Source: Aliiglaciecola sp. CAU 1673 (GTDB taxonomy: Bacteria > Pseudomonadota > Gammaproteobacteria > Enterobacterales > Alteromonadaceae). From it: DNA of 64,000 nt. The translations under genes were made by a program, and so were the position numbers. The notes beneath the pieces are model-generated. The model saw only the letters and a program-made list of their open reading frames with translations, was not told the DNA's origin and searched no databases. The stretch lies in assembly GCF_029223185.1 (NCBI RefSeq), contig NZ_JARHUG010000006.1, positions 62,001 to 126,000 of the forward strand, read 5' to 3'. Positions 1-64,000 of this stretch are shown piece by piece. The first letter of the stretch is position 1; the number at the start of each line of letters is the position of its first letter.

Positions 1-1
1 G

Positions 2-94
2 GTCAAAGATCGTTCTTTACGTTATGCCAAACAGTATAAGTCTTGCCAGGAAGATCTTGATAAGAGTTGGCTGTGGCGGTTGTTTTTCGGTTGA
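2..94 (+). CDS. possible C-terminal end of a gene cut by the window edge
   Basis: Frame 2 is open from the window edge to a TGA at 92-94 and would encode about 30 residues rich in Lys, Arg and Asp, ending in Trp-Arg-Leu-Phe-Phe-Gly. It would converge on the diguanylate cyclase gene that ends at 113. Another frame is also open here, so the assignment is weak and no function can be given. Confidence 0.3.
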   Translation, partial: VKDRSLRYAKQYKSCQEDLDKSWLWRLFFG

Positions 95-112
95 ACTGAT
101 AACGCCATAGCC

Positions 113-2632
113 TTAGTTGTTTATTGGCTGAGCGTGAGGCTCATCGACCATGACTTTGTTGCGCCCACTGCTTTTTGCCCGGTAAAGCGCACGGTCGGCC
201 GAGATCAATACTTCATCAAAGCTCTGATCATTGTTGCTAAAACAGGCCACGCCAAAACTGGCTGTGATCGCCACTTTGGTGGTACGAGTGATAGACAAAG
301 GGCGATTCTCTATGTTTTCTCTTAGGGTTTCGGCCAGGATTAACACATCTTCCAGATTGCTATCGGTGACCAACACGGCAAACTCCTCGCCACCGAGTCG
401 CCCGAATCGGTCATCTTTACGAATTCGATTGCTGATAAGACTGGTAAAGTGGCAAAGCACCTTGTCACCGATATCATGACCATGTGTGTCGTTAACCTTC
501 TTGAAAAAATCGATATCCATCAAGATCACAAAGGCCGGACGTAATTGATGACGGCGAAAGCGGCTCCATTCCTGCTCCAGCAATTGCATAAATGCGCGCC
601 GGTTCGCAATACCAGTGAGCTCATCGGTCATGGCCTGTTCATGGAAGCGGACTTCAAGGGATTTACGCGCAGTAATATCCTGAGCCGTGCCCTCGAGTTT
701 ACCCTCTTCGGTGCGGTTGGCCAGTTGATGGATCCAACGTATTGCGCCACTGCTGCGTACAATACGATGCTCCACATTAAGATGGCCGCTGCGTTTGGCC
801 TGCTGCCAAGCCTGTTCGACCTTCTCTTTATCTTCGGGATGGACTAATTCAAGCAGCATTGACAGGTTAGTGTGTGCTTGATTGTCCACGGCAAAAATAT
901 CGAACAATACATCTGACCACCACATCTGCCCGCTTTGCAGATCGGCCGTCCAGGTACCTAATCTCGCAGCTTGCTGCGCCCTGACCAAGGTTTGGTTCAG
1001 CTCGCGCAGATCTTGCTCCAAGGCCTTGTGTTGACTGATATCGGTGACATAACCGTGCCACAAGGTGCTGCCATCGGCCTGATGTTCAGGGCGGGCAAAC
1101 ACTTCCCGCCAGCCAGGGCTTGGCATAGTTACCCGAAACTCACTATGCAAAATGCTCAGATTTTGCCGGGAGCTTTCCATGTCTTGCTTAAAGCTTTCAC
1201 GGTATCGTTCATCAATGGTCGCCATTACCGGATTGGCGCTTTCCTTCAGTACTTCATTGCTCAGTCCTGTCAGCTTTTCCATGCCTTGATTGGCATAGGG
1301 AAAGCTCATCTGACCGTTTTGATCGATACGAAATTGAAAAATTGCGCCCGGTACTTGTTCGGATATGCGTTGCAGGAAACGGGTGGTGTCCTCAAGCTCC
1401 TGCTGTGTGGTTTGCTGCTCGGTGATGTCGGCATGGGTACCGCACATACGCAATACCTTACCCATGCGGTCTCGTTCAACGATTTGACCGTCGCTGCGTA
1501 TGATGCGCCAGCTGCCATCTGCATGCTTAAGCCTGAAAACATGCAATAGCTGATGTTGCTGGCCCTTAAGATAACTTCTCACCGCTTCCCGGGCGCTTTG
1601 CAAATCGTCGGGGTGGAGTAACTTTTCAAAGGCTTCCAGCGTCAACACCTGGTAGCTTGCAGAATAGCCCAATAGTCTGGTCCACATGTTGTTGAAGTAG
1701 AGTTTGCCTTCGTCCAGACGCCAATCCCAAATGCCCAACCTCGCCGCTTTGATGGCATAACGCATTTGCTCCGTCTTTAAACGACTCTCCATGGCACTGG
1801 CGGCTAAAATCAATGAGGCCACACCTAGACTGGTGACATACAGCCAGGTACCCAGTATCGGGTTCGATAAATTCGCAAAGATACCCTGTTGGTTGAGGGC
1901 TCCATAACCTGCCACCATGGCCAGGGCCAGGATCACCCAGGAGGTCACCGCCAGGTTGGTACGAAGGGCAATCCACAATAAGCCGAGCATTGGCAGCAGG
2001 GCCATGGCTGGGGCCATGCTGGTGCTCTGCAAGACGAAAATTTCAAGGCACAGCAGTAACATCAGAAAGAATACCGACATCACCGCGGGTCTGAATAACT
2101 GATTAAGGCGGTTAAGATTGAATGACAGCAGCGGAATACCGAAGATCAAGACGCCGGTAATGTCTCCCAGTGTCCAGTTGAGCCAGGCTTTGGCGAAGTC
2201 GGATAAGGAAACGAGCTGATGCCAGGTCAGTAAGGATACGCCTAGCAGCGCCATCAGCATGGAACAAGCCAGAACACCTATCAGAGTAAACAACAAAATA
2301 TCGCTATTGCTCTCAAGTCTGGCGTCAAAGCCCAGGCGCTTTAGCGTGTAGCAGCACAGATAGATGGGAATTGTTGCAGTGGCCGCAATTTGCAAGGCCA
2401 TCCAAAAGTTGTGACCTGTAAACACCGTATCCAGAAAGGTGCCACCCACCAATATGGCTGGCCACAGGCGCAGATCCCAGCGCAGCAGCAAGGCGACGGC
2501 AATGCCCACCGGCGGCCATATCAGGCTGATATTGTAGGAGAATGTTGCAAGCTCAATGCCCCAAAAACCGAAGAGTGCATAGCTGCTGGCCAGAGTCAAA
2601 AATTGCAGGCAATAGCGGACCAATGCTTTCAT
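113..2632 (-). CDS. MASE1-PAS-PAS-PAS-GGDEF diguanylate cyclase
   Basis: Predicted inner-membrane diguanylate cyclase (2 GTP to c-di-GMP), 839 aa. Residues about 10-285 form an MASE1-type multi-helix sensor. Three PAS/PAC modules follow (about 291-404, 416-535 and 550-660), each closing with a PAC-like end such as GTHADIT or GTAQDIT, then a GGDEF domain to the C-terminus. The signature is GGEEF at 747-751. An RxxD motif (RKDD, 738-741) lies exactly five residues before it, which is the position of the product-inhibition I-site, so the enzyme is probably active and feedback-inhibited. Nothing suggests an EAL partner. The input sensed by MASE1/PAS cannot be read from the sequence. It stands alone, with 166 bp to smrB. 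Confidence 0.93.
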   Translation of the reverse strand: MKALVRYCLQFLTLASSYALFGFWGIELATFSYNISLIWPPVGIAVALLLRWDLRLWPAILVGGTFLDTVFTGHNFWMALQIAATATIPIYLCCYTLKRLGFDARLESNSDILLFTLIGVLACSMLMALLGVSLLTWHQLVSLSDFAKAWLNWTLGDITGVLIFGIPLLSFNLNRLNQLFRPAVMSVFFLMLLLCLEIFVLQSTSMAPAMALLPMLGLLWIALRTNLAVTSWVILALAMVAGYGALNQQGIFANLSNPILGTWLYVTSLGVASLILAASAMESRLKTEQMRYAIKAARLGIWDWRLDEGKLYFNNMWTRLLGYSASYQVLTLEAFEKLLHPDDLQSAREAVRSYLKGQQHQLLHVFRLKHADGSWRIIRSDGQIVERDRMGKVLRMCGTHADITEQQTTQQELEDTTRFLQRISEQVPGAIFQFRIDQNGQMSFPYANQGMEKLTGLSNEVLKESANPVMATIDERYRESFKQDMESSRQNLSILHSEFRVTMPSPGWREVFARPEHQADGSTLWHGYVTDISQHKALEQDLRELNQTLVRAQQAARLGTWTADLQSGQMWWSDVLFDIFAVDNQAHTNLSMLLELVHPEDKEKVEQAWQQAKRSGHLNVEHRIVRSSGAIRWIHQLANRTEEGKLEGTAQDITARKSLEVRFHEQAMTDELTGIANRRAFMQLLEQEWSRFRRHQLRPAFVILMDIDFFKKVNDTHGHDIGDKVLCHFTSLISNRIRKDDRFGRLGGEEFAVLVTDSNLEDVLILAETLRENIENRPLSITRTTKVAITASFGVACFSNNDQSFDEVLISADRALYRAKSSGRNKVMVDEPHAQPINN

Positions 2633-2798
2633 CGGCGGCCAGCCTTAAGAATGTGAAGATTGGATGCTCCCATAACCACCTTTTATGTGGGAGCCCTGCA
2701 GCTTCAGCGGGTGAGGGGAACACACCGCGCTAAACGCTGCCCCTGTGGGCTTTCAATCAGTACGCCTATATTGTAGCCAAAGCTTTGGCGAGCATATA

Positions 2799-3347
2799 TT
2801 AATTTGTTGAAATATCGAGCAATACCAATAAGGCGCCGTCACCGCCCCATTCCAGCGGGGCTTGGTGGAATGCGACGACGTCGGGGTGTTGAATCAACCA
2901 GTTCGGGGTGCTGCGTTTAAGCACGTGTTCGCCTATGCCATGCACAATACACACGCAGTCGCAGTGCTGTTTGACGGCGGTATATAGCAGTGCAGCAATT
3001 TCAGCCTTCGCTTCATCTCGCTTAAGTCCATGCAGATCGAGGATAAATTCGGGCACATAGTCACCCCGGCGTAATTGCTTGAGTAAATGATGGTCGGCCA
3101 TGGGGCGGATATATTTGACTGCTAGTTTGGGATCAAACCAGGCTTCGAAGCCGTCAGAAAACTCAAAGCTGGCGGCGATTTTGCGCGCGAGATCGCCACC
3201 ACCCGTTTTTTTCGGTAGGGAATTGGCTTTTTGCTTGCTGGCAGGGGGCTGAGGGGGTATTTTGTCCTGCTCTAACGGCGCCACCCCTTGGGTTATTTCT
3301 TTAAATAAGGCGCGGTCGTCGTCGGCCAGTTTGGACTTTTTGTGCAT
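2799..3347 (-). CDS. smrB: SmrB ribosome-rescue endonuclease
   Basis: Smr-domain protein of 182 aa, the YfcN/SmrB family that cleaves mRNA at collided ribosomes. The C-terminal Smr domain shows the DLHG motif and, later, the HGIG loop, both diagnostic. I start at the ATG at 3347 (MHKKSKLADD) rather than further upstream, because family proteins begin this way and the longer frame would run into the divergent prmB promoter region. It is divergent from prmB with 67 bp between starts, as in E. coli yfcN-prmB-aroC, which supports the assignment. Confidence 0.93.
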   Translation of the reverse strand: MHKKSKLADDDRALFKEITQGVAPLEQDKIPPQPPASKQKANSLPKKTGGGDLARKIAASFEFSDGFEAWFDPKLAVKYIRPMADHHLLKQLRRGDYVPEFILDLHGLKRDEAKAEIAALLYTAVKQHCDCVCIVHGIGEHVLKRSTPNWLIQHPDVVAFHQAPLEWGGDGALLVLLDISTN

Positions 3348-3414
3348 GACACCCTGCATTGGAAAGTTTGTGGCCGCATGATAACAAAATCGATCACACA
3401 GGTAACGCAATCCC

Positions 3415-4359
3415 ATGACACAACCAGCCCATAATCATCAAGCCATCAGCGAACTTCGAACTATGTTGGATATGGTGAGATGGACAGTGAGCCGCTTTAA
3501 TGGCGAAGAACTGCATTTTGGCCATGGCACCGACAATGCCTGGGACGAAGCGGTCAGTCTGATATTGCAGGTACTCAATCTGCAGCAGGATATTGATCCC
3601 AAGTGGTTTGATGCTCGCCTGACCCAGACCGAGCGCGAAGCCATAGTGGCGCTGGTGCAAAGGAGGGTGGAAGAGCGTGTGCCGCTGGCCTATTTGACCA
3701 ATCAGGCTTGGTTCTGTGGATTACCTTTTTATGTGGACGAGCGGGTCCTGGTGCCGCGTTCTCCCTTTGCTGAACTGATTGATAAAAAATTCAGTCCCTG
3801 GCTTAACTTTGAACCAGACTGCATTCTGGATATGTGCACCGGTAGCGCCTGTATTGCCATTGCCGCCGCCCATGCCTTCGAAAATGTCCAAGTGGATGCG
3901 GTAGATATCAGTAGCGACGCCCTGGAGGTCGCTGAAATCAATATCCAGGAACATCATCTTGAACATCGTGTGTTTCCGTTGCAATCCGATTTGTTCGATG
4001 GCCTCGTCGGGCAGCAATACGATTTGATTATTGCCAATCCTCCCTATGTGGATGAGGAGGACATGAACGACCTGCCACAGGAGTTCCAGCATGAGCCTGA
4101 ATTGGGACTGGCGGCAGGATTTGATGGCTTGGATCTGGTCCGTCGCATGCTCATCGAAGCCCCGGATTTTATGACCGAACGCGGTTGGCTATTTGTCGAG
4201 GTGGGTAACTCCTGGGTACATATGACTGAGCAATACCCGGATCTGCCACTGACCTGGATCAAGTTTGAACGCGGCGGTCATGGTGTCTTTGCTATCAGTC
4301 GCGAAAATTTAGTGGCCTGGTGTAAGAATCAGAAGGAGGTGAATAATGGCGGGCAATAG
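3415..4359 (+). CDS. prmB: 50S ribosomal protein L3 glutamine methyltransferase PrmB
   Basis: SAM-dependent N5-glutamine methyltransferase, 314 aa, expected to modify a Gln of ribosomal protein L3. The central Rossmann domain carries a glycine-poor motif I ([14 protein letters not shown]) and the catalytic NPPY motif ([11 protein letters not shown]), which distinguishes N5-Gln/N6-Ade methyltransferases. The N-terminal helical substrate domain matches PrmB in length. It overlaps aroC by 14 nt, so the two are translationally coupled, and gene order is that of E. coli. The alternative is the close paralogue PrmC, but the aroC neighbour and N-terminus favour PrmB. Confidence 0.95.
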
Positions 4360-5443
4360 TTTCGGACGTCTTTTTACCGTCAGCACCTTTGGTGAAAGCC
4401 ATGGCATTGCCTTAGGCGGTGTGGTGGATGGTTGTCCGCCGGGATTGGAACTTTGCGAAGAGGATCTGCAAGTGGACTTGGACCGGCGTAAGCCCGGGAC
4501 ATCCAGGTACACCACCGCCAGGCGCGAAGAAGATAAGGTGCAAATCCTCTCTGGCGTATTCGAGGGCAAAACCACGGGCACCAGCATTGGCCTGTTGATT
4601 CAAAACACCGATCAACGCTCGCAAGACTATTCCAATATCAAAGATATCTTCCGTCCGGGCCATGCCGATTATACCTATCAGCAAAAATATGGCCTGCGTG
4701 ATTACCGCGGTGGTGGCCGCTCCAGTGCTCGTGAAACCGCCATTCGTGTGGCCGCCGGCGCCATTGCTAAAAAATATTTAAAAGACCGCCTGGGGATCCA
4801 GATCCAGGGCTATCTGTCGCAACTGGGGCCCATCGAACTGGCTCCTGAAGATTTGTCCATCGTCTATGACAACCCATTTTTCTGTGCCGAACCGGGAAAG
4901 TTGGAAGCGCTCGATGAATATATGCGTGACCTGAAGAAAAGCGGTGATTCCATCGGCGCCAAAGTGTCGGTAGTGGCCACTGGCGTGCCGGTGGGATTGG
5001 GTGAGCCGGTATTCGATCGTCTCGATGCCGATATCGCGCAAGCGATGATGGGCATTAATGCTGTCAAAGGCGTTGAGATTGGCGATGGCTTTAAAGTGGT
5101 GAATCAAAAAGGCAGTGAGCATCGCGACCTGATGAGCCCGGCGGGTTTTCTGTCCAATCGCTCTGGCGGTGTATTAGGTGGGATCTCCAGCGGCCAGGAT
5201 ATTCTGGTGCATATGGCCCTTAAACCCACATCCAGCATCAGTGTACCGGGAGAGACGGTGAATATCCGCGGTGAACAGGCGGAAGTGGTCACCAAAGGCC
5301 GCCACGATCCTTGTGTGGGCATTCGTGCTGTGCCCATTGCTGAAGCCATGCTGGCCCTGGTGCTGATGGATCACTATCTGCGCCATCGCGGTCAAAATGC
5401 CGATGTAAACCACACCACGCCGGTTCTGCCAGGACAAGCCTGA
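4346..5443 (+). CDS. aroC: chorismate synthase
   Basis: Last step of the shikimate pathway: 5-enolpyruvylshikimate-3-phosphate to chorismate, using reduced FMN. The 365-aa protein has the family N-terminus ([19 protein letters not shown]) and the conserved [10 protein letters not shown] stretch of the FMN/substrate site. It starts inside the end of prmB with a strong AAGGAGGTG ribosome site. The downstream MFS gene begins 4 bp after its stop, so at least prmB-aroC-MFS form one operon. Confidence 0.98.
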
Positions 5444-5447
5444 GGCA

Positions 5448-6632
5448 ATGCATAAATCTGTGAATATGGGTGCCGGCACGGGCTGGCTTGCCCTGGCCTA
5501 CCTGTTGTACTTCGGCCAGCTGGGTGTGCTGGTGCCTTATCTTGCCCTGTTTTTGGATGGCAGGGGCCTGGACTCCACCGCCATTGGTGAATTGTTGGCA
5601 CTGATTACCCTGGCGCGCATTCTGGGCCCCACTCTGTGGGCCAATCTGGCCGATAGCAGCGGTAAATGTCTGCGTATTCTGCAGCTGGGTTGTTTGTTAG
5701 CCAGCCTCAGTTTCCTGTTTATCTTTATCGCCGATGATTTTTGGAGTCTGGCCCTGTGTTTTGGCCTGGTACTGATGTTCTGGACCGCCATTATGCCGCA
5801 GATGGAGGTGATCACCCTCAATTCGGTGGAGGGCAATGCCAGTCGCTATAGCCGTATTCGCCTGTGGGGAAGCCTGGGTTTTATTCTGCTTACCGTTCTG
5901 GCTGGACGCTTAATAGATTGGTATGGCACCGAAGTGCTGATTTTCCTCTGCAGTGGACTGCTGCTTTCCTTATTGTTGGTCAGCTTGCGGTTGCAAGAGC
6001 CGCCACAACAACAGATCGACAATGAACCCGAAGGCCCTATATGGGATTGGCTGAGAGCGCCGGTATTTATCGGCTTTATCCTCGCTGCCTGCTTGTTGCA
6101 AGTCAGTTTCGGTCCCTACAACAGCTTTTTTACTTTATACATGAAGGACCTGGGCTATAGCGGTATGCAGACGGGATTGCTGCTGTCCGTAGGGGTGGTC
6201 GCAGAAATTGTTATTTTTATGCTGGCCGGGCGTCTGATTGGCCGTTTTGGCGTAAAGCGGGTGCTGTATGTCAGTCTGCTACTCACCGCATTGCGCTGGT
6301 ATGTGATGGCAAGTCTGGCCCATGTACAGTGGCTATTGATCCTCAGTCAGCTGTTTCATGCGGCCAGTTTTGGCTTAACCCATGCCGCATCTGTGCATTT
6401 CATTCATCGCTACTTCGGGCGGCGTTTTCAAAGCCGTGGTCAGGCCCTGTACGTGAGTTTGGCCACGGGGCTGGGCGGCGCACTGGGGAACTATGGCGCC
6501 GGACACTTGTGGCAGCAAGGCAAGGGGGCTGAACTGACTTTCTTATGTGCCGCTGCCGTGGTGACGCTGGCTGCCCTGGTGGTGATGTTATTGCCCCGTC
6601 AGCAATTGCAGGGCGAACGGCGGCAAAGTTGA
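5448..6632 (+). CDS. MFS transporter, HcaT/3-phenylpropionate permease-like
   Basis: Twelve-helix major facilitator of 394 aa, resembling the MFS_1-like/PPP family (E. coli HcaT) in its N-terminal LYFGQLGVLVPYLALFLDG stretch and the RLWGSLGFI motif. Inner membrane; substrate unknown. It follows aroC by 4 bp. An internal Met (position 7, at 5466) is an alternative start. The link to aromatic metabolism through aroC is only positional. Confidence 0.82.
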   Translation: MHKSVNMGAGTGWLALAYLLYFGQLGVLVPYLALFLDGRGLDSTAIGELLALITLARILGPTLWANLADSSGKCLRILQLGCLLASLSFLFIFIADDFWSLALCFGLVLMFWTAIMPQMEVITLNSVEGNASRYSRIRLWGSLGFILLTVLAGRLIDWYGTEVLIFLCSGLLLSLLLVSLRLQEPPQQQIDNEPEGPIWDWLRAPVFIGFILAACLLQVSFGPYNSFFTLYMKDLGYSGMQTGLLLSVGVVAEIVIFMLAGRLIGRFGVKRVLYVSLLLTALRWYVMASLAHVQWLLILSQLFHAASFGLTHAASVHFIHRYFGRRFQSRGQALYVSLATGLGGALGNYGAGHLWQQGKGAELTFLCAAAVVTLAALVVMLLPRQQLQGERRQS

Positions 6633-6687
6633 GCCAAACCTGGCAACTGGATACAATGCGCGCCGGTTTTTGCATCAGGAGTGACAT

Positions 6688-7239
6688 GTGGCAGACAGAC
6701 AGCACCAATACCAGGATCTGATCCTGTTGTTCGATGGCCAGTTTGCTGCCAGTCACAATACCCGCCTGGTATTGGGGGACGATGAACCCATCTATCTGCC
6801 TGCTGACGATAAGGTACCCTATCACCGCGTGGTCTTCGCCCATGGCTTTTATGCCAGCGCCTTACATGAAATTGCACACTGGACCCTGGCCGGTGAGAAG
6901 CGTCGGCAGTTGGTGGATTACGGTTACTGGTATTGCCCCGACGGTCGTGATGCCGCACAGCAGGCCGAGTTTGAAAAGGTAGAAATCAAACCCCAGGCCA
7001 TTGAATGGGCCATGAGCCAGGCGGCTGGAAAGCCTTTTCGGGTGAGCACCGATAACCTCAACGGCGCCGAGCCGGATCGCGAATCTTTTACCGCCAATGT
7101 GCGCAGTCAGTTGCTGCATTATTTGCAACAAGGCTTTCCCAGCCGGGCGCGCCAGTTTATCAATACCCTGCACCAGTTTTACCAAACCCCAGTACTGAAA
7201 GCGTCAGATTTCAAAGCGGAGGCGCAAGATGTCCTTTAG
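6688..7239 (+). CDS. epmC: elongation factor P hydroxylase EpmC
   Basis: YfcM/EpmC family, 183 aa; hydroxylates the beta-lysylated lysine of EF-P, the last step of the EpmB-EpmA-EpmC modification that helps ribosomes through polyproline. The HEIAHW motif and the following GYWYCPDGR segment are the family hallmarks and probably include metal ligands. Start is GTG at 6688, seven bases after a clear CAGGAG site; an ATG two bases earlier is in another frame. It overlaps the next gene by 11 nt. epmA and epmB are not in this window. Confidence 0.93.
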   Translation: MADRQHQYQDLILLFDGQFAASHNTRLVLGDDEPIYLPADDKVPYHRVVFAHGFYASALHEIAHWTLAGEKRRQLVDYGYWYCPDGRDAAQQAEFEKVEIKPQAIEWAMSQAAGKPFRVSTDNLNGAEPDRESFTANVRSQLLHYLQQGFPSRARQFINTLHQFYQTPVLKASDFKAEAQDVL

Positions 7240-8356
7240 GTTGGGGCTGATTATCAATCCTTATGCTGGCATTGGCGGAGCGCTTGCTCTGAAAGGCAGT
7301 GACGGCGTTGACATTCGCGAAAAGGCCCTGGCCATGGGCGCACAAAAGCGCGCCAACGAGCGAACAGCAAAGGCCCTGGAACTATTGCTTCCTTATCAGG
7401 GCCAGTTGACCATTCTGACCGCCGGCGGGGAAATGGGCGAAGACTTGGCGCGTTCTTTAGGCTTTGCCGTGGAAGTGATTTATCAGCCACCAGTACAAAC
7501 CGAAGCGGTGGATACGGAAAATACCGCCAGACTGATGCTGGACAAAGGTATCGATTTGTTGCTGTTTGCCGGTGGTGATGGCACCGCCAGGAATATCTGT
7601 TCCATTGTAGAAGAGCGGGTTCCGGTATTAGGTATTCCGGCGGGTTGTAAAATTCACTCTGGCGTTTATTGTGTCACGCCCCAAGCGGCAGGTCGGGTAG
7701 TGGAAATGATGCTCAAAGGGGAGTTGGTCAGCCTGCAGGATGCCGATGTGATGGACATTGACGAACAGGGATTGCGTGAAGGCAAGGTTCGGACTCGCCG
7801 TTTTGGCGAGATGTTGGTGCCCAGTGAACTTCGCTATGTACAGGCGACCAAGGTCGCAGGCAGGGAGTCCGACGAGTTGGTGCTTGCCGATATCGCTGCC
7901 CATGTTATCGAACTGATGGACGATGAATACTTTGTCATGGGCTCAGGCTCAACAGTGGCCGCCATTATGGAAGAGCTTGGCTTGGACAACACGCTGCTGG
8001 GGGTGGATCTGGTAAAGGACCGTGAACTGGTCGGCTGGGATCTCACCGCACAAGAGTTACTCGCAAGTCTTGAGGGGCAGCCGGCCAAGCTGGTGATCAC
8101 CTTAATTGGCGGTCAGGGACATATTTTCGGCCGCGGCAATCAGCAACTGAGTCCTGCCCTTATCCGCGCCATTGGCCGCGACAATATTCTGGTGGTGGCC
8201 ACCAAGAAGAAACTGCAATCCCTGGCCGGACGGCCATTGATTGCCGATACCGGCGATGCTGAACTGGATAAGAGCCTGTCTGGTTTTATCCCTGTGATCA
8301 CCGGTTATCATGATCAAGTGCTTTACCCGGTTAGCTCACCGGGCAACCAGGAGTAG
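7229..8356 (+). CDS. ATP-NAD kinase family protein
   Basis: 375-aa protein of the ATP-NAD/AcoX kinase superfamily. The nucleotide-binding GGDGT signature is present (FAGGDGTARN), with a GSGST loop and a second glycine-rich element (IGGQGHIFGRGNQ) downstream. It is longer than housekeeping NadK (about 290 aa), and the family's in-vivo substrate is not settled, so it may not be the essential NAD kinase. Start lies within epmC and yfcL follows after 8 bp, so epmC, this gene and yfcL are one operon. Confidence 0.85.
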   Translation: MSFRLGLIINPYAGIGGALALKGSDGVDIREKALAMGAQKRANERTAKALELLLPYQGQLTILTAGGEMGEDLARSLGFAVEVIYQPPVQTEAVDTENTARLMLDKGIDLLLFAGGDGTARNICSIVEERVPVLGIPAGCKIHSGVYCVTPQAAGRVVEMMLKGELVSLQDADVMDIDEQGLREGKVRTRRFGEMLVPSELRYVQATKVAGRESDELVLADIAAHVIELMDDEYFVMGSGSTVAAIMEELGLDNTLLGVDLVKDRELVGWDLTAQELLASLEGQPAKLVITLIGGQGHIFGRGNQQLSPALIRAIGRDNILVVATKKKLQSLAGRPLIADTGDAELDKSLSGFIPVITGYHDQVLYPVSSPGNQE

Positions 8357-8364
8357 GAGTTATT

Positions 8365-8649
8365 ATGGCTGAGCAGCAATTTCAGGCCTTTGTGGAGGCG
8401 GTGGAGCAGGCGTTTGATCAGGCGGTAGAGGAGGGCAGTGATCAGCAGTTGTTTATCTCCAGCTATTTAAGCGGCCATTTTTCACTGGTGGTGGCCAATG
8501 CCTTAAATGCCAAGGAGCATTGCCTGCAAAGCCTGAATGACAAGATGCAAAGCAGTCTGGCGATGGCCTTTGCCAACAAAGAATTAGAAGGTGGTGATCA
8601 GGATCAGGTTCGTGCCCTTTGGGCGCAACTCTTCCATCAATTCGCATAA
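8365..8649 (+). CDS. yfcL: YfcL family protein
   Basis: Small acidic, mostly helical 94-aa protein without signal peptide or membrane segment, matching the YfcL family of unknown function. In E. coli yfcL also sits beside epmC and mnmC, and that synteny is the main support. Last gene of the epmC operon; a strong terminator follows immediately. Confidence 0.85.
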   Translation: MAEQQFQAFVEAVEQAFDQAVEEGSDQQLFISSYLSGHFSLVVANALNAKEHCLQSLNDKMQSSLAMAFANKELEGGDQDQVRALWAQLFHQFA

Positions 8650-8678
8650 AAAAGCGAGGTGCCAGGACCTCGCTTTTA
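8648..8678. terminator. bidirectional terminator between yfcL and glgC
   Basis: Eleven-base stem AAAAGCGAGGT/ACCTCGCTTTT around a 6-nt GCCAGG loop. It has T-runs on both strands and serves yfcL (plus) and glgC (minus). Confidence 0.9.
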
Positions 8679-8695
8679 ATCAACACTAAAAGTCG

Positions 8696-9964
8696 CTACC
8701 GGGTGTAGTGGATCTTCTGCCCCAACATCTCTGCCGTGACCAGCGTCACGCCTTTGTCGGTGACGCGAAATCCTCTGGCAATATCTTCTTCTTTGTCTAT
8801 CCCGATATTGGTATTGGGCGGGATATGCACCCCGCGATCGATAATGGCCTTACGAATATGGCAATGACGACCGATGTCTACCTCCGGCAACACCACTGAA
8901 TCTTCCACCAGTGAATAAGAATGCACTGTCACATCTGAAAATAGCAGAGAGCGATTGAGCCTGGCGCCAGAGATCACGCAGCCTCCGGATACCATGGAGT
9001 CAGTGGCCATGCCAACCCGATCAGATTCATTCAGCACAAACTTAGCCGGGGGTTGTTGTAACTGATAGGTCAGAATTGGCCACTTCTCATCATACAGATT
9101 CAGCTCCGGCACCACCGAAATCAGTTCCATATTGGCTTCCCAGAATGCATCCAGTGTCCCCACATCGCGCCAGTAGGCTCGCTTACCGCCAGGCTCCCTG
9201 AAAGGAAAGGCATAGACCTTATGGCTCTTGATAATCGAAGGGATGATGTTTTTGCCAAAGTCGTGCTCTGAATCTTGGTTGTCAGCATCCTTGATCAACT
9301 GTTCAAACAGAAACTCGGTGTTAAATACGTAGTTGCCCATGGAAGCCAGGGTCATATCCGGGGTTTGTGGCAATGGGGTAGGATTGGCCGGTTTTTCATC
9401 GAAGCGCTGAATTCTGAATTGGTCATCCACCGTCATCACGCCATACGCACCGGCGGCCTCTTCGATAGGAACTTCCATACAGGACACCGTCATATCGGCA
9501 CCGGACTCAACGTGATAGGCCAGCATTTCGCCATAGTCCATCTTGTAAATATGGTCACCGGAGAGTACCAATACATATTTGGGGTTGTGGGCGCGAATAA
9601 TATCGATATTCTGATAGATGGCATCGGCGGTGCCGGCGTACCAATGGTCCGAGGTGCGCTGCGAGGCGGGTAACACGTCCACAAATTCACCCATATTGAC
9701 ATTCACATGAGACCAGCCACGCACCAGATGTTTGATCAGGGAATGGGCTTTGTACTGGGTTGCGACGCCAATTTTTTTGATCCCTGAATTGACGCAGTTG
9801 GAAAGAGGAAAGTCGATAATGCGGAACTTGCCACCAAAATAGACCGAAGGCTTGGCCCGCCACTCTGTCAGTTCATGCAGCCTCGAACCTTTTCCGCCTG
9901 CAAGGATCAGCGCATAGGTATCGCGGGTTAGGCGGCTGATATAACGTTGGTTCTTATCTAACAT
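8696..9964 (-). CDS. glgC: glucose-1-phosphate adenylyltransferase
   Basis: ADP-glucose pyrophosphorylase, the committed step of glycogen synthesis (glucose-1-P + ATP to ADP-glucose + PPi). The 422-aa protein has the LAGGKGSRL nucleotide-binding loop, the [18 protein letters not shown] allosteric/catalytic N-terminus, and a C-terminal left-handed beta-helix. A good AGGGAGA site precedes the ATG. No glgA, glgB, glgP or glgX lies nearby, so it is detached from a glycogen operon. It is flanked by yfcL and the FlgO-like genes, inside a block that is otherwise conserved. Confidence 0.96.
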
Positions 9965-10205
9965 AATGTCTCCCTGGAACTCCTGTTAAGTGATCGAGTG
10001 AAGTGGTCGATCTCACGCCAAAATCCACTATAGCAAAGAATAAAAATTAACCGCCATATCAAAATGATACCTGGTCTGTGTTGGCGCACGGCAAGGGAGC
10101 GGGTTACGTTATCTGCCGAATACTTGGCGCAGTTTATGCAGGGAATTGCCTATTGATGTTATCCAAACGCCAAATTTTGGCCATTGTCCGCACGGTGGGT
10201 GCACG

Positions 10206-10805
10206 ATGAAATACTTACTGTCCTGTGTTTTGTGCTGTTTTTTATTGGCCTGTGCCAGTCAACCGGAAGAGGCGCTGATTGAGGCACCCCTCCAGCAAAC
10301 TGGCAATGCCGAATTTCACACCTATGAACTGGCTCAGGAGCTGTTTGCCAGCCTCGAGGGGAAGTACCCGCAGGCCAGGCAATACCGCTTTGCTGCCGCA
10401 ACTTTCGTGCCGATAACCAGCCTTAAGTACAATCAAGGTCGTCAGCATCCACTGATGTTGCTTGGACACCAACTGGCTCAGGGGATGATTACCGAAAGCA
10501 GTCGCCGTGGCTATCTGGTTCAAGATTTCCTGGCCACAAACGATATTATAATGGAAGAGCAGGCAGAACGTGTGTTGTCCAGGCAACTCTCCCAGTTGGA
10601 GACTAATCAGAACGTGGATTTCTACATTACCGGGACCATCACCGAGCAGTCCAATGGCGCGGTTGTCAACGCCAAGGTGGTGCACAGTCGCAGTAAAACC
10701 GTGGTGGCCGGTGCAACCAAGTTTTTCCCCAACGAGTTGTTCTGGCCCAGTGAACACGTCACCACCAGAGACGGTATGATTTACCGTCAAGGCGCACCGG
10801 AGTAA
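10206..10805 (+). CDS. FlgO-like outer-membrane lipoprotein 1
   Basis: 199-aa lipoprotein: signal peptide ending in the lipobox LLAC with Cys16. The body matches the FlgO domain (known in Vibrio for flagellar/H-ring-associated outer-membrane proteins), with the core LGHQLAQGMI, DYFLxx-like segment and the terminal ITGTI...VNAKVVHSRSKTVVA pattern. Start is placed at the ATG at 10206; the longer frame to 10146 would put 20 hydrophilic residues before the signal peptide. First of three tandem paralogues separated by 6 and 3 nt. No other flagellar gene is nearby, so a flagellar role is inference. Confidence 0.82.
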   Translation: MKYLLSCVLCCFLLACASQPEEALIEAPLQQTGNAEFHTYELAQELFASLEGKYPQARQYRFAAATFVPITSLKYNQGRQHPLMLLGHQLAQGMITESSRRGYLVQDFLATNDIIMEEQAERVLSRQLSQLETNQNVDFYITGTITEQSNGAVVNAKVVHSRSKTVVAGATKFFPNELFWPSEHVTTRDGMIYRQGAPE

Positions 10806-10811
10806 TAGCCA

Positions 10812-11552
10812 ATGAAGTTAATCAATCCGATACTATCTCTCACTGCCGTTGCCATGTTGGCAGGATGTGCCGATAGCTTCAGCTTTATGCAGCAAGAGCC
10901 CGACATGAATGAGGCAGAGCCTGGCCATGTGGTCAATATCGTCGCCTACGAAGGACCGCAGGCTGTTCAACCCGGCACAGGCATGAGTGTTGATGCTTTT
11001 GGTGCGGTCAAGCAATCCGGGAACCAGCCGGCTTTTATGGATAAAGGGGTGTTGTATCAAGGCCATCCCCTGACTAAACACGTGGGCAGTTATGTGCAGA
11101 ATATGACTCAGGATCTTATCTCCAATATGGAGTATGTGTCTGACCAGACGCCCATAGGCGTTACTCATTTTGCTTTGTTAGACAGTGACTTACAGCAAAC
11201 AAACTTGCTCGGATACCAACTGGCCGAGTCCTTTATGCATGAGCTGCATAAATTCCGTATCCCAGTGCTGGATTACAAATCTACTGAATACGTGCGGGTC
11301 ACCGAGGACGGTGATTTTGTGCTGTCCCGTGATTTTCTGGAGCTCAAAGAAAGGGTGCCCATGGACTATGTGTTGACCGGCACGCTGACCCGCCATCAGG
11401 GGGGCTATCTGGTCAATGCCAGAGTGTTGGGAATGCGCACAAAAGCGGTGGTTGCCACTGCACAGACGTTGATCCCCTTCTACGTGGTGGATGCGCTGCT
11501 GCCATCCGAAGCCAAGGACAAGGTGGATGGCGTTAAACTGACTAAGGGGTAA
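10812..11552 (+). CDS. FlgO-like outer-membrane lipoprotein 2
   Basis: 246-aa lipoprotein with lipobox LAGC (Cys19). The C-terminal two thirds carry the same FlgO core as its neighbours: TNLLGYQLAESFMHEL, VLDYKSTEYVRV, FVLSRDFLEL, MDYVLTGTLTR and VNARVLGMRTKAVVATA. The N-terminal 90 residues after the Cys are unique and low in conserved features. It starts 6 bp after the first paralogue with its stop abutting the third, so the three are co-transcribed. Confidence 0.84.
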   Translation: MKLINPILSLTAVAMLAGCADSFSFMQQEPDMNEAEPGHVVNIVAYEGPQAVQPGTGMSVDAFGAVKQSGNQPAFMDKGVLYQGHPLTKHVGSYVQNMTQDLISNMEYVSDQTPIGVTHFALLDSDLQQTNLLGYQLAESFMHELHKFRIPVLDYKSTEYVRVTEDGDFVLSRDFLELKERVPMDYVLTGTLTRHQGGYLVNARVLGMRTKAVVATAQTLIPFYVVDALLPSEAKDKVDGVKLTKG

Positions 11553-11555
11553 GTG

Positions 11556-12371
11556 ATGAATGCTTCTCCAATACTGCCGTCTTTACTGGCGCTTACCCTT
11601 TCTGCTTGTAGCTGTAATTTCGAGCCCCTGGAACAGATGTTCAGCTCTGACAGCCAAAGCGCACCTTCCAGCAATAACTGGGATGAGCCAAAGCAGGCAG
11701 AGCCAAGCGTGCAACGTGATGAAACCACCTGGCAGGACGTGCCTGCTGAAGATGCGGTGGAAGAAATTCAGGCAGAAAACAACTATCCCTATCGCCAGGA
11801 GCATGGGGTGTTCTACCGTCCTGCGCCCAGTGAGCAAGAACAGGTAACAGCACCTCAACAAACTGCGCCGGTGGCTTATCTGAAGACCCCGGGAAACCTT
11901 TATCAGGCTGAATATCTGCATAAATCATTGGACGGCTATGCTGAGCAATTAGCCATGGATTTGGTGGCTAACTTAAGCCAGAAAAATCCCCGCAAGCGCC
12001 TTGCTATTGCTTCATTGGTCGAGCTGGATAGCAGCCTGCAAGGCACCAATGTATTGGGGAACCTGATGGCAGAAAAGTTGATCTCTGAAATGCAGGTGCT
12101 AGGTATGACTGTGGTGGATTATAAAACCATGGAACTGATCAAGGTGGGTAACAATGGCGATCTGGTGTTTAGCCGTCAGATGATGGATTTGGCTAAGGAG
12201 CAACAGGTGGATTACGTGCTATCCGGCACCATGGTCAGACAGGGGCGCGGCGTACAAATTCAAGCCCGTATCATCGCTCTTAGTGACAAGAAAGTGGTTT
12301 CCAGTGCCAGAGGCTTTGTCCCTAGTCTGGTGGTCAATTCCCTGTATCCCAATGTGGTGATTGAGGGGTAA
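11556..12371 (+). CDS. FlgO-like outer-membrane lipoprotein 3
   Basis: 271-aa lipoprotein (lipobox LSAC, Cys18) with a Pro/Gln/Glu-rich linker of about 90 residues and the FlgO core at the C-terminus (TNVLGNLMAEKL, VVDYKTMELIKV, LVFSRQMMDL, VDYVLSGTMVR). I choose the ATG at 11556 because AAGGGG ends 6 nt upstream; a GTG directly before it is an alternative. The stop of paralogue 2 overlaps its leader. The pattern of a conserved core plus variable linker suggests three subunits anchored at different distances from the outer membrane. Confidence 0.83.
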   Translation: MNASPILPSLLALTLSACSCNFEPLEQMFSSDSQSAPSSNNWDEPKQAEPSVQRDETTWQDVPAEDAVEEIQAENNYPYRQEHGVFYRPAPSEQEQVTAPQQTAPVAYLKTPGNLYQAEYLHKSLDGYAEQLAMDLVANLSQKNPRKRLAIASLVELDSSLQGTNVLGNLMAEKLISEMQVLGMTVVDYKTMELIKVGNNGDLVFSRQMMDLAKEQQVDYVLSGTMVRQGRGVQIQARIIALSDKKVVSSARGFVPSLVVNSLYPNVVIEG

Positions 12372-12397
12372 CCGCGATCGCGTTTACCCGTATCCGG

Positions 12398-14395
12398 CTA
12401 TTGATGCTCCGGCCGCTTTTGCAGTTGTCTGATCAAAAATCGATTGGGACTTAAGGCGGCAAGGGTATCCCTGTCCATGGGCAATGGACTGCCGCTAAGC
12501 TGGCAAGCCAATGCCTCTGCCAATAAGGGTGCAGTGCACAGTCCCCTTGAGCCAAGTGCCGTCAATACAAAAAGGCCTGGTATGTCTTCAGCAATGGGGT
12601 ATTGCGAAGGGGCTTTACCCCGATGCAATTCTGCGTATTGTTTTTGTTGAGCGTTTACATCGGCAACCGCGCCCATCACTGGCAGGTGATCCGGCGTACT
12701 CAGTCTGATGGAAGCGCGCCCTTGCTGATTAGCTTGAATTTGTTGTGCCCAATCACACTGGCTCAAGGCCTTCTGGTGGGTCTGTAAATTCTTCAGCTCT
12801 TCGTCTTGGCGATATTCACAGCTCATATCTTGCTTAACATAGGTTGAGCCCAGGGCATGATCGCCATCATGCTCAGGCGTTAAATAGCCTTTATGGCACA
12901 ACACCGTTTTAAGTCCTTTAAGTGCGTCCTGCGCGGGAATGGTTTCCACCTGGCCGCGAACGGCTCTTAAGGGAATATCGGTCAGCTGTGCTAACAGCGG
13001 ACTTTGTGCACCGAGAGCCAGTACCAAACATTGTGCATTGTCTTTGCTACCATCCTGCCAATGTAACTGCCAGCCATCTGCCTTTGCGGTTAAAAATTGC
13101 AGATTGTGTTGTTGGTTAATTTGCAGGTTATCACCACAGCCATCCAGTAATGCCTGAACCAACTGCTTGGGGCTTATCCAACCACCATGGGGAATAAAGA
13201 GGCCTGGATAGGGCAGGGGTAAGCCACTTAATGCACACGCTTCTGAGGCATCCACCTGATAAATAAGATCTTCTGGCCAGGCACTTTGCCCGATAAGCTT
13301 TGCCGCCTTATCCTGCAAGGCCTGATTAAAGCTCACTTGCAGCACGCCGCATTCATGCATGGCGAATGAATGGCCTTTTGCCAGTAGCGAGAGATAACGG
13401 CGCCTGGCAAAACCAAAGGCCTGCGCCATCAGGTTGCTGGATAGATTGATCTGGCTATGCAGCTGTGGATAAAAGCCGCCCTGACGATTGCCTGAGGCGC
13501 CATCGCCAATATCCTGGCTATACAGTGTTACCTTGACTCCTTTGCTGCAAAGGGCATAACACAGATTGGCCGCTGCCAGGCCCCCACCCACTACAGTAAC
13601 TTCGGTATAGGCGGAGATCTGCCGATGAAACCAGGGGAGCGGCGAAGTGGATAGTGCTTTCTCAGTTAATATGCCGGCCAGCATCTCCCGTTTCTGGCCA
13701 AAGCCCTTGCGTCGCTCCACAGAAAAACCGGCTTGCTGGAGCCCCCGGCGCACAAATCCGGCGGCAGTAAAGGTGGCGAAGGTACAATTTTGTTTGCCTA
13801 ACCTGGCCATATGAGAAAACAGGGCATCGGTCCACATCTCCGGGTTTTTACTTGGCGCAAAGCCATCGAGAAACCAGCTGTCTACCAAGCCTTGTGCGGG
13901 CGTTTCCACCTGGGGCAGTAAATCATGCAGATCGCCCAGCCATAGATCCAGAATCACCTCAAAGCCGCTTTCTTCAAATATTAATCGATGGCAGCCGCCG
14001 GTCAGTGAGGGGTAATGTTGTATCAGTCTGTCGCTAAACGCAGAGAGTTCCGGCCACTGTTTGAGGGCATTGGCCAGGTCCTGGCGTTGCAGAGGAAATT
14101 TCTCAAAACTGATGAAATACAGCCTTTTCAGGCGGTGGGTTGGGTTGGCTTGGCGAAACTCGGCAAAAGCCTGCCAGCAGGCCAGAAAATTAAGACCGGT
14201 GCCAAATCCAGTCTCGGCGATACAGGTTTCATCACTTTGTAACAGACGCCAGCGATCAGGCAGGTCATTATTAGCCAGGAAGACATAACGGGTTTCAGCC
14301 AGACCATTGGCATTGGAAAAATAGACATCATCGAAGGCTTCGGCCACTGGGGTACCGGCATCATTAAAGTGAATCGTGGCAGTTTGGATGGGCAT
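12398..14395 (-). CDS. mnmC: bifunctional tRNA modification enzyme MnmC
   Basis: 665-aa fusion that finishes mnm5s2U34 in tRNA wobble positions. The N-terminal DUF752 methyltransferase (about 1-240; ETGFGTGLNFL SAM loop, WFLDGFAPSKNPEMW) methylates nm5U. The C-terminal FAD oxidoreductase (from about 260; VVGGGLAAANLCYAL dinucleotide fold) removes the carboxymethyl group. Full length. It lies next to fabB in divergent orientation, as in E. coli. Confidence 0.96.
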   Translation of the reverse strand: MPIQTATIHFNDAGTPVAEAFDDVYFSNANGLAETRYVFLANNDLPDRWRLLQSDETCIAETGFGTGLNFLACWQAFAEFRQANPTHRLKRLYFISFEKFPLQRQDLANALKQWPELSAFSDRLIQHYPSLTGGCHRLIFEESGFEVILDLWLGDLHDLLPQVETPAQGLVDSWFLDGFAPSKNPEMWTDALFSHMARLGKQNCTFATFTAAGFVRRGLQQAGFSVERRKGFGQKREMLAGILTEKALSTSPLPWFHRQISAYTEVTVVGGGLAAANLCYALCSKGVKVTLYSQDIGDGASGNRQGGFYPQLHSQINLSSNLMAQAFGFARRRYLSLLAKGHSFAMHECGVLQVSFNQALQDKAAKLIGQSAWPEDLIYQVDASEACALSGLPLPYPGLFIPHGGWISPKQLVQALLDGCGDNLQINQQHNLQFLTAKADGWQLHWQDGSKDNAQCLVLALGAQSPLLAQLTDIPLRAVRGQVETIPAQDALKGLKTVLCHKGYLTPEHDGDHALGSTYVKQDMSCEYRQDEELKNLQTHQKALSQCDWAQQIQANQQGRASIRLSTPDHLPVMGAVADVNAQQKQYAELHRGKAPSQYPIAEDIPGLFVLTALGSRGLCTAPLLAEALACQLSGSPLPMDRDTLAALSPNRFLIRQLQKRPEHQ

Positions 14396-14546
14396 GAGCA
14401 GGCGGAGTTGACAACAGAGCCCGGTATTCTACGTTAAGGTTTTTATACAGTCCAAGGCGCTGCCGTACTGGCAAGTCTAAAGAGCGGACCAGTTCCCCAT
14501 GGAAAATCATTACCATAGGGGCAATTTTCTACACTAGGGTATCAAG

Positions 14547-15761
14547 ATGAGAAGAGCCGTGATTACCGGCCTGGGCGTGGTGTCCAGTATTGGTAACAAT
14601 CAACAAGAAGTGTTGGGATCCTTAAAAGAAGGGAAAAGCGGTATCCGTTTCTCCCAGCAATTTGCCGACTTTGCGTTACGCAGCCAAGTCTGGGGCAATA
14701 TCCAACTGGATGTGAGCGAACACATTGACCGCAAGGCCCTTCGTTTTATGGGCGAGGCTGCTGCCTACGCCTATATCGCCATGCAACAAGCTATCGAAGA
14801 CTCAGGCCTGACGGAAGAGCAAGTGTCTAACATGCGCACCGGACTGGTCGCAGGCTCTGGCGGTGCGTCATCCAAAAACCAGGTGGAAGCTGCCGATATT
14901 CTGCGTGAAAAAGGGGTCAAAAGAGTCGGCCCCTATATGGTGCCACGTACCATGAGCAGCACGGTGTCTGCCTGTTTGGCGACCCCCTTTAAAATCAAAG
15001 GTGTGAACTATTCGATTTCCTCTGCCTGCGCTACCAGTGCCCATTGTATTGGTCACGCGGTAGAGCTTATTCAATTGGGTAAGCAGGATGTGGTGTTTGC
15101 CGGTGGTGGTGAAGAAGTAGACTGGACCCTGGCCATGGAATTTGATGCCATGGGCGCCCTGTCGACCAAATATAATGAGACCCCGGATAAAGCCTCCAGA
15201 ACCTACGATGCAGATCGTGATGGCTTTGTTATCTCAGGCGGTGGCGGCATGGTGGTGGTTGAAGAGCTGGAACATGCCCTGGCTCGTGGTGCCAAGATTT
15301 ATGCCGAAATTATTGGCTACGGCGCCACCTCTGACGGCTACGATATGGTCGCGCCTTCTGGTGAAGGTGCGGTGCGCTGCATGCAGCAGGCACTACATGG
15401 AATTGAGGAGAAGATTGATTACCTTAATACTCACGGCACCTCCACTCCTGTAGGCGATGTGAAAGAGCTGGAAGCTATCCAGCAGGTATTCGGCGGTAAA
15501 TCACCGGCCATCAGTGCCACCAAAGCGATGACAGGCCATGCATTGGGCGCCGCTGGTGTGCATGAAGCCATCTACAGCCTGCTGATGATGGAACACGACT
15601 TTATCGCCCCCTCAGTCAATATCGGTAATCTGGATGCCAAGGCTGAAGGCCTGGATATTGTGCGCGAGACCCGCAGTGCCCGGCTCAACACCATTATGTC
15701 CAATAGCTTCGGCTTCGGTGGCACCAATGCGACCTTGGTGATGCGTCGATTTGAAAAATAA
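14547..15761 (+). CDS. fabB: beta-ketoacyl-ACP synthase I
   Basis: Condensing enzyme of fatty-acid elongation, essential for unsaturated fatty acids in this group. 404 aa with the complete catalytic triad: Cys161 in SSACATSAH, His296 in HGTSTPVGD and His331 in [10 protein letters not shown]. Divergent from mnmC across 151 bp, where I could not identify a convincing FabR/FadR palindrome. A strong terminator follows. Confidence 0.97.
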
Positions 15762-15775
15762 AGGCTAATGGCTTT

Positions 15776-15808
15776 AAAAAAGCTTGGTGCCTGGCACCAA
15801 GCTTTTTT
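15776..15808 (+). terminator. terminator after fabB
   Basis: Near-perfect stem AAAAAGCTTGGTGCC / GGCACCAAGCTTTTT with a one-base loop and a run of six T. It begins about 15 bp after the fabB stop. Confidence 0.93.
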
Positions 15809-15968
15809 GTTTCAGGCCCCTGTTTCCGATCCTTCCGTCGAAAGCATTGGACTCTGCCCCTGGCAACTGATAGAGTCCCGCTCCCTTTTTAAGCACCCTT
15901 CGGTCGGTGCTTGCCCGGTGTCCGCTCTTATTCAGTACACCCGTTAATTTATCCCGCCTAAGACCGTC

Positions 15969-15986
15969 TCCAAACCCAGGTTTGGA
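15969..15986. other. 18-bp inverted repeat in the rhlE leader
   Basis: TCCAAACC-CA-GGTTTGGA, a perfect 8-bp stem with a 2-nt spacer, 29 bp before the rhlE start. It has no T-run, so it is not a terminator. It could be an operator or an mRNA leader hairpin; helicase mRNAs often have structured leaders. Confidence 0.4.
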
Positions 15987-16014
15987 TTTAGGCCGGTTTG
16001 GAAAACACTCATTA

Positions 16015-17307
16015 ATGACTTCATTTGATCAACTTGGCCTGTCGGCCGAATTGTTGCGCGCTATTGCTGAACAAGGCTATAGCACCCCTACGCCTATTCA
16101 GGCCCAAGCTATTCCGACTGTATTGGAAGGCAAAGATGTAATGGCCTGTGCCCAAACCGGCACCGGCAAAACGGCTGGCTTTACCTTGCCGCTTTTGCAG
16201 CGCTTAAGCCAGTCTCCAAAAGGTGGCCCAAGGGTAGTACGTGCTCTGGTACTGACCCCAACCCGTGAGTTGGCGGCGCAGGTGGGCGAGTGCGTGGAAA
16301 CCTATGGTAAGCATCTGCCACTGCGTAGCACCATTATCTTTGGTGGTGTGGGTATCAATCCGCAGATCGCTGAACTGAGAAAAGGCGTGGATATATTGGT
16401 GGCAACGCCAGGACGTCTTTTAGATCACCTTGGGCAACGCACCCTGGACTTATCCAAACTGGAAATTCTGGTATTGGATGAGGCCGACCGTATGCTGGAT
16501 ATGGGCTTTATTCATGACATCCGCAAGATCATGGCCAAGCTGCCCAAAGCGCGTCAGAATCTACTGTTCTCTGCCACCTTCTCCGATGATATCAAGCGCC
16601 TGGCCGATGGTATTCTTCACCAGCCAGTATTGGTGGAAGTGGCACGCAGAAATACTGCCTCTGAGCAGGTCAGCCAAACGATCCACCCGGTGGATAAGTC
16701 ACAAAAGCGTCCACTGTTATCTTACCTGATTGGCTCAGGCAATTGGCGTCAGGTCCTGGTATTTACCCGCACCAAGCACGGTGCCAACCGTCTGGCCCAG
16801 CAACTGGAAAAGGACGGTCTGACCGCTGCCGCTATCCACGGTAACAAGAGTCAAGGCGCACGTACCAAGGCCCTGGCTGATTTTAAATCCGGTGGGGTAC
16901 GGGTATTGGTGGCTACCGATATCGCCGCCAGAGGATTGGATATCGACCAGTTGCCCCACGTGGTCAATTTTGAGCTTCCCCATGTACCGGAAGACTATGT
17001 GCACCGTATTGGCCGCACCGGCCGTGCCGGTAACGAAGGTATGGCCATTTCCCTGGTCAGTAACGATGAAAAGAAACAGCTTCGTGATATCGAAAAGCTG
17101 ATCAAAAAGGAATTGCCGAAGGTCATTATCGAAGGCTTTGTGCCCGATCCTAATGCCGTGGATGAGCCGGAGGAAGCGCCACCACCGCGTAGACGCCCAG
17201 CACCACGCCGCCAGGGGGCATTTGAGAGTGTGGAACGACCTAAGACGCAGCGCCATCAAAGACGTCGCAATCAAGGCCAGGGCAGGGCGCAAAGCCAAGC
17301 CCGTTAA
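16015..17307 (+). CDS. rhlE: DEAD-box RNA helicase RhlE-like
   Basis: ATP-dependent RNA helicase of 430 aa with all core motifs: Q-motif region, AQTGTGKT (Walker A), [20 protein letters not shown] and [10 protein letters not shown]. The C-terminal about 55 residues are Arg/Pro/Gln rich and basic, an RNA-binding tail as in RhlE. Start is taken at ATG 16015 ([10 protein letters not shown]), since the upstream 36 codons of open frame contain the leader inverted repeat and look non-coding. Probable role in ribosome assembly or mRNA decay. Confidence 0.93.
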
Positions 17308-17386
17308 TATGGTCTAACGCTAAGGGGTGCAATTGTGCCAAGGGCTAGGCACAATAGCGCCCATTCTGTTGTTATCTCGTTATCCC

Positions 17387-18514
17387 ATGCGTATCTATTG
17401 CGAAGACAGCCTCCTCTATGCCCGCGAATTCTTTTCTTCTTTAGGTGACTTGCAGTTTTTCAGTGGTAAGTCGGTTCGCCCGCAAGATATCAGTGATGCC
17501 GAAATTCTGCTGGTTCGTTCCACCACCAAGGTCAACCAGACGCTGATTGGCCAGTGCCAACATCTGCGTTATGTGGGGACCGCCACTGCCGGTACCGATC
17601 ATATGGATCTTGCCTATCTTTCCCAACATGGCATTGCCCATGGCAGTGCTGCCGGTTGTAACGCCATTGCTGTTGCCGAGTATGTGGTGAGCGCCATACT
17701 GGCCCTTGCCCTTAAAAACGGAGATAGCCTAAAAGGGAAACGTGTCGGCATCGTCGGCGCTGGTCATGTGGGCAGTGCATTGGATGCAAAATTGCAGGCG
17801 TTGGGTCTTAGTACCTTACTTTGCGATCCGCCTTTGGCAGAGAAGGGCGATCCCCGCCACTTTGTGTCCATGGATGAAATTATGGACTGCGACATTATCA
17901 GCTTGCATGTACCGCTGGTGGAAGATGGCCTTTATCCGACCCGTCATCTATTTGACGCTAAGCGATTGTCTGCGCTTAACAAAAACCAGTGGTTAATCAA
18001 TGCTTGTCGGGGAGAGGTGCTGGATAATCAGGCATTACTGATGCTGGCTCAGCAGCAGGAACATTGTCAGATGGTGCTGGATGTCTGGGAAAACGAACCT
18101 GATGTATTGCTTGAACTACTGCCGCACTTGGCGCTGGCCACGGCCCACATTGCTGGCCATACCCTGGAAGGTAAGGCGCGTGGCACTGAACTTTTATATC
18201 GCCAGGTTACGAAGTTGCTGGGCCTGCCCGACAACATCAAATTGGAAGACGTACTGCCCCAACCCGAACTGGACGTGCTTTCGCCACAAGGCGAGGGGCT
18301 TGATGCCATTATGCAATTGGTCTTCAGTCTCTATGATATTCGGGAGGATGACGGCGCATTCAGGGAACAGGTTAACGGGCCTGCTGACTTTCGCTATGCC
18401 CGACAGCACTATGGTATAAGAAGAGAGTTTGCCAGTGCGCGAGTTAGCACTGGAAATTCAGCGCTGGCCGAGGCAATCTACGGCCTTGGTTTTCAATCTG
18501 CGGAGTGTGAATAA
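17387..18514 (+). CDS. pdxB: erythronate-4-phosphate dehydrogenase
   Basis: Second enzyme of DXP-dependent pyridoxal phosphate synthesis, oxidising 4-phosphoerythronate. 375 aa, D-2-hydroxyacid dehydrogenase fold: NAD loop GIVGAGHVGSALD, catalytic Arg in INACRGEVLDN, Glu in VWENEP and His in AHIAGHTLEGKARG, then the PdxB dimerisation domain. The start at ATG 17387 (MRIYCEDSL) fits the family; no clear ribosome site precedes it. The asd gene follows 3 bp after the stop, as with pdxB-usg in E. coli. Confidence 0.95.
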   Translation: MRIYCEDSLLYAREFFSSLGDLQFFSGKSVRPQDISDAEILLVRSTTKVNQTLIGQCQHLRYVGTATAGTDHMDLAYLSQHGIAHGSAAGCNAIAVAEYVVSAILALALKNGDSLKGKRVGIVGAGHVGSALDAKLQALGLSTLLCDPPLAEKGDPRHFVSMDEIMDCDIISLHVPLVEDGLYPTRHLFDAKRLSALNKNQWLINACRGEVLDNQALLMLAQQQEHCQMVLDVWENEPDVLLELLPHLALATAHIAGHTLEGKARGTELLYRQVTKLLGLPDNIKLEDVLPQPELDVLSPQGEGLDAIMQLVFSLYDIREDDGAFREQVNGPADFRYARQHYGIRREFASARVSTGNSALAEAIYGLGFQSAECE

Positions 18515-18517
18515 AAA

Positions 18518-19534
18518 ATGTCTCGTGCCTTTGATGTTGCGGTATTAGGCGCCACCGGTTTGGTGGGCCAGCATATGATTGAAATTCTCGAACAGCGTGA
18601 ATTTCCGATCAATAAACTCTATCCTCTGGCCAGCGCGCGCTCAGCTGGCGGCACCGTGAGCTTCAAGGGTAAAGATATTAAGGTGCTGGATGCCGATCAG
18701 TTCGATTGGTCACAGGCTCAACTGGGCTTTTTCTCTGCCGGTGGCAGCGTGTCTGCTAAATATGCGCCCATGGCGGCAGAAGCGGGTTGTGTGGTTATCG
18801 ACAATACCTCTCATTTTCGCTACGAACCCGATATCCCCTTAGTGGTGCCGGAAGTCAATAGTCACGCGCTGGCCGACTACCGTAACCGCAATATTATTGC
18901 CAACCCTAATTGCTCTACTATTGGTATGCTGGTGGCGCTTAAACCTATTCATGACGCTTTCGGGATCACCCGAATCAACGTAGCCACTTACCAATCGGTA
19001 TCAGGTGCCGGGCGTGCTGCGATGGAAGAGCTGGCCAGACAAACAGCGGACTTGCTTAGCAGCCGTGAGATCCAGCCCAAGGCGTTCAGTCGTCAAATCG
19101 CCTTCAACTGTATCCCACAGATAGATGTGTTTCTGGATAACGATTACACCAAAGAAGAGATGAAGATGCTGTGGGAAACCCAGAAAATCATGGGTGACGA
19201 CAGTATTTTGGTCAATGCCACGGCGGTGCGCGTACCGGTCTTCTATGGTCATGGCGAAGCCATTCATCTGGAAACCCGTCAACCTATTGACGTTGAAGAA
19301 GTCAAAGCCTTGTTGGCCAATGCGCCAGGCGTGGTTCTGATGGATGGCAGGGAAGACTTCCCTACCCAGGTAGGCAATGCCAGCGGCAAGGATGAGGTCT
19401 TTGTGGGTCGCATTCGCAAGGATATCAGCCATCCCAATGGCCTTAACCTGTGGGTGGTATCGGATAATGTACGCAAAGGTGCTGCCACCAACAGTGTGCA
19501 GATTGCCGAGCACTTGGTACGGGATTACCTCTAG
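18518..19534 (+). CDS. asd: aspartate-semialdehyde dehydrogenase
   Basis: 338-aa enzyme reducing aspartyl phosphate to the semialdehyde for Lys/Thr/Met and diaminopimelate. N-terminal NADP loop GATGLVGQHMIEIL; the active-site Cys is in NPNCSTIG, and the acyl-enzyme and His region FYGHGEAIH is intact. It occupies the place of E. coli usg, a catalytically dead Asd homologue. Because the Cys is retained here, this copy is likely a true Asd. Coupled to pdxB (3 bp). Confidence 0.93.
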   Translation: MSRAFDVAVLGATGLVGQHMIEILEQREFPINKLYPLASARSAGGTVSFKGKDIKVLDADQFDWSQAQLGFFSAGGSVSAKYAPMAAEAGCVVIDNTSHFRYEPDIPLVVPEVNSHALADYRNRNIIANPNCSTIGMLVALKPIHDAFGITRINVATYQSVSGAGRAAMEELARQTADLLSSREIQPKAFSRQIAFNCIPQIDVFLDNDYTKEEMKMLWETQKIMGDDSILVNATAVRVPVFYGHGEAIHLETRQPIDVEEVKALLANAPGVVLMDGREDFPTQVGNASGKDEVFVGRIRKDISHPNGLNLWVVSDNVRKGAATNSVQIAEHLVRDYL

Positions 19535-19876
19535 TTTGCTATCCGGGGGCGTTAGATCTAACGTCCCCACTATCTCTGCTTAAACACAATTCTTCCCCTA
19601 ACTCGCTAATAAACTTAATGAATTCCAGATTGCGCCGATAAGAAAGCGTAATAGACTTGAATCATATCATTGGTATTCAGCACGCTTAGGAACCAAGCCG
19701 ATAACAGGGTTATAAATTGCGCATCCGTATTCGGCCTTTATGGATCGTTATATCCTTCTGGTTTATAGTGCTTTTTGGAACATAAATTGCAGAAATATGC
19801 ATATTAAAAAAGGTTTGTCAGCGGCATGGAGAGTTGAAGCGCCATGTCGAGTGCTTAGGGGCGGCGAAGAACACAG
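19535..19876. other. 342-bp intergenic region asd-fimV
   Basis: It opens with an imperfect palindrome at 19545-19568 (GGGGGCGTTAGATCTAACGTCCCC), a candidate stem-loop or rho-independent end for asd although no T-run follows. The rest is AT-rich and non-coding in all frames and presumably carries the fimV promoter, which I could not define. No repeats or RNA genes seen. Confidence 0.5.
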
Positions 19877-22800
19877 ATGAAGATGCGACATTTGCTTGTT
19901 GGGCTATTCGCCGGTTATATCTCCTTGTCTATCGTCTCGATGGCCGATGCCCAGCAAGTGCAAATCAAAGGGCCGAAAAACTCTACCCGGGAATATTCCG
20001 GTAACGAGTATGGCCCGATTGATTCGAACGACACTCTTTGGCGTATCGCCGAGCGCTACCGTCCCAACAAGAGCCTGAGCATCTATCAGGTGATGCTGGC
20101 CATCTACGAACTTAATCCTCATGCCTTCGAAGATAAAAACCTCAATCTGTTGATTAATGGTTCGATGCTAAAACTTCCCAGTGAAGTATATGCCGCGCGT
20201 ATCGATCCCGATGAGGCTAAAGCTCGCGCTGAAAGCGACAATAAGAATTGGAAGCCCAAAAGTGACAAGGATAATGTCGCTCCCAACCTTAAGCCGGTGC
20301 AGCCTCTGGCCAGCAGCGCGGAAATTTCCCAGACCAGGGAGTCTCTTGAGCGCAAGCTTAGCGAGTTGGATTTGCTCAGCAATAAACAGTTCGAGCTGTT
20401 GCAAGAGCAAATAGGTGCGTCGATTGATTCGGTTAGTGCACTTCTGGCCGAAAATCAGAAGATATTCAACCGTCTGGATTCGGTGGATCAGGATATTGAA
20501 GAGCTGCGTTCGCGCGTCGGCCAGGAAGGTGAAATTCAGCAGCAGATGCAATCCCTGCTGGATTTACAGAATCAGCTACTGGATTTATCCCGTCAGGCGG
20601 AAATGCGTCAACGGGCTGAAGCGGAAAATAGCTGGAGTAATAACTCTGCCTTAATGGTGCTAGCCGGTGTATTGCCTGCGCTGCTGGCATTGGGGGGGCT
20701 GGCTTTCTGGCTACGTAACCGTTCATCCTCTCCTGTTGCAGAAAAGGCCGCGCCAGTGATACACACACCGGCCAGAGATGATCATCCTATGGACAACTTG
20801 TCCGATGCCCTGGCTGATGAACTTTCTGGCGAACAGCTGGCCGCAGATGATGATCTTTTCGGGGATGACCTGCTAGACGATGTGCTGACCGATGAGTTGC
20901 AGGAGTCTTTGGATGCGACGTTGGATGAGGAACTCAAAGAATACGACGATCTGGAAGATCAACTGTTGGTGCCAGAGGAGAAAGACGAAGATAGCGGCGG
21001 TCTGCTAGGACAGGATGAGCTGGACAGCCTCTTTGCCGAGGACGATTTGTCTCCGCCCCCTGAAAAAACCAAACCCTCTGCTGCCAAGGATGATATTACC
21101 GCCATCGATTTGTCAGAAGTGGAAGATGAACCTTCCATGGACTCTTCCGAGCCACCGAAATTTGAAGAAGTGGCAGATTGGGATCTGGATGAAGAACTGG
21201 ATGCTCTTGATGATTTGGAGCCAGAACGTAAACCTACTAGCAGTGGTGATGAGAAGCCAGAAATTAGCATCGATGAACTGCTTAATGAGCCGATGGCTAT
21301 TGCTCCAACGGGACAAGGTGGTGATGAGGATGCTTTCTTAAGTCCTGACGCACCATTGACCGATGAGCTGCTGGAGCAGCTGGACAAGGATATTTTCGAA
21401 CAGGGTAAGCAACTGGATAGCCTTACCGACGAGATCCTCTCCGAAATTGAGCAGGTGGAAAGCTTCCAGCAGAACCTGTCTGATGAACTACTGGAAGAGA
21501 TGGAAGAGGAGCAAAATGCCTCTGAAGGCGACAGAGCCGATATGGATATTCTGTCCGACGAGCTATTAGGTGAATTAGAGCAAGGGGAAGAAGAGAAAGC
21601 ATCGGTGCCAGAGCAAACACTGCTTGAAGCACAGCCAGCAGATGAAGAATTCGAAGCGACCACAGAGGCCACCCTGCCTGCCGATTCCGTCAATCAAGAT
21701 GACCTTTCCGATGAGTTGTTAAGCGAGCTGGAAAAGGCGCCGGAAGAAGAATCGGCGGTAGCCGGTCAGGACGATCTTTCCGATGAGTTGTTAAGCGAAC
21801 TGGAACAGGCACCGGAAGAAGAAACGGCGGTTTCCAGTCAGGACGATCTTTCCGATGAGTTGTTAAGCGAACTGGAACAGGCGCCAGAAGAAGAAACGGC
21901 GGTTTCCAGTCAGGATGATCTCTCCGATGAGTTGTTAAGCGAACTGGAACAGGCGCCAGAAGAAGAAACGGCGGTTTCCAGTCAGGATGATCTCTCCGAT
22001 GAGCTGTTAAGCGAACTTGAGCAAGCACCCGAGGAAGAAGAGACAGCGGTTTCCAGCCAGGATGATGATCTTTCCGATGAACTGCCAAGCGAACCGGAAC
22101 AATCCCCTGAGCCCGAGGAAACCGTCGCCGAGGCTGAGCCAGCCCGGGAAACACCCAGTGACACCGAGCAAGCCAGTGTGGCCGCTAAGGCAGAAAGCGT
22201 TGCAGAAGAGCTCTCTGAACAAGAGGCTGAGGCAGAAGCACCAGCCGAACAAGAATCCGATGCACCTGAGGCAGATGAAGAAGAGCTGGATGATTTGGTG
22301 ACAGAAGGCTTTGAGTCTTCTGATGATGATTTGGCGATGGCCGATCAGGAACTGGCGGACCTTGAAAAGGCCTTGGATACGCCTCTGGAGGAGCTCTCCG
22401 AACAGGAAGATGCTGTGCAAACAAAGGCACAGCAGGAATTGCCCGAAGAATCGGCGAAGCCGCCAGCAAAAGAGCAGCACAAAGAGCCAAGCCTCGACGA
22501 TATGCTTGATGATGTGCTGGATGATGAAGAGTTGGAAAAGGCGCTGTCTGAGCTTGAAGACGGTGAGTTTGAAGCTACGCATCATGCAATGGAATCTTCT
22601 GATACAGAACTGGAAGAGCTGGAAAACGAGCTGGCCAAGGATATGGACGAGTTGCCGGCGTTGGGTGATTGGTTGGAGCACAGCAAGGATCGCAGAGCCG
22701 CCAGCGTCGACGATGATGATGTATTGGAAGAATTGGAGTCTTCTGACTTTGACCAAATGCTGCAGTCCATGGAGCAGGATGACGAACCGGGCGCCGGATT

Positions 22801-23170
22801 GGATATCGAAACCCTGCTGAATGAGCAGTTGGAAGATCCGCAGACGCCGCAGCCTTTGGCTGAATCTGAAGAAGACTTCTTGGATATCGACGCACTCCTA
22901 AATGATAGCGTCGAAGCCGAGGAAACGACGCTACCAGAACAACCGCTGGATCTTGACGGGACGTTGGATGAGTTCGGCACCGTTGAGGACGATGAGGACT
23001 TGGTAGACGTCGACAAAGACAGCGGACTGGCTGCCAAACTGGATTTAGCCCGAGCTTATCTGGAGATGGATGACAAGGAGTCTGCCATTGAGCTTCTGCA
23101 GTTGGTGGTGGAAAAAGGCAATGATGAACAGCAGGAAGAAGCAAAGCAGATTCTCGACAGCCTATTGTGA
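19877..23170 (+). CDS. fimV: FimV/HubP polar hub protein
   Basis: 1097-aa inner-membrane protein of the FimV/HubP family, which organises the cell pole (type IV pili, flagella, chemotaxis arrays). Signal peptide (1-25), periplasmic LysM-like domain (about 46-101), coiled coil (about 110-245), one transmembrane segment (about 255-278), then a long, very acidic cytoplasmic region and the C-terminal FimV TPR-like domain (about 1045-1097). Residues from 608 hold a 24-aa tandem repeat built on DDLSDELLSELEQAPEEE, five close copies and one decayed; further DELL(S/G)ELE units occur upstream. It stands between asd and truA, where FimV is commonly found in this order of bacteria. Confidence 0.93.
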   Translation: MKMRHLLVGLFAGYISLSIVSMADAQQVQIKGPKNSTREYSGNEYGPIDSNDTLWRIAERYRPNKSLSIYQVMLAIYELNPHAFEDKNLNLLINGSMLKLPSEVYAARIDPDEAKARAESDNKNWKPKSDKDNVAPNLKPVQPLASSAEISQTRESLERKLSELDLLSNKQFELLQEQIGASIDSVSALLAENQKIFNRLDSVDQDIEELRSRVGQEGEIQQQMQSLLDLQNQLLDLSRQAEMRQRAEAENSWSNNSALMVLAGVLPALLALGGLAFWLRNRSSSPVAEKAAPVIHTPARDDHPMDNLSDALADELSGEQLAADDDLFGDDLLDDVLTDELQESLDATLDEELKEYDDLEDQLLVPEEKDEDSGGLLGQDELDSLFAEDDLSPPPEKTKPSAAKDDITAIDLSEVEDEPSMDSSEPPKFEEVADWDLDEELDALDDLEPERKPTSSGDEKPEISIDELLNEPMAIAPTGQGGDEDAFLSPDAPLTDELLEQLDKDIFEQGKQLDSLTDEILSEIEQVESFQQNLSDELLEEMEEEQNASEGDRADMDILSDELLGELEQGEEEKASVPEQTLLEAQPADEEFEATTEATLPADSVNQDDLSDELLSELEKAPEEESAVAGQDDLSDELLSELEQAPEEETAVSSQDDLSDELLSELEQAPEEETAVSSQDDLSDELLSELEQAPEEETAVSSQDDLSDELLSELEQAPEEEETAVSSQDDDLSDELPSEPEQSPEPEETVAEAEPARETPSDTEQASVAAKAESVAEELSEQEAEAEAPAEQESDAPEADEEELDDLVTEGFESSDDDLAMADQELADLEKALDTPLEELSEQEDAVQTKAQQELPEESAKPPAKEQHKEPSLDDMLDDVLDDEELEKALSELEDGEFEATHHAMESSDTELEELENELAKDMDELPALGDWLEHSKDRRAASVDDDDVLEELESSDFDQMLQSMEQDDEPGAGLDIETLLNEQLEDPQTPQPLAESEEDFLDIDALLNDSVEAEETTLPEQPLDLDGTLDEFGTVEDDEDLVDVDKDSGLAAKLDLARAYLEMDDKESAIELLQLVVEKGNDEQQEEAKQILDSLL
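21698..22135 (+). repeat. 72-bp tandem repeat in fimV
   Basis: Copies start at 21698, 21770, 21842, 21914 and 21986 (the last is 75 bp), followed by a degenerate copy at 22061. The copies starting at 21770, 21842 and 21914 are almost identical, with only a few synonymous changes, which indicates recent duplication by slippage or recombination. In frame, so copy number can change without disrupting FimV. Confidence 0.93.
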
Positions 23171-23247
23171 ATCTTTTTTGACAGCCTTGAGTAAGCAGGT
23201 CCCACTGCTTACACTGCCGGCTTACCGGACAAGCGCTAAAACTTGAG

Positions 23248-24072
23248 ATGAAGCTGCAATTTAACGAGCAATGGAAACACTGGTTACAAACCAATCTGGA
23301 TGCAGGCCATCACAAAGATAGTCTGTTTAAAATCCTGCTCGATGAGGGTTTTGATCATCAGCTGATCAAACAGGAAATGGGATATGAACCCAGTATCCCG
23401 ACAGTATTAATTGCTAACCCCCTGCACGGCAAACAACAAAGTAGCAAGTCATCAAAGGAGTATGACAAATCCCCTTACCTTCAACGGCAGGGTGCACAAA
23501 GCTTTTGTTCTGATTTAGTTGAAATGTACAAGGTGGATGATTTTATTGGTGGCGAGGCCTGTAAGCGCTTGATTGCACTTATTAAAGATAAATTGCAGCC
23601 CTCCCAATTGTCCAGCAAAGAGGCCGATAGCACATTTCGAACCAGCAGTACCTGTTATCTTGGCACTCTGGACGATCCTTTAATTGCTGAGGTTGATCAG
23701 CAAATCTGTGACTATCTGGGTATTGCCCCTGCTTATGGTGAAGTCATTCAGGGGCAATACTATGAAACAGGGCAGGAATTCAAAGCCCACACCGACTACT
23801 TTGAAGACAATGAATTGCCATTCCATGGTGCCACCATGGGACAGCGTACCTACACCTTTATGCTCTATCTTAACGATGTGCAATCGGGCGGTGAAACCAA
23901 GTTTCCAAGGATAGGTGAGAGTTTCACGCCCAAAGCGGGGACCGCACTTATCTGGAACAGTCTGCTTGCCAATGGCCAAGGTAACTACAACACTCTTCAT
24001 CACGCTATGCCGGTGAAGTCAGGAACGAAAGTGATTATCACCAAGTGGTTCCGACAAAGACCGGCCTGCTAG
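23248..24072 (+). CDS. 2-oxoglutarate/Fe(II) oxygenase, prolyl-4-hydroxylase type
   Basis: 274-aa soluble protein. The C-terminal P4Hc domain (about 95-272) has all expected ligands: His181 and Asp183 of the HTD motif, a distal His251 in LHHAMPV, and Lys261 for 2-oxoglutarate, plus the MLYLND...GGETKFP core strand. So it should be an active hydroxylase. The N-terminal about 90 residues are family-specific and unknown. Substrate unknown; bacterial relatives act on EF-Tu or other proteins. It lies between fimV and truA with 77 and 93 bp gaps, so is probably transcribed with or after fimV. Confidence 0.88.
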   Translation: MKLQFNEQWKHWLQTNLDAGHHKDSLFKILLDEGFDHQLIKQEMGYEPSIPTVLIANPLHGKQQSSKSSKEYDKSPYLQRQGAQSFCSDLVEMYKVDDFIGGEACKRLIALIKDKLQPSQLSSKEADSTFRTSSTCYLGTLDDPLIAEVDQQICDYLGIAPAYGEVIQGQYYETGQEFKAHTDYFEDNELPFHGATMGQRTYTFMLYLNDVQSGGETKFPRIGESFTPKAGTALIWNSLLANGQGNYNTLHHAMPVKSGTKVIITKWFRQRPAC

Positions 24073-24106
24073 CTGATAAGCCGTCAATGTCACTTTAGTG
24101 ACCGGT

Positions 24107-24135
24107 TTAGTGATTCGACAATTTTCCGTTATAAT
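24107..24135 (+). promoter_or_regulatory. candidate sigma-70 promoter for truA
   Basis: Perfect -10 TATAAT at 24130-24135, with a weak -35 TTAGTG 17 bp upstream. The -10 ends 30 bp before the truA ATG. Confidence 0.55.
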
Positions 24136-24165
24136 CCCGCGCGTTTTGGTTAGCAGAGGCCCAAT

Positions 24166-24969
24166 ATGCGCATTGCCTTGGGAATTGAATATGATGGTGC
24201 CAGTTACTATGGTTGGCAGCGTCAGCAGGAAGTCAACAGTGTCCAGCAGGAGCTCGAGCAGGCGCTAAGTCGTATTGCCGACGAGCCCATTGAGCTGCAG
24301 TGCGCAGGTCGCACCGATGCCGGTGTGCATGCGACCGGTCAGGTGGTGCACTTTGATGTGAATAAGGCCCGCGAAATGCGCGCCTGGACACTGGGCATGA
24401 ACGCTAACTTGCCTGACAACATCGCGGTAAAATGGGCCAAGGAAGTGCCGGAAGATTTTCACGCGCGCTTTTCGGCTTCTGCCCGGCGTTATCGCTACAT
24501 TATCTATAACCATCCGCTTCGCACCGGTATTTTGCGCCATGGCATTACCCATTACCACAGTCCCCTGGATGAAGCGCGCATGTATGAGGCATCTCGCTGC
24601 CTGCTGGGAGAGCACGATTTCAGTGCGTTTCGCGCCGCTATCTGCCAATCAAAATCGCCATTTCGCAATGTGATGTCGCTAGAGATCTTCCGCATGGGGG
24701 ACTATGTGGTATTGGATATCCGCGCTAATGCATTTTTGCATCATATGGTCAGAAACATTACCGGCAGCCTGATGGAAATCGGCACCGGCCGAAAACCGGT
24801 GGAATGGATGCAGGAACTACTGGAAAACCGAAACCGTAGTCTGGCCGCGGCGACTGCCAGGCCCAATGGGCTGTATCTGGTGGATGTGACTTATCCAGAC
24901 GCCTACCAAATCCCAAAAAATGCACCGGGTCCACTGTTTTTGCCGGCTGAGCTGACGCCTGGAGCTTAG
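24166..24969 (+). CDS. truA: tRNA pseudouridine(38-40) synthase
   Basis: 267 aa. Converts uridines 38-40 of the anticodon stem to pseudouridine. The catalytic Asp lies in the GRTDAGVHA motif, and the RRYRYIIYN and FLHHMVRN segments are typical. An AGAGG site precedes the ATG. In E. coli dedA separates truA and accD; here dedA is absent and the 139-bp gap to accD contains only a short stem (AGACC...GGTCT) with a T-rich tail near 24968-24993, a weak terminator candidate. Confidence 0.96.
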
Positions 24970-25108
24970 ACCAGTTTTGATTTCGGTCTTTTCTGAAAAT
25001 ATGCTTTAATGACGCCGGTCTACCACCTGATATGCTTTAATTTCAGGGGATTAGTCTTATACTTTGCGGCAATTAGCCGCTTTTTAGAACATTTGCAAAA
25101 GGGTTTGC

Positions 25109-25954
25109 ATGAGCTGGATTCAGAAAATATTGCCCCGCACCCAGTCCTCTATCAAGAGCAACGTTCCAGAGGGTGTGTGGACCAAATGTACCGAATGTAA
25201 TGCCATGCTGTATAAGCAGGAACTGGAGCGTCAGTTCAATGTTTGTCCCAAGTGTGACAATCATATGCGCATTGGCGCCAGAGCCAGGATTGACAGTATC
25301 CTGGACCAAGGGGATCGCCAGGAATTGGGTGCTGATTTAGAGCCTCAGGATATCCTCAAGTTTAAAGATTCCAAAAAATACAAAGACAGAATTACCGCCG
25401 CACAAAAAGCCACTAACGAAAAAGATGCGCTGGTAGCGATGAAAGGCAAGCTCAAAGGCATGCCCGTCGTGGTTGCTGCCTTTGAATTTGAATTTATGGG
25501 CGGCTCTATGGCCTCTGTGGTCGGTGCCCGCTTCGTCAAAGCAGTGGAAGCCTGCCTGGCCAATAACACACCGCTGATCTGTTTCTCCACCAGTGGCGGC
25601 GCCCGAATGCAGGAAGCGCTGTTGTCATTGATGCAGATGGCCAAAACCAGTGCTGCCCTGGCCAAGATGAGCGAGCGCGGCTTACCTTATATCTCTGTGC
25701 TGACTGACCCCACCATGGGTGGTGTTTCCGCCAGTTTGGCTATGCTCGGTGATATCAATGTGGCTGAGCCCAAGGCCTTGATTGGCTTTGCCGGCCCCAG
25801 GGTAATCGAACAGACCGTTCGTGAAAAATTGCCTCCCGGTTTCCAACGCAGTGAGTTTCTGCTGGAAAAAGGCGCTATCGATATGATCGTCGACAGACGC
25901 CAGATGCGGGATAAATTGCACGATCTGCTATCAAAATTGCATCATCAACACTAA
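25109..25954 (+). CDS. accD: acetyl-CoA carboxylase carboxyltransferase beta subunit
   Basis: 281 aa. With AccA, transfers the carboxyl group from biotin to acetyl-CoA. The N-terminal zinc finger is complete (Cys27, Cys30, Cys46, Cys49), followed by the crotonase-like core with [10 protein letters not shown] and [10 protein letters not shown]. folC begins 2 bp after the stop, so they are co-transcribed. Confidence 0.97.
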
Positions 25955-25956
25955 TT

Positions 25957-27201
25957 ATGCCAAGTTCTGTTAAAAGCCAGCCTTCCTCCTTGGAAGGCTG
26001 GCTTTCTTATCTGGAGTCCATCCATCCGGCCAGTATCGAGATGGGACTGGAACGTATCCGCCGTGTTTATGACTTATTGCAGCTGGATCTAAGTGCCACA
26101 CGGGTCATTACGGTGGCAGGCACCAACGGCAAGGGCACCACCTGTGCCATGCTGGAGCAGGCCATGCTGCAATTAGGACAAAGCGTGGCAGTTTACAGCT
26201 CGCCGCACATTGTCGATTACCGTGAGCGCTTGCGCGTTAATGGGGCCATGCTCGATGAGCCGGCCCATTGCCAGGCGTTTGCCGCAGTTGAAAAGGCTCG
26301 TGGCGATATCAGTCTGACCTACTTTGAGTTCGGCACCCTGGCGGCCTTGTACCTGATTGCCTTACAAAAACCGCAGAATGCAATTTTGGAAGTGGGTTTA
26401 GGCGGCAGACTGGATGCGGTCAATATCGTTGAGCCGGACCTTAGTATTATTACCACTATCGATTTGGATCATCAGGATTGGCTGGGTGATAGTCGCGAAA
26501 AGATTGCCATAGAGAAAGCCGGTATTGTCCGCGAAGGGGGCAGGGTGGTGATTGGTGAACCCAATCCGCCGCAATCCCTGAAGCAAAGAATGGGGCAACT
26601 GCATGCCAATGCATTATGGCGCCATCAGGATTTTGATTGTCAGGTGACGACATCAGGTTTCCAATGGCAAGGCATGGGCCTGGAACTGAAGGATGCACCT
26701 GTCCCCAATATTCCAGCGGCCAATGCTGCAACGGCAGTGGCTGCTTTGGCCGTCTTGGGACTTTATGCACAACTGGATATGCCCAGGCTTTTTCAAGATA
26801 CCCGTCTGCCTGGGCGCTGCCAGCTGATTCAACGATCACCTGATGTGCTGCTGGATGTAGGGCATAATCCTGAAGCGGTGCGTTATCTGGTGTCGCAACT
26901 GACATCTCGGACATGGCAGCAACTGCATCTGGTTGTCGGGATGCTAAAAGATAAGGACATTGCGGCGACCTTGGCTCCTCTCAGTGTCTTCGATGCCAAT
27001 TGGTATTTGGCGCCCCTGCCAGGACCACGCGGCGCTACCACAAAGCAACTGCTGGAAAAGCTGCCGTCGGCGCAAAGCGTGATAGAATGCTCTTCTGTCA
27101 TAGCGGCGCTTAATAAGGCAAAACAGGCTGCTGGCGCTGATGATTTGATTTTAGTATTCGGCTCTTTTCTTACAGTAGCCGAGGTATTGGCCGCGCCATA
27201 A
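25957..27201 (+). CDS. folC: bifunctional dihydrofolate/tetrahydrofolate (folylpolyglutamate) synthase
   Basis: 414-aa Mur-ligase-fold enzyme that glutamylates dihydropteroate and tetrahydrofolate. ATP loop VAGTNGKGTTCAML, GLGGRLDAVN, and the C-terminal LDVGHNPEAVR are conserved. Second gene of the accD-folC-dedD operon; dedD begins 33 bp downstream. Confidence 0.96.
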   Translation: MPSSVKSQPSSLEGWLSYLESIHPASIEMGLERIRRVYDLLQLDLSATRVITVAGTNGKGTTCAMLEQAMLQLGQSVAVYSSPHIVDYRERLRVNGAMLDEPAHCQAFAAVEKARGDISLTYFEFGTLAALYLIALQKPQNAILEVGLGGRLDAVNIVEPDLSIITTIDLDHQDWLGDSREKIAIEKAGIVREGGRVVIGEPNPPQSLKQRMGQLHANALWRHQDFDCQVTTSGFQWQGMGLELKDAPVPNIPAANAATAVAALAVLGLYAQLDMPRLFQDTRLPGRCQLIQRSPDVLLDVGHNPEAVRYLVSQLTSRTWQQLHLVVGMLKDKDIAATLAPLSVFDANWYLAPLPGPRGATTKQLLEKLPSAQSVIECSSVIAALNKAKQAAGADDLILVFGSFLTVAEVLAAP

Positions 27202-27234
27202 AGCCAATACGTTGATCTTATAAGGGAGGTTCGC

Positions 27235-27909
27235 TTGTCGTCTGCGTTTCAAAATAGGTTGGTGGGCACCGTTATTATTGTGGCCTTGGCCGTGATTTTT
27301 CTGCCTGATGTGTTGGACGGTAAGAAGGTCAGTCATAAAGATACCTTTGTCGATGTCCCCCCCAGGCCAGCTGCAGCGCAGATAGCGTCGTCAAAGGATT
27401 TCCCCAAAGACGAGGTACAACAAAGGGTTAATCGCGAGGTAGAGGTCATTGACGAACCCGCTGTCGATGAAAGTGGCGACCTGCCTGCATCAACCGAGCC
27501 AGAGCCAGAGATGGCTGCTGCCGACACTGTCAGCCAGGAAGAAGTAACACCTCCCGCGCCAGCCACGCAAAGTAAAGCACAAAGCCCCTCGGCCAACACC
27601 GTTCAGGTCGCTGCCGCCAGACCGCTGGATTACCCCGTGGAAGATCGCCCTGTTGGTGAACCGGTCAGCGCAGGATGGGTCGTTCAGCTTGGTAGCTTCC
27701 GTCATCAGAAGAATGTGCGTGAACTGTTGGATAAAGTGGAGTCGGCGGGATACAGAGCTTTTACCCGTAAGGTGCAAACCAGTGCGGGCGAGCTGACCAA
27801 AGTCTTTGTCGGTCCGGATCTGAGTAAGGACAAGATGGAAAAGGCTCTGCCGCATTTAAACAAACTCACATCCCTGCAAGGTAAAGTGACCGAATTCCAA
27901 GTGCAGTAA
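27235..27909 (+). CDS. dedD: SPOR-domain cell-division protein DedD-like
   Basis: 224-aa bitopic membrane protein: one N-terminal transmembrane segment (about 9-25), a Pro/Glu/Ala-rich periplasmic linker, and a C-terminal SPOR domain (about 146-224; WVVQLGSF...VFVGPDL) that binds denuded septal peptidoglycan. The start is TTG at 27235, fixed by a strong AAGGGAGG ending 5-6 bases upstream; the nearby GTG/ATG codons are out of frame. Synteny folC-dedD-cvpA agrees with E. coli. Confidence 0.9.
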   Translation: MSSAFQNRLVGTVIIVALAVIFLPDVLDGKKVSHKDTFVDVPPRPAAAQIASSKDFPKDEVQQRVNREVEVIDEPAVDESGDLPASTEPEPEMAAADTVSQEEVTPPAPATQSKAQSPSANTVQVAAARPLDYPVEDRPVGEPVSAGWVVQLGSFRHQKNVRELLDKVESAGYRAFTRKVQTSAGELTKVFVGPDLSKDKMEKALPHLNKLTSLQGKVTEFQVQ

Positions 27910-27981
27910 TTCCAGGCCTGTAGTAATGAGTGCACCTGGAAAAGTCTGGCTTTAAATAAAAGAGATTTTCCAGTTCGCTTT

Positions 27982-27990
27982 TGCTAGAAT
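27982..27990 (+). promoter_or_regulatory. candidate extended -10 promoter for cvpA-purF
   Basis: TGCTAGAAT, an extended -10 element 29 bp before the cvpA ATG; no good -35. I did not find a recognisable PurR box, although this operon is PurR-controlled in E. coli. Confidence 0.35.
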
Positions 27991-28019
27991 GCGCGCGGCT
28001 TTTTTCAACGATTAGCGGC

Positions 28020-28508
28020 ATGAACTGGATAGACTACTGCATTCTGGGCATCATCCTTGTCTCCACCCTGATTAGCCTGGTCCGTGGCTTCGTCAAGGAA
28101 GCTATCTCTCTCGCCGTCTGGTTTGCTGCCTTCTTTGTTGCCAGCCAGTTTTATGCTGACTTGGCCGTATACCTTACTAATTTCTCCGACGAACTCATTC
28201 GTAACGGCGTCGCGATTGCCATTCTCTTTGTGGTCACCCTGATTTTAGGTGGCCTGTTAAACTACTTGATTGGTCAGATGGTCCAATACACAGGGTTGTC
28301 TGGTACTGACCGGGCATTAGGTGCTGTATTTGGCCTGTTGCGTGGGGCACTGGTGGTCAGCGCCTTACTGTTTTTTATGGATGCCTTCACCGGCTTTCCC
28401 AATGCCCAGTGGTGGCAGTCGTCCATGTTGATCCCAGAATTTCGAATCGTTATCGAGTGGTTCTTCGAATATTTGCAGAACCATTCCAGTTTCTTAACTC
28501 CAGCTTGA
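28020..28508 (+). CDS. cvpA: CvpA family membrane protein
   Basis: 162-aa inner-membrane protein with four predicted helices; the N-terminus MNWIDYCILGII and the LVRGFVKEA loop are typical of CvpA, needed for colicin V export and envelope homeostasis in E. coli. Start at ATG 28020; an upstream in-frame extension has no support and would cover the promoter. It precedes purF by 14 bp, the conserved cvpA-purF pair. Confidence 0.94.
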   Translation: MNWIDYCILGIILVSTLISLVRGFVKEAISLAVWFAAFFVASQFYADLAVYLTNFSDELIRNGVAIAILFVVTLILGGLLNYLIGQMVQYTGLSGTDRALGAVFGLLRGALVVSALLFFMDAFTGFPNAQWWQSSMLIPEFRIVIEWFFEYLQNHSSFLTPA

Positions 28509-28522
28509 TATAGGTAACTTGC

Positions 28523-30043
28523 ATGTGTGGTATCGTTGGTATAGTGGGTAAAAGCCCGGTCAATCAGGCCTTGTATGATGGTTTGACCGTGTTGCAACAC
28601 CGAGGACAGGATGCCGCCGGGATCGTCACCGTGGACGATGGTATGTTTAATCTGCGTAAGGCCAACGGCCTGGTGCGTGATGTCTTTCATAGCCGCCATA
28701 TGCAGCGATTGACTGGCAATTTCGGGATTGGCCACGCGCGTTATCCTACTGCCGGCACTTCCAGCTCTGCCGAAGCTCAGCCTTTCTACGTGAACTCTCC
28801 CTTCGGGATTGCTTTTGCCCACAACGGCAACCTGACCAATGCTCATGAATTGGAAGATGAAGTCTTTCGTATAGCCAGACGTCATATCAACACTAACTCC
28901 GACTCTGAGTTGTTGTTGAATATTTTCGCCCATGAACTGCAAAATTGTTCTGGACTGGTGCTTGAGCCGCAGGATGTGTTCACCGCGGTTAGCCGCGTAC
29001 ATCGCAAGATCAAAGGTGCTTATGCCGTGGTTGCAGCGATTATCGGCAACGGCATGGTGGCTTTTCGTGATCCCCATGGTATTCGACCACTGGCGCTGGG
29101 TAAGCGTGAGACCGAGTTTGGTGATGAATATATGGTAGCCTCTGAAAGCGTAGCGCTGGATGTGGTTGGCTTTACCTTTATCCGTGATGTTGCCCCCGGT
29201 GAAGCTATCTATGTCACCGAAGAGGGACAGTTGTTTACCCAGCAGTGCGCTGATAATCCAACCCATACGCCCTGTATTTTCGAGTTTGTCTATTTCTCCC
29301 GTCCCGACTCCTTTATTGATGGTATTTCCGTTTATGCTTCGCGGGTCAACATGGGCCGCAAATTGGGCCAGAAGATTGCCAAGGAATGGGCAGATCTCGA
29401 TATCGATGTGGTGATCCCTATTCCTGAAACGTCTAATGATATCGCCTTACAAATTGCCCAAGAGTTGAATCTTCCGTACCGTCAGGGCTTTGTAAAAAAC
29501 CGTTATATCGGCCGGACTTTTATCATGCCCGGGCAGACGCAACGTCGTAAATCTGTGCGCCGCAAACTCAATGCGATTTCGTCGGAGTTTGCCGGTAAGA
29601 ATGTATTGTTGGTAGATGACAGTATCGTGCGTGGCACCACTTCTGAGCAGATTATCACCATGGCCAGGGAATCGGGCGCCAAAAAGGTTTACTTTGCCTC
29701 TGCGGCACCTGAAATTCGTTTCCCCAACGTCTACGGGATCGATATGCCCTCGGCCAATGAGCTGATTGCCCATGGTCGTGAAATTGACGCGATTTGCGAC
29801 TTGATTAAGGCCGATGGGCTTATCTTCCAAAACCTGGAAGATTTGGTTGCGGCAGTGCGTGAGGAAAATCCGGAAATTAGCCGCTTCGAGACATCAGTAT
29901 TCGATGGTCACTACGTTACCGGCGACGTAGATCAGGATTATCTGAATCGCCTGGATTTGTTGCGTAATGATACCGCTAAACACAGCAAGGCCCAGATGGA
30001 ACTGTGTAACCTAGAGATCCATAATCTGGACGGCGAATCTTGA
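28523..30043 (+). CDS. purF: amidophosphoribosyltransferase
   Basis: 506 aa; first committed step of purine synthesis (PRPP + Gln to phosphoribosylamine). The N-terminus MCGIVGIVG places nucleophile Cys2 after Met removal, so this is the type without a propeptide. The PRPP loop [14 protein letters not shown] and the glutaminase motif [15 protein letters not shown] are intact. A terminator follows within 20 bp. Confidence 0.98.
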
Positions 30044-30063
30044 GTTGATGTGAGCATCCCAAT

Positions 30064-30090
30064 AAAAAACCGCGCATGGCGCGGTTTTTT
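30064..30090 (+). terminator. terminator after purF
   Basis: AAAAAACCGCGC-ATG-GCGCGGTTTTTT, a 12-bp stem with a 3-nt loop; T-runs on both strands also suit the convergent Yip1-family gene. Confidence 0.95.
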
Positions 30091-30110
30091 ATTGGGAAAA
30101 TGGTGAACCC

Positions 30111-30710
30111 TTAAGACATATACACAGGCCCAAGCCCCATGCTCCAGAGGATCACTGAGGCTGCCATAATGATAACAAGTAGCACCAGACCACAGGTTAC
30201 CACTGAACTGGAGTAGATGAAGCCTTTCTCCTCAGGGATATTCATAATGATAGGCGTGCCAGAATAGAGCAGATATACGCTATAAGTCAGGCCCACCAAT
30301 CCTACCATCATGACAAACCACAGTACCGGATAAAAAGCTGCGAAACCTACCATAAACAAAGGCGTTGCAGTGTATGCGGCAAGCTCCAAAGATTGGGTGA
30401 AACTTGGGTTTGCATCGAAGGTTTGCGCCATCCAATGAATCAGGTAGGCCAAGGCAAATACCCCAGCAACTAGTGCAACATACATCGCTGCACTCATCAG
30501 TAAGGCACTTTGTTCGGTCAGTTTAATCAGGTCGCCGACACCGATACTCCAACCCAAGTGGGCTGCAGAGTAATAGGCGCACAAGGCCGGCACCAGCGCC
30601 ACAATCAGAATATGGGTCAGGCTTTGGCCTATCCCCTCATGTCGCTGCTCTATGCTGTGCCATTCTTCTTTGGGATGAGTGTAGAGTCCCCATAAATGGT
30701 TCAGAATCAT
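30111..30710 (-). CDS. Yip1-family inner-membrane protein
   Basis: 199-aa protein with five predicted membrane helices after a short cytoplasmic N-terminus (MILNHLWGLYTHPKEEW), which is the start typical of bacterial Yip1-family proteins. ATG at 30710 has a TGAGGTAAG site just before it, deciding against the longer frame to 30758. Function unknown; it is convergent with purF and divergent from miaE. Confidence 0.85.
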   Translation of the reverse strand: MILNHLWGLYTHPKEEWHSIEQRHEGIGQSLTHILIVALVPALCAYYSAAHLGWSIGVGDLIKLTEQSALLMSAAMYVALVAGVFALAYLIHWMAQTFDANPSFTQSLELAAYTATPLFMVGFAAFYPVLWFVMMVGLVGLTYSVYLLYSGTPIIMNIPEEKGFIYSSSVVTCGLVLLVIIMAASVILWSMGLGPVYMS

Positions 30711-30924
30711 ACTTACCTCACTTAGCGCATTGCGTGGGATGATTGTTATAGATTGCATTTAACAACCTGTTAACATCAGTGTCTTACTCGCTGGATATTT
30801 CGTCAACTGTTTTTTTATTGACCAGATCAATAGTTTATAGATGTGAAACAGCCCCAAGCATTGAGATGCGCTTACGCTGTCTTTTGGGATAAAATGCCTG
30901 CCTCGTTTTTGACTTTTCTTACCC

Positions 30925-31680
30925 ATGTATCAACATTTGCTCGAACCCATCAACGCCTTCCTGCACTGCAAATCACCGCAGCAATGGATTGACACCGCAA
31001 TTCAACCGCAGAATCTATCTGTCTTGCTTACAGACCACCTGATATGTGAACTCAAGGCCGCCCAAAGTGCCATGTTCCTGATCCGCAAATATGCGGTCGA
31101 CGAGGAAAGCGGAGCTGCTTTGCTGAAGTGGCTAAAACCCTATGAGGACTTTGCCTATCGCCAAGTGGGGGAGTGGAGAGAACTGGCTGATCATGAAAAA
31201 CTGTCGAAGGCGATGCTGCCGCGTTCGGATTCCCCCTACGGCAAAGACCTGATCGATAAGATGGTATTGCTTATCAAAGAGGAGCTTCACCACTTTTATC
31301 AGGTACTTGAGTTGATGGAGGAATTTTGCATTGAGTACGACAAAATCACTTCCAGCCGCTATGCCAGAGGACTGCTGACCCATGTTCGAACCTATGAGCC
31401 GCAAGCTCTGATAGACAAGCTGATTTGTGGAGCCTATATCGAGGCTCGCTCGTGTGAGCGCTTCGCTGCTATCGCCCCGCATATGGATAAGAGGCTAGGG
31501 GAGTTCTACGTATCGTTGCTACGTTCAGAGGCACGACACTATCAAGATTACTTATCACTGGCTGAAGAAATATCGGGTAGTGATATTTCCGAGCGGGTAA
31601 ATTTCTTTGGCCAGGTGGAAGCAGAACTCATTTTATCGGCGGACAGCGACTTTAAGTTTCATAGTGGTGTGCCTGTTTAA
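30925..31680 (+). CDS. miaE: tRNA-(2-methylthio-N6-isopentenyladenosine37) hydroxylase MiaE
   Basis: 251-aa di-iron, ferritin-like helical enzyme that hydroxylates ms2i6A37 in an O2-dependent step. Glu/His pairs expected as metal ligands occur in EELHHF and in the LLRSEARHY helix. Length and N-terminus (LLEPINAFLHCKSPQQW) agree with MiaE. It is followed by a convergent gene 34 bp away. Confidence 0.93.
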   Translation: MYQHLLEPINAFLHCKSPQQWIDTAIQPQNLSVLLTDHLICELKAAQSAMFLIRKYAVDEESGAALLKWLKPYEDFAYRQVGEWRELADHEKLSKAMLPRSDSPYGKDLIDKMVLLIKEELHHFYQVLELMEEFCIEYDKITSSRYARGLLTHVRTYEPQALIDKLICGAYIEARSCERFAAIAPHMDKRLGEFYVSLLRSEARHYQDYLSLAEEISGSDISERVNFFGQVEAELILSADSDFKFHSGVPV

Positions 31681-31714
31681 TAAGGGCACACATTTAAGAG
31701 CTAACCTTTATGGC

Positions 31715-32020
31715 TTAAGTAAAGGTCGCCTCAAAAAAAACATAATCAACCGTTTGATCAACTGGCACCATAAAGAGGCTTAAGACGCCTAATTCTGGAT
31801 GACGCAAAGTGTACATACCCTGATTGGTGGACTCTCCATCGGTTTTAAAAAGCAGTGAAAACGGGGGGCGTTTAACTCTTGGGTCATCTTGCTGAAACAA
31901 TGGCGCCACTTCTGTCAGCTCAAAAGCCTGTTCTGGTTCGCAGGTAAACTGTTGACCTATAAACGGCTTGAAGTCTTCGAGGGTAAAAGTGTGGAGTTCT
32001 TGCTGTGTCGGTTGTGCCAT
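31715..32020 (-). CDS. small cytosolic DUF6916-like protein
   Basis: 101-aa protein with no signal peptide, all-beta in appearance. The layout FTLEDFKPFIGQQF...FELTEV...FSLLFKT...QGMYTLRHPELGVLSLFMVP resembles the DUF6916 family as I remember it (not verified by search). ATG at 32020 is chosen; the longer frame to 32101 would invade the divergent gene's leader. Divergent from the methyltransferase gene. The Tat-exported protein encoded at 33168 shares the same residue pattern, so the two are probably diverged relatives. Function unknown. Confidence 0.7.
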   Translation of the reverse strand: MAQPTQQELHTFTLEDFKPFIGQQFTCEPEQAFELTEVAPLFQQDDPRVKRPPFSLLFKTDGESTNQGMYTLRHPELGVLSLFMVPVDQTVDYVFFEATFT

Positions 32021-32109
32021 GCTGCGGTTGTTCTCTTCCTCGCCTAGTATTCTTCTTACCTTAGCACTGTCCGTTTGTCTGCGCACTGTTGCAACAATCA
32101 AGGAATATT

Positions 32110-33015
32110 ATGGCTGCTTCATCTGTATTTACCCATACCAACCATCCGGCATTCTATTACGAAGACATGTTGGCGGATAAAGTGCGTATGCAGCTTTATC
32201 GCCGTGCTATCAATGAAGTGGTCAAGCCCGGAGCTATCGTTGCAGACCTTGGCACAGGTATGGGGGTGCTGGCGATGATGGCGATACAAGCAGGGGCTGC
32301 ACATGTCTTTGCCGTAGACAACCGACCTCAGATCTTTCCGGTGACCCAAGCAGTTGTCGATCAAAATGGAATGACCGATCGGATCACCCTAATCAATGGC
32401 GATGCCAGAACTGTTCGGTTGGAGCAAAAAGTCGATGTCATTATCAATGAATTAATAGGTGACTTCGGTACAGACGAGAATATTTATGAATGCGTCTCTG
32501 CCTTTGCCAGAGCCAATTTAAAGGCTGATGGCTGCATCATGCCAAAAGGCATACGCACGTTATTGGTACCTCTGGAGCATAACGATGAGTTTCGCGGTGT
32601 ATGGCGCAGTGATTATCAAGGCCTGGATCTTAGCTGTGTAGCATCCATTCCCTGTCGCGAAGAGGCGGTGATGCGTTTTCTGTCCGCCCAGCCCAAAGAA
32701 CTGGCAACACCTGCAATGTTGGAAGACATTACGTTTAACATCAATATGGCGCCTCGTCAGACAAGATTTGAAGGAAATTTTCAGCTACATAGTGACGGTG
32801 TTTTACATGGGTTTATGGGCTTTTTCGAAACAGCTTTGACCGACCACATTCGATTGTCGAATTATCCTCAGTATCCTGGCTGTCACTGGCAGACCTGGCA
32901 CTGGCCTGTCTATCCCTTTCGTCGCTTTCAGGTGGGGCAGCATCTGACAGCGGTATTGAATGCCATACCAAATATGGTTGCCCAAGGTTGGACATTGGAG
33001 TGGTCAACAGCTTGA
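32110..33015 (+). CDS. protein arginine methyltransferase-like SAM enzyme
   Basis: 301 aa with several PRMT signatures: an N-terminal YYEDMLADKVRMQLYRRAI stretch equivalent to the eukaryotic EEMLKDEVR..YR helix, motif I VADLGTGMG (45-52), post-I acidic Asp70, a double-Glu loop (Glu114 and Glu123 in NELIGDFGTDENI), and a THW-like loop near 259 (CHWQTWHWP). ATG at 32110 has AAGGAA 5 bases upstream. PRMT-type enzymes are uncommon in bacteria. The substrate is unknown; neighbouring collar proteins or the DUF6916-like protein are candidates by position only. Confidence 0.72.
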   Translation: MAASSVFTHTNHPAFYYEDMLADKVRMQLYRRAINEVVKPGAIVADLGTGMGVLAMMAIQAGAAHVFAVDNRPQIFPVTQAVVDQNGMTDRITLINGDARTVRLEQKVDVIINELIGDFGTDENIYECVSAFARANLKADGCIMPKGIRTLLVPLEHNDEFRGVWRSDYQGLDLSCVASIPCREEAVMRFLSAQPKELATPAMLEDITFNINMAPRQTRFEGNFQLHSDGVLHGFMGFFETALTDHIRLSNYPQYPGCHWQTWHWPVYPFRRFQVGQHLTAVLNAIPNMVAQGWTLEWSTA

Positions 33016-33098
33016 ATTGTCAGATAAATTTACAATTGGTGTTTCTACAGATAAGCATTAGATATTCATACCTTTGATAACTATGCCTTTTCTGCACA

Positions 33099-33114
33099 TG
33101 GCTCACATTGTGCA
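33099..33114 (+). promoter_or_regulatory. candidate sigma-54 promoter ahead of the collar-protein operon
   Basis: TGGCTCACATTGTGCA. The invariant GG (-24) and GC (-12) are exactly 10 bp apart, and 9 of 12 positions fit TGGCACG-N4-TTGCA. It lies 54 bp before the start of the Tat-exported protein gene. Confidence 0.45.
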
Positions 33115-33167
33115 TTCCTTGAACAACTTTTCCAGGTGGATACAGCAGCTTGATGGAGGCTACGCCT

Positions 33168-33575
33168 ATGTTCAAGAGACGTGATTTTATCCTGGGCTCC
33201 AGTGCATTTGCCGGTCTGGCGCTCCTGACCCCCTTTGCATCGTTCAGGACGATTGCTAAGGTGACTACTCCAACAGCCACTCAGCTGGACAAATTTCATC
33301 AGCTACAAAAGCAGCAAAAATGGCTGGCCCTTTACGATCAAGAAGGCACGTATTTATCTGATATTCGCTTGTTGTCGGTCGAGCAACTTCGTCTCGATGC
33401 TCAAACTGATCAATTCACCTTGCATTGGCGAAGTCGGGATGAACTGCAGATAAATGCGGGCACCTATGTAGTGGATGATTTCTCCTCCAGTCCCCAAAGC
33501 CTGTATTTGGCTCCTGCTTCTAGTACCGAGCAGGGCGTATTGTTTGATGCGCCATTTAGTTTACTCAGGGAGTAA
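33168..33575 (+). CDS. Tat-exported DUF6916-like protein
   Basis: 135 aa. The N-terminus FKRRDFILGSSAFAGLALL is a twin-arginine signal (RRDFI core plus hydrophobic stretch), so it should be exported folded. The mature part lines up with the protein at 31715-32020: L..V, FTLHWRS vs FSLLFKT, NAGTYVV vs NQGMYTL, LYLAP vs LFMVP, FDAPF vs FEATF. ATG at 33168 follows GGAGG by 8 bases. First gene of the run leading to the three collar proteins; 90 bp separates it from the first. Function unknown. Confidence 0.75.
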   Translation: MFKRRDFILGSSAFAGLALLTPFASFRTIAKVTTPTATQLDKFHQLQKQQKWLALYDQEGTYLSDIRLLSVEQLRLDAQTDQFTLHWRSRDELQINAGTYVVDDFSSSPQSLYLAPASSTEQGVLFDAPFSLLRE

Positions 33576-33665
33576 TGAGGGTTTTATCAACCCAACGTAG
33601 TCTGACTCCACAACGAATCAGAAACTCTCAAAACAAGAGTATCAATAAATCAAAGGAGAGCCGAC

Positions 33666-34184
33666 ATGTCAGAACCCTTCCTGGCAGAAGTCAAAATAGT
33701 GGGATTCAACTTCGCGCCGCGAGGTTGGGCTCACTGTGATGGACAGATTTTGCCCATCAATCAGAATCAGTCTCTTTATTCCCTACTTGGCACCACATAC
33801 GGTGGTGATGGGCGCACCAGTTTCGCTTTGCCTGATTTGCGCGGGCGCACGCCTTTGCATGTTGGTAATGGCGTTCTATTGGGACAAAAAAGTGGAGCTG
33901 AAAACCACACCCTGACACAGGCAGAAATCCCATCGCATACGCATGGAGTAAGGGGAACCAGCAGTGCCGCATCGAGTAGCTCCGGATCAGGACAATTACT
34001 GGCCACTACCGGGGGCGGGCGACGCGCCATTTTGCCCTATGCGGATGTCAGCCCTGCCAACTCGCAAGCACTGGGAAATGGGCAGATTGGCAGTATAGGC
34101 GGGGGGGCTCACAACAACATGCAGCCATTTCTCTCAATTAACTTTGTGATTGCACTGCAAGGCTTGTTTCCTTCTCGCAATTAA
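33666..34184 (+). CDS. phage tail collar domain protein 1 (MdpB type)
   Basis: 172-aa protein of the microcystin-dependent-protein/phage tail collar family. The N-terminal collar domain (about 5-65) reads EVKIVGFNFAPRGWAHCDGQ then LGTTYGGDGRTSFALPDLRGR. A Ser/Gly-rich middle and a conserved C-terminus ending INFVIALQGLFPSRN follow. No signal peptide is visible. AAAGGAGAG precedes the ATG. There are no other phage structural genes, so it is not prophage debris. First of three paralogues. Confidence 0.88.
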   Translation: MSEPFLAEVKIVGFNFAPRGWAHCDGQILPINQNQSLYSLLGTTYGGDGRTSFALPDLRGRTPLHVGNGVLLGQKSGAENHTLTQAEIPSHTHGVRGTSSAASSSSGSGQLLATTGGGRRAILPYADVSPANSQALGNGQIGSIGGGAHNNMQPFLSINFVIALQGLFPSRN

Positions 34185-34199
34185 ACAAGGAGTCTTCTT

Positions 34200-34715
34200 A
34201 TGTCAGATCCCTTTGTCGGCGAAATTCGCATGTTTGCGGGTAACTTCGCCCCCCGTGGTTGGGCTTTTTGTGACGGGCAGTTGTTAGCAGTGTCCCAAAA
34301 TGATGCGTTATTTAGCTTATTCGGTACTATCTACGGTGGCGATGGAAGGACGACTTTCGGCTTGCCCGATTTGCGCGGTCGTATCCCTATCCATATGGGA
34401 AGCGGTCCGGGGCTGACCCCCCGAAATATCGGCAGTAGAGGTGGCGCAGAGCACGAAACCCTGACTGCAAATCAAATTGCTGCACACAATCACAGCTTTT
34501 CAGCCACATCGAGTGCCGCCAGTGATGCCAGCCCTGCCAATAACAGTATCGCCGCGTCTACCGGTGCCAATTTATACGGCAGCAATAATCCTGCGGCCAT
34601 GAATGGGGCTTCAATTACGCCTACCGGTGGCAGTCAGTCTCATACCAATTTAATGCCTACACTCTGTATCCACTTTATTGTGGCGCTGGTAGGCATTTAT
34701 CCGTCCCGCCAATAA
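34200..34715 (+). CDS. phage tail collar domain protein 2 (MdpB type)
   Basis: 171 aa, same architecture as its neighbours: EIRMFAGNFAPRGWAFCDGQ, FGTIYGGDGRTTFGLPDLRGR, a Ser/Ala/Asn-rich variable middle, and a C-terminal NLMPTLCIHFIVALVGIYPSR. It starts 15 bp after the first paralogue's stop with AAGGAG. The middle segment differs most between copies, as expected of tip regions in trimeric collar-like proteins (inference). Confidence 0.88.
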   Translation: MSDPFVGEIRMFAGNFAPRGWAFCDGQLLAVSQNDALFSLFGTIYGGDGRTTFGLPDLRGRIPIHMGSGPGLTPRNIGSRGGAEHETLTANQIAAHNHSFSATSSAASDASPANNSIAASTGANLYGSNNPAAMNGASITPTGGSQSHTNLMPTLCIHFIVALVGIYPSRQ

Positions 34716-34725
34716 GGAGAGGCAC

Positions 34726-35232
34726 ATGTCAGACCCCTTTATTGCTGAAGTGAGAATCTTCGCTGGTAACTTTGCTCCCCGTGGTTGGGCCTTTTGTGAC
34801 GGTCAGCTGCTGCCCATAGCGCAGAATACGGCGTTGTTTTCTTTAATTGGCACCACTTATGGTGGCGATGGTCGCACTACCGCTGCGCTGCCAAATTTGC
34901 AGGGCAGAGCGCCAATGCATCCGGGAAGAGGTCCGGGCCTGACCGACCGCCGTTTAGGAGAACGGGTTGGTATTGAGACTGTGACATTGACCGAAGCGCA
35001 GATCCCTAATCACAGTCATACATTGGTGGCTTTTTCTGATGCCACTGCCTCTTCACCTTCCACATCGGTCGGGTTAGGGGCTGCGCCAATGTACGGCGCT
35101 GGTACACAGGTTGCTATGGACAGCGATATTGTTGGTGCGACTGGTGGCAACCAGGCTCACAACAATATGCAGCCCTATTTGGGTATTAACTTTATTATCG
35201 CCCTGCAAGGGCTTTACCCGTCCAGGTCTTAG
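34726..35232 (+). CDS. phage tail collar domain protein 3 (MdpB type)
   Basis: 168 aa. EVRIFAGNFAPRGWAFCDGQ, IGTTYGGDGRTTAALPNLQGR and the C-terminal NNMQPYLGINFIIALQGLYPSR match the other two copies. It begins 10 bp after paralogue 2 behind AAGGAGAGG. The acetyltransferase frame opens directly after its stop, so all five genes from 33168 to 35780 are probably on one transcript. Confidence 0.88.
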   Translation: MSDPFIAEVRIFAGNFAPRGWAFCDGQLLPIAQNTALFSLIGTTYGGDGRTTAALPNLQGRAPMHPGRGPGLTDRRLGERVGIETVTLTEAQIPNHSHTLVAFSDATASSPSTSVGLGAAPMYGAGTQVAMDSDIVGATGGNQAHNNMQPYLGINFIIALQGLYPSRS

Positions 35233-35234
35233 CC

Positions 35235-35780
35235 TTGGATATAAACAGTATTGCGGTTTCAGGAAGGAGTCCTGTTGCCATCGCCTGTCCATATATCAGC
35301 ATTGATGGTGATGCGCTGAGACTGCGCTTGGTAGATTCCACCGACAGGGCTTTTTTGCAAAGAGTGTATGCACAAAGCCGGGCCGATGAGATGGCAAAAG
35401 TGTCACATTGGTCTGATGTGCAAAAAGCTGAATTCCTACGCTTTCAGTTTGACGCACAGGATGCCCATTATCGTGCTCATTACCCTGATGCTGAGTTCTG
35501 GGTGGTGCAATGGCATAAGCAGGATATTGGTCGCTTGTATCTGCACCACTCTGAAGACGATATCAGGGTAATGGATATCGCATTGCTAAGTCCGCTTCGT
35601 GGCCAGGGTTTTGGCAGTCAGTTGATGCAGTGGATTTTGTCTATGGCTGAGCGGCAAAATAAAAGTGTCAGTTTGCATGTGGAGCCGGAGAATCCGGCCA
35701 AACGTCTCTACTTGTCACTTGGCTTTGAAGTCTGTGGGGAAATCAGTTTTTATCAACGCATGTGCTGGCTTCCCAACTGA
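35235..35780 (+). CDS. GNAT family N-acetyltransferase
   Basis: Up to 181 aa. The GNAT fold is clear from about residue 30: LRLRLVDSTDRAFL, a central strand, the acetyl-CoA loop LSPLRGQGFGSQLMQWIL, and the C-terminal NPAKRLYLSLGFEV. The start is uncertain: no ATG/GTG lies in a sensible place, and the frame opens with TTG at 35235, 2 bp after the collar gene's stop, so translation may depend on coupling. A GGAAGG site inside the frame suggests a shorter form. Substrate unknown. Confidence 0.8.
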   Translation: MDINSIAVSGRSPVAIACPYISIDGDALRLRLVDSTDRAFLQRVYAQSRADEMAKVSHWSDVQKAEFLRFQFDAQDAHYRAHYPDAEFWVVQWHKQDIGRLYLHHSEDDIRVMDIALLSPLRGQGFGSQLMQWILSMAERQNKSVSLHVEPENPAKRLYLSLGFEVCGEISFYQRMCWLPN

Positions 35781-35868
35781 GGTGCTGGTTGTCTGTGTTT
35801 TTTACAGTTTGTTAACATTCTTGCTCCAGTGTTTTCCTAACATTATGTAATAAAAGGAAAAAACATAG

Positions 35869-35884
35869 TGGCGTGATATTTGCG
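35869..35884 (+). promoter_or_regulatory. candidate sigma-54 promoter for the PEP-CTERM gene
   Basis: TGGCGTGATATTTGCG has GG and GC 10 bp apart and matches TGGC-N7-TTGC, 9 of 12 consensus positions. Transcription would start near 35895, giving a leader of about 93 nt. PEP-CTERM genes are often sigma-54 dependent through PrsK/PrsR, which supports it. Confidence 0.55.
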
Positions 35885-35943
35885 GTGACACTTGCGATAA
35901 GCTTCACCAGACACACTTTATGATTGGACACGTGCGCGAATTG

Positions 35944-35974
35944 GAGGGCTGGCCCTCTCTTCGGGTGCAACACC
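35944..35974 (+). other. two leader hairpins before the PEP-CTERM gene
   Basis: GAGGGC-TG-GCCCTC (35944-35957) and GGTG-CAA-CACC (35964-35974) lie just before the AAGGA ribosome site. They could affect translation; they do not match a riboswitch I know. Confidence 0.4.
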
Positions 35975-35987
35975 TAAGGAGACATTT

Positions 35988-37331
35988 ATGTCCTTAACGT
36001 CGTTTGCTAAAGCCTTGGTTCCACTTCCTGTAGTTTCCGCTGTTGTGTTGTGTTTATCTTGTCTCTCTTTCAGCCTGTCGGCGGCCATCATCGACCATAC
36101 CTGGATTGGGACATGGGGAGGGACAGGCGCAGGTAATCCTGTTGGTGTAAATGGTCCCGGGATGTCGGCCGGGCAGCGCTTTGTTATCCGGGTGGCTTAT
36201 GATGACGCCTCTGCTGTGACTGATAATGTTGATGTCTTAGACGCCTTTTTTAATCCATCAGGCGAATTGATGCGCACTATCGATTTAAATGCGGCTGGTA
36301 ATTCGCTGGATATCTTTGTGCCAATGGAGGGATTAGATGCTGGCAGCCCATTTATTTATGTGCAAAGTGAAGCTGATCATTTCCCAGCCTTTATTCCTAA
36401 TCCAACCCTCAATTTTGTCAATGGCAGCAACATCAGTAACACAGCAAACCTGATTGGCTTGGAGTTTGAAGGCAATTTCTTCGCTGGAGCCGCGCAAAAT
36501 GTCATTGAGCTTTTTAATACGGCTCCACCCGGTGGTCCCATCAATATGCAGAGCCAGATTTTTAATTTGGACAATGGACTACCAGCGGTGACCGGCTCCA
36601 ATTCTCTTGCCTCGGCCGTGGGCTTGGCGATCGATGCAGGACCTGATTTGGTCTACAACGCTGCTACGCTGGTGCAAAATACGTCCATGTCCGTGCTGCA
36701 AAGCAATGATTTGGGTGCGGCGCGTAGTGATGGTGAAGACTTTGTAGACGTCAGCTGGACACCAGCCGGCACACCGAGTGGCAATGATACCAGTGTGGGT
36801 ATTGCCGATTCCGGCCTGACGATGACTACCAGCACCACTACCTGGACGGCCAATGCCACGGAACAGATGACTGGTAAAACGGCTTCAGATACCCTCAATA
36901 TCAGCTATGACAATGCTGTTCCTACCTTGAATGCCAGTGCCACTGCGAATGCCGGTGGCACAGATTTCAGTATGACCTTTGCTGATCTGGATTTGGCCGT
37001 TAACGCCTTGATTGCCGGATTCGAGTCACTGACATTTGCAGCACTCCTTGACGGTCTTATTGATGCCACTGCCTTTTTCAATACGCTGTTTACCACGGGA
37101 TCGCAAAGTAGCAGCGATGCCAGTCTTTTCAGTGCTTTCGGTGCGGGAGCGCACAATGTTGTGTTTACCCTGGTTGATAAGGCGGGCGCCATGGCCCGCG
37201 CTTCGGTGGACTTTACGGTTAATACAGTGCCGCAGGATGTCCCTGAGCCAGGCACCTGGTTGCTTATCTTGTTGGGCGCAAGCCTGCTAATGTTGCGACC
37301 TACCGCAGGGAAAAGGAGCCGTCGTTGCTGA
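35988..37331 (+). CDS. PEP-CTERM sorting-domain surface protein
   Basis: 447-aa secreted protein with a long hydrophobic signal peptide (1-34) and a textbook PEP-CTERM tail: PEP motif at about 419-421, hydrophobic segment, and basic end GKRSRRC. It should be processed by exosortase and linked to surface or matrix polysaccharide; no exosortase is in this window. The middle is Ser/Thr/Asn/Gly-rich, beta-type, with no recognised domain and almost no Cys. AAGGAG precedes the ATG. The next gene starts before this one ends. Confidence 0.88.
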   Translation: MSLTSFAKALVPLPVVSAVVLCLSCLSFSLSAAIIDHTWIGTWGGTGAGNPVGVNGPGMSAGQRFVIRVAYDDASAVTDNVDVLDAFFNPSGELMRTIDLNAAGNSLDIFVPMEGLDAGSPFIYVQSEADHFPAFIPNPTLNFVNGSNISNTANLIGLEFEGNFFAGAAQNVIELFNTAPPGGPINMQSQIFNLDNGLPAVTGSNSLASAVGLAIDAGPDLVYNAATLVQNTSMSVLQSNDLGAARSDGEDFVDVSWTPAGTPSGNDTSVGIADSGLTMTTSTTTWTANATEQMTGKTASDTLNISYDNAVPTLNASATANAGGTDFSMTFADLDLAVNALIAGFESLTFAALLDGLIDATAFFNTLFTTGSQSSSDASLFSAFGAGAHNVVFTLVDKAGAMARASVDFTVNTVPQDVPEPGTWLLILLGASLLMLRPTAGKRSRRC

Positions 37332-37903
37332 GCAAATTCAGAAGCGTCACACTGATGGCGCTTTTGATTTTTACATGCCTGGCTCAGGCCAAGGATGATG
37401 ACGGCGCCTTTGCCTTAAAAGGCATCGGCACGGCCACTTGCAATAGATACATTGATGCGGCGGCCAATGAAAAGCCTGAACTCCTACAGATAGCCGGTTA
37501 TGTCACCGGCTATATCTCTGCTTACAATGAGCTGAGTGAAGATACCTTCGATCTTCTGCCCTGGCAGCAAATGGATACCTTGATGCTGCTGATGTTGCAG
37601 CAATGCCGGCAAAACCCGCAACTCACCATTGGCATGGCCGTCTCTCAACTGGCCAGGTATTTTTCTGCCACAAAATTAGCTCAGCAAAGTGCCATGCAAG
37701 AAATCACAAGCGGAGGTAGCACTTTTTACCTCTACCCACAGGTTCTTGAGCAACTCACCAAAGCACTTCGTGAAAGAGGGTATGCTAGTGGTGATTTGGT
37801 TGCAGATCTCAATCGTTTTAAGCAAGAGAATCAAATCAAAGGGGAGCATCCCTTTGCTCAGTTAGTTATTTTAAAGCTGCTTTATAGTAAAGATCCTGCT
37901 TAA
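37325..37903 (+). CDS. small secreted protein of unknown function
   Basis: 192 aa with a cleavable signal peptide (about 1-22). The first half has two Cys (TCNRYIDA and QQCRQNP) around a GYVTGYISAYN stretch, an arrangement reminiscent of small periplasmic HdeA/Rap-like domains. The second half (FYLYPQVLEQLTKALRERGY...DLNRFKQENQ) resembles a peptidoglycan-binding-type helical repeat. Start is TTG at 37325 supported by AAAAGGAG 5 bases upstream; it overlaps the PEP-CTERM gene by 7 nt, so the two are coupled and may work together. No family assigned. Confidence 0.72.
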   Translation: MLSKFRSVTLMALLIFTCLAQAKDDDGAFALKGIGTATCNRYIDAAANEKPELLQIAGYVTGYISAYNELSEDTFDLLPWQQMDTLMLLMLQQCRQNPQLTIGMAVSQLARYFSATKLAQQSAMQEITSGGSTFYLYPQVLEQLTKALRERGYASGDLVADLNRFKQENQIKGEHPFAQLVILKLLYSKDPA

Positions 37904-38187
37904 TCGCTCTATGCGGTATCTCTCCTCCTCTGATTTCATTCCGGCGAAAGCGAAGAGGACCGCAGTCATATCTTGTGTTGACATCATCTTCCAGCTGCCC
38001 ATCACTCGGTAACTGTGCATTTGTAATATTTTATTCTTCTATCTGTAGCATTTACTTCATTGGTCTGACACATAGCCCGGGCAGCATGGGCTGTCCCCTT
38101 TTTCGGGAACCCAAACCTAAGACGTCAGCAGCGTAGTGGACGTTTGCATAGCAGTGGTGCAACTCAATCAGAATAGTGGATATTCCC

Positions 38188-39927
38188 ATGCTTAAACAAA
38201 ATCTAAAACTTTCTCTTCTTGCGGTTTCCGTGGTATTTGCCTTGACCGCCTGTAGCGGTGATGACGGCACCGATGGCGCCACCGGCTCTCAAGGTCCTGC
38301 TGGTCAGGATGGTGCGCCGGGTGCTCCTGGTGTGGACGGTGCTGCTGGACAAGATTTGACGGCGGCGCCTAAGTTGTCTCGTGTGGCGACTGTGCCTGTA
38401 GGTGCAGAAATCACTGGTATGTTCGTTACCGATAACGACGAGCTTTTCTTCAACGTGCAACACCCTGAAGATCTGGATGGTAATGCTACCCCTGCTCAGG
38501 TTGGTTTTGTTGCCAATCTGGATTGGAGCAAATTAGATCCGCGCACGGCTGAGCTGACAGCGCCCACCACCGATGCCGAAAAAATGGCAGTGCGTGTTGT
38601 CTCTGGTAGCTATCAGGCACTGGGTATGGCCGATGGACATCAGGACAAGGTGACCTTTGGTTTGGGTGCCATTGTATCTTCCGATGGTACTACCGAGCTG
38701 AAACAGTCACAGGATCCTGACTTCAACGCCTTTATTGCTGCCGATGCCGCCGGCAAGGAAGGTTATCTGTTTACCGCCTGGGAAGATCGTCCCGGTACCA
38801 TGAGCCGCATGGCGCTTAGCATGCAAGATGATGGCACCTGGTCTGTGGGTGACATTATTAATGTGGATTTCTCCGGTGTACTTGGCACCATCATCAACTG
38901 CTTCGGCAGCCTGTCTCCGTGGGGTACGCCGCTGACTTCAGAAGAAAATTATGAGGCTGAAAATACCTCTCAGTGGAACAACACGGCATATGTGGATGGT
39001 TATCCCAGCTATACCGATATTAAGCTTCTGATGGATTACCTGGGCACCAACGCACTGCCTAATCCTTATAACTACGGTTACATCGTCGAAGTGACCGATG
39101 CCATGGGCACCAACCCTACGCCGGTTAAGCACTACACTTTAGGCCGCGCGGCTCATGAGAACGCATTGGTGATGCCTGACTGGAAAACCGTCTACACCAC
39201 TGATGACGGTACCAACAAAGGTTTTTACAAGTTTGTTGCCAAAACGGCGGGCGATCTAAGCGAAGGGACCTTATATGCTGCCAAGCTGACTCAGGACAGC
39301 ACATCTGATGCTGCCAAGGCCGGTTTTGATATTCAATGGATTGAACTGGGCACGGCCAGCAACGCGCAAATCGCTACCTGGATTGCCGATTATGACGGTA
39401 TTACTGAAGCAGATTATGTCGAAGGCCAAACCAGCTATATCACCGATGCCGAGATCCAGGAATGGGCTGACAATGGCACTGGCGATGACCGTTATGCCTT
39501 CCTCGAGACCCTGAAAGCGGCCAAGGCCAAAGGGGCGACGGTGGAATTCCGTAAGATGGAAGGGATTGCCATTAACTACAACGGCGCTGCTAATAACAGC
39601 ATTCCTTATATGTACGTGGCCATGTCAGAAGTGAGAAGTGGTATGACTGACGGTCAGGGCGACATACAAGTGGATGAGAGTGCACGCTGTGGTGCCGTCT
39701 ATCGTTTTGGTCTGCATCCCGACTACAACGTGACCCGTATGGATCCTGTTGTCGTTGGCGGTGCCTACAACAGCCAAGGTGACGAGCATGGAAACCGCTG
39801 TGATGTTAATGGTATCTCCAACCCCGATAACCTGGCGGTACTGGACGATGGTCGTGTATTGATTGGTGAAGACACCAGCAACCACACCAACAACGCTATG
39901 TGGATCTATAATCCCAAAGGTGAATAA
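38188..39927 (+). CDS. PhoX/DUF839-like lipoprotein
   Basis: 579 aa. Signal peptide with lipobox LTAC (Cys22), a collagen-like Gly-X-Y stretch (about 24-56), then a DUF839/PhoX beta-propeller. PhoX-like elements are seen in ENALVMPDWKTVYTTDDGTNKGFYKFV and in the C-terminal NPDNLAVLDDGRVLIGEDTS. PhoX is a Ca/Fe alkaline phosphatase usually exported by Tat; this protein has no twin Arg and should leave by Sec. ATG 38188 is chosen over GTG 38176. A Pho box was not found. Phosphatase activity is therefore uncertain. Confidence 0.83.
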   Translation: MLKQNLKLSLLAVSVVFALTACSGDDGTDGATGSQGPAGQDGAPGAPGVDGAAGQDLTAAPKLSRVATVPVGAEITGMFVTDNDELFFNVQHPEDLDGNATPAQVGFVANLDWSKLDPRTAELTAPTTDAEKMAVRVVSGSYQALGMADGHQDKVTFGLGAIVSSDGTTELKQSQDPDFNAFIAADAAGKEGYLFTAWEDRPGTMSRMALSMQDDGTWSVGDIINVDFSGVLGTIINCFGSLSPWGTPLTSEENYEAENTSQWNNTAYVDGYPSYTDIKLLMDYLGTNALPNPYNYGYIVEVTDAMGTNPTPVKHYTLGRAAHENALVMPDWKTVYTTDDGTNKGFYKFVAKTAGDLSEGTLYAAKLTQDSTSDAAKAGFDIQWIELGTASNAQIATWIADYDGITEADYVEGQTSYITDAEIQEWADNGTGDDRYAFLETLKAAKAKGATVEFRKMEGIAINYNGAANNSIPYMYVAMSEVRSGMTDGQGDIQVDESARCGAVYRFGLHPDYNVTRMDPVVVGGAYNSQGDEHGNRCDVNGISNPDNLAVLDDGRVLIGEDTSNHTNNAMWIYNPKGE

Positions 39928-39950
39928 GCCACATTAGATCCTTCAAACCA

Positions 39951-39979
39951 AAAGCCCCGCATATCTGCGGGGCTTTTTT
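39951..39979. terminator. terminator after the PhoX-like gene
   Basis: AAAGCCCCGC-ATATCT-GCGGGGCTTT followed by further T; the A-run on the left makes it usable for the convergent gene too. Confidence 0.93.
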
Positions 39980-40052
39980 ATGGCTATCGAGACATGTTCA
40001 CTAAAACATAAAAATGGCGGGCTTGCCCGCCACCACGCCCGTTCTGACGTTG

Positions 40053-41720
40053 TTATTTCCAGTCAATCAAGCGGATATCCCACCCATCGAAGCGATGCTC
40101 TGGGTTTAGAGGCGCAATGCTTTCGTCTATCTCTTTATAGACATTGATCGCCGGGGCAATATTGGTGTCTCGGCCATGGATAAAGCTCTGGGTACGCACA
40201 ATTTGTGTGTAGGCTTTATTCAGCTTGAGGGCTCTCTCTTTGGAGGGGGTGATCAGCTCGTATACATCCGCCGTTTTGACTTTCTGTTCATCCAGGCTAC
40301 CGTCTTCTTTATACCACTTGGCAAACATTTCATCGTTTTCACGAAACTCATTGCCACCGCCGTTTAGTCTCAGGTATTGCAGGATTTCGCCTTCGGTTTG
40401 GCCAAAGGACGGCACATCCTTCATGCCTTTAAGGTCAATATAACCCCAGCCATTTTTGCCGGTGATTTTGCGCGGAAAGGCAAAGGTTTGGTCGATGGTG
40501 GTACCGATTGCTGCATGGCAGCCCATGCAGAAAAACTCCTCTTCATAACTTTGCGGACGCAGTTTGCCGTCATAGTCTTCAATGTAACCTTGAATTAGCC
40601 AGCCAAACTTATTGTTGAATCCTTTTTCCGAGACACGGGAATAGTAGGGGAGTTGCTCGTCTATCTTTTCTTTGCGCTCACGGCGATAGGCATTGTCGAT
40701 ATCTGCATCAGACATGATCTTGGTTTTAGCCATATAGCGCAGCTCTTTCATGCGCTTGGGAATATGGATGTTGCCTGCTTCGTTCACACCCACATAGCGC
40801 ACCGAATGCATAATCTCAGTGCCTTGTGGATACTGCTGTCTAGTGACGGCGATATCCGCCGCGTCACCCAGGTAATGATCGCTTAACACCAATTGGCTGA
40901 CATTGTCTGAATATTGACCATCGGCGTTGATATCCAGACCCAATCTCGTTTCGTCGATTGGGAATACCTCGATCTGCGTCAGCCCTTTGATGGTCATTTC
41001 GACGATGGAAAGATTAAGCAAATAGAGATCTTGATGATATTTTCCATCCAGGTTCTGAAAGCGCTCTGGTAAACGGATAAGTACGTCATCGGTGGCGCCA
41101 TTGGTGGGCCAGAAAGTGCCGGGAAAAGGTTTATAGTTGAAGGCTACCCAGCCACTGCCATCTTTGGCAAAACCACGCTCATCGAAAGCCTCGCCAGCCA
41201 GGTGATAGTTTTCCAGATCAGGAATAAAGCCTTGCCAGTTCTGCTTTTTGAGATCACTTGCCAGACTTGAGTAGTTGTCCTGACCGATATATTTCAATAT
41301 CGCCTCATCACTGATTTGGTCAATCCAATGACGTCTGTCTACAAACAGGTTGCTCCAGCTATTGCTCTCACCCGCCTCTGAAAACGTATAGATACCTTGA
41401 TTGGCGCCATCATCACGCAGATTTGCACGATAGGGCTTATCATCGCCACGGGGATAGGATTGATGGCAGGTATAGCAAGGGTTGTGAACGCCTTCTGTTT
41501 TGGTGTAACACTGAGAAGGGATGGGCGCTTCTTCGTTTAGGGCGCCGTTTGCTGTTGGCGTGATGCGCAGTTCTTTGCTGACTTCTGGTAGCAATGATGA
41601 CGGCGAGGCTGAAGTGAAGACGTCATCCAGGCTTTGTTCTTCGGCTTTGTTCTCACTGCATGCCGTTAATAGTGTTGATAAAGAGAGGGCAATAGCACTA
41701 AGCCCAAAAGCGTGCTTCAT
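40053..41720 (-). CDS. di-haem cytochrome c-like lipoprotein
   Basis: 555-aa lipoprotein (lipobox LTAC, Cys21) with two CXXCH haem-attachment motifs: CYTCH at 82-86 and CMGCH at about 397-402, about 310 residues apart. Between them is a long region without a family I recognise, including YFPxx-like aromatic stretches and many Asp residues. It should be a periplasm- or surface-facing electron carrier or oxidase anchored by lipid. AAGGAA precedes the ATG. It is convergent with the PhoX-like gene. Redox partner unknown. Confidence 0.78.
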   Translation of the reverse strand: MKHAFGLSAIALSLSTLLTACSENKAEEQSLDDVFTSASPSSLLPEVSKELRITPTANGALNEEAPIPSQCYTKTEGVHNPCYTCHQSYPRGDDKPYRANLRDDGANQGIYTFSEAGESNSWSNLFVDRRHWIDQISDEAILKYIGQDNYSSLASDLKKQNWQGFIPDLENYHLAGEAFDERGFAKDGSGWVAFNYKPFPGTFWPTNGATDDVLIRLPERFQNLDGKYHQDLYLLNLSIVEMTIKGLTQIEVFPIDETRLGLDINADGQYSDNVSQLVLSDHYLGDAADIAVTRQQYPQGTEIMHSVRYVGVNEAGNIHIPKRMKELRYMAKTKIMSDADIDNAYRRERKEKIDEQLPYYSRVSEKGFNNKFGWLIQGYIEDYDGKLRPQSYEEEFFCMGCHAAIGTTIDQTFAFPRKITGKNGWGYIDLKGMKDVPSFGQTEGEILQYLRLNGGGNEFRENDEMFAKWYKEDGSLDEQKVKTADVYELITPSKERALKLNKAYTQIVRTQSFIHGRDTNIAPAINVYKEIDESIAPLNPEHRFDGWDIRLIDWK

Positions 41721-41831
41721 TCACATTTCCTTGTAGGGATAAAAGACGCTTTATGGTAGTGACTGAATATGTCAGTAATTTGAAGCGGACTTGCTAGCCC
41801 GCGATGATTTGCAGTTCACCTGCAAGGCGAG

Positions 41832-42563
41832 TTAGGGGTCTAATGCTCCGTACTCAAGATTCATCCCCTCTGGGGTGACTCGAAGCAGACTTGACTGACT
41901 GTACCAGTCGCCCAATACCACCCGCTTGGCTGGATGACCATCCAGATCAAAATGATGAATGTCCGGCCTGTGGGTATGTCCATGTATTAAGGTGTTTACC
42001 TTATATTCGCGCATCACCCGAGTCACTTCTGATGGTGTGACATCCATAATCTCCTGCGGCTTGTCCTGATAGTTTTGCTGGCTCTTACGCCGTCCATTTT
42101 CGGCAATTTGGCGGCGTTTTGATAACGGCAGCGCCAACATTAGCCTGGGCCACCACCAACCGCGGGATTTCTTGCGAAACGCCATGTATTCGAGGTCGCG
42201 GGTGCAAAGGCTGTCGCCATGCATGATCAACACCGGCTCGCCATAGAGATCAATCAACTGCGCTTCGGGTAGCAGTTGTACACCGGTTTCTTTGGCAAAG
42301 CGCTTGCCAATCAAAAAGTCGCGATTGCCGTGAATGAAGTAGCAGGGGATACCACTGTCGGTCAGATGTTTAAAAGCCTGCTTAATCTCTGCAGTAAAGG
42401 GATTGTGATCATCATCGCCAATCCAGGCTTCGAAGAGATCACCCAGTACGTAGAGAGCGTCGGCAGAACAAGCTTTATCCCGCATAAAACGCATAAACGC
42501 AGCGGTAATATCAGGCCGATCTGCAGATAAATGCAGATCGGCGATAAACAACGTATTGCTCAT
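41832..42563 (-). CDS. lpxH: UDP-2,3-diacylglucosamine diphosphatase
   Basis: 243-aa metallophosphoesterase of lipid A synthesis (UDP-2,3-diacylglucosamine to lipid X + UMP). The metal motifs are complete: DLHLS, GDLFEAW, GNRDF, HGD and GHTHRP. It follows ppiB by 11 bp on the same strand; ppiB-lpxH opposite cysS is the E. coli arrangement. Confidence 0.96.
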   Translation of the reverse strand: MSNTLFIADLHLSADRPDITAAFMRFMRDKACSADALYVLGDLFEAWIGDDDHNPFTAEIKQAFKHLTDSGIPCYFIHGNRDFLIGKRFAKETGVQLLPEAQLIDLYGEPVLIMHGDSLCTRDLEYMAFRKKSRGWWWPRLMLALPLSKRRQIAENGRRKSQQNYQDKPQEIMDVTPSEVTRVMREYKVNTLIHGHTHRPDIHHFDLDGHPAKRVVLGDWYSQSSLLRVTPEGMNLEYGALDP

Positions 42564-42574
42564 CTAAGGTGGGC

Positions 42575-43072
42575 TTATTCCACGATGCTAGCGGATTGGA
42601 TAACCACGTCTTCCAACGGCACATCCTGATGGAAGCCGGCGCTACCGGTTTTCACTTTCTTAATTTTTTCAATCACATCCACGCCGTCGGTGACCTGGGC
42701 AAAAACACAATAACCCCAGCCATTCATGCTCTCGTCACGGAAGTTAAGAAAATCGTTATCGGCCACGTTGATGAAGAACTGGCAAGTGGCGGAGTGCGGA
42801 TCGTTAGTGCGCGCCATGGCCACCGCGCCCATTTTGTTAGGCAGTTTGTTGTTGGCTTCGTTTTTAATCGGGTCTTTGGTAGGCTTTTGCTTCATGCCTG
42901 GTTCAAAGCCGCCGCCCTGGATCATAAAGCCGTTGATCACGCGATGGAAAATGGTGTTGTCGAAGAAGCCTTCACGTACATAAGACAAAAAGTTCTCCAC
43001 TGTCTTAGGGGCTTCTTCGCTGTGCATGGTCATTTCAAAATCACCGTAATTGGTGCTAAAGCGTACTTTCAT
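42575..43072 (-). CDS. ppiB: peptidyl-prolyl cis-trans isomerase B
   Basis: Cytoplasmic cyclophilin, 165 aa, no signal peptide. [15 protein letters not shown] holds the catalytic Arg and Phe; [15 protein letters not shown] and [13 protein letters not shown] are further cyclophilin hallmarks. ATG at 43072 ([12 protein letters not shown]) has GGAG 9 bases upstream; an ATG five codons earlier is less likely. Operon with lpxH, divergent from cysS. Confidence 0.95.
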
Positions 43073-43215
43073 CCGTTGATTCTCCATAAATTTAAGCTGC
43101 GCATAGTGTATCCCAAAGGCTTAATCTGGGAAACGAGCGAATTGGCGGATGCAGCCTGGCTTGCCTTGATATAAAATCCGCCTTCTTTTGTTATTAAAGC
43201 CCATGAGGATTGTCG

Positions 43216-44610
43216 ATGCTGCACATTTTCAACACCTTGACCCGTCAGAAAGAGGTCTTTAAACCCTTAGTTGCAGGTAAGGTGGGCATGTATGTGTGTG
43301 GTATCACTGTTTATGATCTCTGCCATATGGGTCATGCCCGCACCTATTTAAGCTTCGATATGATGGTACGCTATTTGCGTCATCTTGGTTACGAGGTCAC
43401 TTATGTGCGCAACATCACCGATGTGGATGACAAGATCATCAAGCGTGCGAACGAGAATCATGAGCCATTTGAAAAGCTGATAGAGCGCACCATCGCCCTG
43501 ATGCATGAAGATTTTGAGTCTATCAACTTGGTGGCGCCGGATATTGAACCTCGCGTGACCACCCATATGCCCGAGATCATCGATATCATCCAGCGTTTGA
43601 TTGATAAAGGTCATGCCTATCAGGCACCTAACGGCGATGTGCTGTTTGAAGTCAGCACCTTCAAAGAGTATGGCCGCTTAAGTCGTCAGGACCTTGAGCA
43701 GCTTCAGGCTGGTGCCAGGGTCGAAGTGGCTGAAGGTAAACGTGAGCCGTTGGATTTTGTATTGTGGAAATCCGCCAAGCCGGGTGAGCCAAGCTGGGAA
43801 TCTCCTTGGGGCAAAGGCCGTCCGGGATGGCATATCGAATGTTCAGCCATGAACAGTAAGCACCTGGGCAAGCATTTTGATATTCATGGCGGCGGCTCAG
43901 ACCTGATCTTCCCGCACCATGAAAACGAAGTGGCCCAGTCCTGCTGTGCCCTGGATACGCCTTACGTGAACTACTGGCTGCATACAGGAATGGTGCAGGT
44001 TAACCAGGAGAAAATGAGTAAGTCCCTGGGTAACTTCTTTACCCTAAGGGATGTGCTTAAGGAATATGACGCCGAAACATTGCGCTATTTCCTGTTGTCC
44101 GCGCATTACCGTAGTCAGCTGAATTATTCTGAAGAGAATATTCATCAGGCCAGGGCAGCGCTGGAACGGCTGTATACAGCGCTAAGAGATGTGGACGCCG
44201 ATAGCCATGTTGATGTGGCATTTGGTGGTTACCTCGCACGCTTTAATGCGGCGATGGATGACGATTTTAATACGCCAGAAGCCTTTTCTGTGTTGTTTGA
44301 GTTGGCCCGAGACCTGAATAAGTACAAGCAGGGCGATAGCGTTGAAGACAAAGCACAAGCGCAGAAATTGGCTGGGGTGCTGGTTCAACTGGGGGCTGTA
44401 CTGGGATTGTTGCAATTGCCGCCTGAGCAGTATCTGCAATCGGGCAGTGATGATCTGGATGTGGCAGAAATTGAGCGCCTGATCCAAGCCCGTGCCGATG
44501 CCCGGGTCAGCAAGGATTGGGCGGCCGCCGATGCTGCGCGTAATGCACTTACCGAGATGGGCGTGGTGCTGGAAGACGGCCCGCAAGGTACCACTTGGCG
44601 CCGCGCATAA
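43216..44610 (+). CDS. cysS: cysteinyl-tRNA synthetase
   Basis: 464-aa class I aminoacyl-tRNA synthetase. Zinc Cys in [14 protein letters not shown]-like motif CHMGHAR, the WHIECSAM metal site, and KMSKS in [13 protein letters not shown] at 43216 is 6 bases after GAGGA; a TTG two codons earlier abuts the ribosome site and is unlikely. A possible -10 TATAAA lies about 40 bp upstream. Confidence 0.98.
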
Positions 44611-44628
44611 ATCTCAGCTTCTAACCGT

Positions 44629-44650
44629 GGCGGGATAATACTATCCCGCC
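44629..44650. terminator. hairpin between cysS and the convergent unknown pair
   Basis: GGCGGGATA-ATAC-TATCCCGCC, a perfect 9-bp stem centred between the two converging genes. There is no strong T-run on either side. Confidence 0.55.
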
Positions 44651-44655
44651 TGCTT

Positions 44656-45537
44656 TCAACTGATCTGCGCTTTAACCGTTTCGTCCAGCTTTAAAGCAAG
44701 AGCGTTTATCAGCTCATCAAAATCCTGTGAATCCACATCTGAGAGAAACTTCGCGTTATTTTTCAATAACCGTGGAGGCACAAACAAATAGGTCCTTTTT
44801 TTAAAGCGCCACATCCGGCAATGCCCTTTGGGATGGTGGAATCGCTCTTCCTTGCTGCCCAGAGAAAAGACATCTTGGGCGTCATCGTCTGTCTCAAAAT
44901 GCTCCCCATGCCCATCTGCCAGGGTCTCTATTTCCTTGCCACTATAGGGCTCGATATTGACCAGGATGGCGGTAGTTTGCGGCAGGCCCAGCAGTGACTC
45001 ACAGATAAAAAAGATATTGCCGCTTTGGCAGAACTTAAGCTGCCTGGCATCCAATTGTTGCTTCTCCTGCTCATCGGGTTGCTGATAACCCATGGCATTA
45101 AACATGCCTCTGGAAAAAGCCAGCCTGGATTCTGAAAAGTTACGATTTAAGATTTTCTGCACCAGCTCCTTACCCAAAGACTCGCCCACATCCTTGCTGG
45201 TAAATACGCCCGTTTCCACATTGAGCTGAATAAACATCCCCGATTGACTGAGCACATTTTTCACCGCTTGATAGTTGTATATGGAGAAGGGCTTTTGCGT
45301 TACCGGATTAATGGTGGAGTGGATGGCTTTGGTCATGGCTGAAAAGAAGATGGTGACATCAATAAAGGCATCTTTTATGTCTTTGTCAAAATCCTGGATG
45401 CTGTCTTTCGATGCACACAACATAATATTGCCGGTTTCACTGAACATATAGTGTTTGGTCATCGGCACATACAGAGTGGGCTCGCTTTTTTCTTCCTCGC
45501 TCTTTCCGCTTAGCCAGCGCCATAAGCGTTGTAACAT
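44656..45537 (-). CDS. unknown protein, paralogue B of an adjacent pair
   Basis: 293 aa, no signal peptide or clear membrane helix. I do not recognise the family. It aligns with its upstream neighbour along the whole length: FFSAMTKAI, YQAVKNVLSQSGMF, a middle GNIFFICESLLGL and a C-terminal TYLFVPPRLLK. It has an inserted His/Asp/Glu-rich segment (about 215-250, with a HHPKGHCRMW patch) not seen in the other copy. ATG at 45537 follows AAGGAA by 6 bases. It starts 10 bp after the other gene's stop, so one transcript. Confidence 0.72.
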   Translation of the reverse strand: MLQRLWRWLSGKSEEEKSEPTLYVPMTKHYMFSETGNIMLCASKDSIQDFDKDIKDAFIDVTIFFSAMTKAIHSTINPVTQKPFSIYNYQAVKNVLSQSGMFIQLNVETGVFTSKDVGESLGKELVQKILNRNFSESRLAFSRGMFNAMGYQQPDEQEKQQLDARQLKFCQSGNIFFICESLLGLPQTTAILVNIEPYSGKEIETLADGHGEHFETDDDAQDVFSLGSKEERFHHPKGHCRMWRFKKRTYLFVPPRLLKNNAKFLSDVDSQDFDELINALALKLDETVKAQIS

Positions 45538-45547
45538 GGCGATTTCC

Positions 45548-46360
45548 TTATTGACCGCTGCCGGCAATGGACGATTTCAGCGAGTCTACCAAGTTGTTGA
45601 ATTCCGGATCCGACATGGCTTCGTTAATGGTGGATGCATGCTTGATAAAGGCTGGTGGGACGAAGAGATAAACAGATTTTAGAATTTTCAGGCTGTTGTT
45701 TTTCTTTTGCGCCTTAAAGCAGGGGCCGGCCTTGATAGTATCCAACGCATCCTTGGCATCCACCGTGATCACAATCGGGGTGATAGAGACGGCACCCAGC
45801 AGATATTCACAGACAAAAATAATGGTACTGACCCGGGTTTCCTTATTGGAGTGTTGACCGGACATCTCGATACTGCCAAGTTGATTGCCCATCCCCACAA
45901 TCATATCCATCAGCGACTTGCCGATGGCGGCCAGATTGCCGCTTAGGCCAAAGATGGCCTGAATCAACTGATTGCCAAATTTAATTCCCCATTGGCTGCT
46001 TTCGAAAAAGATCTGGCTTTGGGTGACTTTAACAAAAAGCCCTGAGGACGTGACCAGGTTATTGATAGCCTGGTAGTCGAATAGGCTTCGACCGGAATCG
46101 TTGATCGCTTTGGTCATGGCTGCAAAAAACACACTTACCTGACTAAAGGCTTCTTCCGCTTCTCTGGAGATGGTGACGTTTTCAGTGCTACCGGCATTTT
46201 GGGTGGTGGCGATAAACAGATTACCGGTGGCATTGACCACAAATTGTTTGGTGGCCGGCACTTCGGCGGCCACGCTCGAGGTCGGGTTTTCTGCTCGGGT
46301 GCTGGCGTTGCTGACGATAAAATTGTCCGGGGCGGGAACGGATTCGTAGTCTTCTGACAT
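45548..46360 (-). CDS. unknown protein, paralogue A of an adjacent pair
   Basis: 270 aa, soluble apart from a small Gly/Ile/Met-rich hydrophobic stretch around 125-150. Shared features with paralogue B: FVVNATGNLF, VFFAAMTKAI, YQAINNLVTSSGLF, IIFVCEYLLGAVSITPIV and VYLFVPPAFIK. ATG at 46360 has AAAGG 8 bases upstream; a Met two codons earlier is possible. No signal, no catalytic motif and no recognised domain. The SLC13 gene ends 131 bp upstream, so transcription is likely separate. Confidence 0.72.
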   Translation of the reverse strand: MSEDYESVPAPDNFIVSNASTRAENPTSSVAAEVPATKQFVVNATGNLFIATTQNAGSTENVTISREAEEAFSQVSVFFAAMTKAINDSGRSLFDYQAINNLVTSSGLFVKVTQSQIFFESSQWGIKFGNQLIQAIFGLSGNLAAIGKSLMDMIVGMGNQLGSIEMSGQHSNKETRVSTIIFVCEYLLGAVSITPIVITVDAKDALDTIKAGPCFKAQKKNNSLKILKSVYLFVPPAFIKHASTINEAMSDPEFNNLVDSLKSSIAGSGQ

Positions 46361-46496
46361 AGCCATAGCCTTTTGTTTTTCTTAATAGATCTGTCAGGAG
46401 TACGACAGACAGAAGCCTATAAAGAACATAGTTCAAAAGAGCGGTTGTTCAACTGCAAAAGAATAACGGAGGGAAGGGGGAGGGCGCTTACACACC

Positions 46497-48224
46497 CTAC
46501 AAATCAAAGCCCCACTTCAGCATGGCCAAAAGCACTGTTGAATAAACGATGGCCAGCGGGATCCCGAAACGCACAAAATGCGTGAGTTTGTAGTTACCGG
46601 CGGTAAAGACCAATAAGTTAGTTTGATAACCCCAAGGCGAGATAAAGCTGGCACTGGCGCCAAAAGCCACTGCCAGTGCAAAGGGCAGAACCGGTGCGTC
46701 CAGAATTTGTACCAGCGCCCACATAAAAGGGAACATCAGCGCGGCCGCGGCATTATTGGTGACTAACTCTGTGAGGGTAAAGGTGATCAGGTAGATCACC
46801 ACCAATGCAACGAACGGACTGGTGCCTTGTAGATGGGGCATCAGCCATTGTTTGAGGATCTCAATGGCGCCGGATTGCTCCAGTGCGGTGGCCAATGCCA
46901 GCGAGCCGACAATCACCATAATCAGATTGATAGGCAGGTAACGTTTCAGTTCATTGCCGCTGACAATACCGGTGAAAGTGAGGGCCGCCAGCAGGAACAG
47001 CAATGAAATCGCCAAATCTACAAAGGCGGTGGCGCTTAGCAATATGGCCAGTAAAAAACCGCCCAAGGTCAGCACTTCTTGCTTGGCGGTGAGTTTTTTA
47101 CTGATGCTGTGCTCTGACAAAATAAAAAAGTTTTTACTGAGGTTATTGCGCTTGGCAAAATCCGGTCCGGTGGCCAATAACAGATTGTCACCGGCTTGCA
47201 GAGGAATATCCCCAAGCTTGCCAGATAGCTGTTCCCCATCGCGGCGAATGGCGACCACCGCAGCATCAAAAAGGGCGCGAAAGCCAATTTGTTTAAGAGT
47301 TTTATCAATCAGCGTGGCGCGGTTGGAAACCATCACTTCAGTCAGGTTTTCCCGCAGCAGGCCATTGGATTCGGCAAACAGGGAAAGACCAGGAAGATGG
47401 GAAAGACTGTCCACCCGCTTAATATTGCCACTGAAAATAAGCTTATCGCCCGCTTCAATCAGGATATCCGGGGTGACGGGGCTGATTAGGTGCTTGTGGC
47501 GGACAATCTCTACCAAAAACAGCTCAGGTAAGTTTCTAAGGTGATTTTCTTCCACCGTCTTACCAACGAGTGGGGAATCTTCATGTACCTTAGCTTCGAT
47601 AAAGTATTCTTTGTAGTCAGGGCGTTTTGACTCAATCACTGGCAGCCAGGATGACAGCACATACATGATCACGCCACCGGCTAATCCCGCCGTCAGTCCA
47701 TAGAGGGTAAAGTCTAAAAAGGCAAAGCCGGGTTGTCCCTGTTTGACCAAGAAGCTATCCACAATCAGGTTAGTGGAGGTGCCCACCAAAGTGACTGTAC
47801 CGCCCATAATGGCCGCATAGTTCATAGGCAACAACAGCTTAGAGGCTGGCTGTAACTGATTTTGCTTAATAGGGCTAAGCAAACTAGCGACAATAGCCGT
47901 ATTGTTGAGCACCGATGAGGACGTGAAGGTCAGTGCAAACATGCGCCAGTAGCTGGCAGCATAGCTTTTGGTCACTAATTTTCTGGCCAGGCTCTTAATC
48001 ATAGAGGTTTTATCGACGGCGACACTGACCAAAAGTAGCAATACCAGCGTTATCAAACCCTGATTGGTGAGTCCGGCCGTGGCGTCTTTAAGGCTAAGCT
48101 GCCCACTGCCAAGTAATGCCAGCAAGGCCAACGTAAAGATGGCCTCGGGGCTTTTATCGCTGACCACCAACGCAAGAATGGTGGCAAAGAAGATAGCGGA
48201 TACCAGAATCGGGCCAAAATCCAT
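46497..48224 (-). CDS. SLC13-family permease (probable sulfate transporter) with TrkA-C domains
   Basis: 575-aa inner-membrane protein of the SLC13/divalent anion:Na+ family. Two blocks of helices are separated by two cytoplasmic TrkA-C domains (about 205-375; FLVEIVRH..., DNLLLATGPDF). The SLC13-like loops SSSVLNNTAIVA and ELVTNNAAAALMFP are present. It starts 9 bp after cysN's stop at the end of the sulfate operon, so sulfate uptake is the likely role. No cysTWA or cysZ is nearby. Confidence 0.88.
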   Translation of the reverse strand: MDFGPILVSAIFFATILALVVSDKSPEAIFTLALLALLGSGQLSLKDATAGLTNQGLITLVLLLLVSVAVDKTSMIKSLARKLVTKSYAASYWRMFALTFTSSSVLNNTAIVASLLSPIKQNQLQPASKLLLPMNYAAIMGGTVTLVGTSTNLIVDSFLVKQGQPGFAFLDFTLYGLTAGLAGGVIMYVLSSWLPVIESKRPDYKEYFIEAKVHEDSPLVGKTVEENHLRNLPELFLVEIVRHKHLISPVTPDILIEAGDKLIFSGNIKRVDSLSHLPGLSLFAESNGLLRENLTEVMVSNRATLIDKTLKQIGFRALFDAAVVAIRRDGEQLSGKLGDIPLQAGDNLLLATGPDFAKRNNLSKNFFILSEHSISKKLTAKQEVLTLGGFLLAILLSATAFVDLAISLLFLLAALTFTGIVSGNELKRYLPINLIMVIVGSLALATALEQSGAIEILKQWLMPHLQGTSPFVALVVIYLITFTLTELVTNNAAAALMFPFMWALVQILDAPVLPFALAVAFGASASFISPWGYQTNLLVFTAGNYKLTHFVRFGIPLAIVYSTVLLAMLKWGFDL

Positions 48225-48233
48225 GATAGATGT

Positions 48234-49646
48234 TTACTCTTTACTGATATCCAAAGCTTGCCAATGAGGGAAGTGTTTACGAATCAAGGCATTAAACTCT
48301 AACTCAAATTCAGAGTAGGCCGCCTTGGCTTCGTTTTTACTCTGTGTTGCCTCAATAATCATGCCTGCGCCTACGGTACCATTGGTCATTCTGTCGATAA
48401 TGATAAAAGCGCCGGTTCGACGGTTAGTTTTATAGGCATCGCAGGCAATGGTCTGGGTGAGTTTGATTTCACCCACGGCAATTTCGTTTAAGTTCAGATG
48501 CAGGGCTTCCCTGTGCTCCAGGGTGTTGACGTCAATCAGATAGTCCAGATTTTTGACCACGCCCGCTACTGATTTAGTGGCAAACTTAAACTCATACTGT
48601 TTATTAGGCATCAGTGGTTGCTCTGCCATCCACACTAAATGGGTGCGGAAGCTGTTACCCAATAACGGCAGATTGTCGGATTTGACAATCATATCGCCGC
48701 GGCTGATATCGATTTCATCTTCTAGTGTCAGAGTGACTGCTTGTGGGGCGAAGGCGCGCTCGAGGTTGCCATCGAAGGTCACTATCTCTTTAACCTTGGA
48801 TGTTTTGCCTGAGGGCAGGGCTGTAATGGCATCACCAGGGCGAATTTCGCCCGATACCACGGTGCCGGCAAAGCCCCTGAAGTTCAGGTTAGGGCGGTTG
48901 ACATACTGCACCGGGAAGCGGAAATCCGTACGATTCTGGTCCTTACTCAGAGGAATATTTTCCAGCATCTGCATCAGACACTCGCCCTGATACCAAGGCA
49001 TCTTCTCACTGCGGTTAACTACATTGTCGCCTTTAAGAGCCGACAAGGGCACAAAGCGGATATCGGCAATATGTAATTGCTTGACAAAGGCCAGATAATC
49101 TTCGCGGATTTTGTCATACACGGCCTGATCGTAATCCATCAGGTCCATCTTGTTGATGGCCACGATCACGTGCTTAATGCCTAGCAATGAAACCAGAAAA
49201 GAGTGACGACGGGTCTGTACTTTTACGCCACCTCTGGCATCCACCAGAATAATGGCCAGATCGCAGGTAGAGGCGCCGGTCACCATGTTACGGGTGTACT
49301 GTTCGTGTCCTGGGGTATCGGCGATAATAAATTTGCGCTTGTCGGTGGAGAAGTAGCGGTAGGCTACGTCAATGGTAATGCCTTGCTCACGCTCCGATTG
49401 CAGGCCGTCTACCAAAAGCGCCAGATCCACTTCTTCGCCCTGGGTACCGACTTTCTTACTGTCTTTGCTGATAGCCGCAAGCTGATCTTCGTAAATCATC
49501 TTGGAATCGTGCAATAGGCGTCCAATCAGTGTGCTTTTACCGTCATCCACGCTTCCGCAGGTAAGAAAACGCAGCATATCCTTGCGCTCGTGCTGATCTA
49601 AGTAAGCGATAATATCTTTTTCTAGCAGTTCGTTTTGGTTGTTCAT
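48234..49646 (-). CDS. cysN: sulfate adenylyltransferase large subunit
   Basis: 470-aa EF-Tu-like GTPase that powers APS formation by CysD. GTP motifs: [15 protein letters not shown] and NKMDL; an elongation-factor-like barrel follows. It is not fused to an APS kinase, consistent with the separate cysC. A 59-bp gap with only a weak ribosome site separates it from cysQ. Placed fourth in the operon, away from its partner cysD. Confidence 0.96.
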
Positions 49647-49705
49647 TTTCCAATATACCTATGAACACCCGATGCCATTGGCAGCGGGAAAAATATTGTC
49701 TGAAT

Positions 49706-50488
49706 CTACTCTGCCCTGACCAGGAAGTAGGGGTTTAGCAGTGACTCTTTCTGGTTGTATTTCAGCGCTTTAATCTGTTCTTGCCAGGGTTTATCCGCCT
49801 GAAGCTCAACCACATGTGCACCCGCCGCGTTGGCCACCGCATGGGCAGCGGCCGTGTCCCATTCGCTGGTAGGACCTAAACGTGGATACAGATGGGCCTT
49901 ACCCTCGGCGACCAGACAGAGCTTTAAAGAGCTGCCCATAGCAACCAGTTCTTTTTCGCCCGGTAGTTGTGCCAGAAAGGCTTCAATTTCAGGTGATTGA
50001 TGTGAACGACTGCCCACTACCTTCCAAATATCACCATGTTGAAGAGAAGCTGGATGAATAGGATGTCGCTGGCCATTTTCTATCTTAAACGCGCCTTTTC
50101 CGACTTCTCCTACATAGGTGATATCCAAAGCTGGTGCATAAACAACGCCTAGCACCGGCTCACCCTCACTAATCAGAGCGATGTTGACAGTGAATTCACC
50201 GTTTTTCTTAATAAATTCCTTAGTGCCATCCAGAGGATCCACCAGCCAATACTCTGACCAACTCTGGCGCGTTGCCCAGGGAATGTCGGCCGATTCTTCA
50301 GACAGAATCGGGTAGTCAGAGACGGCTTTAAGACCGGCCACGATGATTTTGTGAGCCGCCAGATCGGCTTCGGTTAAGGGGCTTTTATCGTCCTTTTGTT
50401 CAACCGAAAAGTCCCTGGCATAGATTGCCATAATGGCATCGCCGGCTTGTTTGGCAATACTGATAAGCTGGTCAGTGAAATCGCTCAC
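49706..50488 (-). CDS. cysQ: 3'(2'),5'-bisphosphate nucleotidase
   Basis: 260-aa inositol-monophosphatase-fold enzyme that hydrolyses PAP, the inhibitory by-product of PAPS reduction. Metal motif DPLDGTKEF and the [10 protein letters not shown] region are intact. The start is GTG at 50488, whose GTGA overlaps the cysC stop by 4 nt behind GGGAGG, so it is translationally coupled to cysC. Confidence 0.95.
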
Positions 50489-51078
50489 AGATAGCCTCCC
50501 AGCTTGAGCGCTTCTATTAACTCCGCCGCCGATTGCTCTGCACTTTGCTCTTTGTATTGCAGGTGCACTTCGGGAGACTCGGGGGCCTCATAGGCAGAAT
50601 CGATACCGGTAAACTCTTTGATTTCACCTTGTCTGGCCTTTTTGTACAGACCTTTGGGATCGCGCTTTTCACACACCGCCAGCGGTGTATCCACAAAGAC
50701 TTCGACAAATTCGTTGTCTGAAAGCAATTCACGACAAAATGCACGATCGGCTTTAAAGGGTGAAATAAAGGCGGTGATAACTATTAAACCGGCATCCACA
50801 AAAAGCTTAGTTACTTCGCTGATACGACGAATATTCTCGACCCGATCTTTGTCTGAAAAACCCAAATCACCACACAGGCCATGACGAATATTATCGCCAT
50901 CCAGTAAATAGGTGTGCTTGCCCAAAGCATTCAACTGCTGTTCGAGTTGATTGGCGATGGTGGACTTGCCAGAGCCGCTTAATCCGGTTAGCCAAATTAC
51001 CATCGGCTTCTGGCTTTTTGCTTGAGCTCGCTCGGCTTTGCCGATTTTATGGTCATGCCAGGTGAGATTGTTTGCCAT
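50485..51078 (-). CDS. cysC: adenylylsulfate kinase
   Basis: 197-aa APS kinase producing PAPS. P-loop GLSGSGKST, the DGDNIRHGL substrate loop and a [10 protein letters not shown] stretch are typical. Its ATG overlaps the cysD stop by one base. Lies between the two ATP-sulfurylase subunit genes, which is not the usual order. Confidence 0.96.
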
Positions 51079-51992
51079 TAGAAATATCCCTCCATCTTCT
51101 TCTTCTCCATCGAACCGGCACTGTCATGGTCAATCACGCGGCCCTGACGCTCGGAAGTCTTGGTCAGCAGCATTTCCTGGATCACGTCTGTCAGGGTTTC
51201 GGCTTTAGAGCGCACCGCGCCGGTCAATGGGTAGCAGCCCAGGGTACGAAAACGCACCCATTCCATCTGCGGCTTCTCACCTTCCTTAAGGGGCATGCGG
51301 TCGTCATCCACCATGATCAGCACACCGTCGCGCTCGACCACAGGCCGGGGTTTGGCAAGATAAAGTTCAGGAATATCGATGTTTTCCAGATAGATGTATT
51401 GCCAGATATCCAACTCGGTCCAGTTAGAGAGCGGAAATACGCGGATGCTTTCGCCCTTATTGATGCGGGAGTTGTAGATATTCCACAACTCCGGGCGCTG
51501 ATTCTTGGGATCCCAGCGATGGTTTTCATCACGAAAAGAGTAAACACGCTCTTTGGCGCGGGATTTCTCTTCATCCCGGCGCGCACCACCAAAAGCGGCA
51601 TCGAAACGGTGCTTATCCAAGGCCTTTTTCAATGCCTGGGTTTTCATAATGTCGGTATGCTTGGCGCTGCCCACAGTAAAGGGATTGATGTTATTGGCTA
51701 CCCCTTCTTGATTGGTGTAGACAATCAAATCCAGCTTGTGCTCTTTGGCCATACGGTCGCGAAACGCGATCATTTCGCGAAACTTCCAGGTGGTATCCAC
51801 ATGCATCAGCGGGAAAGGAATGCGCCCCGGTGCAAAGGCTTTACGGGCCAGATGCAATAAGACAGAGGAGTCTTTACCCACAGAGTAAAGCATTACCGGG
51901 TTTTCGAATTCGGCTGCCACTTCACGGAAAATGTGGATGCTTTCTGCTTCTAGCTGTTTGAGATGGGTCAGGGTAGATTGATTAATGTCCAT
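51078..51992 (-). CDS. cysD: sulfate adenylyltransferase small subunit
   Basis: 304-aa PAPS-reductase-fold subunit that, with CysN, makes APS from sulfate and [14 protein letters not shown] is the PP-loop; [11 protein letters not shown] and the GCYPLTGAV end region are conserved. Start at ATG 51992 ([11 protein letters not shown]), the family start. First gene of the operon. Upstream on the minus strand are TTGCTA and CATAAT 18 bp apart, a weak promoter candidate; the ATAA-rich stretch before the ATG might bind CysB but I cannot show it. Confidence 0.96.
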
Positions 51993-52125
51993 TAAAGAAC
52001 TGACTCCGGTAGTAAGCACTGTTAGGGAAGTTAATGCTTATAACGATATCATGAAGAACAGAGCATAGATTATGCTAGTTGGTTATTTCTAATAGCAATT
52101 AATAGAGGAAAAGAAAGAGCTCCGC

Positions 52126-53343
52126 TTAACCCATTCCTTCGCGTTCAGAAACCCAGCTTAACGCTTCCACGTATATATCGGAGACCTTATCCATTTCAAC
52201 ATTAAGCTCCTTGGCCAGGACTTGTCCTTCTGACCAAAGGCCTTCTTCAAAGCATTTAACCAGATTGAGATAGGTGGCTAACCGTCCCTTATCCTGGCAA
52301 AGCGCATCCTTAATTTCGCTGGTAATGGGGAGCTTGTCGAGTAGCTCGGGTAGGGGAGAGTCGAGCAACGCATCCAATAGCGACAAAATCCCTGTCAAAA
52401 AGGCGGAGGCGGGCTCACAAGGCTGGCCTGGTTCACTGGCCAATGACTCCATAAATCTGGCCCTGATCAATGACATCACGGTTAAGGCAACAGGTTTATT
52501 GTCAGCAAATTGGGCGGCAAAAAGCAGGGATACAAACCTGCGTAATTCCTGCAAACCCAACACTACAATAGCCTGCTTAATGCTGGAGATGTCATTGCTG
52601 CGTTTAAAAATAGGCGATTGGGTGTAACGCAGCAGCTTGAAGGACAGGTTTACATCCTTTTCAAACACATCGGTGACCGCGTTGATATCCGGATCCGGGC
52701 CTGACAGCTCACTCATGATCCTGGCAACCGTTAACTGAGAGGGATTTAAAACGCGGCTTTGCAGCACTTCCGGTTTACTGAAAAAATACCCCTGGAAATA
52801 ACAAAAGCCCAGATCCAGGGCCTGACGATATTCCTCATGGGTTTCTACTTTTTCTGCCAAAAGTTTAATATGGGGAAACGGTACTAAAACTCTCTTGATG
52901 GCCAGGATTTCTTTGACCGGGGTTGCCCGAAAATCAATCTTGATAATATCGATATAGGGATAGAAGTGTTGCCAGGCGCCCTGGTGTTCGTAGTCATCCA
53001 GGGCTATCAGATAACCCTTGCTTTTAAGCTCTTTGCAGGCATTTAACAGCGACCGGGTAGGGCGAGCCGTCTCCAGGATTTCGACTACCACTTGTTCCTT
53101 GGGCAGTAGCAAGGGATAGCGGTTGATTAGTGTGTCCTGGGTAAAATTGATAAAGGCAGGTTTCTTGTCGGTCAGGGTATCAAGGCCAAGATTGAACTGC
53201 AGGCCTTCAACAATTTTCGAGGTGGCAAGGTTGTCTTCAATATTGGGAAAGACATTTTCCAGGCTTTCCCGAAATAACAACTCATAGGCAAACAACTTTT
53301 TGTCTTTGTCTAATATCGGCTGTCTTGCTGCGAAAAACGCCAT
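52126..53343 (-). CDS. EAL-HDOD signalling protein
   Basis: 405-aa YuxH-like protein: N-terminal EAL-type domain (about 1-200) and a C-terminal HDOD domain (about 200-390). The EAL signature is degenerate (YELLFRE). Residues equivalent to several catalytic ones remain (FINFTQD, VEILET, LDDYE, KIDF, AEKVET), but the DDFG loop is altered, so c-di-GMP hydrolysis is doubtful; relatives such as Vibrio CdgJ often act as effectors in motility. It stands alone between the sulfate operon and putP. Confidence 0.88.
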   Translation of the reverse strand: MAFFAARQPILDKDKKLFAYELLFRESLENVFPNIEDNLATSKIVEGLQFNLGLDTLTDKKPAFINFTQDTLINRYPLLLPKEQVVVEILETARPTRSLLNACKELKSKGYLIALDDYEHQGAWQHFYPYIDIIKIDFRATPVKEILAIKRVLVPFPHIKLLAEKVETHEEYRQALDLGFCYFQGYFFSKPEVLQSRVLNPSQLTVARIMSELSGPDPDINAVTDVFEKDVNLSFKLLRYTQSPIFKRSNDISSIKQAIVVLGLQELRRFVSLLFAAQFADNKPVALTVMSLIRARFMESLASEPGQPCEPASAFLTGILSLLDALLDSPLPELLDKLPITSEIKDALCQDKGRLATYLNLVKCFEEGLWSEGQVLAKELNVEMDKVSDIYVEALSWVSEREGMG

Positions 53344-53435
53344 TTCACGTTACCTAACGTTCAGCGGTTTACCCGCACTTCTGCATCTACGTTAGCACAA
53401 TAAAAACCTTTACATAACAACAAATTTACGACCTT

Positions 53436-53470
53436 AAAAAGCAACAAGCCCACTAGCTAGTGAGCTTGTT
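53436..53470 (-). terminator. terminator of putP
   Basis: Read leftwards, AACAAGC(T)CACTAGCTAGTG(G)GCTTGTT forms a long stem followed shortly by TTTTT. It lies just after the putP stop. Confidence 0.7.
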
Positions 53471-53497
53471 AAACACAGTCAAATCAGTCACTGCCAG

Positions 53498-55045
53498 TCA
53501 GGATTGCGATACTGCCTCACTAACAGGCTGATTAAGGTCTGCATGCAGGCGCGCTTCCATCTCATCATGCTTATCCAGCATGGCTTTGCTGGGTGCTTTG
53601 CCCAAATGGCTGACCACCAAAATGGTTAAGGTACAGAGGATAAACCCAGGCACGATTTCATACATCCAGGTGCTTAATGACTGGCCATTGATGCTGATGG
53701 GGGCATATATCCAGAAAAGCACTGTAGCTGCACCCACCAACATACCGGACAAGGCGCCTGCCAGGGTCATGCGTTTCCAGAACAAACTCAATATGATGAC
53801 CGGACCAAAAGCCGCACCAAAGCCCGCCCAGGCATTGCTAACCAGATTCAGGATGCTATTTTGCGGATCCCAGGCCAGGGCGATGGCCACAATGGAGACC
53901 AGCAGTACCGAGATGCGCCCGACCAGCACCAACTCTTTATCGCTGGCATCCTTATGCAGAAAGGCCTTGTAGAAGTCCTCGGTCAGGGAACTGGAGGTCA
54001 CCAGCAGCTGGGATGAGATAGTACTCATAATGGCCGCCAGAATGGCAGCCAGCAGGAAACCACCAATTAAAGGGTGGAACAGGAACTGCGAGAAAATAAT
54101 AAAGATGGTTTCGGGGTCGTCCAGCGTCATCTTGGTTTGCGATACATAGGCAATGCCCACAAAACCGGTGGCCAGGGCACCGATAATGGACACAATCATC
54201 CACGACATACCAATGGTGCGTGCTTTAGGGATGTCTTTGACCGAGCGAATGGCCATAAAGCGCACGATAATATGAGGCTGGCCAAAATAGCCCAGGCCCC
54301 AGGCCAGCAAGGAGATAATACCCAGGGTGGACAAGGTCTCTGTGCTTAATGCATTGGTAAACAGGCTCAAAAAGTTGCTATCAATACTGCGTACTTCCGC
54401 TACCACTGGCCCAATACCGCCAAGTTCGCTAAAGGCCACCACCGGCACCAATACCAACGAGATAAACATAATGCAGCCTTGCACAAAGTCGGTCATGCTC
54501 ACCGCCAAAAAGCCGCCAAACAGGGTATAGGCCGCTACCACACCGGCCGTCACAAACAACCCTGTGCTGTAATCCATGCCAAAGGAGCTGTCGAACAGCT
54601 TGCCTCCGGCCACCAGGCTGGCGGAGGTATACAGGGTAAAGAAAACGATGATCACCAGGGATGAGAATATACGCAGATAGCGTTTGTTATCTTCAAAACG
54701 GTTGGCGAAATAATCGGGAATGGTAATGGCATCATTGGCCACTTCCGTATAAACCCTCAGACGCGGCGCCACCAGTAAGTAATTCAGCAAGGCACCTACC
54801 ACCAGTCCTACGGCAATCCAGATCTGTGAAATACCGGCAGCATACATAGCGCCGGGCAGGCCCATCAGCATCCAGCCGCTCATATCCGAGGCGCCGGCGG
54901 AGAGTGCTGTAATACCAGGCCCCAAACGACGACCACCGAGCATATAGCCGGACACATCATCGGTTGAGGTTTTATAGGCATAAAGGCCAATGCCGAGCAT
55001 GGCAATAAAATAGAGGGCTAACGATAATAACGTGCCAGTTTCCAC
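53498..55045 (-). CDS. putP: sodium/proline symporter
   Basis: 515-aa SSS-family permease with about 13 helices. The N-terminus (LYFIAMLGIGLYAYK) and SAGASDMSGWMLMGLPGA, GLGYFGQPHIIVRF and SSQLLVTSSSLTEDF are specific to PutP. Start is GTG at 55045 with AGGAG 6-7 bases upstream. No putA in the window. Inner membrane, proline uptake for nutrition or osmoprotection. Confidence 0.95.
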   Translation of the reverse strand: METGTLLSLALYFIAMLGIGLYAYKTSTDDVSGYMLGGRRLGPGITALSAGASDMSGWMLMGLPGAMYAAGISQIWIAVGLVVGALLNYLLVAPRLRVYTEVANDAITIPDYFANRFEDNKRYLRIFSSLVIIVFFTLYTSASLVAGGKLFDSSFGMDYSTGLFVTAGVVAAYTLFGGFLAVSMTDFVQGCIMFISLVLVPVVAFSELGGIGPVVAEVRSIDSNFLSLFTNALSTETLSTLGIISLLAWGLGYFGQPHIIVRFMAIRSVKDIPKARTIGMSWMIVSIIGALATGFVGIAYVSQTKMTLDDPETIFIIFSQFLFHPLIGGFLLAAILAAIMSTISSQLLVTSSSLTEDFYKAFLHKDASDKELVLVGRISVLLVSIVAIALAWDPQNSILNLVSNAWAGFGAAFGPVIILSLFWKRMTLAGALSGMLVGAATVLFWIYAPISINGQSLSTWMYEIVPGFILCTLTILVVSHLGKAPSKAMLDKHDEMEARLHADLNQPVSEAVSQS

Positions 55046-55165
55046 TCAAAACTCCTATGGTTACTACTGACTGAAGATGAATAAATTAGAAGAAGCAAAT
55101 ATTATAAATTTCAGTCAATTAGCCTACCATCCTAACAATTCGCTAACACAGACTCCAGAGGTCCC

Positions 55166-55618
55166 ATGAAGTTCGATATTGCCTGGTGTAAATTCGCTGA
55201 CCTTGACACCCAAACGCTTTACGCCCTGCTGCGCCTGCGCCAGCAGGTCTTTATTCTGGAGCAGCAGAGTATTTACGAGGATCTCGACGACCTTGACCAA
55301 CAGAGTTGGCATCTGCTGATCAAAGACGACAATAGGCTTGCCGGTTATGCCAGGCTAAGGGCCGATATCACCGCCTATGCCTACAAATTTGAACGTCTGG
55401 TGCTGGACCCGCAGTATCGCAGCCAGGGGCTCGGTAAAGTATTGATGCAGCAGCTATTGGCAAAGTCTGCCGAGCTTGGTCAGTTTTCCAAGCTAAAGCT
55501 CAGTGCCCAAAGCCATCTGGTGCCGTTTTATCAGCGATTTGGCTTTGCAGCGATAGGGCAGGAGTATGATGATGGCGGCATTCCCCATCGGGATATGATC
55601 GGTGAGCACAGCGTTTAG
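55166..55618 (+). CDS. elaA: ElaA-like GNAT acetyltransferase
   Basis: 150-aa GNAT protein matching the ElaA family (LYALLRLRQQVFILEQQ...YEDLDDLD at the N-terminus; acetyl-CoA loop LDPQYRSQGLGKVLMQQLL). Substrate unknown. It converges with the LysR gene, their stops overlapping by a few bases. No clear ribosome site. Confidence 0.88.
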   Translation: MKFDIAWCKFADLDTQTLYALLRLRQQVFILEQQSIYEDLDDLDQQSWHLLIKDDNRLAGYARLRADITAYAYKFERLVLDPQYRSQGLGKVLMQQLLAKSAELGQFSKLKLSAQSHLVPFYQRFGFAAIGQEYDDGGIPHRDMIGEHSV

Positions 55619-56505
55619 CTGTTTGCAAATGTCTCAAACAGAAAGTCGATAAAGCACCGGATTTTCTTCGACAGATATCGCCGGTGCGGGTAAATGGCAA
55701 AGAGACCAAATTCAAGGGTTGTGTGATCTGGTAGAACCCTTTGCAGTAGGCCGTCTTGTAACGCATCTTCGATAATAAAGGCTGGGATCAGCGCCAGACC
55801 GCCGCCTGCGATTGCTATCTCACGCACGGCTCTGGGGTTGTTGGCGGCCACTCTGGAGGAGACGTTTACCGTCTCCACCTTGCCGTTCGCGGCGACCAGT
55901 GGCCACTGCTTGCCAATGCGAAAGTTGCTGTCAATGATGCAGTGATGGGCACTGATGTCCTTGGGGGATTGAGGCCACCCCTGCTGCTCAAGATAAGCCG
56001 GCGAAGCACAAAGGATCAGCGGATAGGTGTTGATTTGCCTGGCGATAAGGTTGGAGTCATCCACGCCGCCGATGCGGATGGCCACATCGACGCCTTCCTC
56101 GAGTAAATCAATGCGCCTATCCGTCAGCTGAATGTCGACCTGGATGTCGGGATAGCGGTTAAGGAAATCCGAAATAACCGGCGACAGTTTCATCTCGCCA
56201 AAGGTAACCGGCACACTGATGCGCAGTCTGCCTGTTGGCGAGCTTTGCGCGCCACTGACCTGATCCAGTAGCTCCTCGTATTCCTCCAAAAAGGGCAATG
56301 CCCGCTCGTAGTATGTCTTGCCCGCATCGGTCAGCACCAGGTGACGTGTCGAGCGGTTGAACAGACGTACCCCCAGCTGATTTTCCACTTGGGCTACGTA
56401 CTTACTGACCAGCGCCTTGGACAACCCCAAACGCTCACTGGCCGACGTGAAGGAGCCGGTTTCCACCACCGCTACTACCGTTTTAAAACCGTCGATACTG
56501 TCCAT
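55615..56505 (-). CDS. LysR-family transcriptional regulator
   Basis: About 296 aa: N-terminal winged HTH (about 1-60; TGSFTSASERLGLSKALVSKYVAQVE), then a substrate-binding domain of the CrgA-like group. Divergent from the glutaredoxin gene across 126 bp and so a probable regulator of the redox genes to its right. Two in-frame ATGs (56520, 56505) lack ribosome sites. I prefer 56505 (MDSIDGFKTV) because it fits the family and leaves the inverted repeat at 56519-56558 outside the coding part. Effector unknown. Confidence 0.9.
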   Translation of the reverse strand: MDSIDGFKTVVAVVETGSFTSASERLGLSKALVSKYVAQVENQLGVRLFNRSTRHLVLTDAGKTYYERALPFLEEYEELLDQVSGAQSSPTGRLRISVPVTFGEMKLSPVISDFLNRYPDIQVDIQLTDRRIDLLEEGVDVAIRIGGVDDSNLIARQINTYPLILCASPAYLEQQGWPQSPKDISAHHCIIDSNFRIGKQWPLVAANGKVETVNVSSRVAANNPRAVREIAIAGGGLALIPAFIIEDALQDGLLQRVLPDHTTLEFGLFAIYPHRRYLSKKIRCFIDFLFETFANS

Positions 56506-56518
56506 TATTGTCAATGCC

Positions 56519-56558
56519 ATGTTGATAATAATTCAATGATGCCCGTATTTATCAACAT
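56519..56558. promoter_or_regulatory. 10-bp inverted repeat, candidate LysR operator
   Basis: ATGTTGATAA and TTATCAACAT form perfect arms 20 bp apart in the gap between the LysR gene and the glutaredoxin gene. The AT-rich dyad and position are as expected for a LysR-type binding site. Confidence 0.6.
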
Positions 56559-56631
56559 GCGCTACCTCTTCATACTTGCCACCAGATTCACACACCGGTC
56601 GCACAACGTGTCGGCCACAAAGGAGGACAAC

Positions 56632-56874
56632 ATGGCAAATGTCGAGGTGTACACCAGTCCCGGATGTGCTTACTGCACCATGGTCAAGCGTTTGTTCGAT
56701 AACAAAGGCGTGACCTATCAGGAATATGACGTGTATGCGCAGCCCGAACACTTAAGTGAACTGCGTCGTCGCACGCAGGGAAGAACATTTCCGCAGGTCT
56801 TTATCGATGGCGTCTCTGTCGGCGGCTATGAAGACATTCTGAAACTGGACCAACAGCAACGCTTGTCGGTGTGA
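56632..56874 (+). CDS. grxC: glutaredoxin 3
   Basis: 80-aa class I glutaredoxin with active site CAYC (SPGCAYCTMVKRLFD), the TFPQVFIDGVSVGGYED GSH-binding end and no signal peptide. ATG at 56632 follows AAAGGAGG. First gene to the right of the LysR regulator, 37 bp before the GST gene, so probably one operon. Reduces protein or GSH disulfides. Confidence 0.93.
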   Translation: MANVEVYTSPGCAYCTMVKRLFDNKGVTYQEYDVYAQPEHLSELRRRTQGRTFPQVFIDGVSVGGYEDILKLDQQQRLSV

Positions 56875-56911
56875 TTTTTAACTCCCAAAAACTGAAATAA
56901 GGATACAACCT

Positions 56912-57535
56912 ATGTCTGCTATTACCCTTTATCGCCACCCACTGTCCGGCCACTCACACCGCGTTGAGGCTTTTTTGTCCATCCTCGGACTACAAGCCGA
57001 CATCGTCGATGTGGATCTGATGGGCGGCGCCCATAAGAAGCCGGAGTTTTTGCAAAAGAATATTTTCGGACAGGTGCCGGTGTTAACCGACGGTGACATT
57101 ACCCTGAGCGACTCCAATGCCATCCTGGTTTACCTGGCTTCCGCTTATGATCCCAAGCGCACCTGGTTGCCGCAACATCCGGTAGCCCAGGCAGATGTGC
57201 AGCGATTCCTGTCGATGGCGGCAGGGAAGGTGGCTTACGGGCCTGCGGCTGCCAGATTGGTGACCCTGTTTGGCGCCGGACTGGATCATCAGCATGCCAT
57301 CACCAGTGCCCATGCCATGCTGGCCGTGTTGGACAGCCACCTGGCTCATCGTCAGTATCTGGTGGGCGACGGCCCAACGATCGCTGATATCGCCAACTAT
57401 GCCTATATTGCCCATGCGCCCGAGGGCGGTGTTGACCTTGGCAATTACGCCAATGTGCGCAACTGGCTCAAGCGGATTGAAGCCCTGGAAGGCTTTGTTC
57501 CTATGCAAAAAAGCCCCGTGGGCTTGTGTGCCTAA
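56912..57535 (+). CDS. glutathione S-transferase
   Basis: 207-aa GST with thioredoxin-like N-terminus (ITLYRHPLSGHSHRVE, ...NIFGQVPVLTDGDITLSDSNAILVYLA) and helical C-terminal domain (GDGPTIADIANYAYI). The NIFGQVPVL and DSNAIL elements bind glutathione. Substrate class unclear. Follows grxC and precedes the small ORF and the ferredoxin reductase fusion, suggesting detoxification of an electrophile or oxidant (inference). Confidence 0.92.
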   Translation: MSAITLYRHPLSGHSHRVEAFLSILGLQADIVDVDLMGGAHKKPEFLQKNIFGQVPVLTDGDITLSDSNAILVYLASAYDPKRTWLPQHPVAQADVQRFLSMAAGKVAYGPAAARLVTLFGAGLDHQHAITSAHAMLAVLDSHLAHRQYLVGDGPTIADIANYAYIAHAPEGGVDLGNYANVRNWLKRIEALEGFVPMQKSPVGLCA

Positions 57536-57556
57536 AAGCTCTTGGTGATGTTGAAA

Positions 57557-57581
57557 TGCGGATAGTCATTGACTATCCGCA
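57557..57581. other. perfect stem-loop between GST and the small ORF
   Basis: TGCGGATAGTC-ATT-GACTATCCGCA, 11-bp stem and 3-nt loop, 21 bp after the GST stop. No T-run, so it is not a standard terminator; it may protect the 3' end of the grxC-GST mRNA or bind a protein. Confidence 0.5.
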
Positions 57582-57602
57582 CCTACCCGCAAGGAGAAAG
57601 CC

Positions 57603-57821
57603 ATGTCCGTTGTTCAACAGGTAATTGAAAAGTTTGCTGTCTTGCTGGCAAGGTTGCTCGGGGATGATCATCAAAGCCGCTGTCAGGTGCCTTCAGCCTT
57701 CCATCCCGAGTTTGGGTATGTGCCAATGGAAATCTTGTCTGAATTTGACTACAGCATGTTGATGACGTTAAACCCTGGCAATGACGAATGCCCATCATTA
57801 ACAACCCAAGCTGACGTTTAA
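57603..57821 (+). CDS. small hypothetical protein
   Basis: 72 aa, cytosolic in appearance, helical N-terminus (VVQQVIEKFAVLLARLLG) and a Ser/Asn/Pro-rich end. No family recognised. A good AAGGAGA ribosome site and placement 24 bp ahead of the fusion gene argue that it is translated. Confidence 0.5.
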   Translation: MSVVQQVIEKFAVLLARLLGDDHQSRCQVPSAFHPEFGYVPMEILSEFDYSMLMTLNPGNDECPSLTTQADV

Positions 57822-57845
57822 TGGTATTAACACAGGAATAGCCCG

Positions 57846-59933
57846 ATGAGTCACGATCCTGCCAACTCACCCGATATTTCGCCTTTTCACCAAGGGGAGC
57901 AAGAGCTCCAAACCCGTTTGGGGGTGCGTGATAATATGGAACGCTTTGGCAGACGGGTCATTCGGGATCATCTGCCGGATCAGCACAGGGAATTCTATCA
58001 GCAGCTGCCTTTCGTGTTTGTGGGGCATCGTGATCAACAAGGCTGGCCCTGGGCATCCATATTATTTGGTGAGCCGGGATTTATGCACAGTGCCGATCCC
58101 TATTCGCTGGAAATCAGCGCCTTACCCGTCGCCGGAGATCCCCTCGCCGAAGCGCTGGACGCCAATACCCGAATCGGATTGCTTGGCATAGAACTAACCT
58201 CCCGACGTCGGAATCGCCTCGCCGCGCACATTAGCAAACGCCAAGCGCAGGGGATTGTGCTGGCCGTGGATCAATCTTTTGGCAATTGCCCGCAGTATAT
58301 TCAAATCCGCAGCATGGAAAAGCGCATGGATAGCCCCCCGGCAAAGGTAGAGGCCTTATCGCAGTTTGATGAAGAGGCCATGGCCCTCATCCGTCAGGCC
58401 GATACCTTCTTTGTCGCCAGCTATTTTGATGCCGGCACTGAAGACGCCAGTAACGGGGCGGACGTTTCCCATCGGGGCGGGCGCCCCGGTTTTATTCGGG
58501 TGGATAGTCCCGCCAGCCTGACCATCCCCGATTATGCCGGTAATAATCACTTTAATACCCTTGGCAATTTCCTTGAATACCCCAAAGCCGGACTGCTGTT
58601 TGTGGATTTTGAATCAGGCGAGTTGCTGACCTTGACCGGCAGAGTGGAAGTCCTCTGGGATTCGCCGGATATCAATTTTTTTGAAGGGGCAAAGCGTCTG
58701 TGGCGTTTTCATCTGCATCAGGGGCGGCGTATTCGTCATGCCTTACCCTATCGTTTCACGCTTGAGGAATACTCCGCCAATACACTACTGACCGGCACCT
58801 GGGCGGAGCAGGCACAATTACGTGAGGCCGAGACTAACAAGGAAACCTGGCAACCTTTCAAGGTGGTAAAAACGGTACAGGAAAGCAGTCTTATCCGCTC
58901 TTTTTATCTGGAGCCTGTGCGCCATCATAAGTCCGGCTTTGCCGCCGGCCAGTTTCTGCCAATCAAAGTGCAGCTTGACGGCAAAGAGCACATTCGCACT
59001 TATTCCCTGTCCAGTGCACCTGCTGATCATCACTATCGCATCAGCGTAAAACGCGAGGCGGGAGAGGGGATAAGGCCCGGGGGACTGGTCTCCAACTACC
59101 TGCATGAAAATATCCGCCAAGGGGACTTGCTTTATGCCAAGGCGCCGCGCGGTGGATTTACCTTTGATCCGCAAAACAAGCGTCCGGCGGTGTTGCTGGC
59201 GGCAGGTGTTGGCATCACCCCCATGATATCCATGGCGCAGGATGCCTTACACGAGGGAATTCGCAGTCGCTACTTAAGGTCGGTGACCCTGTTTGCCGCT
59301 GCCCGCGACCTACAGCAGCGGGCGTTTTTTGACGAGCTTAAGCAAGTTCAACAGGCCAGCGGAGGACAAATTGCTACCTATTGGGCGCTCAGTCAGCCGG
59401 ACCCGGATCTTAAACCAGGTGTGGATTTCCAGCATAGCGGTCACATCGACGCGGCATTGCTACAAGCCGTGTTGCCCTTGGATGACTACGATTTTTACCT
59501 GTGCGGGCCGGGTGGCTTTATGCAAAGCATGTATGACCTGCTGCGCCGCCTTGGCGTGAGCAACAAACGGATCATGGCAGAGGCCTTTGGCCCGGCTTCC
59601 CTGGTACGGGACGAGGATGTGGAGGTGCCAAAGGCACCGACGCTGCCCGTGGCAAGCAGTGCATTGGTGGAGTTTACCGAATCGAAGGTTGAGCAAGCCT
59701 GGTCAACGGATGAAGGTACCTTGCTGGAATTCGCCGAAAGCCACGGTTTTACTCCTGAGTTCAGCTGTCGAAGTGGTCAATGCGGCGCCTGTAAGGTGCC
59801 TTTGCATGCCGGCAAGGTGAGCTACCAAAGCCCGCCGGAGTATCCGGTTGAAGACAATGAAGTGCTGCTCTGCTGCGCCAGGCCGGCGGGTGGAACAGAT
59901 CAGGAGCCGGTCAAAATCAGCATCAAGCTCTAG
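57846..59933 (+). CDS. PNPOx-like / ferredoxin-NADP reductase / [2Fe-2S] ferredoxin fusion
   Basis: 695-aa three-part oxidoreductase. About 40-330: flavin-binding pyridoxamine-5'-phosphate-oxidase-like split barrel (FVFVGHRDQQGWPWAS; NHFNTLGNFLEYPKAGLLFVD). About 335-585: FAD/NAD(P)H reductase with RTYSLSSAP (FAD), LAAGVGITPMIS (NAD(P)H) and FYLCGPGGFM. About 610-695: plant-type [2Fe-2S] domain, Cys641, Cys646, Cys649 and Cys676 or 677. The chain should carry electrons from NAD(P)H through FAD and the cluster to the N-terminal flavin site. Substrate unknown. Fourth in the LysR-linked island. Confidence 0.87.
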   Translation: MSHDPANSPDISPFHQGEQELQTRLGVRDNMERFGRRVIRDHLPDQHREFYQQLPFVFVGHRDQQGWPWASILFGEPGFMHSADPYSLEISALPVAGDPLAEALDANTRIGLLGIELTSRRRNRLAAHISKRQAQGIVLAVDQSFGNCPQYIQIRSMEKRMDSPPAKVEALSQFDEEAMALIRQADTFFVASYFDAGTEDASNGADVSHRGGRPGFIRVDSPASLTIPDYAGNNHFNTLGNFLEYPKAGLLFVDFESGELLTLTGRVEVLWDSPDINFFEGAKRLWRFHLHQGRRIRHALPYRFTLEEYSANTLLTGTWAEQAQLREAETNKETWQPFKVVKTVQESSLIRSFYLEPVRHHKSGFAAGQFLPIKVQLDGKEHIRTYSLSSAPADHHYRISVKREAGEGIRPGGLVSNYLHENIRQGDLLYAKAPRGGFTFDPQNKRPAVLLAAGVGITPMISMAQDALHEGIRSRYLRSVTLFAAARDLQQRAFFDELKQVQQASGGQIATYWALSQPDPDLKPGVDFQHSGHIDAALLQAVLPLDDYDFYLCGPGGFMQSMYDLLRRLGVSNKRIMAEAFGPASLVRDEDVEVPKAPTLPVASSALVEFTESKVEQAWSTDEGTLLEFAESHGFTPEFSCRSGQCGACKVPLHAGKVSYQSPPEYPVEDNEVLLCCARPAGGTDQEPVKISIKL

Positions 59934-59975
59934 CACCATCCCCTTGTATCACCATAAATCAAGTAAGGAAAAACG

Positions 59976-60392
59976 ATGACAATCCGCTATCCGGTCCCCC
60001 CTTTTAATGCCCAAACGGCAGCACAAAAAGTGCAGGCAGCCGAGGATGCCTGGAACGGCAAAGATCCACAAGCCGTATCAAAAGCCTACAGTCTGGATTC
60101 AAGTTGGCGTAATCGGGCTGAATTTATTCACGGTCGCGAGCAGATCCAGGCATTTCTAACCCGCAAATGGCAAAAAGAGCTGGACTACCGCTTAAAGAAA
60201 ACCCTGTGGAGCTATAGCGACAACCGTATTGCCGTGACCTTTTTCTATGAGTGGCATGACGATGCCGGCAACTGGTTTCGCTCCTATGGCAATGAGTTGT
60301 GGGAGTTTGATGAGGACGGCCTGATGTGTCAGCGTATCGCCAGCATCAATGACAGCCCTATAGAAGAGCATGAGCGCCAGCTAAAGGGGTAG
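59976..60392 (+). CDS. DUF1348 / NTF2-like protein
   Basis: 138-aa SnoaL/NTF2-like protein of the nuclear-transport-factor fold ([60 protein letters not shown]). Function unknown. It lies 42 bp after the fusion gene and 10 bp before the cupin gene, so belongs to the same run. Confidence 0.9.
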
Positions 60393-60402
60393 GGAGAAGG
60401 CT

Positions 60403-61050
60403 ATGTTGAATATGGACTTTGCCCAAAGGGTCGTCATCGACACCCATCATCAGCAATGGTGCGACAGTCCGCTACCGGGCGTGCAACGAAAGCCGTTGGC
60501 GCGCCAGGAGGCAGAGCAGGGACACGCTACCAGCATCGTGCGGTATGCACCGGGTGCACAGTTTCGCACTCACGATCATCCCGCCGGTGAAGAGATTCTG
60601 GTGCTATCCGGCGTGTTTTGTGATCATACCGGCGATTATCCGGCCGGTACCTACTTTCGTAATCCCCCGGGCTTTAAACACGCACCTTTCTCGGAAAAGG
60701 GCTGTGAATTACTGGTGAAGCTGCATCAGTTTCAGGCCGGGGATAATCAGCGGGTGTGTATCGACACCACAACGGCGCTCTGGCAAGCCGGGCAGGGCAA
60801 TCTTCAGGTGTTGCCCTTGCATCAGCTCGGGACAGAATCGGTTGCCTTGGTGCGATGGCCGGCCGGCGAACGCTTCGCCTCGCATACCCATTATGGCGGT
60901 GAGGAAATCTATGTGCTGCAGGGCGAATTTATCGACGAACATGGCCGCTATCCGGCCGGCACCTGGCTGCGCAGTCCCCATTTAAGCCGCCATCAACCCT
61001 ATGTGGAACAGGACACCCTGATCTGGGTAAAAGTGGGGCACCTGGCGTGA
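60403..61050 (+). CDS. double-cupin protein (ChrR-like cupin)
   Basis: 215 aa made of two tandem cupins. First metal motif: FRTHDHPAGEEILVLSG (His/His/Glu); second: FASHTHYGGEEIYVLQG. Both halves share YPAGT(Y/W)xRxP. It resembles the metal-binding ASD domain of ChrR anti-sigma factors but lacks an anti-sigma N-terminus, so it is likely a metalloenzyme or sensor. Good AGGGAGAA site; 10 bp after the DUF1348 gene. Confidence 0.85.
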   Translation: MLNMDFAQRVVIDTHHQQWCDSPLPGVQRKPLARQEAEQGHATSIVRYAPGAQFRTHDHPAGEEILVLSGVFCDHTGDYPAGTYFRNPPGFKHAPFSEKGCELLVKLHQFQAGDNQRVCIDTTTALWQAGQGNLQVLPLHQLGTESVALVRWPAGERFASHTHYGGEEIYVLQGEFIDEHGRYPAGTWLRSPHLSRHQPYVEQDTLIWVKVGHLA

Positions 61051-61072
61051 TCCTTCCTGATAAAGGCGGACG

Positions 61073-61294
61073 ATGGCGATGCTAAAGGTCTGTTGGTGGG
61101 GACTGGGATACCTGCTATGGGGATTGCTTATCCTCTTTGTTTCCAAGGTGGATGAACATAACTCATCTCAAGCTGAGGTGGTATTTTTTGAGCATGGTGT
61201 GGTCGCACATTGGCCAGGGCAAGGACGACCACTCAACAGCGCCCGTATGTCAGTGCATTGCTGTTTATCCAAAATGGATGGCTACTCACCGTAA
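61073..61294 (+). CDS. possible small membrane protein
   Basis: 73-aa frame with one N-terminal transmembrane helix (WWGLGYLLWGLLILFVS) and a Cys-containing tail. Weak AAAGGCGG site. No family known. It may be a small membrane protein or non-coding; it is the only candidate in the 306 bp between the cupin and beta-lactamase genes. Confidence 0.3.
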   Translation: MAMLKVCWWGLGYLLWGLLILFVSKVDEHNSSQAEVVFFEHGVVAHWPGQGRPLNSARMSVHCCLSKMDGYSP

Positions 61295-61356
61295 TCTGCT
61301 AACAGGGCAGGAGAAACCACTTTAAGGTAGTCAGGACTAAGAAATAAGGAGTGTTT

Positions 61357-62448
61357 ATGAAATCCCTGAAGACCACCGGTTGCTTCCTTTTACTGAGCGT
61401 ATTTTGCTCAAGTTTTAGCGCAAAAGCCGTTACCGAGGCACAGTTTACCGATGTACTGGCCAAGGTCCTGAAGGACAGCAGTGCGGCCTCGCTTTCGGCG
61501 GCCGTGGCTGTGGATGGAAAGCTGGATAATGCCGTGGCAGTGGGGTATGCAGACAAGGCCAATGACATTAAAGCTACGGTGCAAACGCTCTATCGCACCG
61601 GATCGGTGTCAAAGGTCATTACCACCACCGCGTTTATGCCGCTGGTGGAGCAGCAGAAGGTCTCTCTTGAGGACAGCATTAGCCAGTATTTACCTTATCT
61701 GCCTGAACACTATCAGCCCGTTACCCTCAAGCATCTTTTCAGTCACACCAGTGGTGTGCGCCATTATCAGTTTGGCGAATATGGCACCAATATTCATTAT
61801 CCATCACTTGAGGCGGCCACCCGTGTGTTCCGGGACGATCCGCTGCGCTTTTCCCCGGGCAGTGCCTATCTCTACAGCACCTACGGGATTAATTTGATCC
61901 AGGGGGTGATTGAGTCGGTCAGTGGCCAATCCCTAAGCGATTATTTAACACAGGCGCTTTGGCAAAAAGCCGGCATGATCCACACACAATTGGAAGTCAG
62001 CGGCCAGCAACCGCCAACCATGGCCGTTGGATACCGTAAATGGCCGTCTTTTATGCCGGTAAAAGACATTGATGTCAGCAATAAATATGTTGGCGGCGGT
62101 ATGTTGACCACGCCTTCGGATCTGGTGCGTATGACCAGTGCCCTGATGAACGGCAAGTTAATGCAGGACGCCACCCGCGAAAAGATGCTGAGTGTTGCCT
62201 TTCCCGAGGCGTCCAAAGACCAGGCCATTGGCTGGATATGGCGCGAGTATAAAGGGCATCGGGCCTTTTCCCACAGTGGTGGCATTAACGGCTTCGAGTC
62301 CTTTTTATTGCATCTTCCCGAGCTGTCTATAAGTGTGGCGCTGATGGTAAATGTGGATGATTTCGATTATACCGGTCGCACCACTTATCAGCTGCTGGAC
62401 CTGTATTTATCTGAACTGAAGTTGACAACAGCAATGCGTGTGGAGTGA
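61357..62448 (+). CDS. serine beta-lactamase-family hydrolase
   Basis: 363-aa periplasmic protein of the class C/esterase/DD-peptidase group, with signal peptide (1-24). The nucleophile lies in SVSK (83-86, Ser83). The second motif is Y-S-T where class C enzymes have Y-x-N, and the third is HSGG with the usual His in place of Lys-Thr-Gly. Likely an esterase or peptidase rather than a resistance beta-lactamase. ATG at 61357 is 6 bases after AAGGA; GTG at 61351 abuts it. Confidence 0.87.
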   Translation: MKSLKTTGCFLLLSVFCSSFSAKAVTEAQFTDVLAKVLKDSSAASLSAAVAVDGKLDNAVAVGYADKANDIKATVQTLYRTGSVSKVITTTAFMPLVEQQKVSLEDSISQYLPYLPEHYQPVTLKHLFSHTSGVRHYQFGEYGTNIHYPSLEAATRVFRDDPLRFSPGSAYLYSTYGINLIQGVIESVSGQSLSDYLTQALWQKAGMIHTQLEVSGQQPPTMAVGYRKWPSFMPVKDIDVSNKYVGGGMLTTPSDLVRMTSALMNGKLMQDATREKMLSVAFPEASKDQAIGWIWREYKGHRAFSHSGGINGFESFLLHLPELSISVALMVNVDDFDYTGRTTYQLLDLYLSELKLTTAMRVE

Positions 62449-62722
62449 GCCAAGGCATATTTCTAACCTTTGCATTGGGTCTGGCGTCTTAGCTTATGAT
62501 TAAATGTGACGCACCAAGTCCTGTCGGAATTATATCCTTTTCAGTACAAAGCCCTGCCTCAGGTTGCTGCGATGGTGAGCATACTCATGGCTGTAACGTG
62601 CATTAGGCTGCCAATACCACTTTTAATCGATCCGTTGACAGATATCTCAAATTGGATTGAGGCTGGGCATGTGTTCTGATTTTTATTAGTCTGGTGATGA
62701 ACTTGGCAAACAGCTTTTGCGA
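62449..62722. other. 274-bp gap before the AraC gene
   Basis: AT-rich, non-coding. A TTGACA hexamer at about 62634-62639 lacks a matching -10. No repeat or RNA gene seen. Confidence 0.4.
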
Positions 62723-63451
62723 ATGGCACAACATCCTCTTCACCTAAGGTATCCACAACGCAGACTTCGACCCTATATCCGCTGTTTTTGGCTGGGGCGG
62801 GAGAGTCATCAGGATAGCTTCGATATTATTCCCGATGGTTGTATCGATCTTGTGCTGTGTACGACGTCACAGGAACAGACGTTTTGTTTTGGTACCAGCA
62901 GCCGATTTCTTACTGTGCCTATATCACCTAACGTGCGCTATCTGGGCATTCGCTTCGCCCCGGGCCAAGCCCGTCACTTTATTAACACGCCGGCTCATCT
63001 CCTTACAGATAATCATATGGAGCTATTTGGTGCGCTTAAGCAGCGCCTATCGCCGGTATTTGCGCAACCTGACGCCGCGCAGGCCCTTGCCCTACTTGAG
63101 GAAATTTGCCTGAACTGGCTACAGCGTAATCCGCCGCAAGCCATGCGTTTGGATCAAATAATCAAAGGCTTGTCGCAGTATTCAGCTCTGCCGCTTGCGG
63201 TTTTTTGTGAGCAGATGGGAATTGGACAAAGGCAACTGCAACGCCTGTGTAAAGAGTGGATAGGCTTAAGTCCGAAACAATATCAACGTATTGCTCGCGC
63301 CAATCAGGCTCTTCATTTTCTGCAAAAAGGTGAAGACACGCCTTTGGCACAGATTGCCCTGGCATCTGGGTATGCGGACCAGAGCCATATGCAGCGTGAG
63401 GTCAAATGGTGTTTCGGACAAACGCCCTTGTCATTAATGCACAGTGAATAA
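62723..63451 (+). CDS. AraC-family transcriptional regulator
   Basis: 242 aa. The N-terminal domain (LRPYIRCFWLGRE...IIPDGCIDLVL) is of the DUF6597 type; the C-terminal double HTH (about 140-238; LAVFCEQMGIGQRQLQRLCKEWIGLSPKQYQRIARANQAL and LAQIALASGYADQSHMQREVK) is AraC-like. Start chosen at ATG 62723 over a TTG two codons earlier; no ribosome site. VOC gene follows 81 bp downstream and may be a target (inference). Confidence 0.9.
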   Translation: MAQHPLHLRYPQRRLRPYIRCFWLGRESHQDSFDIIPDGCIDLVLCTTSQEQTFCFGTSSRFLTVPISPNVRYLGIRFAPGQARHFINTPAHLLTDNHMELFGALKQRLSPVFAQPDAAQALALLEEICLNWLQRNPPQAMRLDQIIKGLSQYSALPLAVFCEQMGIGQRQLQRLCKEWIGLSPKQYQRIARANQALHFLQKGEDTPLAQIALASGYADQSHMQREVKWCFGQTPLSLMHSE

Positions 63452-63532
63452 GCAAGATGTCGTATTTTTTCAATATCTCTCTCCCTTAACAAGCCAGACT
63501 CACACCAGACCAACCACAACAGGAGAGAAAAC

Positions 63533-63904
63533 ATGAAAATCTGGTCTGGCATTATCACCGATAAATTGGCGACCAGCCGCGAGTTCTATCTGAAATTACT
63601 GGATGCCGAAGTGCTTTTTGAGAGCGAGTGGTTTGTACTGCTTACGTCCGGTGACAACCAATTGGGGCTGATGCTGCCCAATCTCGACAATCAGGCCCCT
63701 ATGTTTCGCGCCCCTGTTAAGGGACCTGGTGTTTGGCTGGCCATCGATGTGGACGATGTGGATGCCCATTACCGGCGGGTCAAATCCCTGGGCATCCCCA
63801 TCGCCCTGGATATTCGTGATGAACCCTGGGGCGACAGGCACTTCGCGGTAACGGATCCCAACGGCATCGGCGTGGATTTTGTGCGGCACCAGGGCGTTGA
63901 GTAA
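63533..63904 (+). CDS. VOC-family (glyoxalase/bleomycin-resistance-like) protein
   Basis: 123-aa beta-alpha-beta-beta-beta protein (SREFYLKLLDAEVLFES; WGDRHFAVTDPNGIGVDFV). Likely dimeric and metal-dependent, substrate unknown. GGAGAG precedes the ATG. Downstream of the AraC gene, same strand. Confidence 0.88.
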   Translation: MKIWSGIITDKLATSREFYLKLLDAEVLFESEWFVLLTSGDNQLGLMLPNLDNQAPMFRAPVKGPGVWLAIDVDDVDAHYRRVKSLGIPIALDIRDEPWGDRHFAVTDPNGIGVDFVRHQGVE

Positions 63905-64000
63905 ATAGCGAGGGGCAGGGCAGTTTGCCCTGTCTGGACATTCCGGACAATGCGGCTTGGCATCAAGCAACATCTGTTAACAATCAAAGGTTGAGCAATT

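Follow-up and report, generated by a model that had tools for sequence, protein, structure and literature searches.

A gene cassette consisting of three different phage tail collar genes (A, B and C), a GNAT acetyltransferase gene and a DUF6916 gene recurs in bacteria of several phyla, and one copy is located on an islet of the Aliiglaciecola sp. CAU 1673 genome within the window, i.e. the entire 64,000-nucleotide stretch of DNA analyzed here. The recurrence of three collar kinds together with two partner genes in many phyla suggests the domestication of a phage part by bacteria for building an undescribed surface structure. Our preferred reading, to which we assign a probability of roughly 0.45 for the whole mechanism proposed below, is that the islet represents a domesticated phage tail tip module used at or outside the envelope.

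Gene content and limits of the islet

All seven genes named in an earlier note on this DNA were present in the ORF list at the coordinates given there (Table 1). The description of a compact 4 kb locus held for these genes and not for its extent, since the islet is larger and also carries a PEP-CTERM protein and a small exported protein, both of which had been overlooked. Its approximate limits follow from a congener (G232), in which the relatives of miaE and the PhoX-family gene are separated by only 172 bases, representing an empty site with the flanking gene order kept. Because the window copy of PhoX is the conserved flank of this empty site, it was counted as a neighbor and rejected as a part of the system. 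PhoX relatives also adjoin two Paenibacillus triads (L059 and L108). Regarding marks of a mobile element, no tRNA was found in the window and no long repeat flanks the islet.

Table 1. Features of the islet, with positions counted from the first letter of the window
Feature	Position	Strand	Basis
Whole islet between miaE and PhoX-family gene, approximate limits	31681..38175	.	Empty site in congener G232
DUF6916 protein without signal, 101 aa; proposed assembly helper	31715..32020	-	PF21880 3.6e-21; start checked
PRMT-like methyltransferase, 301 aa; probably passenger	32110..33015	+	PDB PRMT6 1.4e-22
DUF6916 protein with Tat-like signal, 135 aa; proposed export partner	33168..33575	+	PF21880 3.1e-7
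Collar A, 172 aa	33666..34184	+	PF07484 1.6e-27; group A
Collar B, 171 aa	34200..34715	+	PF07484 2.7e-29; group B
Collar C, 168 aa	34726..35232	+	PF07484 2.9e-28; group C
GNAT acetyltransferase, up to 181 aa, start uncertain	35235..35780	+	Acetyltransf_7 2e-11
Exported PEP-CTERM protein, 447 aa; proposed surface partner	35988..37331	+	PF07589, TIGR02595, borderline
Small exported protein, 192 aa, weakly HdeA-like	37325..37903	+	PF06411 20.4 bits, cut-off 22

The genes from the Tat-type DUF6916 protein onward are separated by gaps of 90 nt (to collar A), 15 nt (A to B), 10 nt (B to C) and 2 nt (C to GNAT), with GGAG-type ribosome sites ahead of the Tat-type DUF6916, A, B and C genes, while the TTG start of the GNAT gene is uncertain and has no clear ribosome site. 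Promoter-like sites numbered 5 (7.8 expected) and terminator-like sites 17 (7.4 expected).

The PRMT-like gene is a predicted member of its enzyme family judging from its match to PRMT6 over aa 15-261, with scores below the cut-offs of the PRMT5_C and PRMT_C models. The earlier view of this enzyme as belonging with the other genes was not supported: no match to the gene was found at 87 other loci, and the single full-length relative among 40 kin genomes occurred in a genome without this collar. We accordingly rejected it as a component of the system; it is probably a passenger of the islet.

A recurrent cassette and its two partner genes

Among 80 loci picked by collar similarity only, with a similarity cut, 69 from several phyla carried at least three tandem collar genes, the same GNAT family was present in 65, DUF6916 in 57 and both in 55. 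When 229 genomes were sampled evenly, DUF6916 turned up in five, and these were also the five that contained a collar as well as this GNAT. The association of collar, GNAT and DUF6916 is more than chance and defines a cassette with operon-like spacing (median gap of 12 nt for 148 gaps). The window contains the full cassette, with a single member of each collar kind next to GNAT and DUF6916; three collars, GNAT and DUF6916 are also present in Ruegeria sp. TM1040. The expectation that the families would co-occur elsewhere was thereby borne out outside phages for collars, DUF6916 and GNAT, and not for the PRMT-like gene. Several observations count against our preferred reading: in the even sample, the partners were missing from 19 of 24 genomes with a collar, two genomes (G077 and G143) had a single collar with GNAT, with DUF6916 on a separate contig in G143, and neither partner gene was found in six of 73 loci (L057, L078, L093, L094, L096 and L097). 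GNAT also occurred in G093 and G214, which had no collar or DUF6916 match.

The GNAT constitutes a distinct family (206 bits to its own profile; 33.4 bits to the rimI equivalog model, below the cut-off of 86.4), and perhaps acetylates the collars at their N-termini, as suggested by its sequence relatives, 15 of 31 PDB matches being N-alpha-acetyltransferases. A small residue follows the start methionine in most triad collars and most collar N-termini read M-[S/A]-x-P-[F/Y], while M-[D/E]-P starts were observed in five of seven loci with a single collar, all of them lacking the GNAT. On the other hand, four collars at GNAT loci start with M-D-P and an M-[S/A/G/T] start was present in 21 of 31 collars without GNAT, both of which speak against this role.

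Both DUF6916 proteins of the window match PF21880, with an E value of only 0.002 between them in BLASTP. The AlphaFold2 model of the signal-less protein is all-beta with a pLDDT of 90.7, and no fold match was obtained at E <= 0.001 among PDB and viral models, which counts against our preferred reading. The best PDB match of DUF6916 by sequence was a phage neck protein (E 0.019).

The strongest competing explanation, which we consider quite possible although short of even odds, is that the cassette is conserved while GNAT and DUF6916 neither modify nor assemble the collars and, for example, a surface partner or a small molecule is acetylated instead. The substrates of GNAT enzymes are hard to infer from sequence, the PDB matches also include PAI 1 and diamine acetyltransferase 2, the two genomes with GNAT in the absence of collars fit this explanation, and DUF6916 is without a known fold; the N-alpha-acetyltransferase matches and the pattern of collar start residues argue against it.

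Three collar kinds and their proposed export

The window collars scored 95.6, 101.3 and 98.0 bits against PF07484 (cut-off 24) and are the only collar genes found in the genome. Collars fall into three old paralogue groups, which a second model recovered with SH-aLRT values of 91/92/91 (25 sources). Of 72 sources with three or more collars, 68 contained one member of each group, a 1:1:1 ratio held in several phyla; one of these 68 (L033) contained two full sets. The HxH motif, which serves as a metal site in T4 gp12-like trimers, is kept in 70 of 72 A, 70 of 70 B and 68 of 70 C proteins. The collar sequence also matches the T4 short tail fibre gp12 (PDB 1ocy, 1pdi, 5iv5; E 5e-5 for 1ocy). The monomer model of collar C is poor (pLDDT 61.5), in keeping with a trimer, although such models can be poor for other reasons, and it was too poor for a structure search.

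Our inference is that A, B and C probably form a heterotrimer with one copy of each. Three homotrimeric collars with different ligands encoded in one operon, which would leave the rest of the cassette standing, appear to us an unlikely arrangement. T4 gp12, a trimeric receptor-binding tip, and other collar fibres of phages are homotrimers, the gene order varies (A-B-C, B-A-C, C-B-A and B-C-A) and loci with single or double collars exist, yet the strict ratio, the doubling of the entire set in L033 and a protein in G111 that combines three permuted, unlike collar units with a PEP-CTERM tail in one chain all argue for the heterotrimer. A protein in G043 joins collagen repeats to one permuted collar, which also favors a trimer.

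Many cassette loci adjoin a gene for an exported protein, which is either a giant repeat protein (profile match in 38 of 73 loci), a Tat-signal protein (24 of 73 loci have Tat-like ORFs no farther than 2 kb away; p 5e-8) or a PEP-CTERM protein (L072, L099, L136 and L137); no such partner was found in 27 of the 73 loci, which counts against our preferred reading. In the window, the longer DUF6916 protein begins with MFKRRDFILGSS, and its putative Tat signal consists of an RR motif with a hydrophobic stretch behind it; Pfam's TAT_signal model gives 12.9 bits, below the cut-off of 22.7, which counts against our preferred reading. TatC is encoded in the genome (9.6e-72), and Tat-type DUF6916 proteins occur elsewhere at nine scan loci and L022. 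The PEP-CTERM protein has the features of an exosortase substrate with a borderline motif (PF07589 21.5 bits vs 20.7; TIGR02595 19.1 vs 16; 19.3, below cut-off, in the genome scan), an exosortase is present (2.5e-73), and relatives of this protein and of the small exported protein are found at L022, the former next to the triad. The collars may be exported by a Tat-borne route.

It is improbable that the collars work inside the cell or are freed by lysis only, with the exported neighbors being independent. In favor of such a role, the window collars are 168-172 aa long without a signal peptide, and for the rhizobial protein RhiA, which is encoded alongside RhiB (COG4675), the available text of one report gives a cytoplasmic location and no detection in the supernatant, with no discussion of RhiB there (PMC2275737). 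The enrichment of Tat-like ORFs and the giant and PEP-CTERM proteins beside triads, the PEP-CTERM tail of the G111 protein and Sec-like signals, read by eye, on the collars of L097 and L104 are evidence to the contrary.

A decayed prophage tail module is very improbable. In its favor, PF07484 belongs to phage tails and the collars match tail families of PHROGs; against it, the frames are open, no phage genes were seen in the window ORF list, as the earlier note had stated, and the same set occurs with non-phage partners in several phyla. No match of the set to a phage module appeared: collars matched 268 phage records, all less than 60% identical and about 43% at the highest among the 15 listed, compared to 70% for the best cellular loci, and a search of 50,697 phage records with one DUF6916 protein gave no match.

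Proposed mechanism and relation to known systems

In the mechanism we propose, A, B and C would adopt, while still in the cytoplasm, an intertwined trimeric fold of the T4 gp12 type with one copy of each, in which the conserved HxH motifs would hold metal. The signal-less DUF6916 protein may aid assembly and the GNAT would acetylate the collar N-termini, after which a Tat partner where present, here the Tat-type DUF6916 protein, would carry the folded trimer out of the cytoplasm. Outside, the trimer and a surface partner, here the PEP-CTERM protein, would bind glycan or matrix. A broader proposal, which we regard as doubtful, is that of an old, widespread surface machine of Gram-negative and Gram-positive bacteria with an obligate heterotrimeric tip, dedicated N-acetylation, DUF6916 assembly and folded Tat export, capping giant fibres or PEP-CTERM proteins.

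While T4 gp12 is one homotrimeric virion protein, the islet encodes three cellular paralogues accompanied by GNAT and DUF6916. The Bdellovibrio mosaic adhesive trimer (MAT) proteins form glycan-binding fibres on the bacterial surface and contain trimeric parts resembling those of phages; they are long single fibres with a signal peptide followed by a conserved domain and, in some, an S74 chaperone/protease (PMC10769870). The short, signal-less window collars differ from this description, the available text of which does not contain the word collar or refer to triads, GNAT or DUF6916. COG4675 ('microcystin-dependent protein', MdpB), a non-phage collar class including rhizobial RhiB, has been reported in soil metaproteomes, and earlier rhi mutants had no symbiotic defect according to the text available (PMC6969944, PMC5579227). 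COG4675 is a class name with no defined function. N-terminal acetylation of an exported bacterial protein, as proposed for the GNAT, resembles the activity of Emp1, which is described as the N-acetyltransferase of mycobacterial EsxA and of at least 22 other proteins (PMC10653941). Among open-access PMC papers, we found no description of collar triads; nor did we find an open-access PMC paper on DUF6916 or one combining 'phage tail collar' with 'PEP-CTERM'.

Bacterial genes annotated as 'tail fiber protein' are easily mistaken for phage debris, and here they belong to a conserved cassette. If our preferred reading is true, it would provide roles for DUF6916, a GNAT family and many mislabelled proteins, a homotrimeric viral part would have become a heterotrimer, and the Tat pathway may offer a route for folded adhesins.

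The islet of the window and its flanks

The seven genes claimed by the earlier note, which encode two DUF6916 proteins, a PRMT-like enzyme, three tandem collar proteins (A, B and C, together a triad) and a GNAT, were all present where it had placed them. Collar C shared 56% identity with B and 57% with A, and a search of the genome found no collar genes beyond these three. The upstream flank comprises miaE as well as purF and a small membrane protein (both named from their ORFs), while downstream lies a PhoX-family protein, relatives of which also adjoin triads in two Paenibacillus loci (L059 and L108). Two genes of the window that the earlier note left out, those for the PEP-CTERM protein and the small exported protein, have relatives flanking the set at L022; this locus is in G081, which shares the class of the window genome and belongs to a different family. 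Since the relatives of miaE and PhoX are separated by 172 bases in the congener G232, with the order of the flanking genes retained, the window carries an islet of nine genes. The site is variable, as this side of miaE is occupied by other genes in G229, G230, G231 and G139. In G229, a congener, miaE is followed by another cluster (L164) with a small peptide gene and export-system-like genes, as judged by eye. No tRNA was present in the window and no long repeat flanking the islet was found.

The PRMT-like enzyme matches PRMT6 (1.4e-22) and is genuinely related to PRMTs, a family that is uncommon in bacteria. Its gene had been considered a partner in the locus, a view that was not supported, as it was found at none of 87 further collar loci; 40 kin genomes contained one full-length relative (G233, 28% identical).

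Positions of features in the window and at compared loci
Feature	Sequence	Positions	Remark
Seven genes of the earlier note	window	31715-35780	
Nine-gene islet	window	about 31681-38175	
PRMT-like enzyme	window	32110-33015	
PEP-CTERM protein	window	35988-37331	
Small exported protein	window	37325-37903	
PhoX-family lipoprotein-like protein	window	38176-39927	stretch resembling collagen (24 bits to the Collagen model, below cut-off)
Cluster after miaE	L164	2356-9001	
Permuted-collar protein of G111	L031	7664-9232	
Collar and GNAT	L028	8113-9408	amid Asn synthase-, sulfotransferase-, halogenase- and PqqD-like genes (by eye)
Gene in slot adjoining triad	L047	10620-11813	weakly Tectonin-like protein (below cut-off)
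Gene in slot adjoining triad	L070	11578-12831	periplasmic binding protein with Tat-like start

A recurrent cassette with a 1:1:1 collar set

The cassette, in which one each of collars A, B and C occurs together with GNAT and DUF6916 partners, is real and recurrent, and a mechanism for it is put forward as a proposal. A collar alignment scan of the genome collection gave 461 confirmed relatives, the best 80 of which were retained; these loci were picked on collar similarity alone, and the rates apply to near relatives rather than to all collars. The profiles applied to them were seeded with the window and relatives, then extended. Most loci (67) had three collars, 2 had six, 4 had two and 7 a single one. 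Failure of the families to co-occur elsewhere, named by the earlier note as grounds for refutation, was not seen, with GNAT at 65, DUF6916 at 57 and both at 55 of the 80 loci. GNAT profile scores ranged from 115 to 260 bits except at L081, a 70-bit contig-edge fragment included in the count, and at L062, where a second hit of 20 bits was unrelated. Among the loci with both partners were some from Proteobacteria, Acidobacteria, Bacteroidota, Chloroflexi, Verrucomicrobia, Pirellulaceae and Nocardioides, and Paenibacillus triads had either GNAT or DUF6916, many of the scan records being metagenome bins whose taxon names may be mistaken. Three collars, GNAT and DUF6916 were also encoded on annotated plasmids of Ruegeria sp. 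TM1040 and Sinorhizobium meliloti LMB1; an annotated plasmid of Deinococcus ficus had three collars and GNAT, and the 12.5 kb viewed there showed no DUF6916. Of the 73 loci that hold two or more collars, 6 had neither partner, and two of these six (L078 and L093) sit on contigs of less than 6 kb. Searches of open-access papers, PMC5579227, PMC6969944, PMC10769870, PMC2275737 and PMC10653941 among them, found no description of the cassette.

A FastTree analysis of 239 collar proteins from 85 sources (the 80 scan loci, L022, L023, L025, L028 and the window) split the collars into three groups with local support of 90, 88 and 94. Three or more collars occurred in 72 sources, and 68 of these held one each of A, B and C (exceptions L058, L072, L077 and L095), in the order A-B-C in 57, B-A-C in 6, C-B-A in 3 and B-C-A in 1, the remaining one holding two full sets. 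Because the score used to choose the groups favours one member per source, they were rechecked with a second, better model and with position shuffles. In the second tree, built from 25 chosen sources and nine collars of loci with only one or two collars, a single branch set each of the groups A, B and C apart from all other collars (SH-aLRT 91, 92 and 91). With gene position as the sole label, 61 sources required 17 changes versus 86.9 in shuffles, and none of 200 shuffles was as low.

The collar profile matched T4 gp12 in the PDB (1ocy, E 5e-5), and the HxH motif was retained in 70/72 A, 70/70 B and 68/70 C collars. The G111 protein comprises three collar cores and three C-terminal collar pieces in circularly permuted arrangement with a PEP-CTERM tail, and shows three unlike collar units in a single chain. 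A G043 protein has one permuted collar following collagen repeats. Both proteins are compatible with trimers, and A, B and C may share one common trimer.

Exported partners and the GNAT

The window collars carried no signal, and exported partners adjoin many triads. Long ORFs lying no more than 700 bp upstream on the same strand were recorded in 34 rows, namely 33 scan loci and one L023 fragment at a contig edge; doubt attaches to L078, L087 and one frame of L098. A profile of these giant repeat proteins matched 38 of the 73 loci, a count that is not independent, as the profile was built from the same 34 rows; the three giants scanned contained cadherin, Ig or Calx-beta domains. Tat-like ORFs occurred within 2 kb of the collars at 24 of the 73 loci (24 near versus 11 far, p 5e-8), some of these frames, for example at L039 and L105, probably not being real genes. 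A Tat-type DUF6916 protein was encoded in nine scan loci. PEP-CTERM proteins were present at L072 and L099 among the 73 loci and, by eye, at L136 and L137. None of the three partner kinds (giant, Tat-like or PEP-CTERM) was found at 27 of the 73 loci. Sec-like N-termini were noticed by eye on the L097 and L104 collars. The slot adjoining the triad varies, as at L047 and L070.

N-alpha-acetyltransferases accounted for 15 of the 31 PDB matches of the GNAT profile, a class to which we take the MAK3, SSO0209 and RimI entries to belong. Collars from sources with GNAT (n=208) started with M-[S/A/G/T] in 188 cases and M-[D/E] in 4 (16 unclassed), compared to 21 and 5 (5 unclassed) for sources without it (n=31). 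Among the seven single-collar scan loci, five had an M-[D/E]-P start and none a GNAT. These start residues may offer a hint of the role of the GNAT. DUF6916 was confidently modeled as a small all-beta protein, for which no fold match was found. The surroundings of the collar and GNAT at L028 are perhaps a peptide-modification cluster. Asp/Asn hydroxylase- and sulfotransferase-like genes were seen by eye near the collars of the kin loci L133, L134 and L136.

Collars of phages and of cellular genomes

In agreement with the earlier note, no phage genes were seen around the collars when the window ORF list was inspected by eye. A match to a known prophage module, named there as grounds for refutation, did not appear: collar matches in 268 phage records (303 places) were all less than 60% identical, with 43% the top value among the 15 listed, and one DUF6916 query had no match in phage records. 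One GNAT query gave seven matches there, all weak.

Collar matches were obtained in 15 of 40 kin genomes, six of which were opened. G229 and G247 each contained three collars, DUF6916 and GNAT. In G240, two collars were accompanied by GNAT, a PEP-CTERM protein and a DUF6916 protein of the Tat type. A single collar was seen in G255, together with GNAT, and in G258, where it adjoins a PEP-CTERM protein, and G264 had collars and a weak DUF6916 match.

Among 229 genomes spread evenly over the class, DUF6916 was present in 5 and collars in 24, including all five DUF6916 genomes (Fisher p 8e-6). The GNAT profile, scored on at most 16 candidates per genome so that genomes may be missed, was found past 1e-15 in 11 genomes and past 100 bits in 7, five of the latter being the five DUF6916 genomes (p 4e-9). 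Several genomes count against a tight unit: DUF6916 is on a different contig from collar and GNAT in G143, G077 and G143 have a single collar each, the parts are scattered over several short contigs in G174, and G093 and G214 have GNAT alone. The partners were absent in 19 of the 24 collar genomes, and the cassette therefore represents one class of cellular collar.
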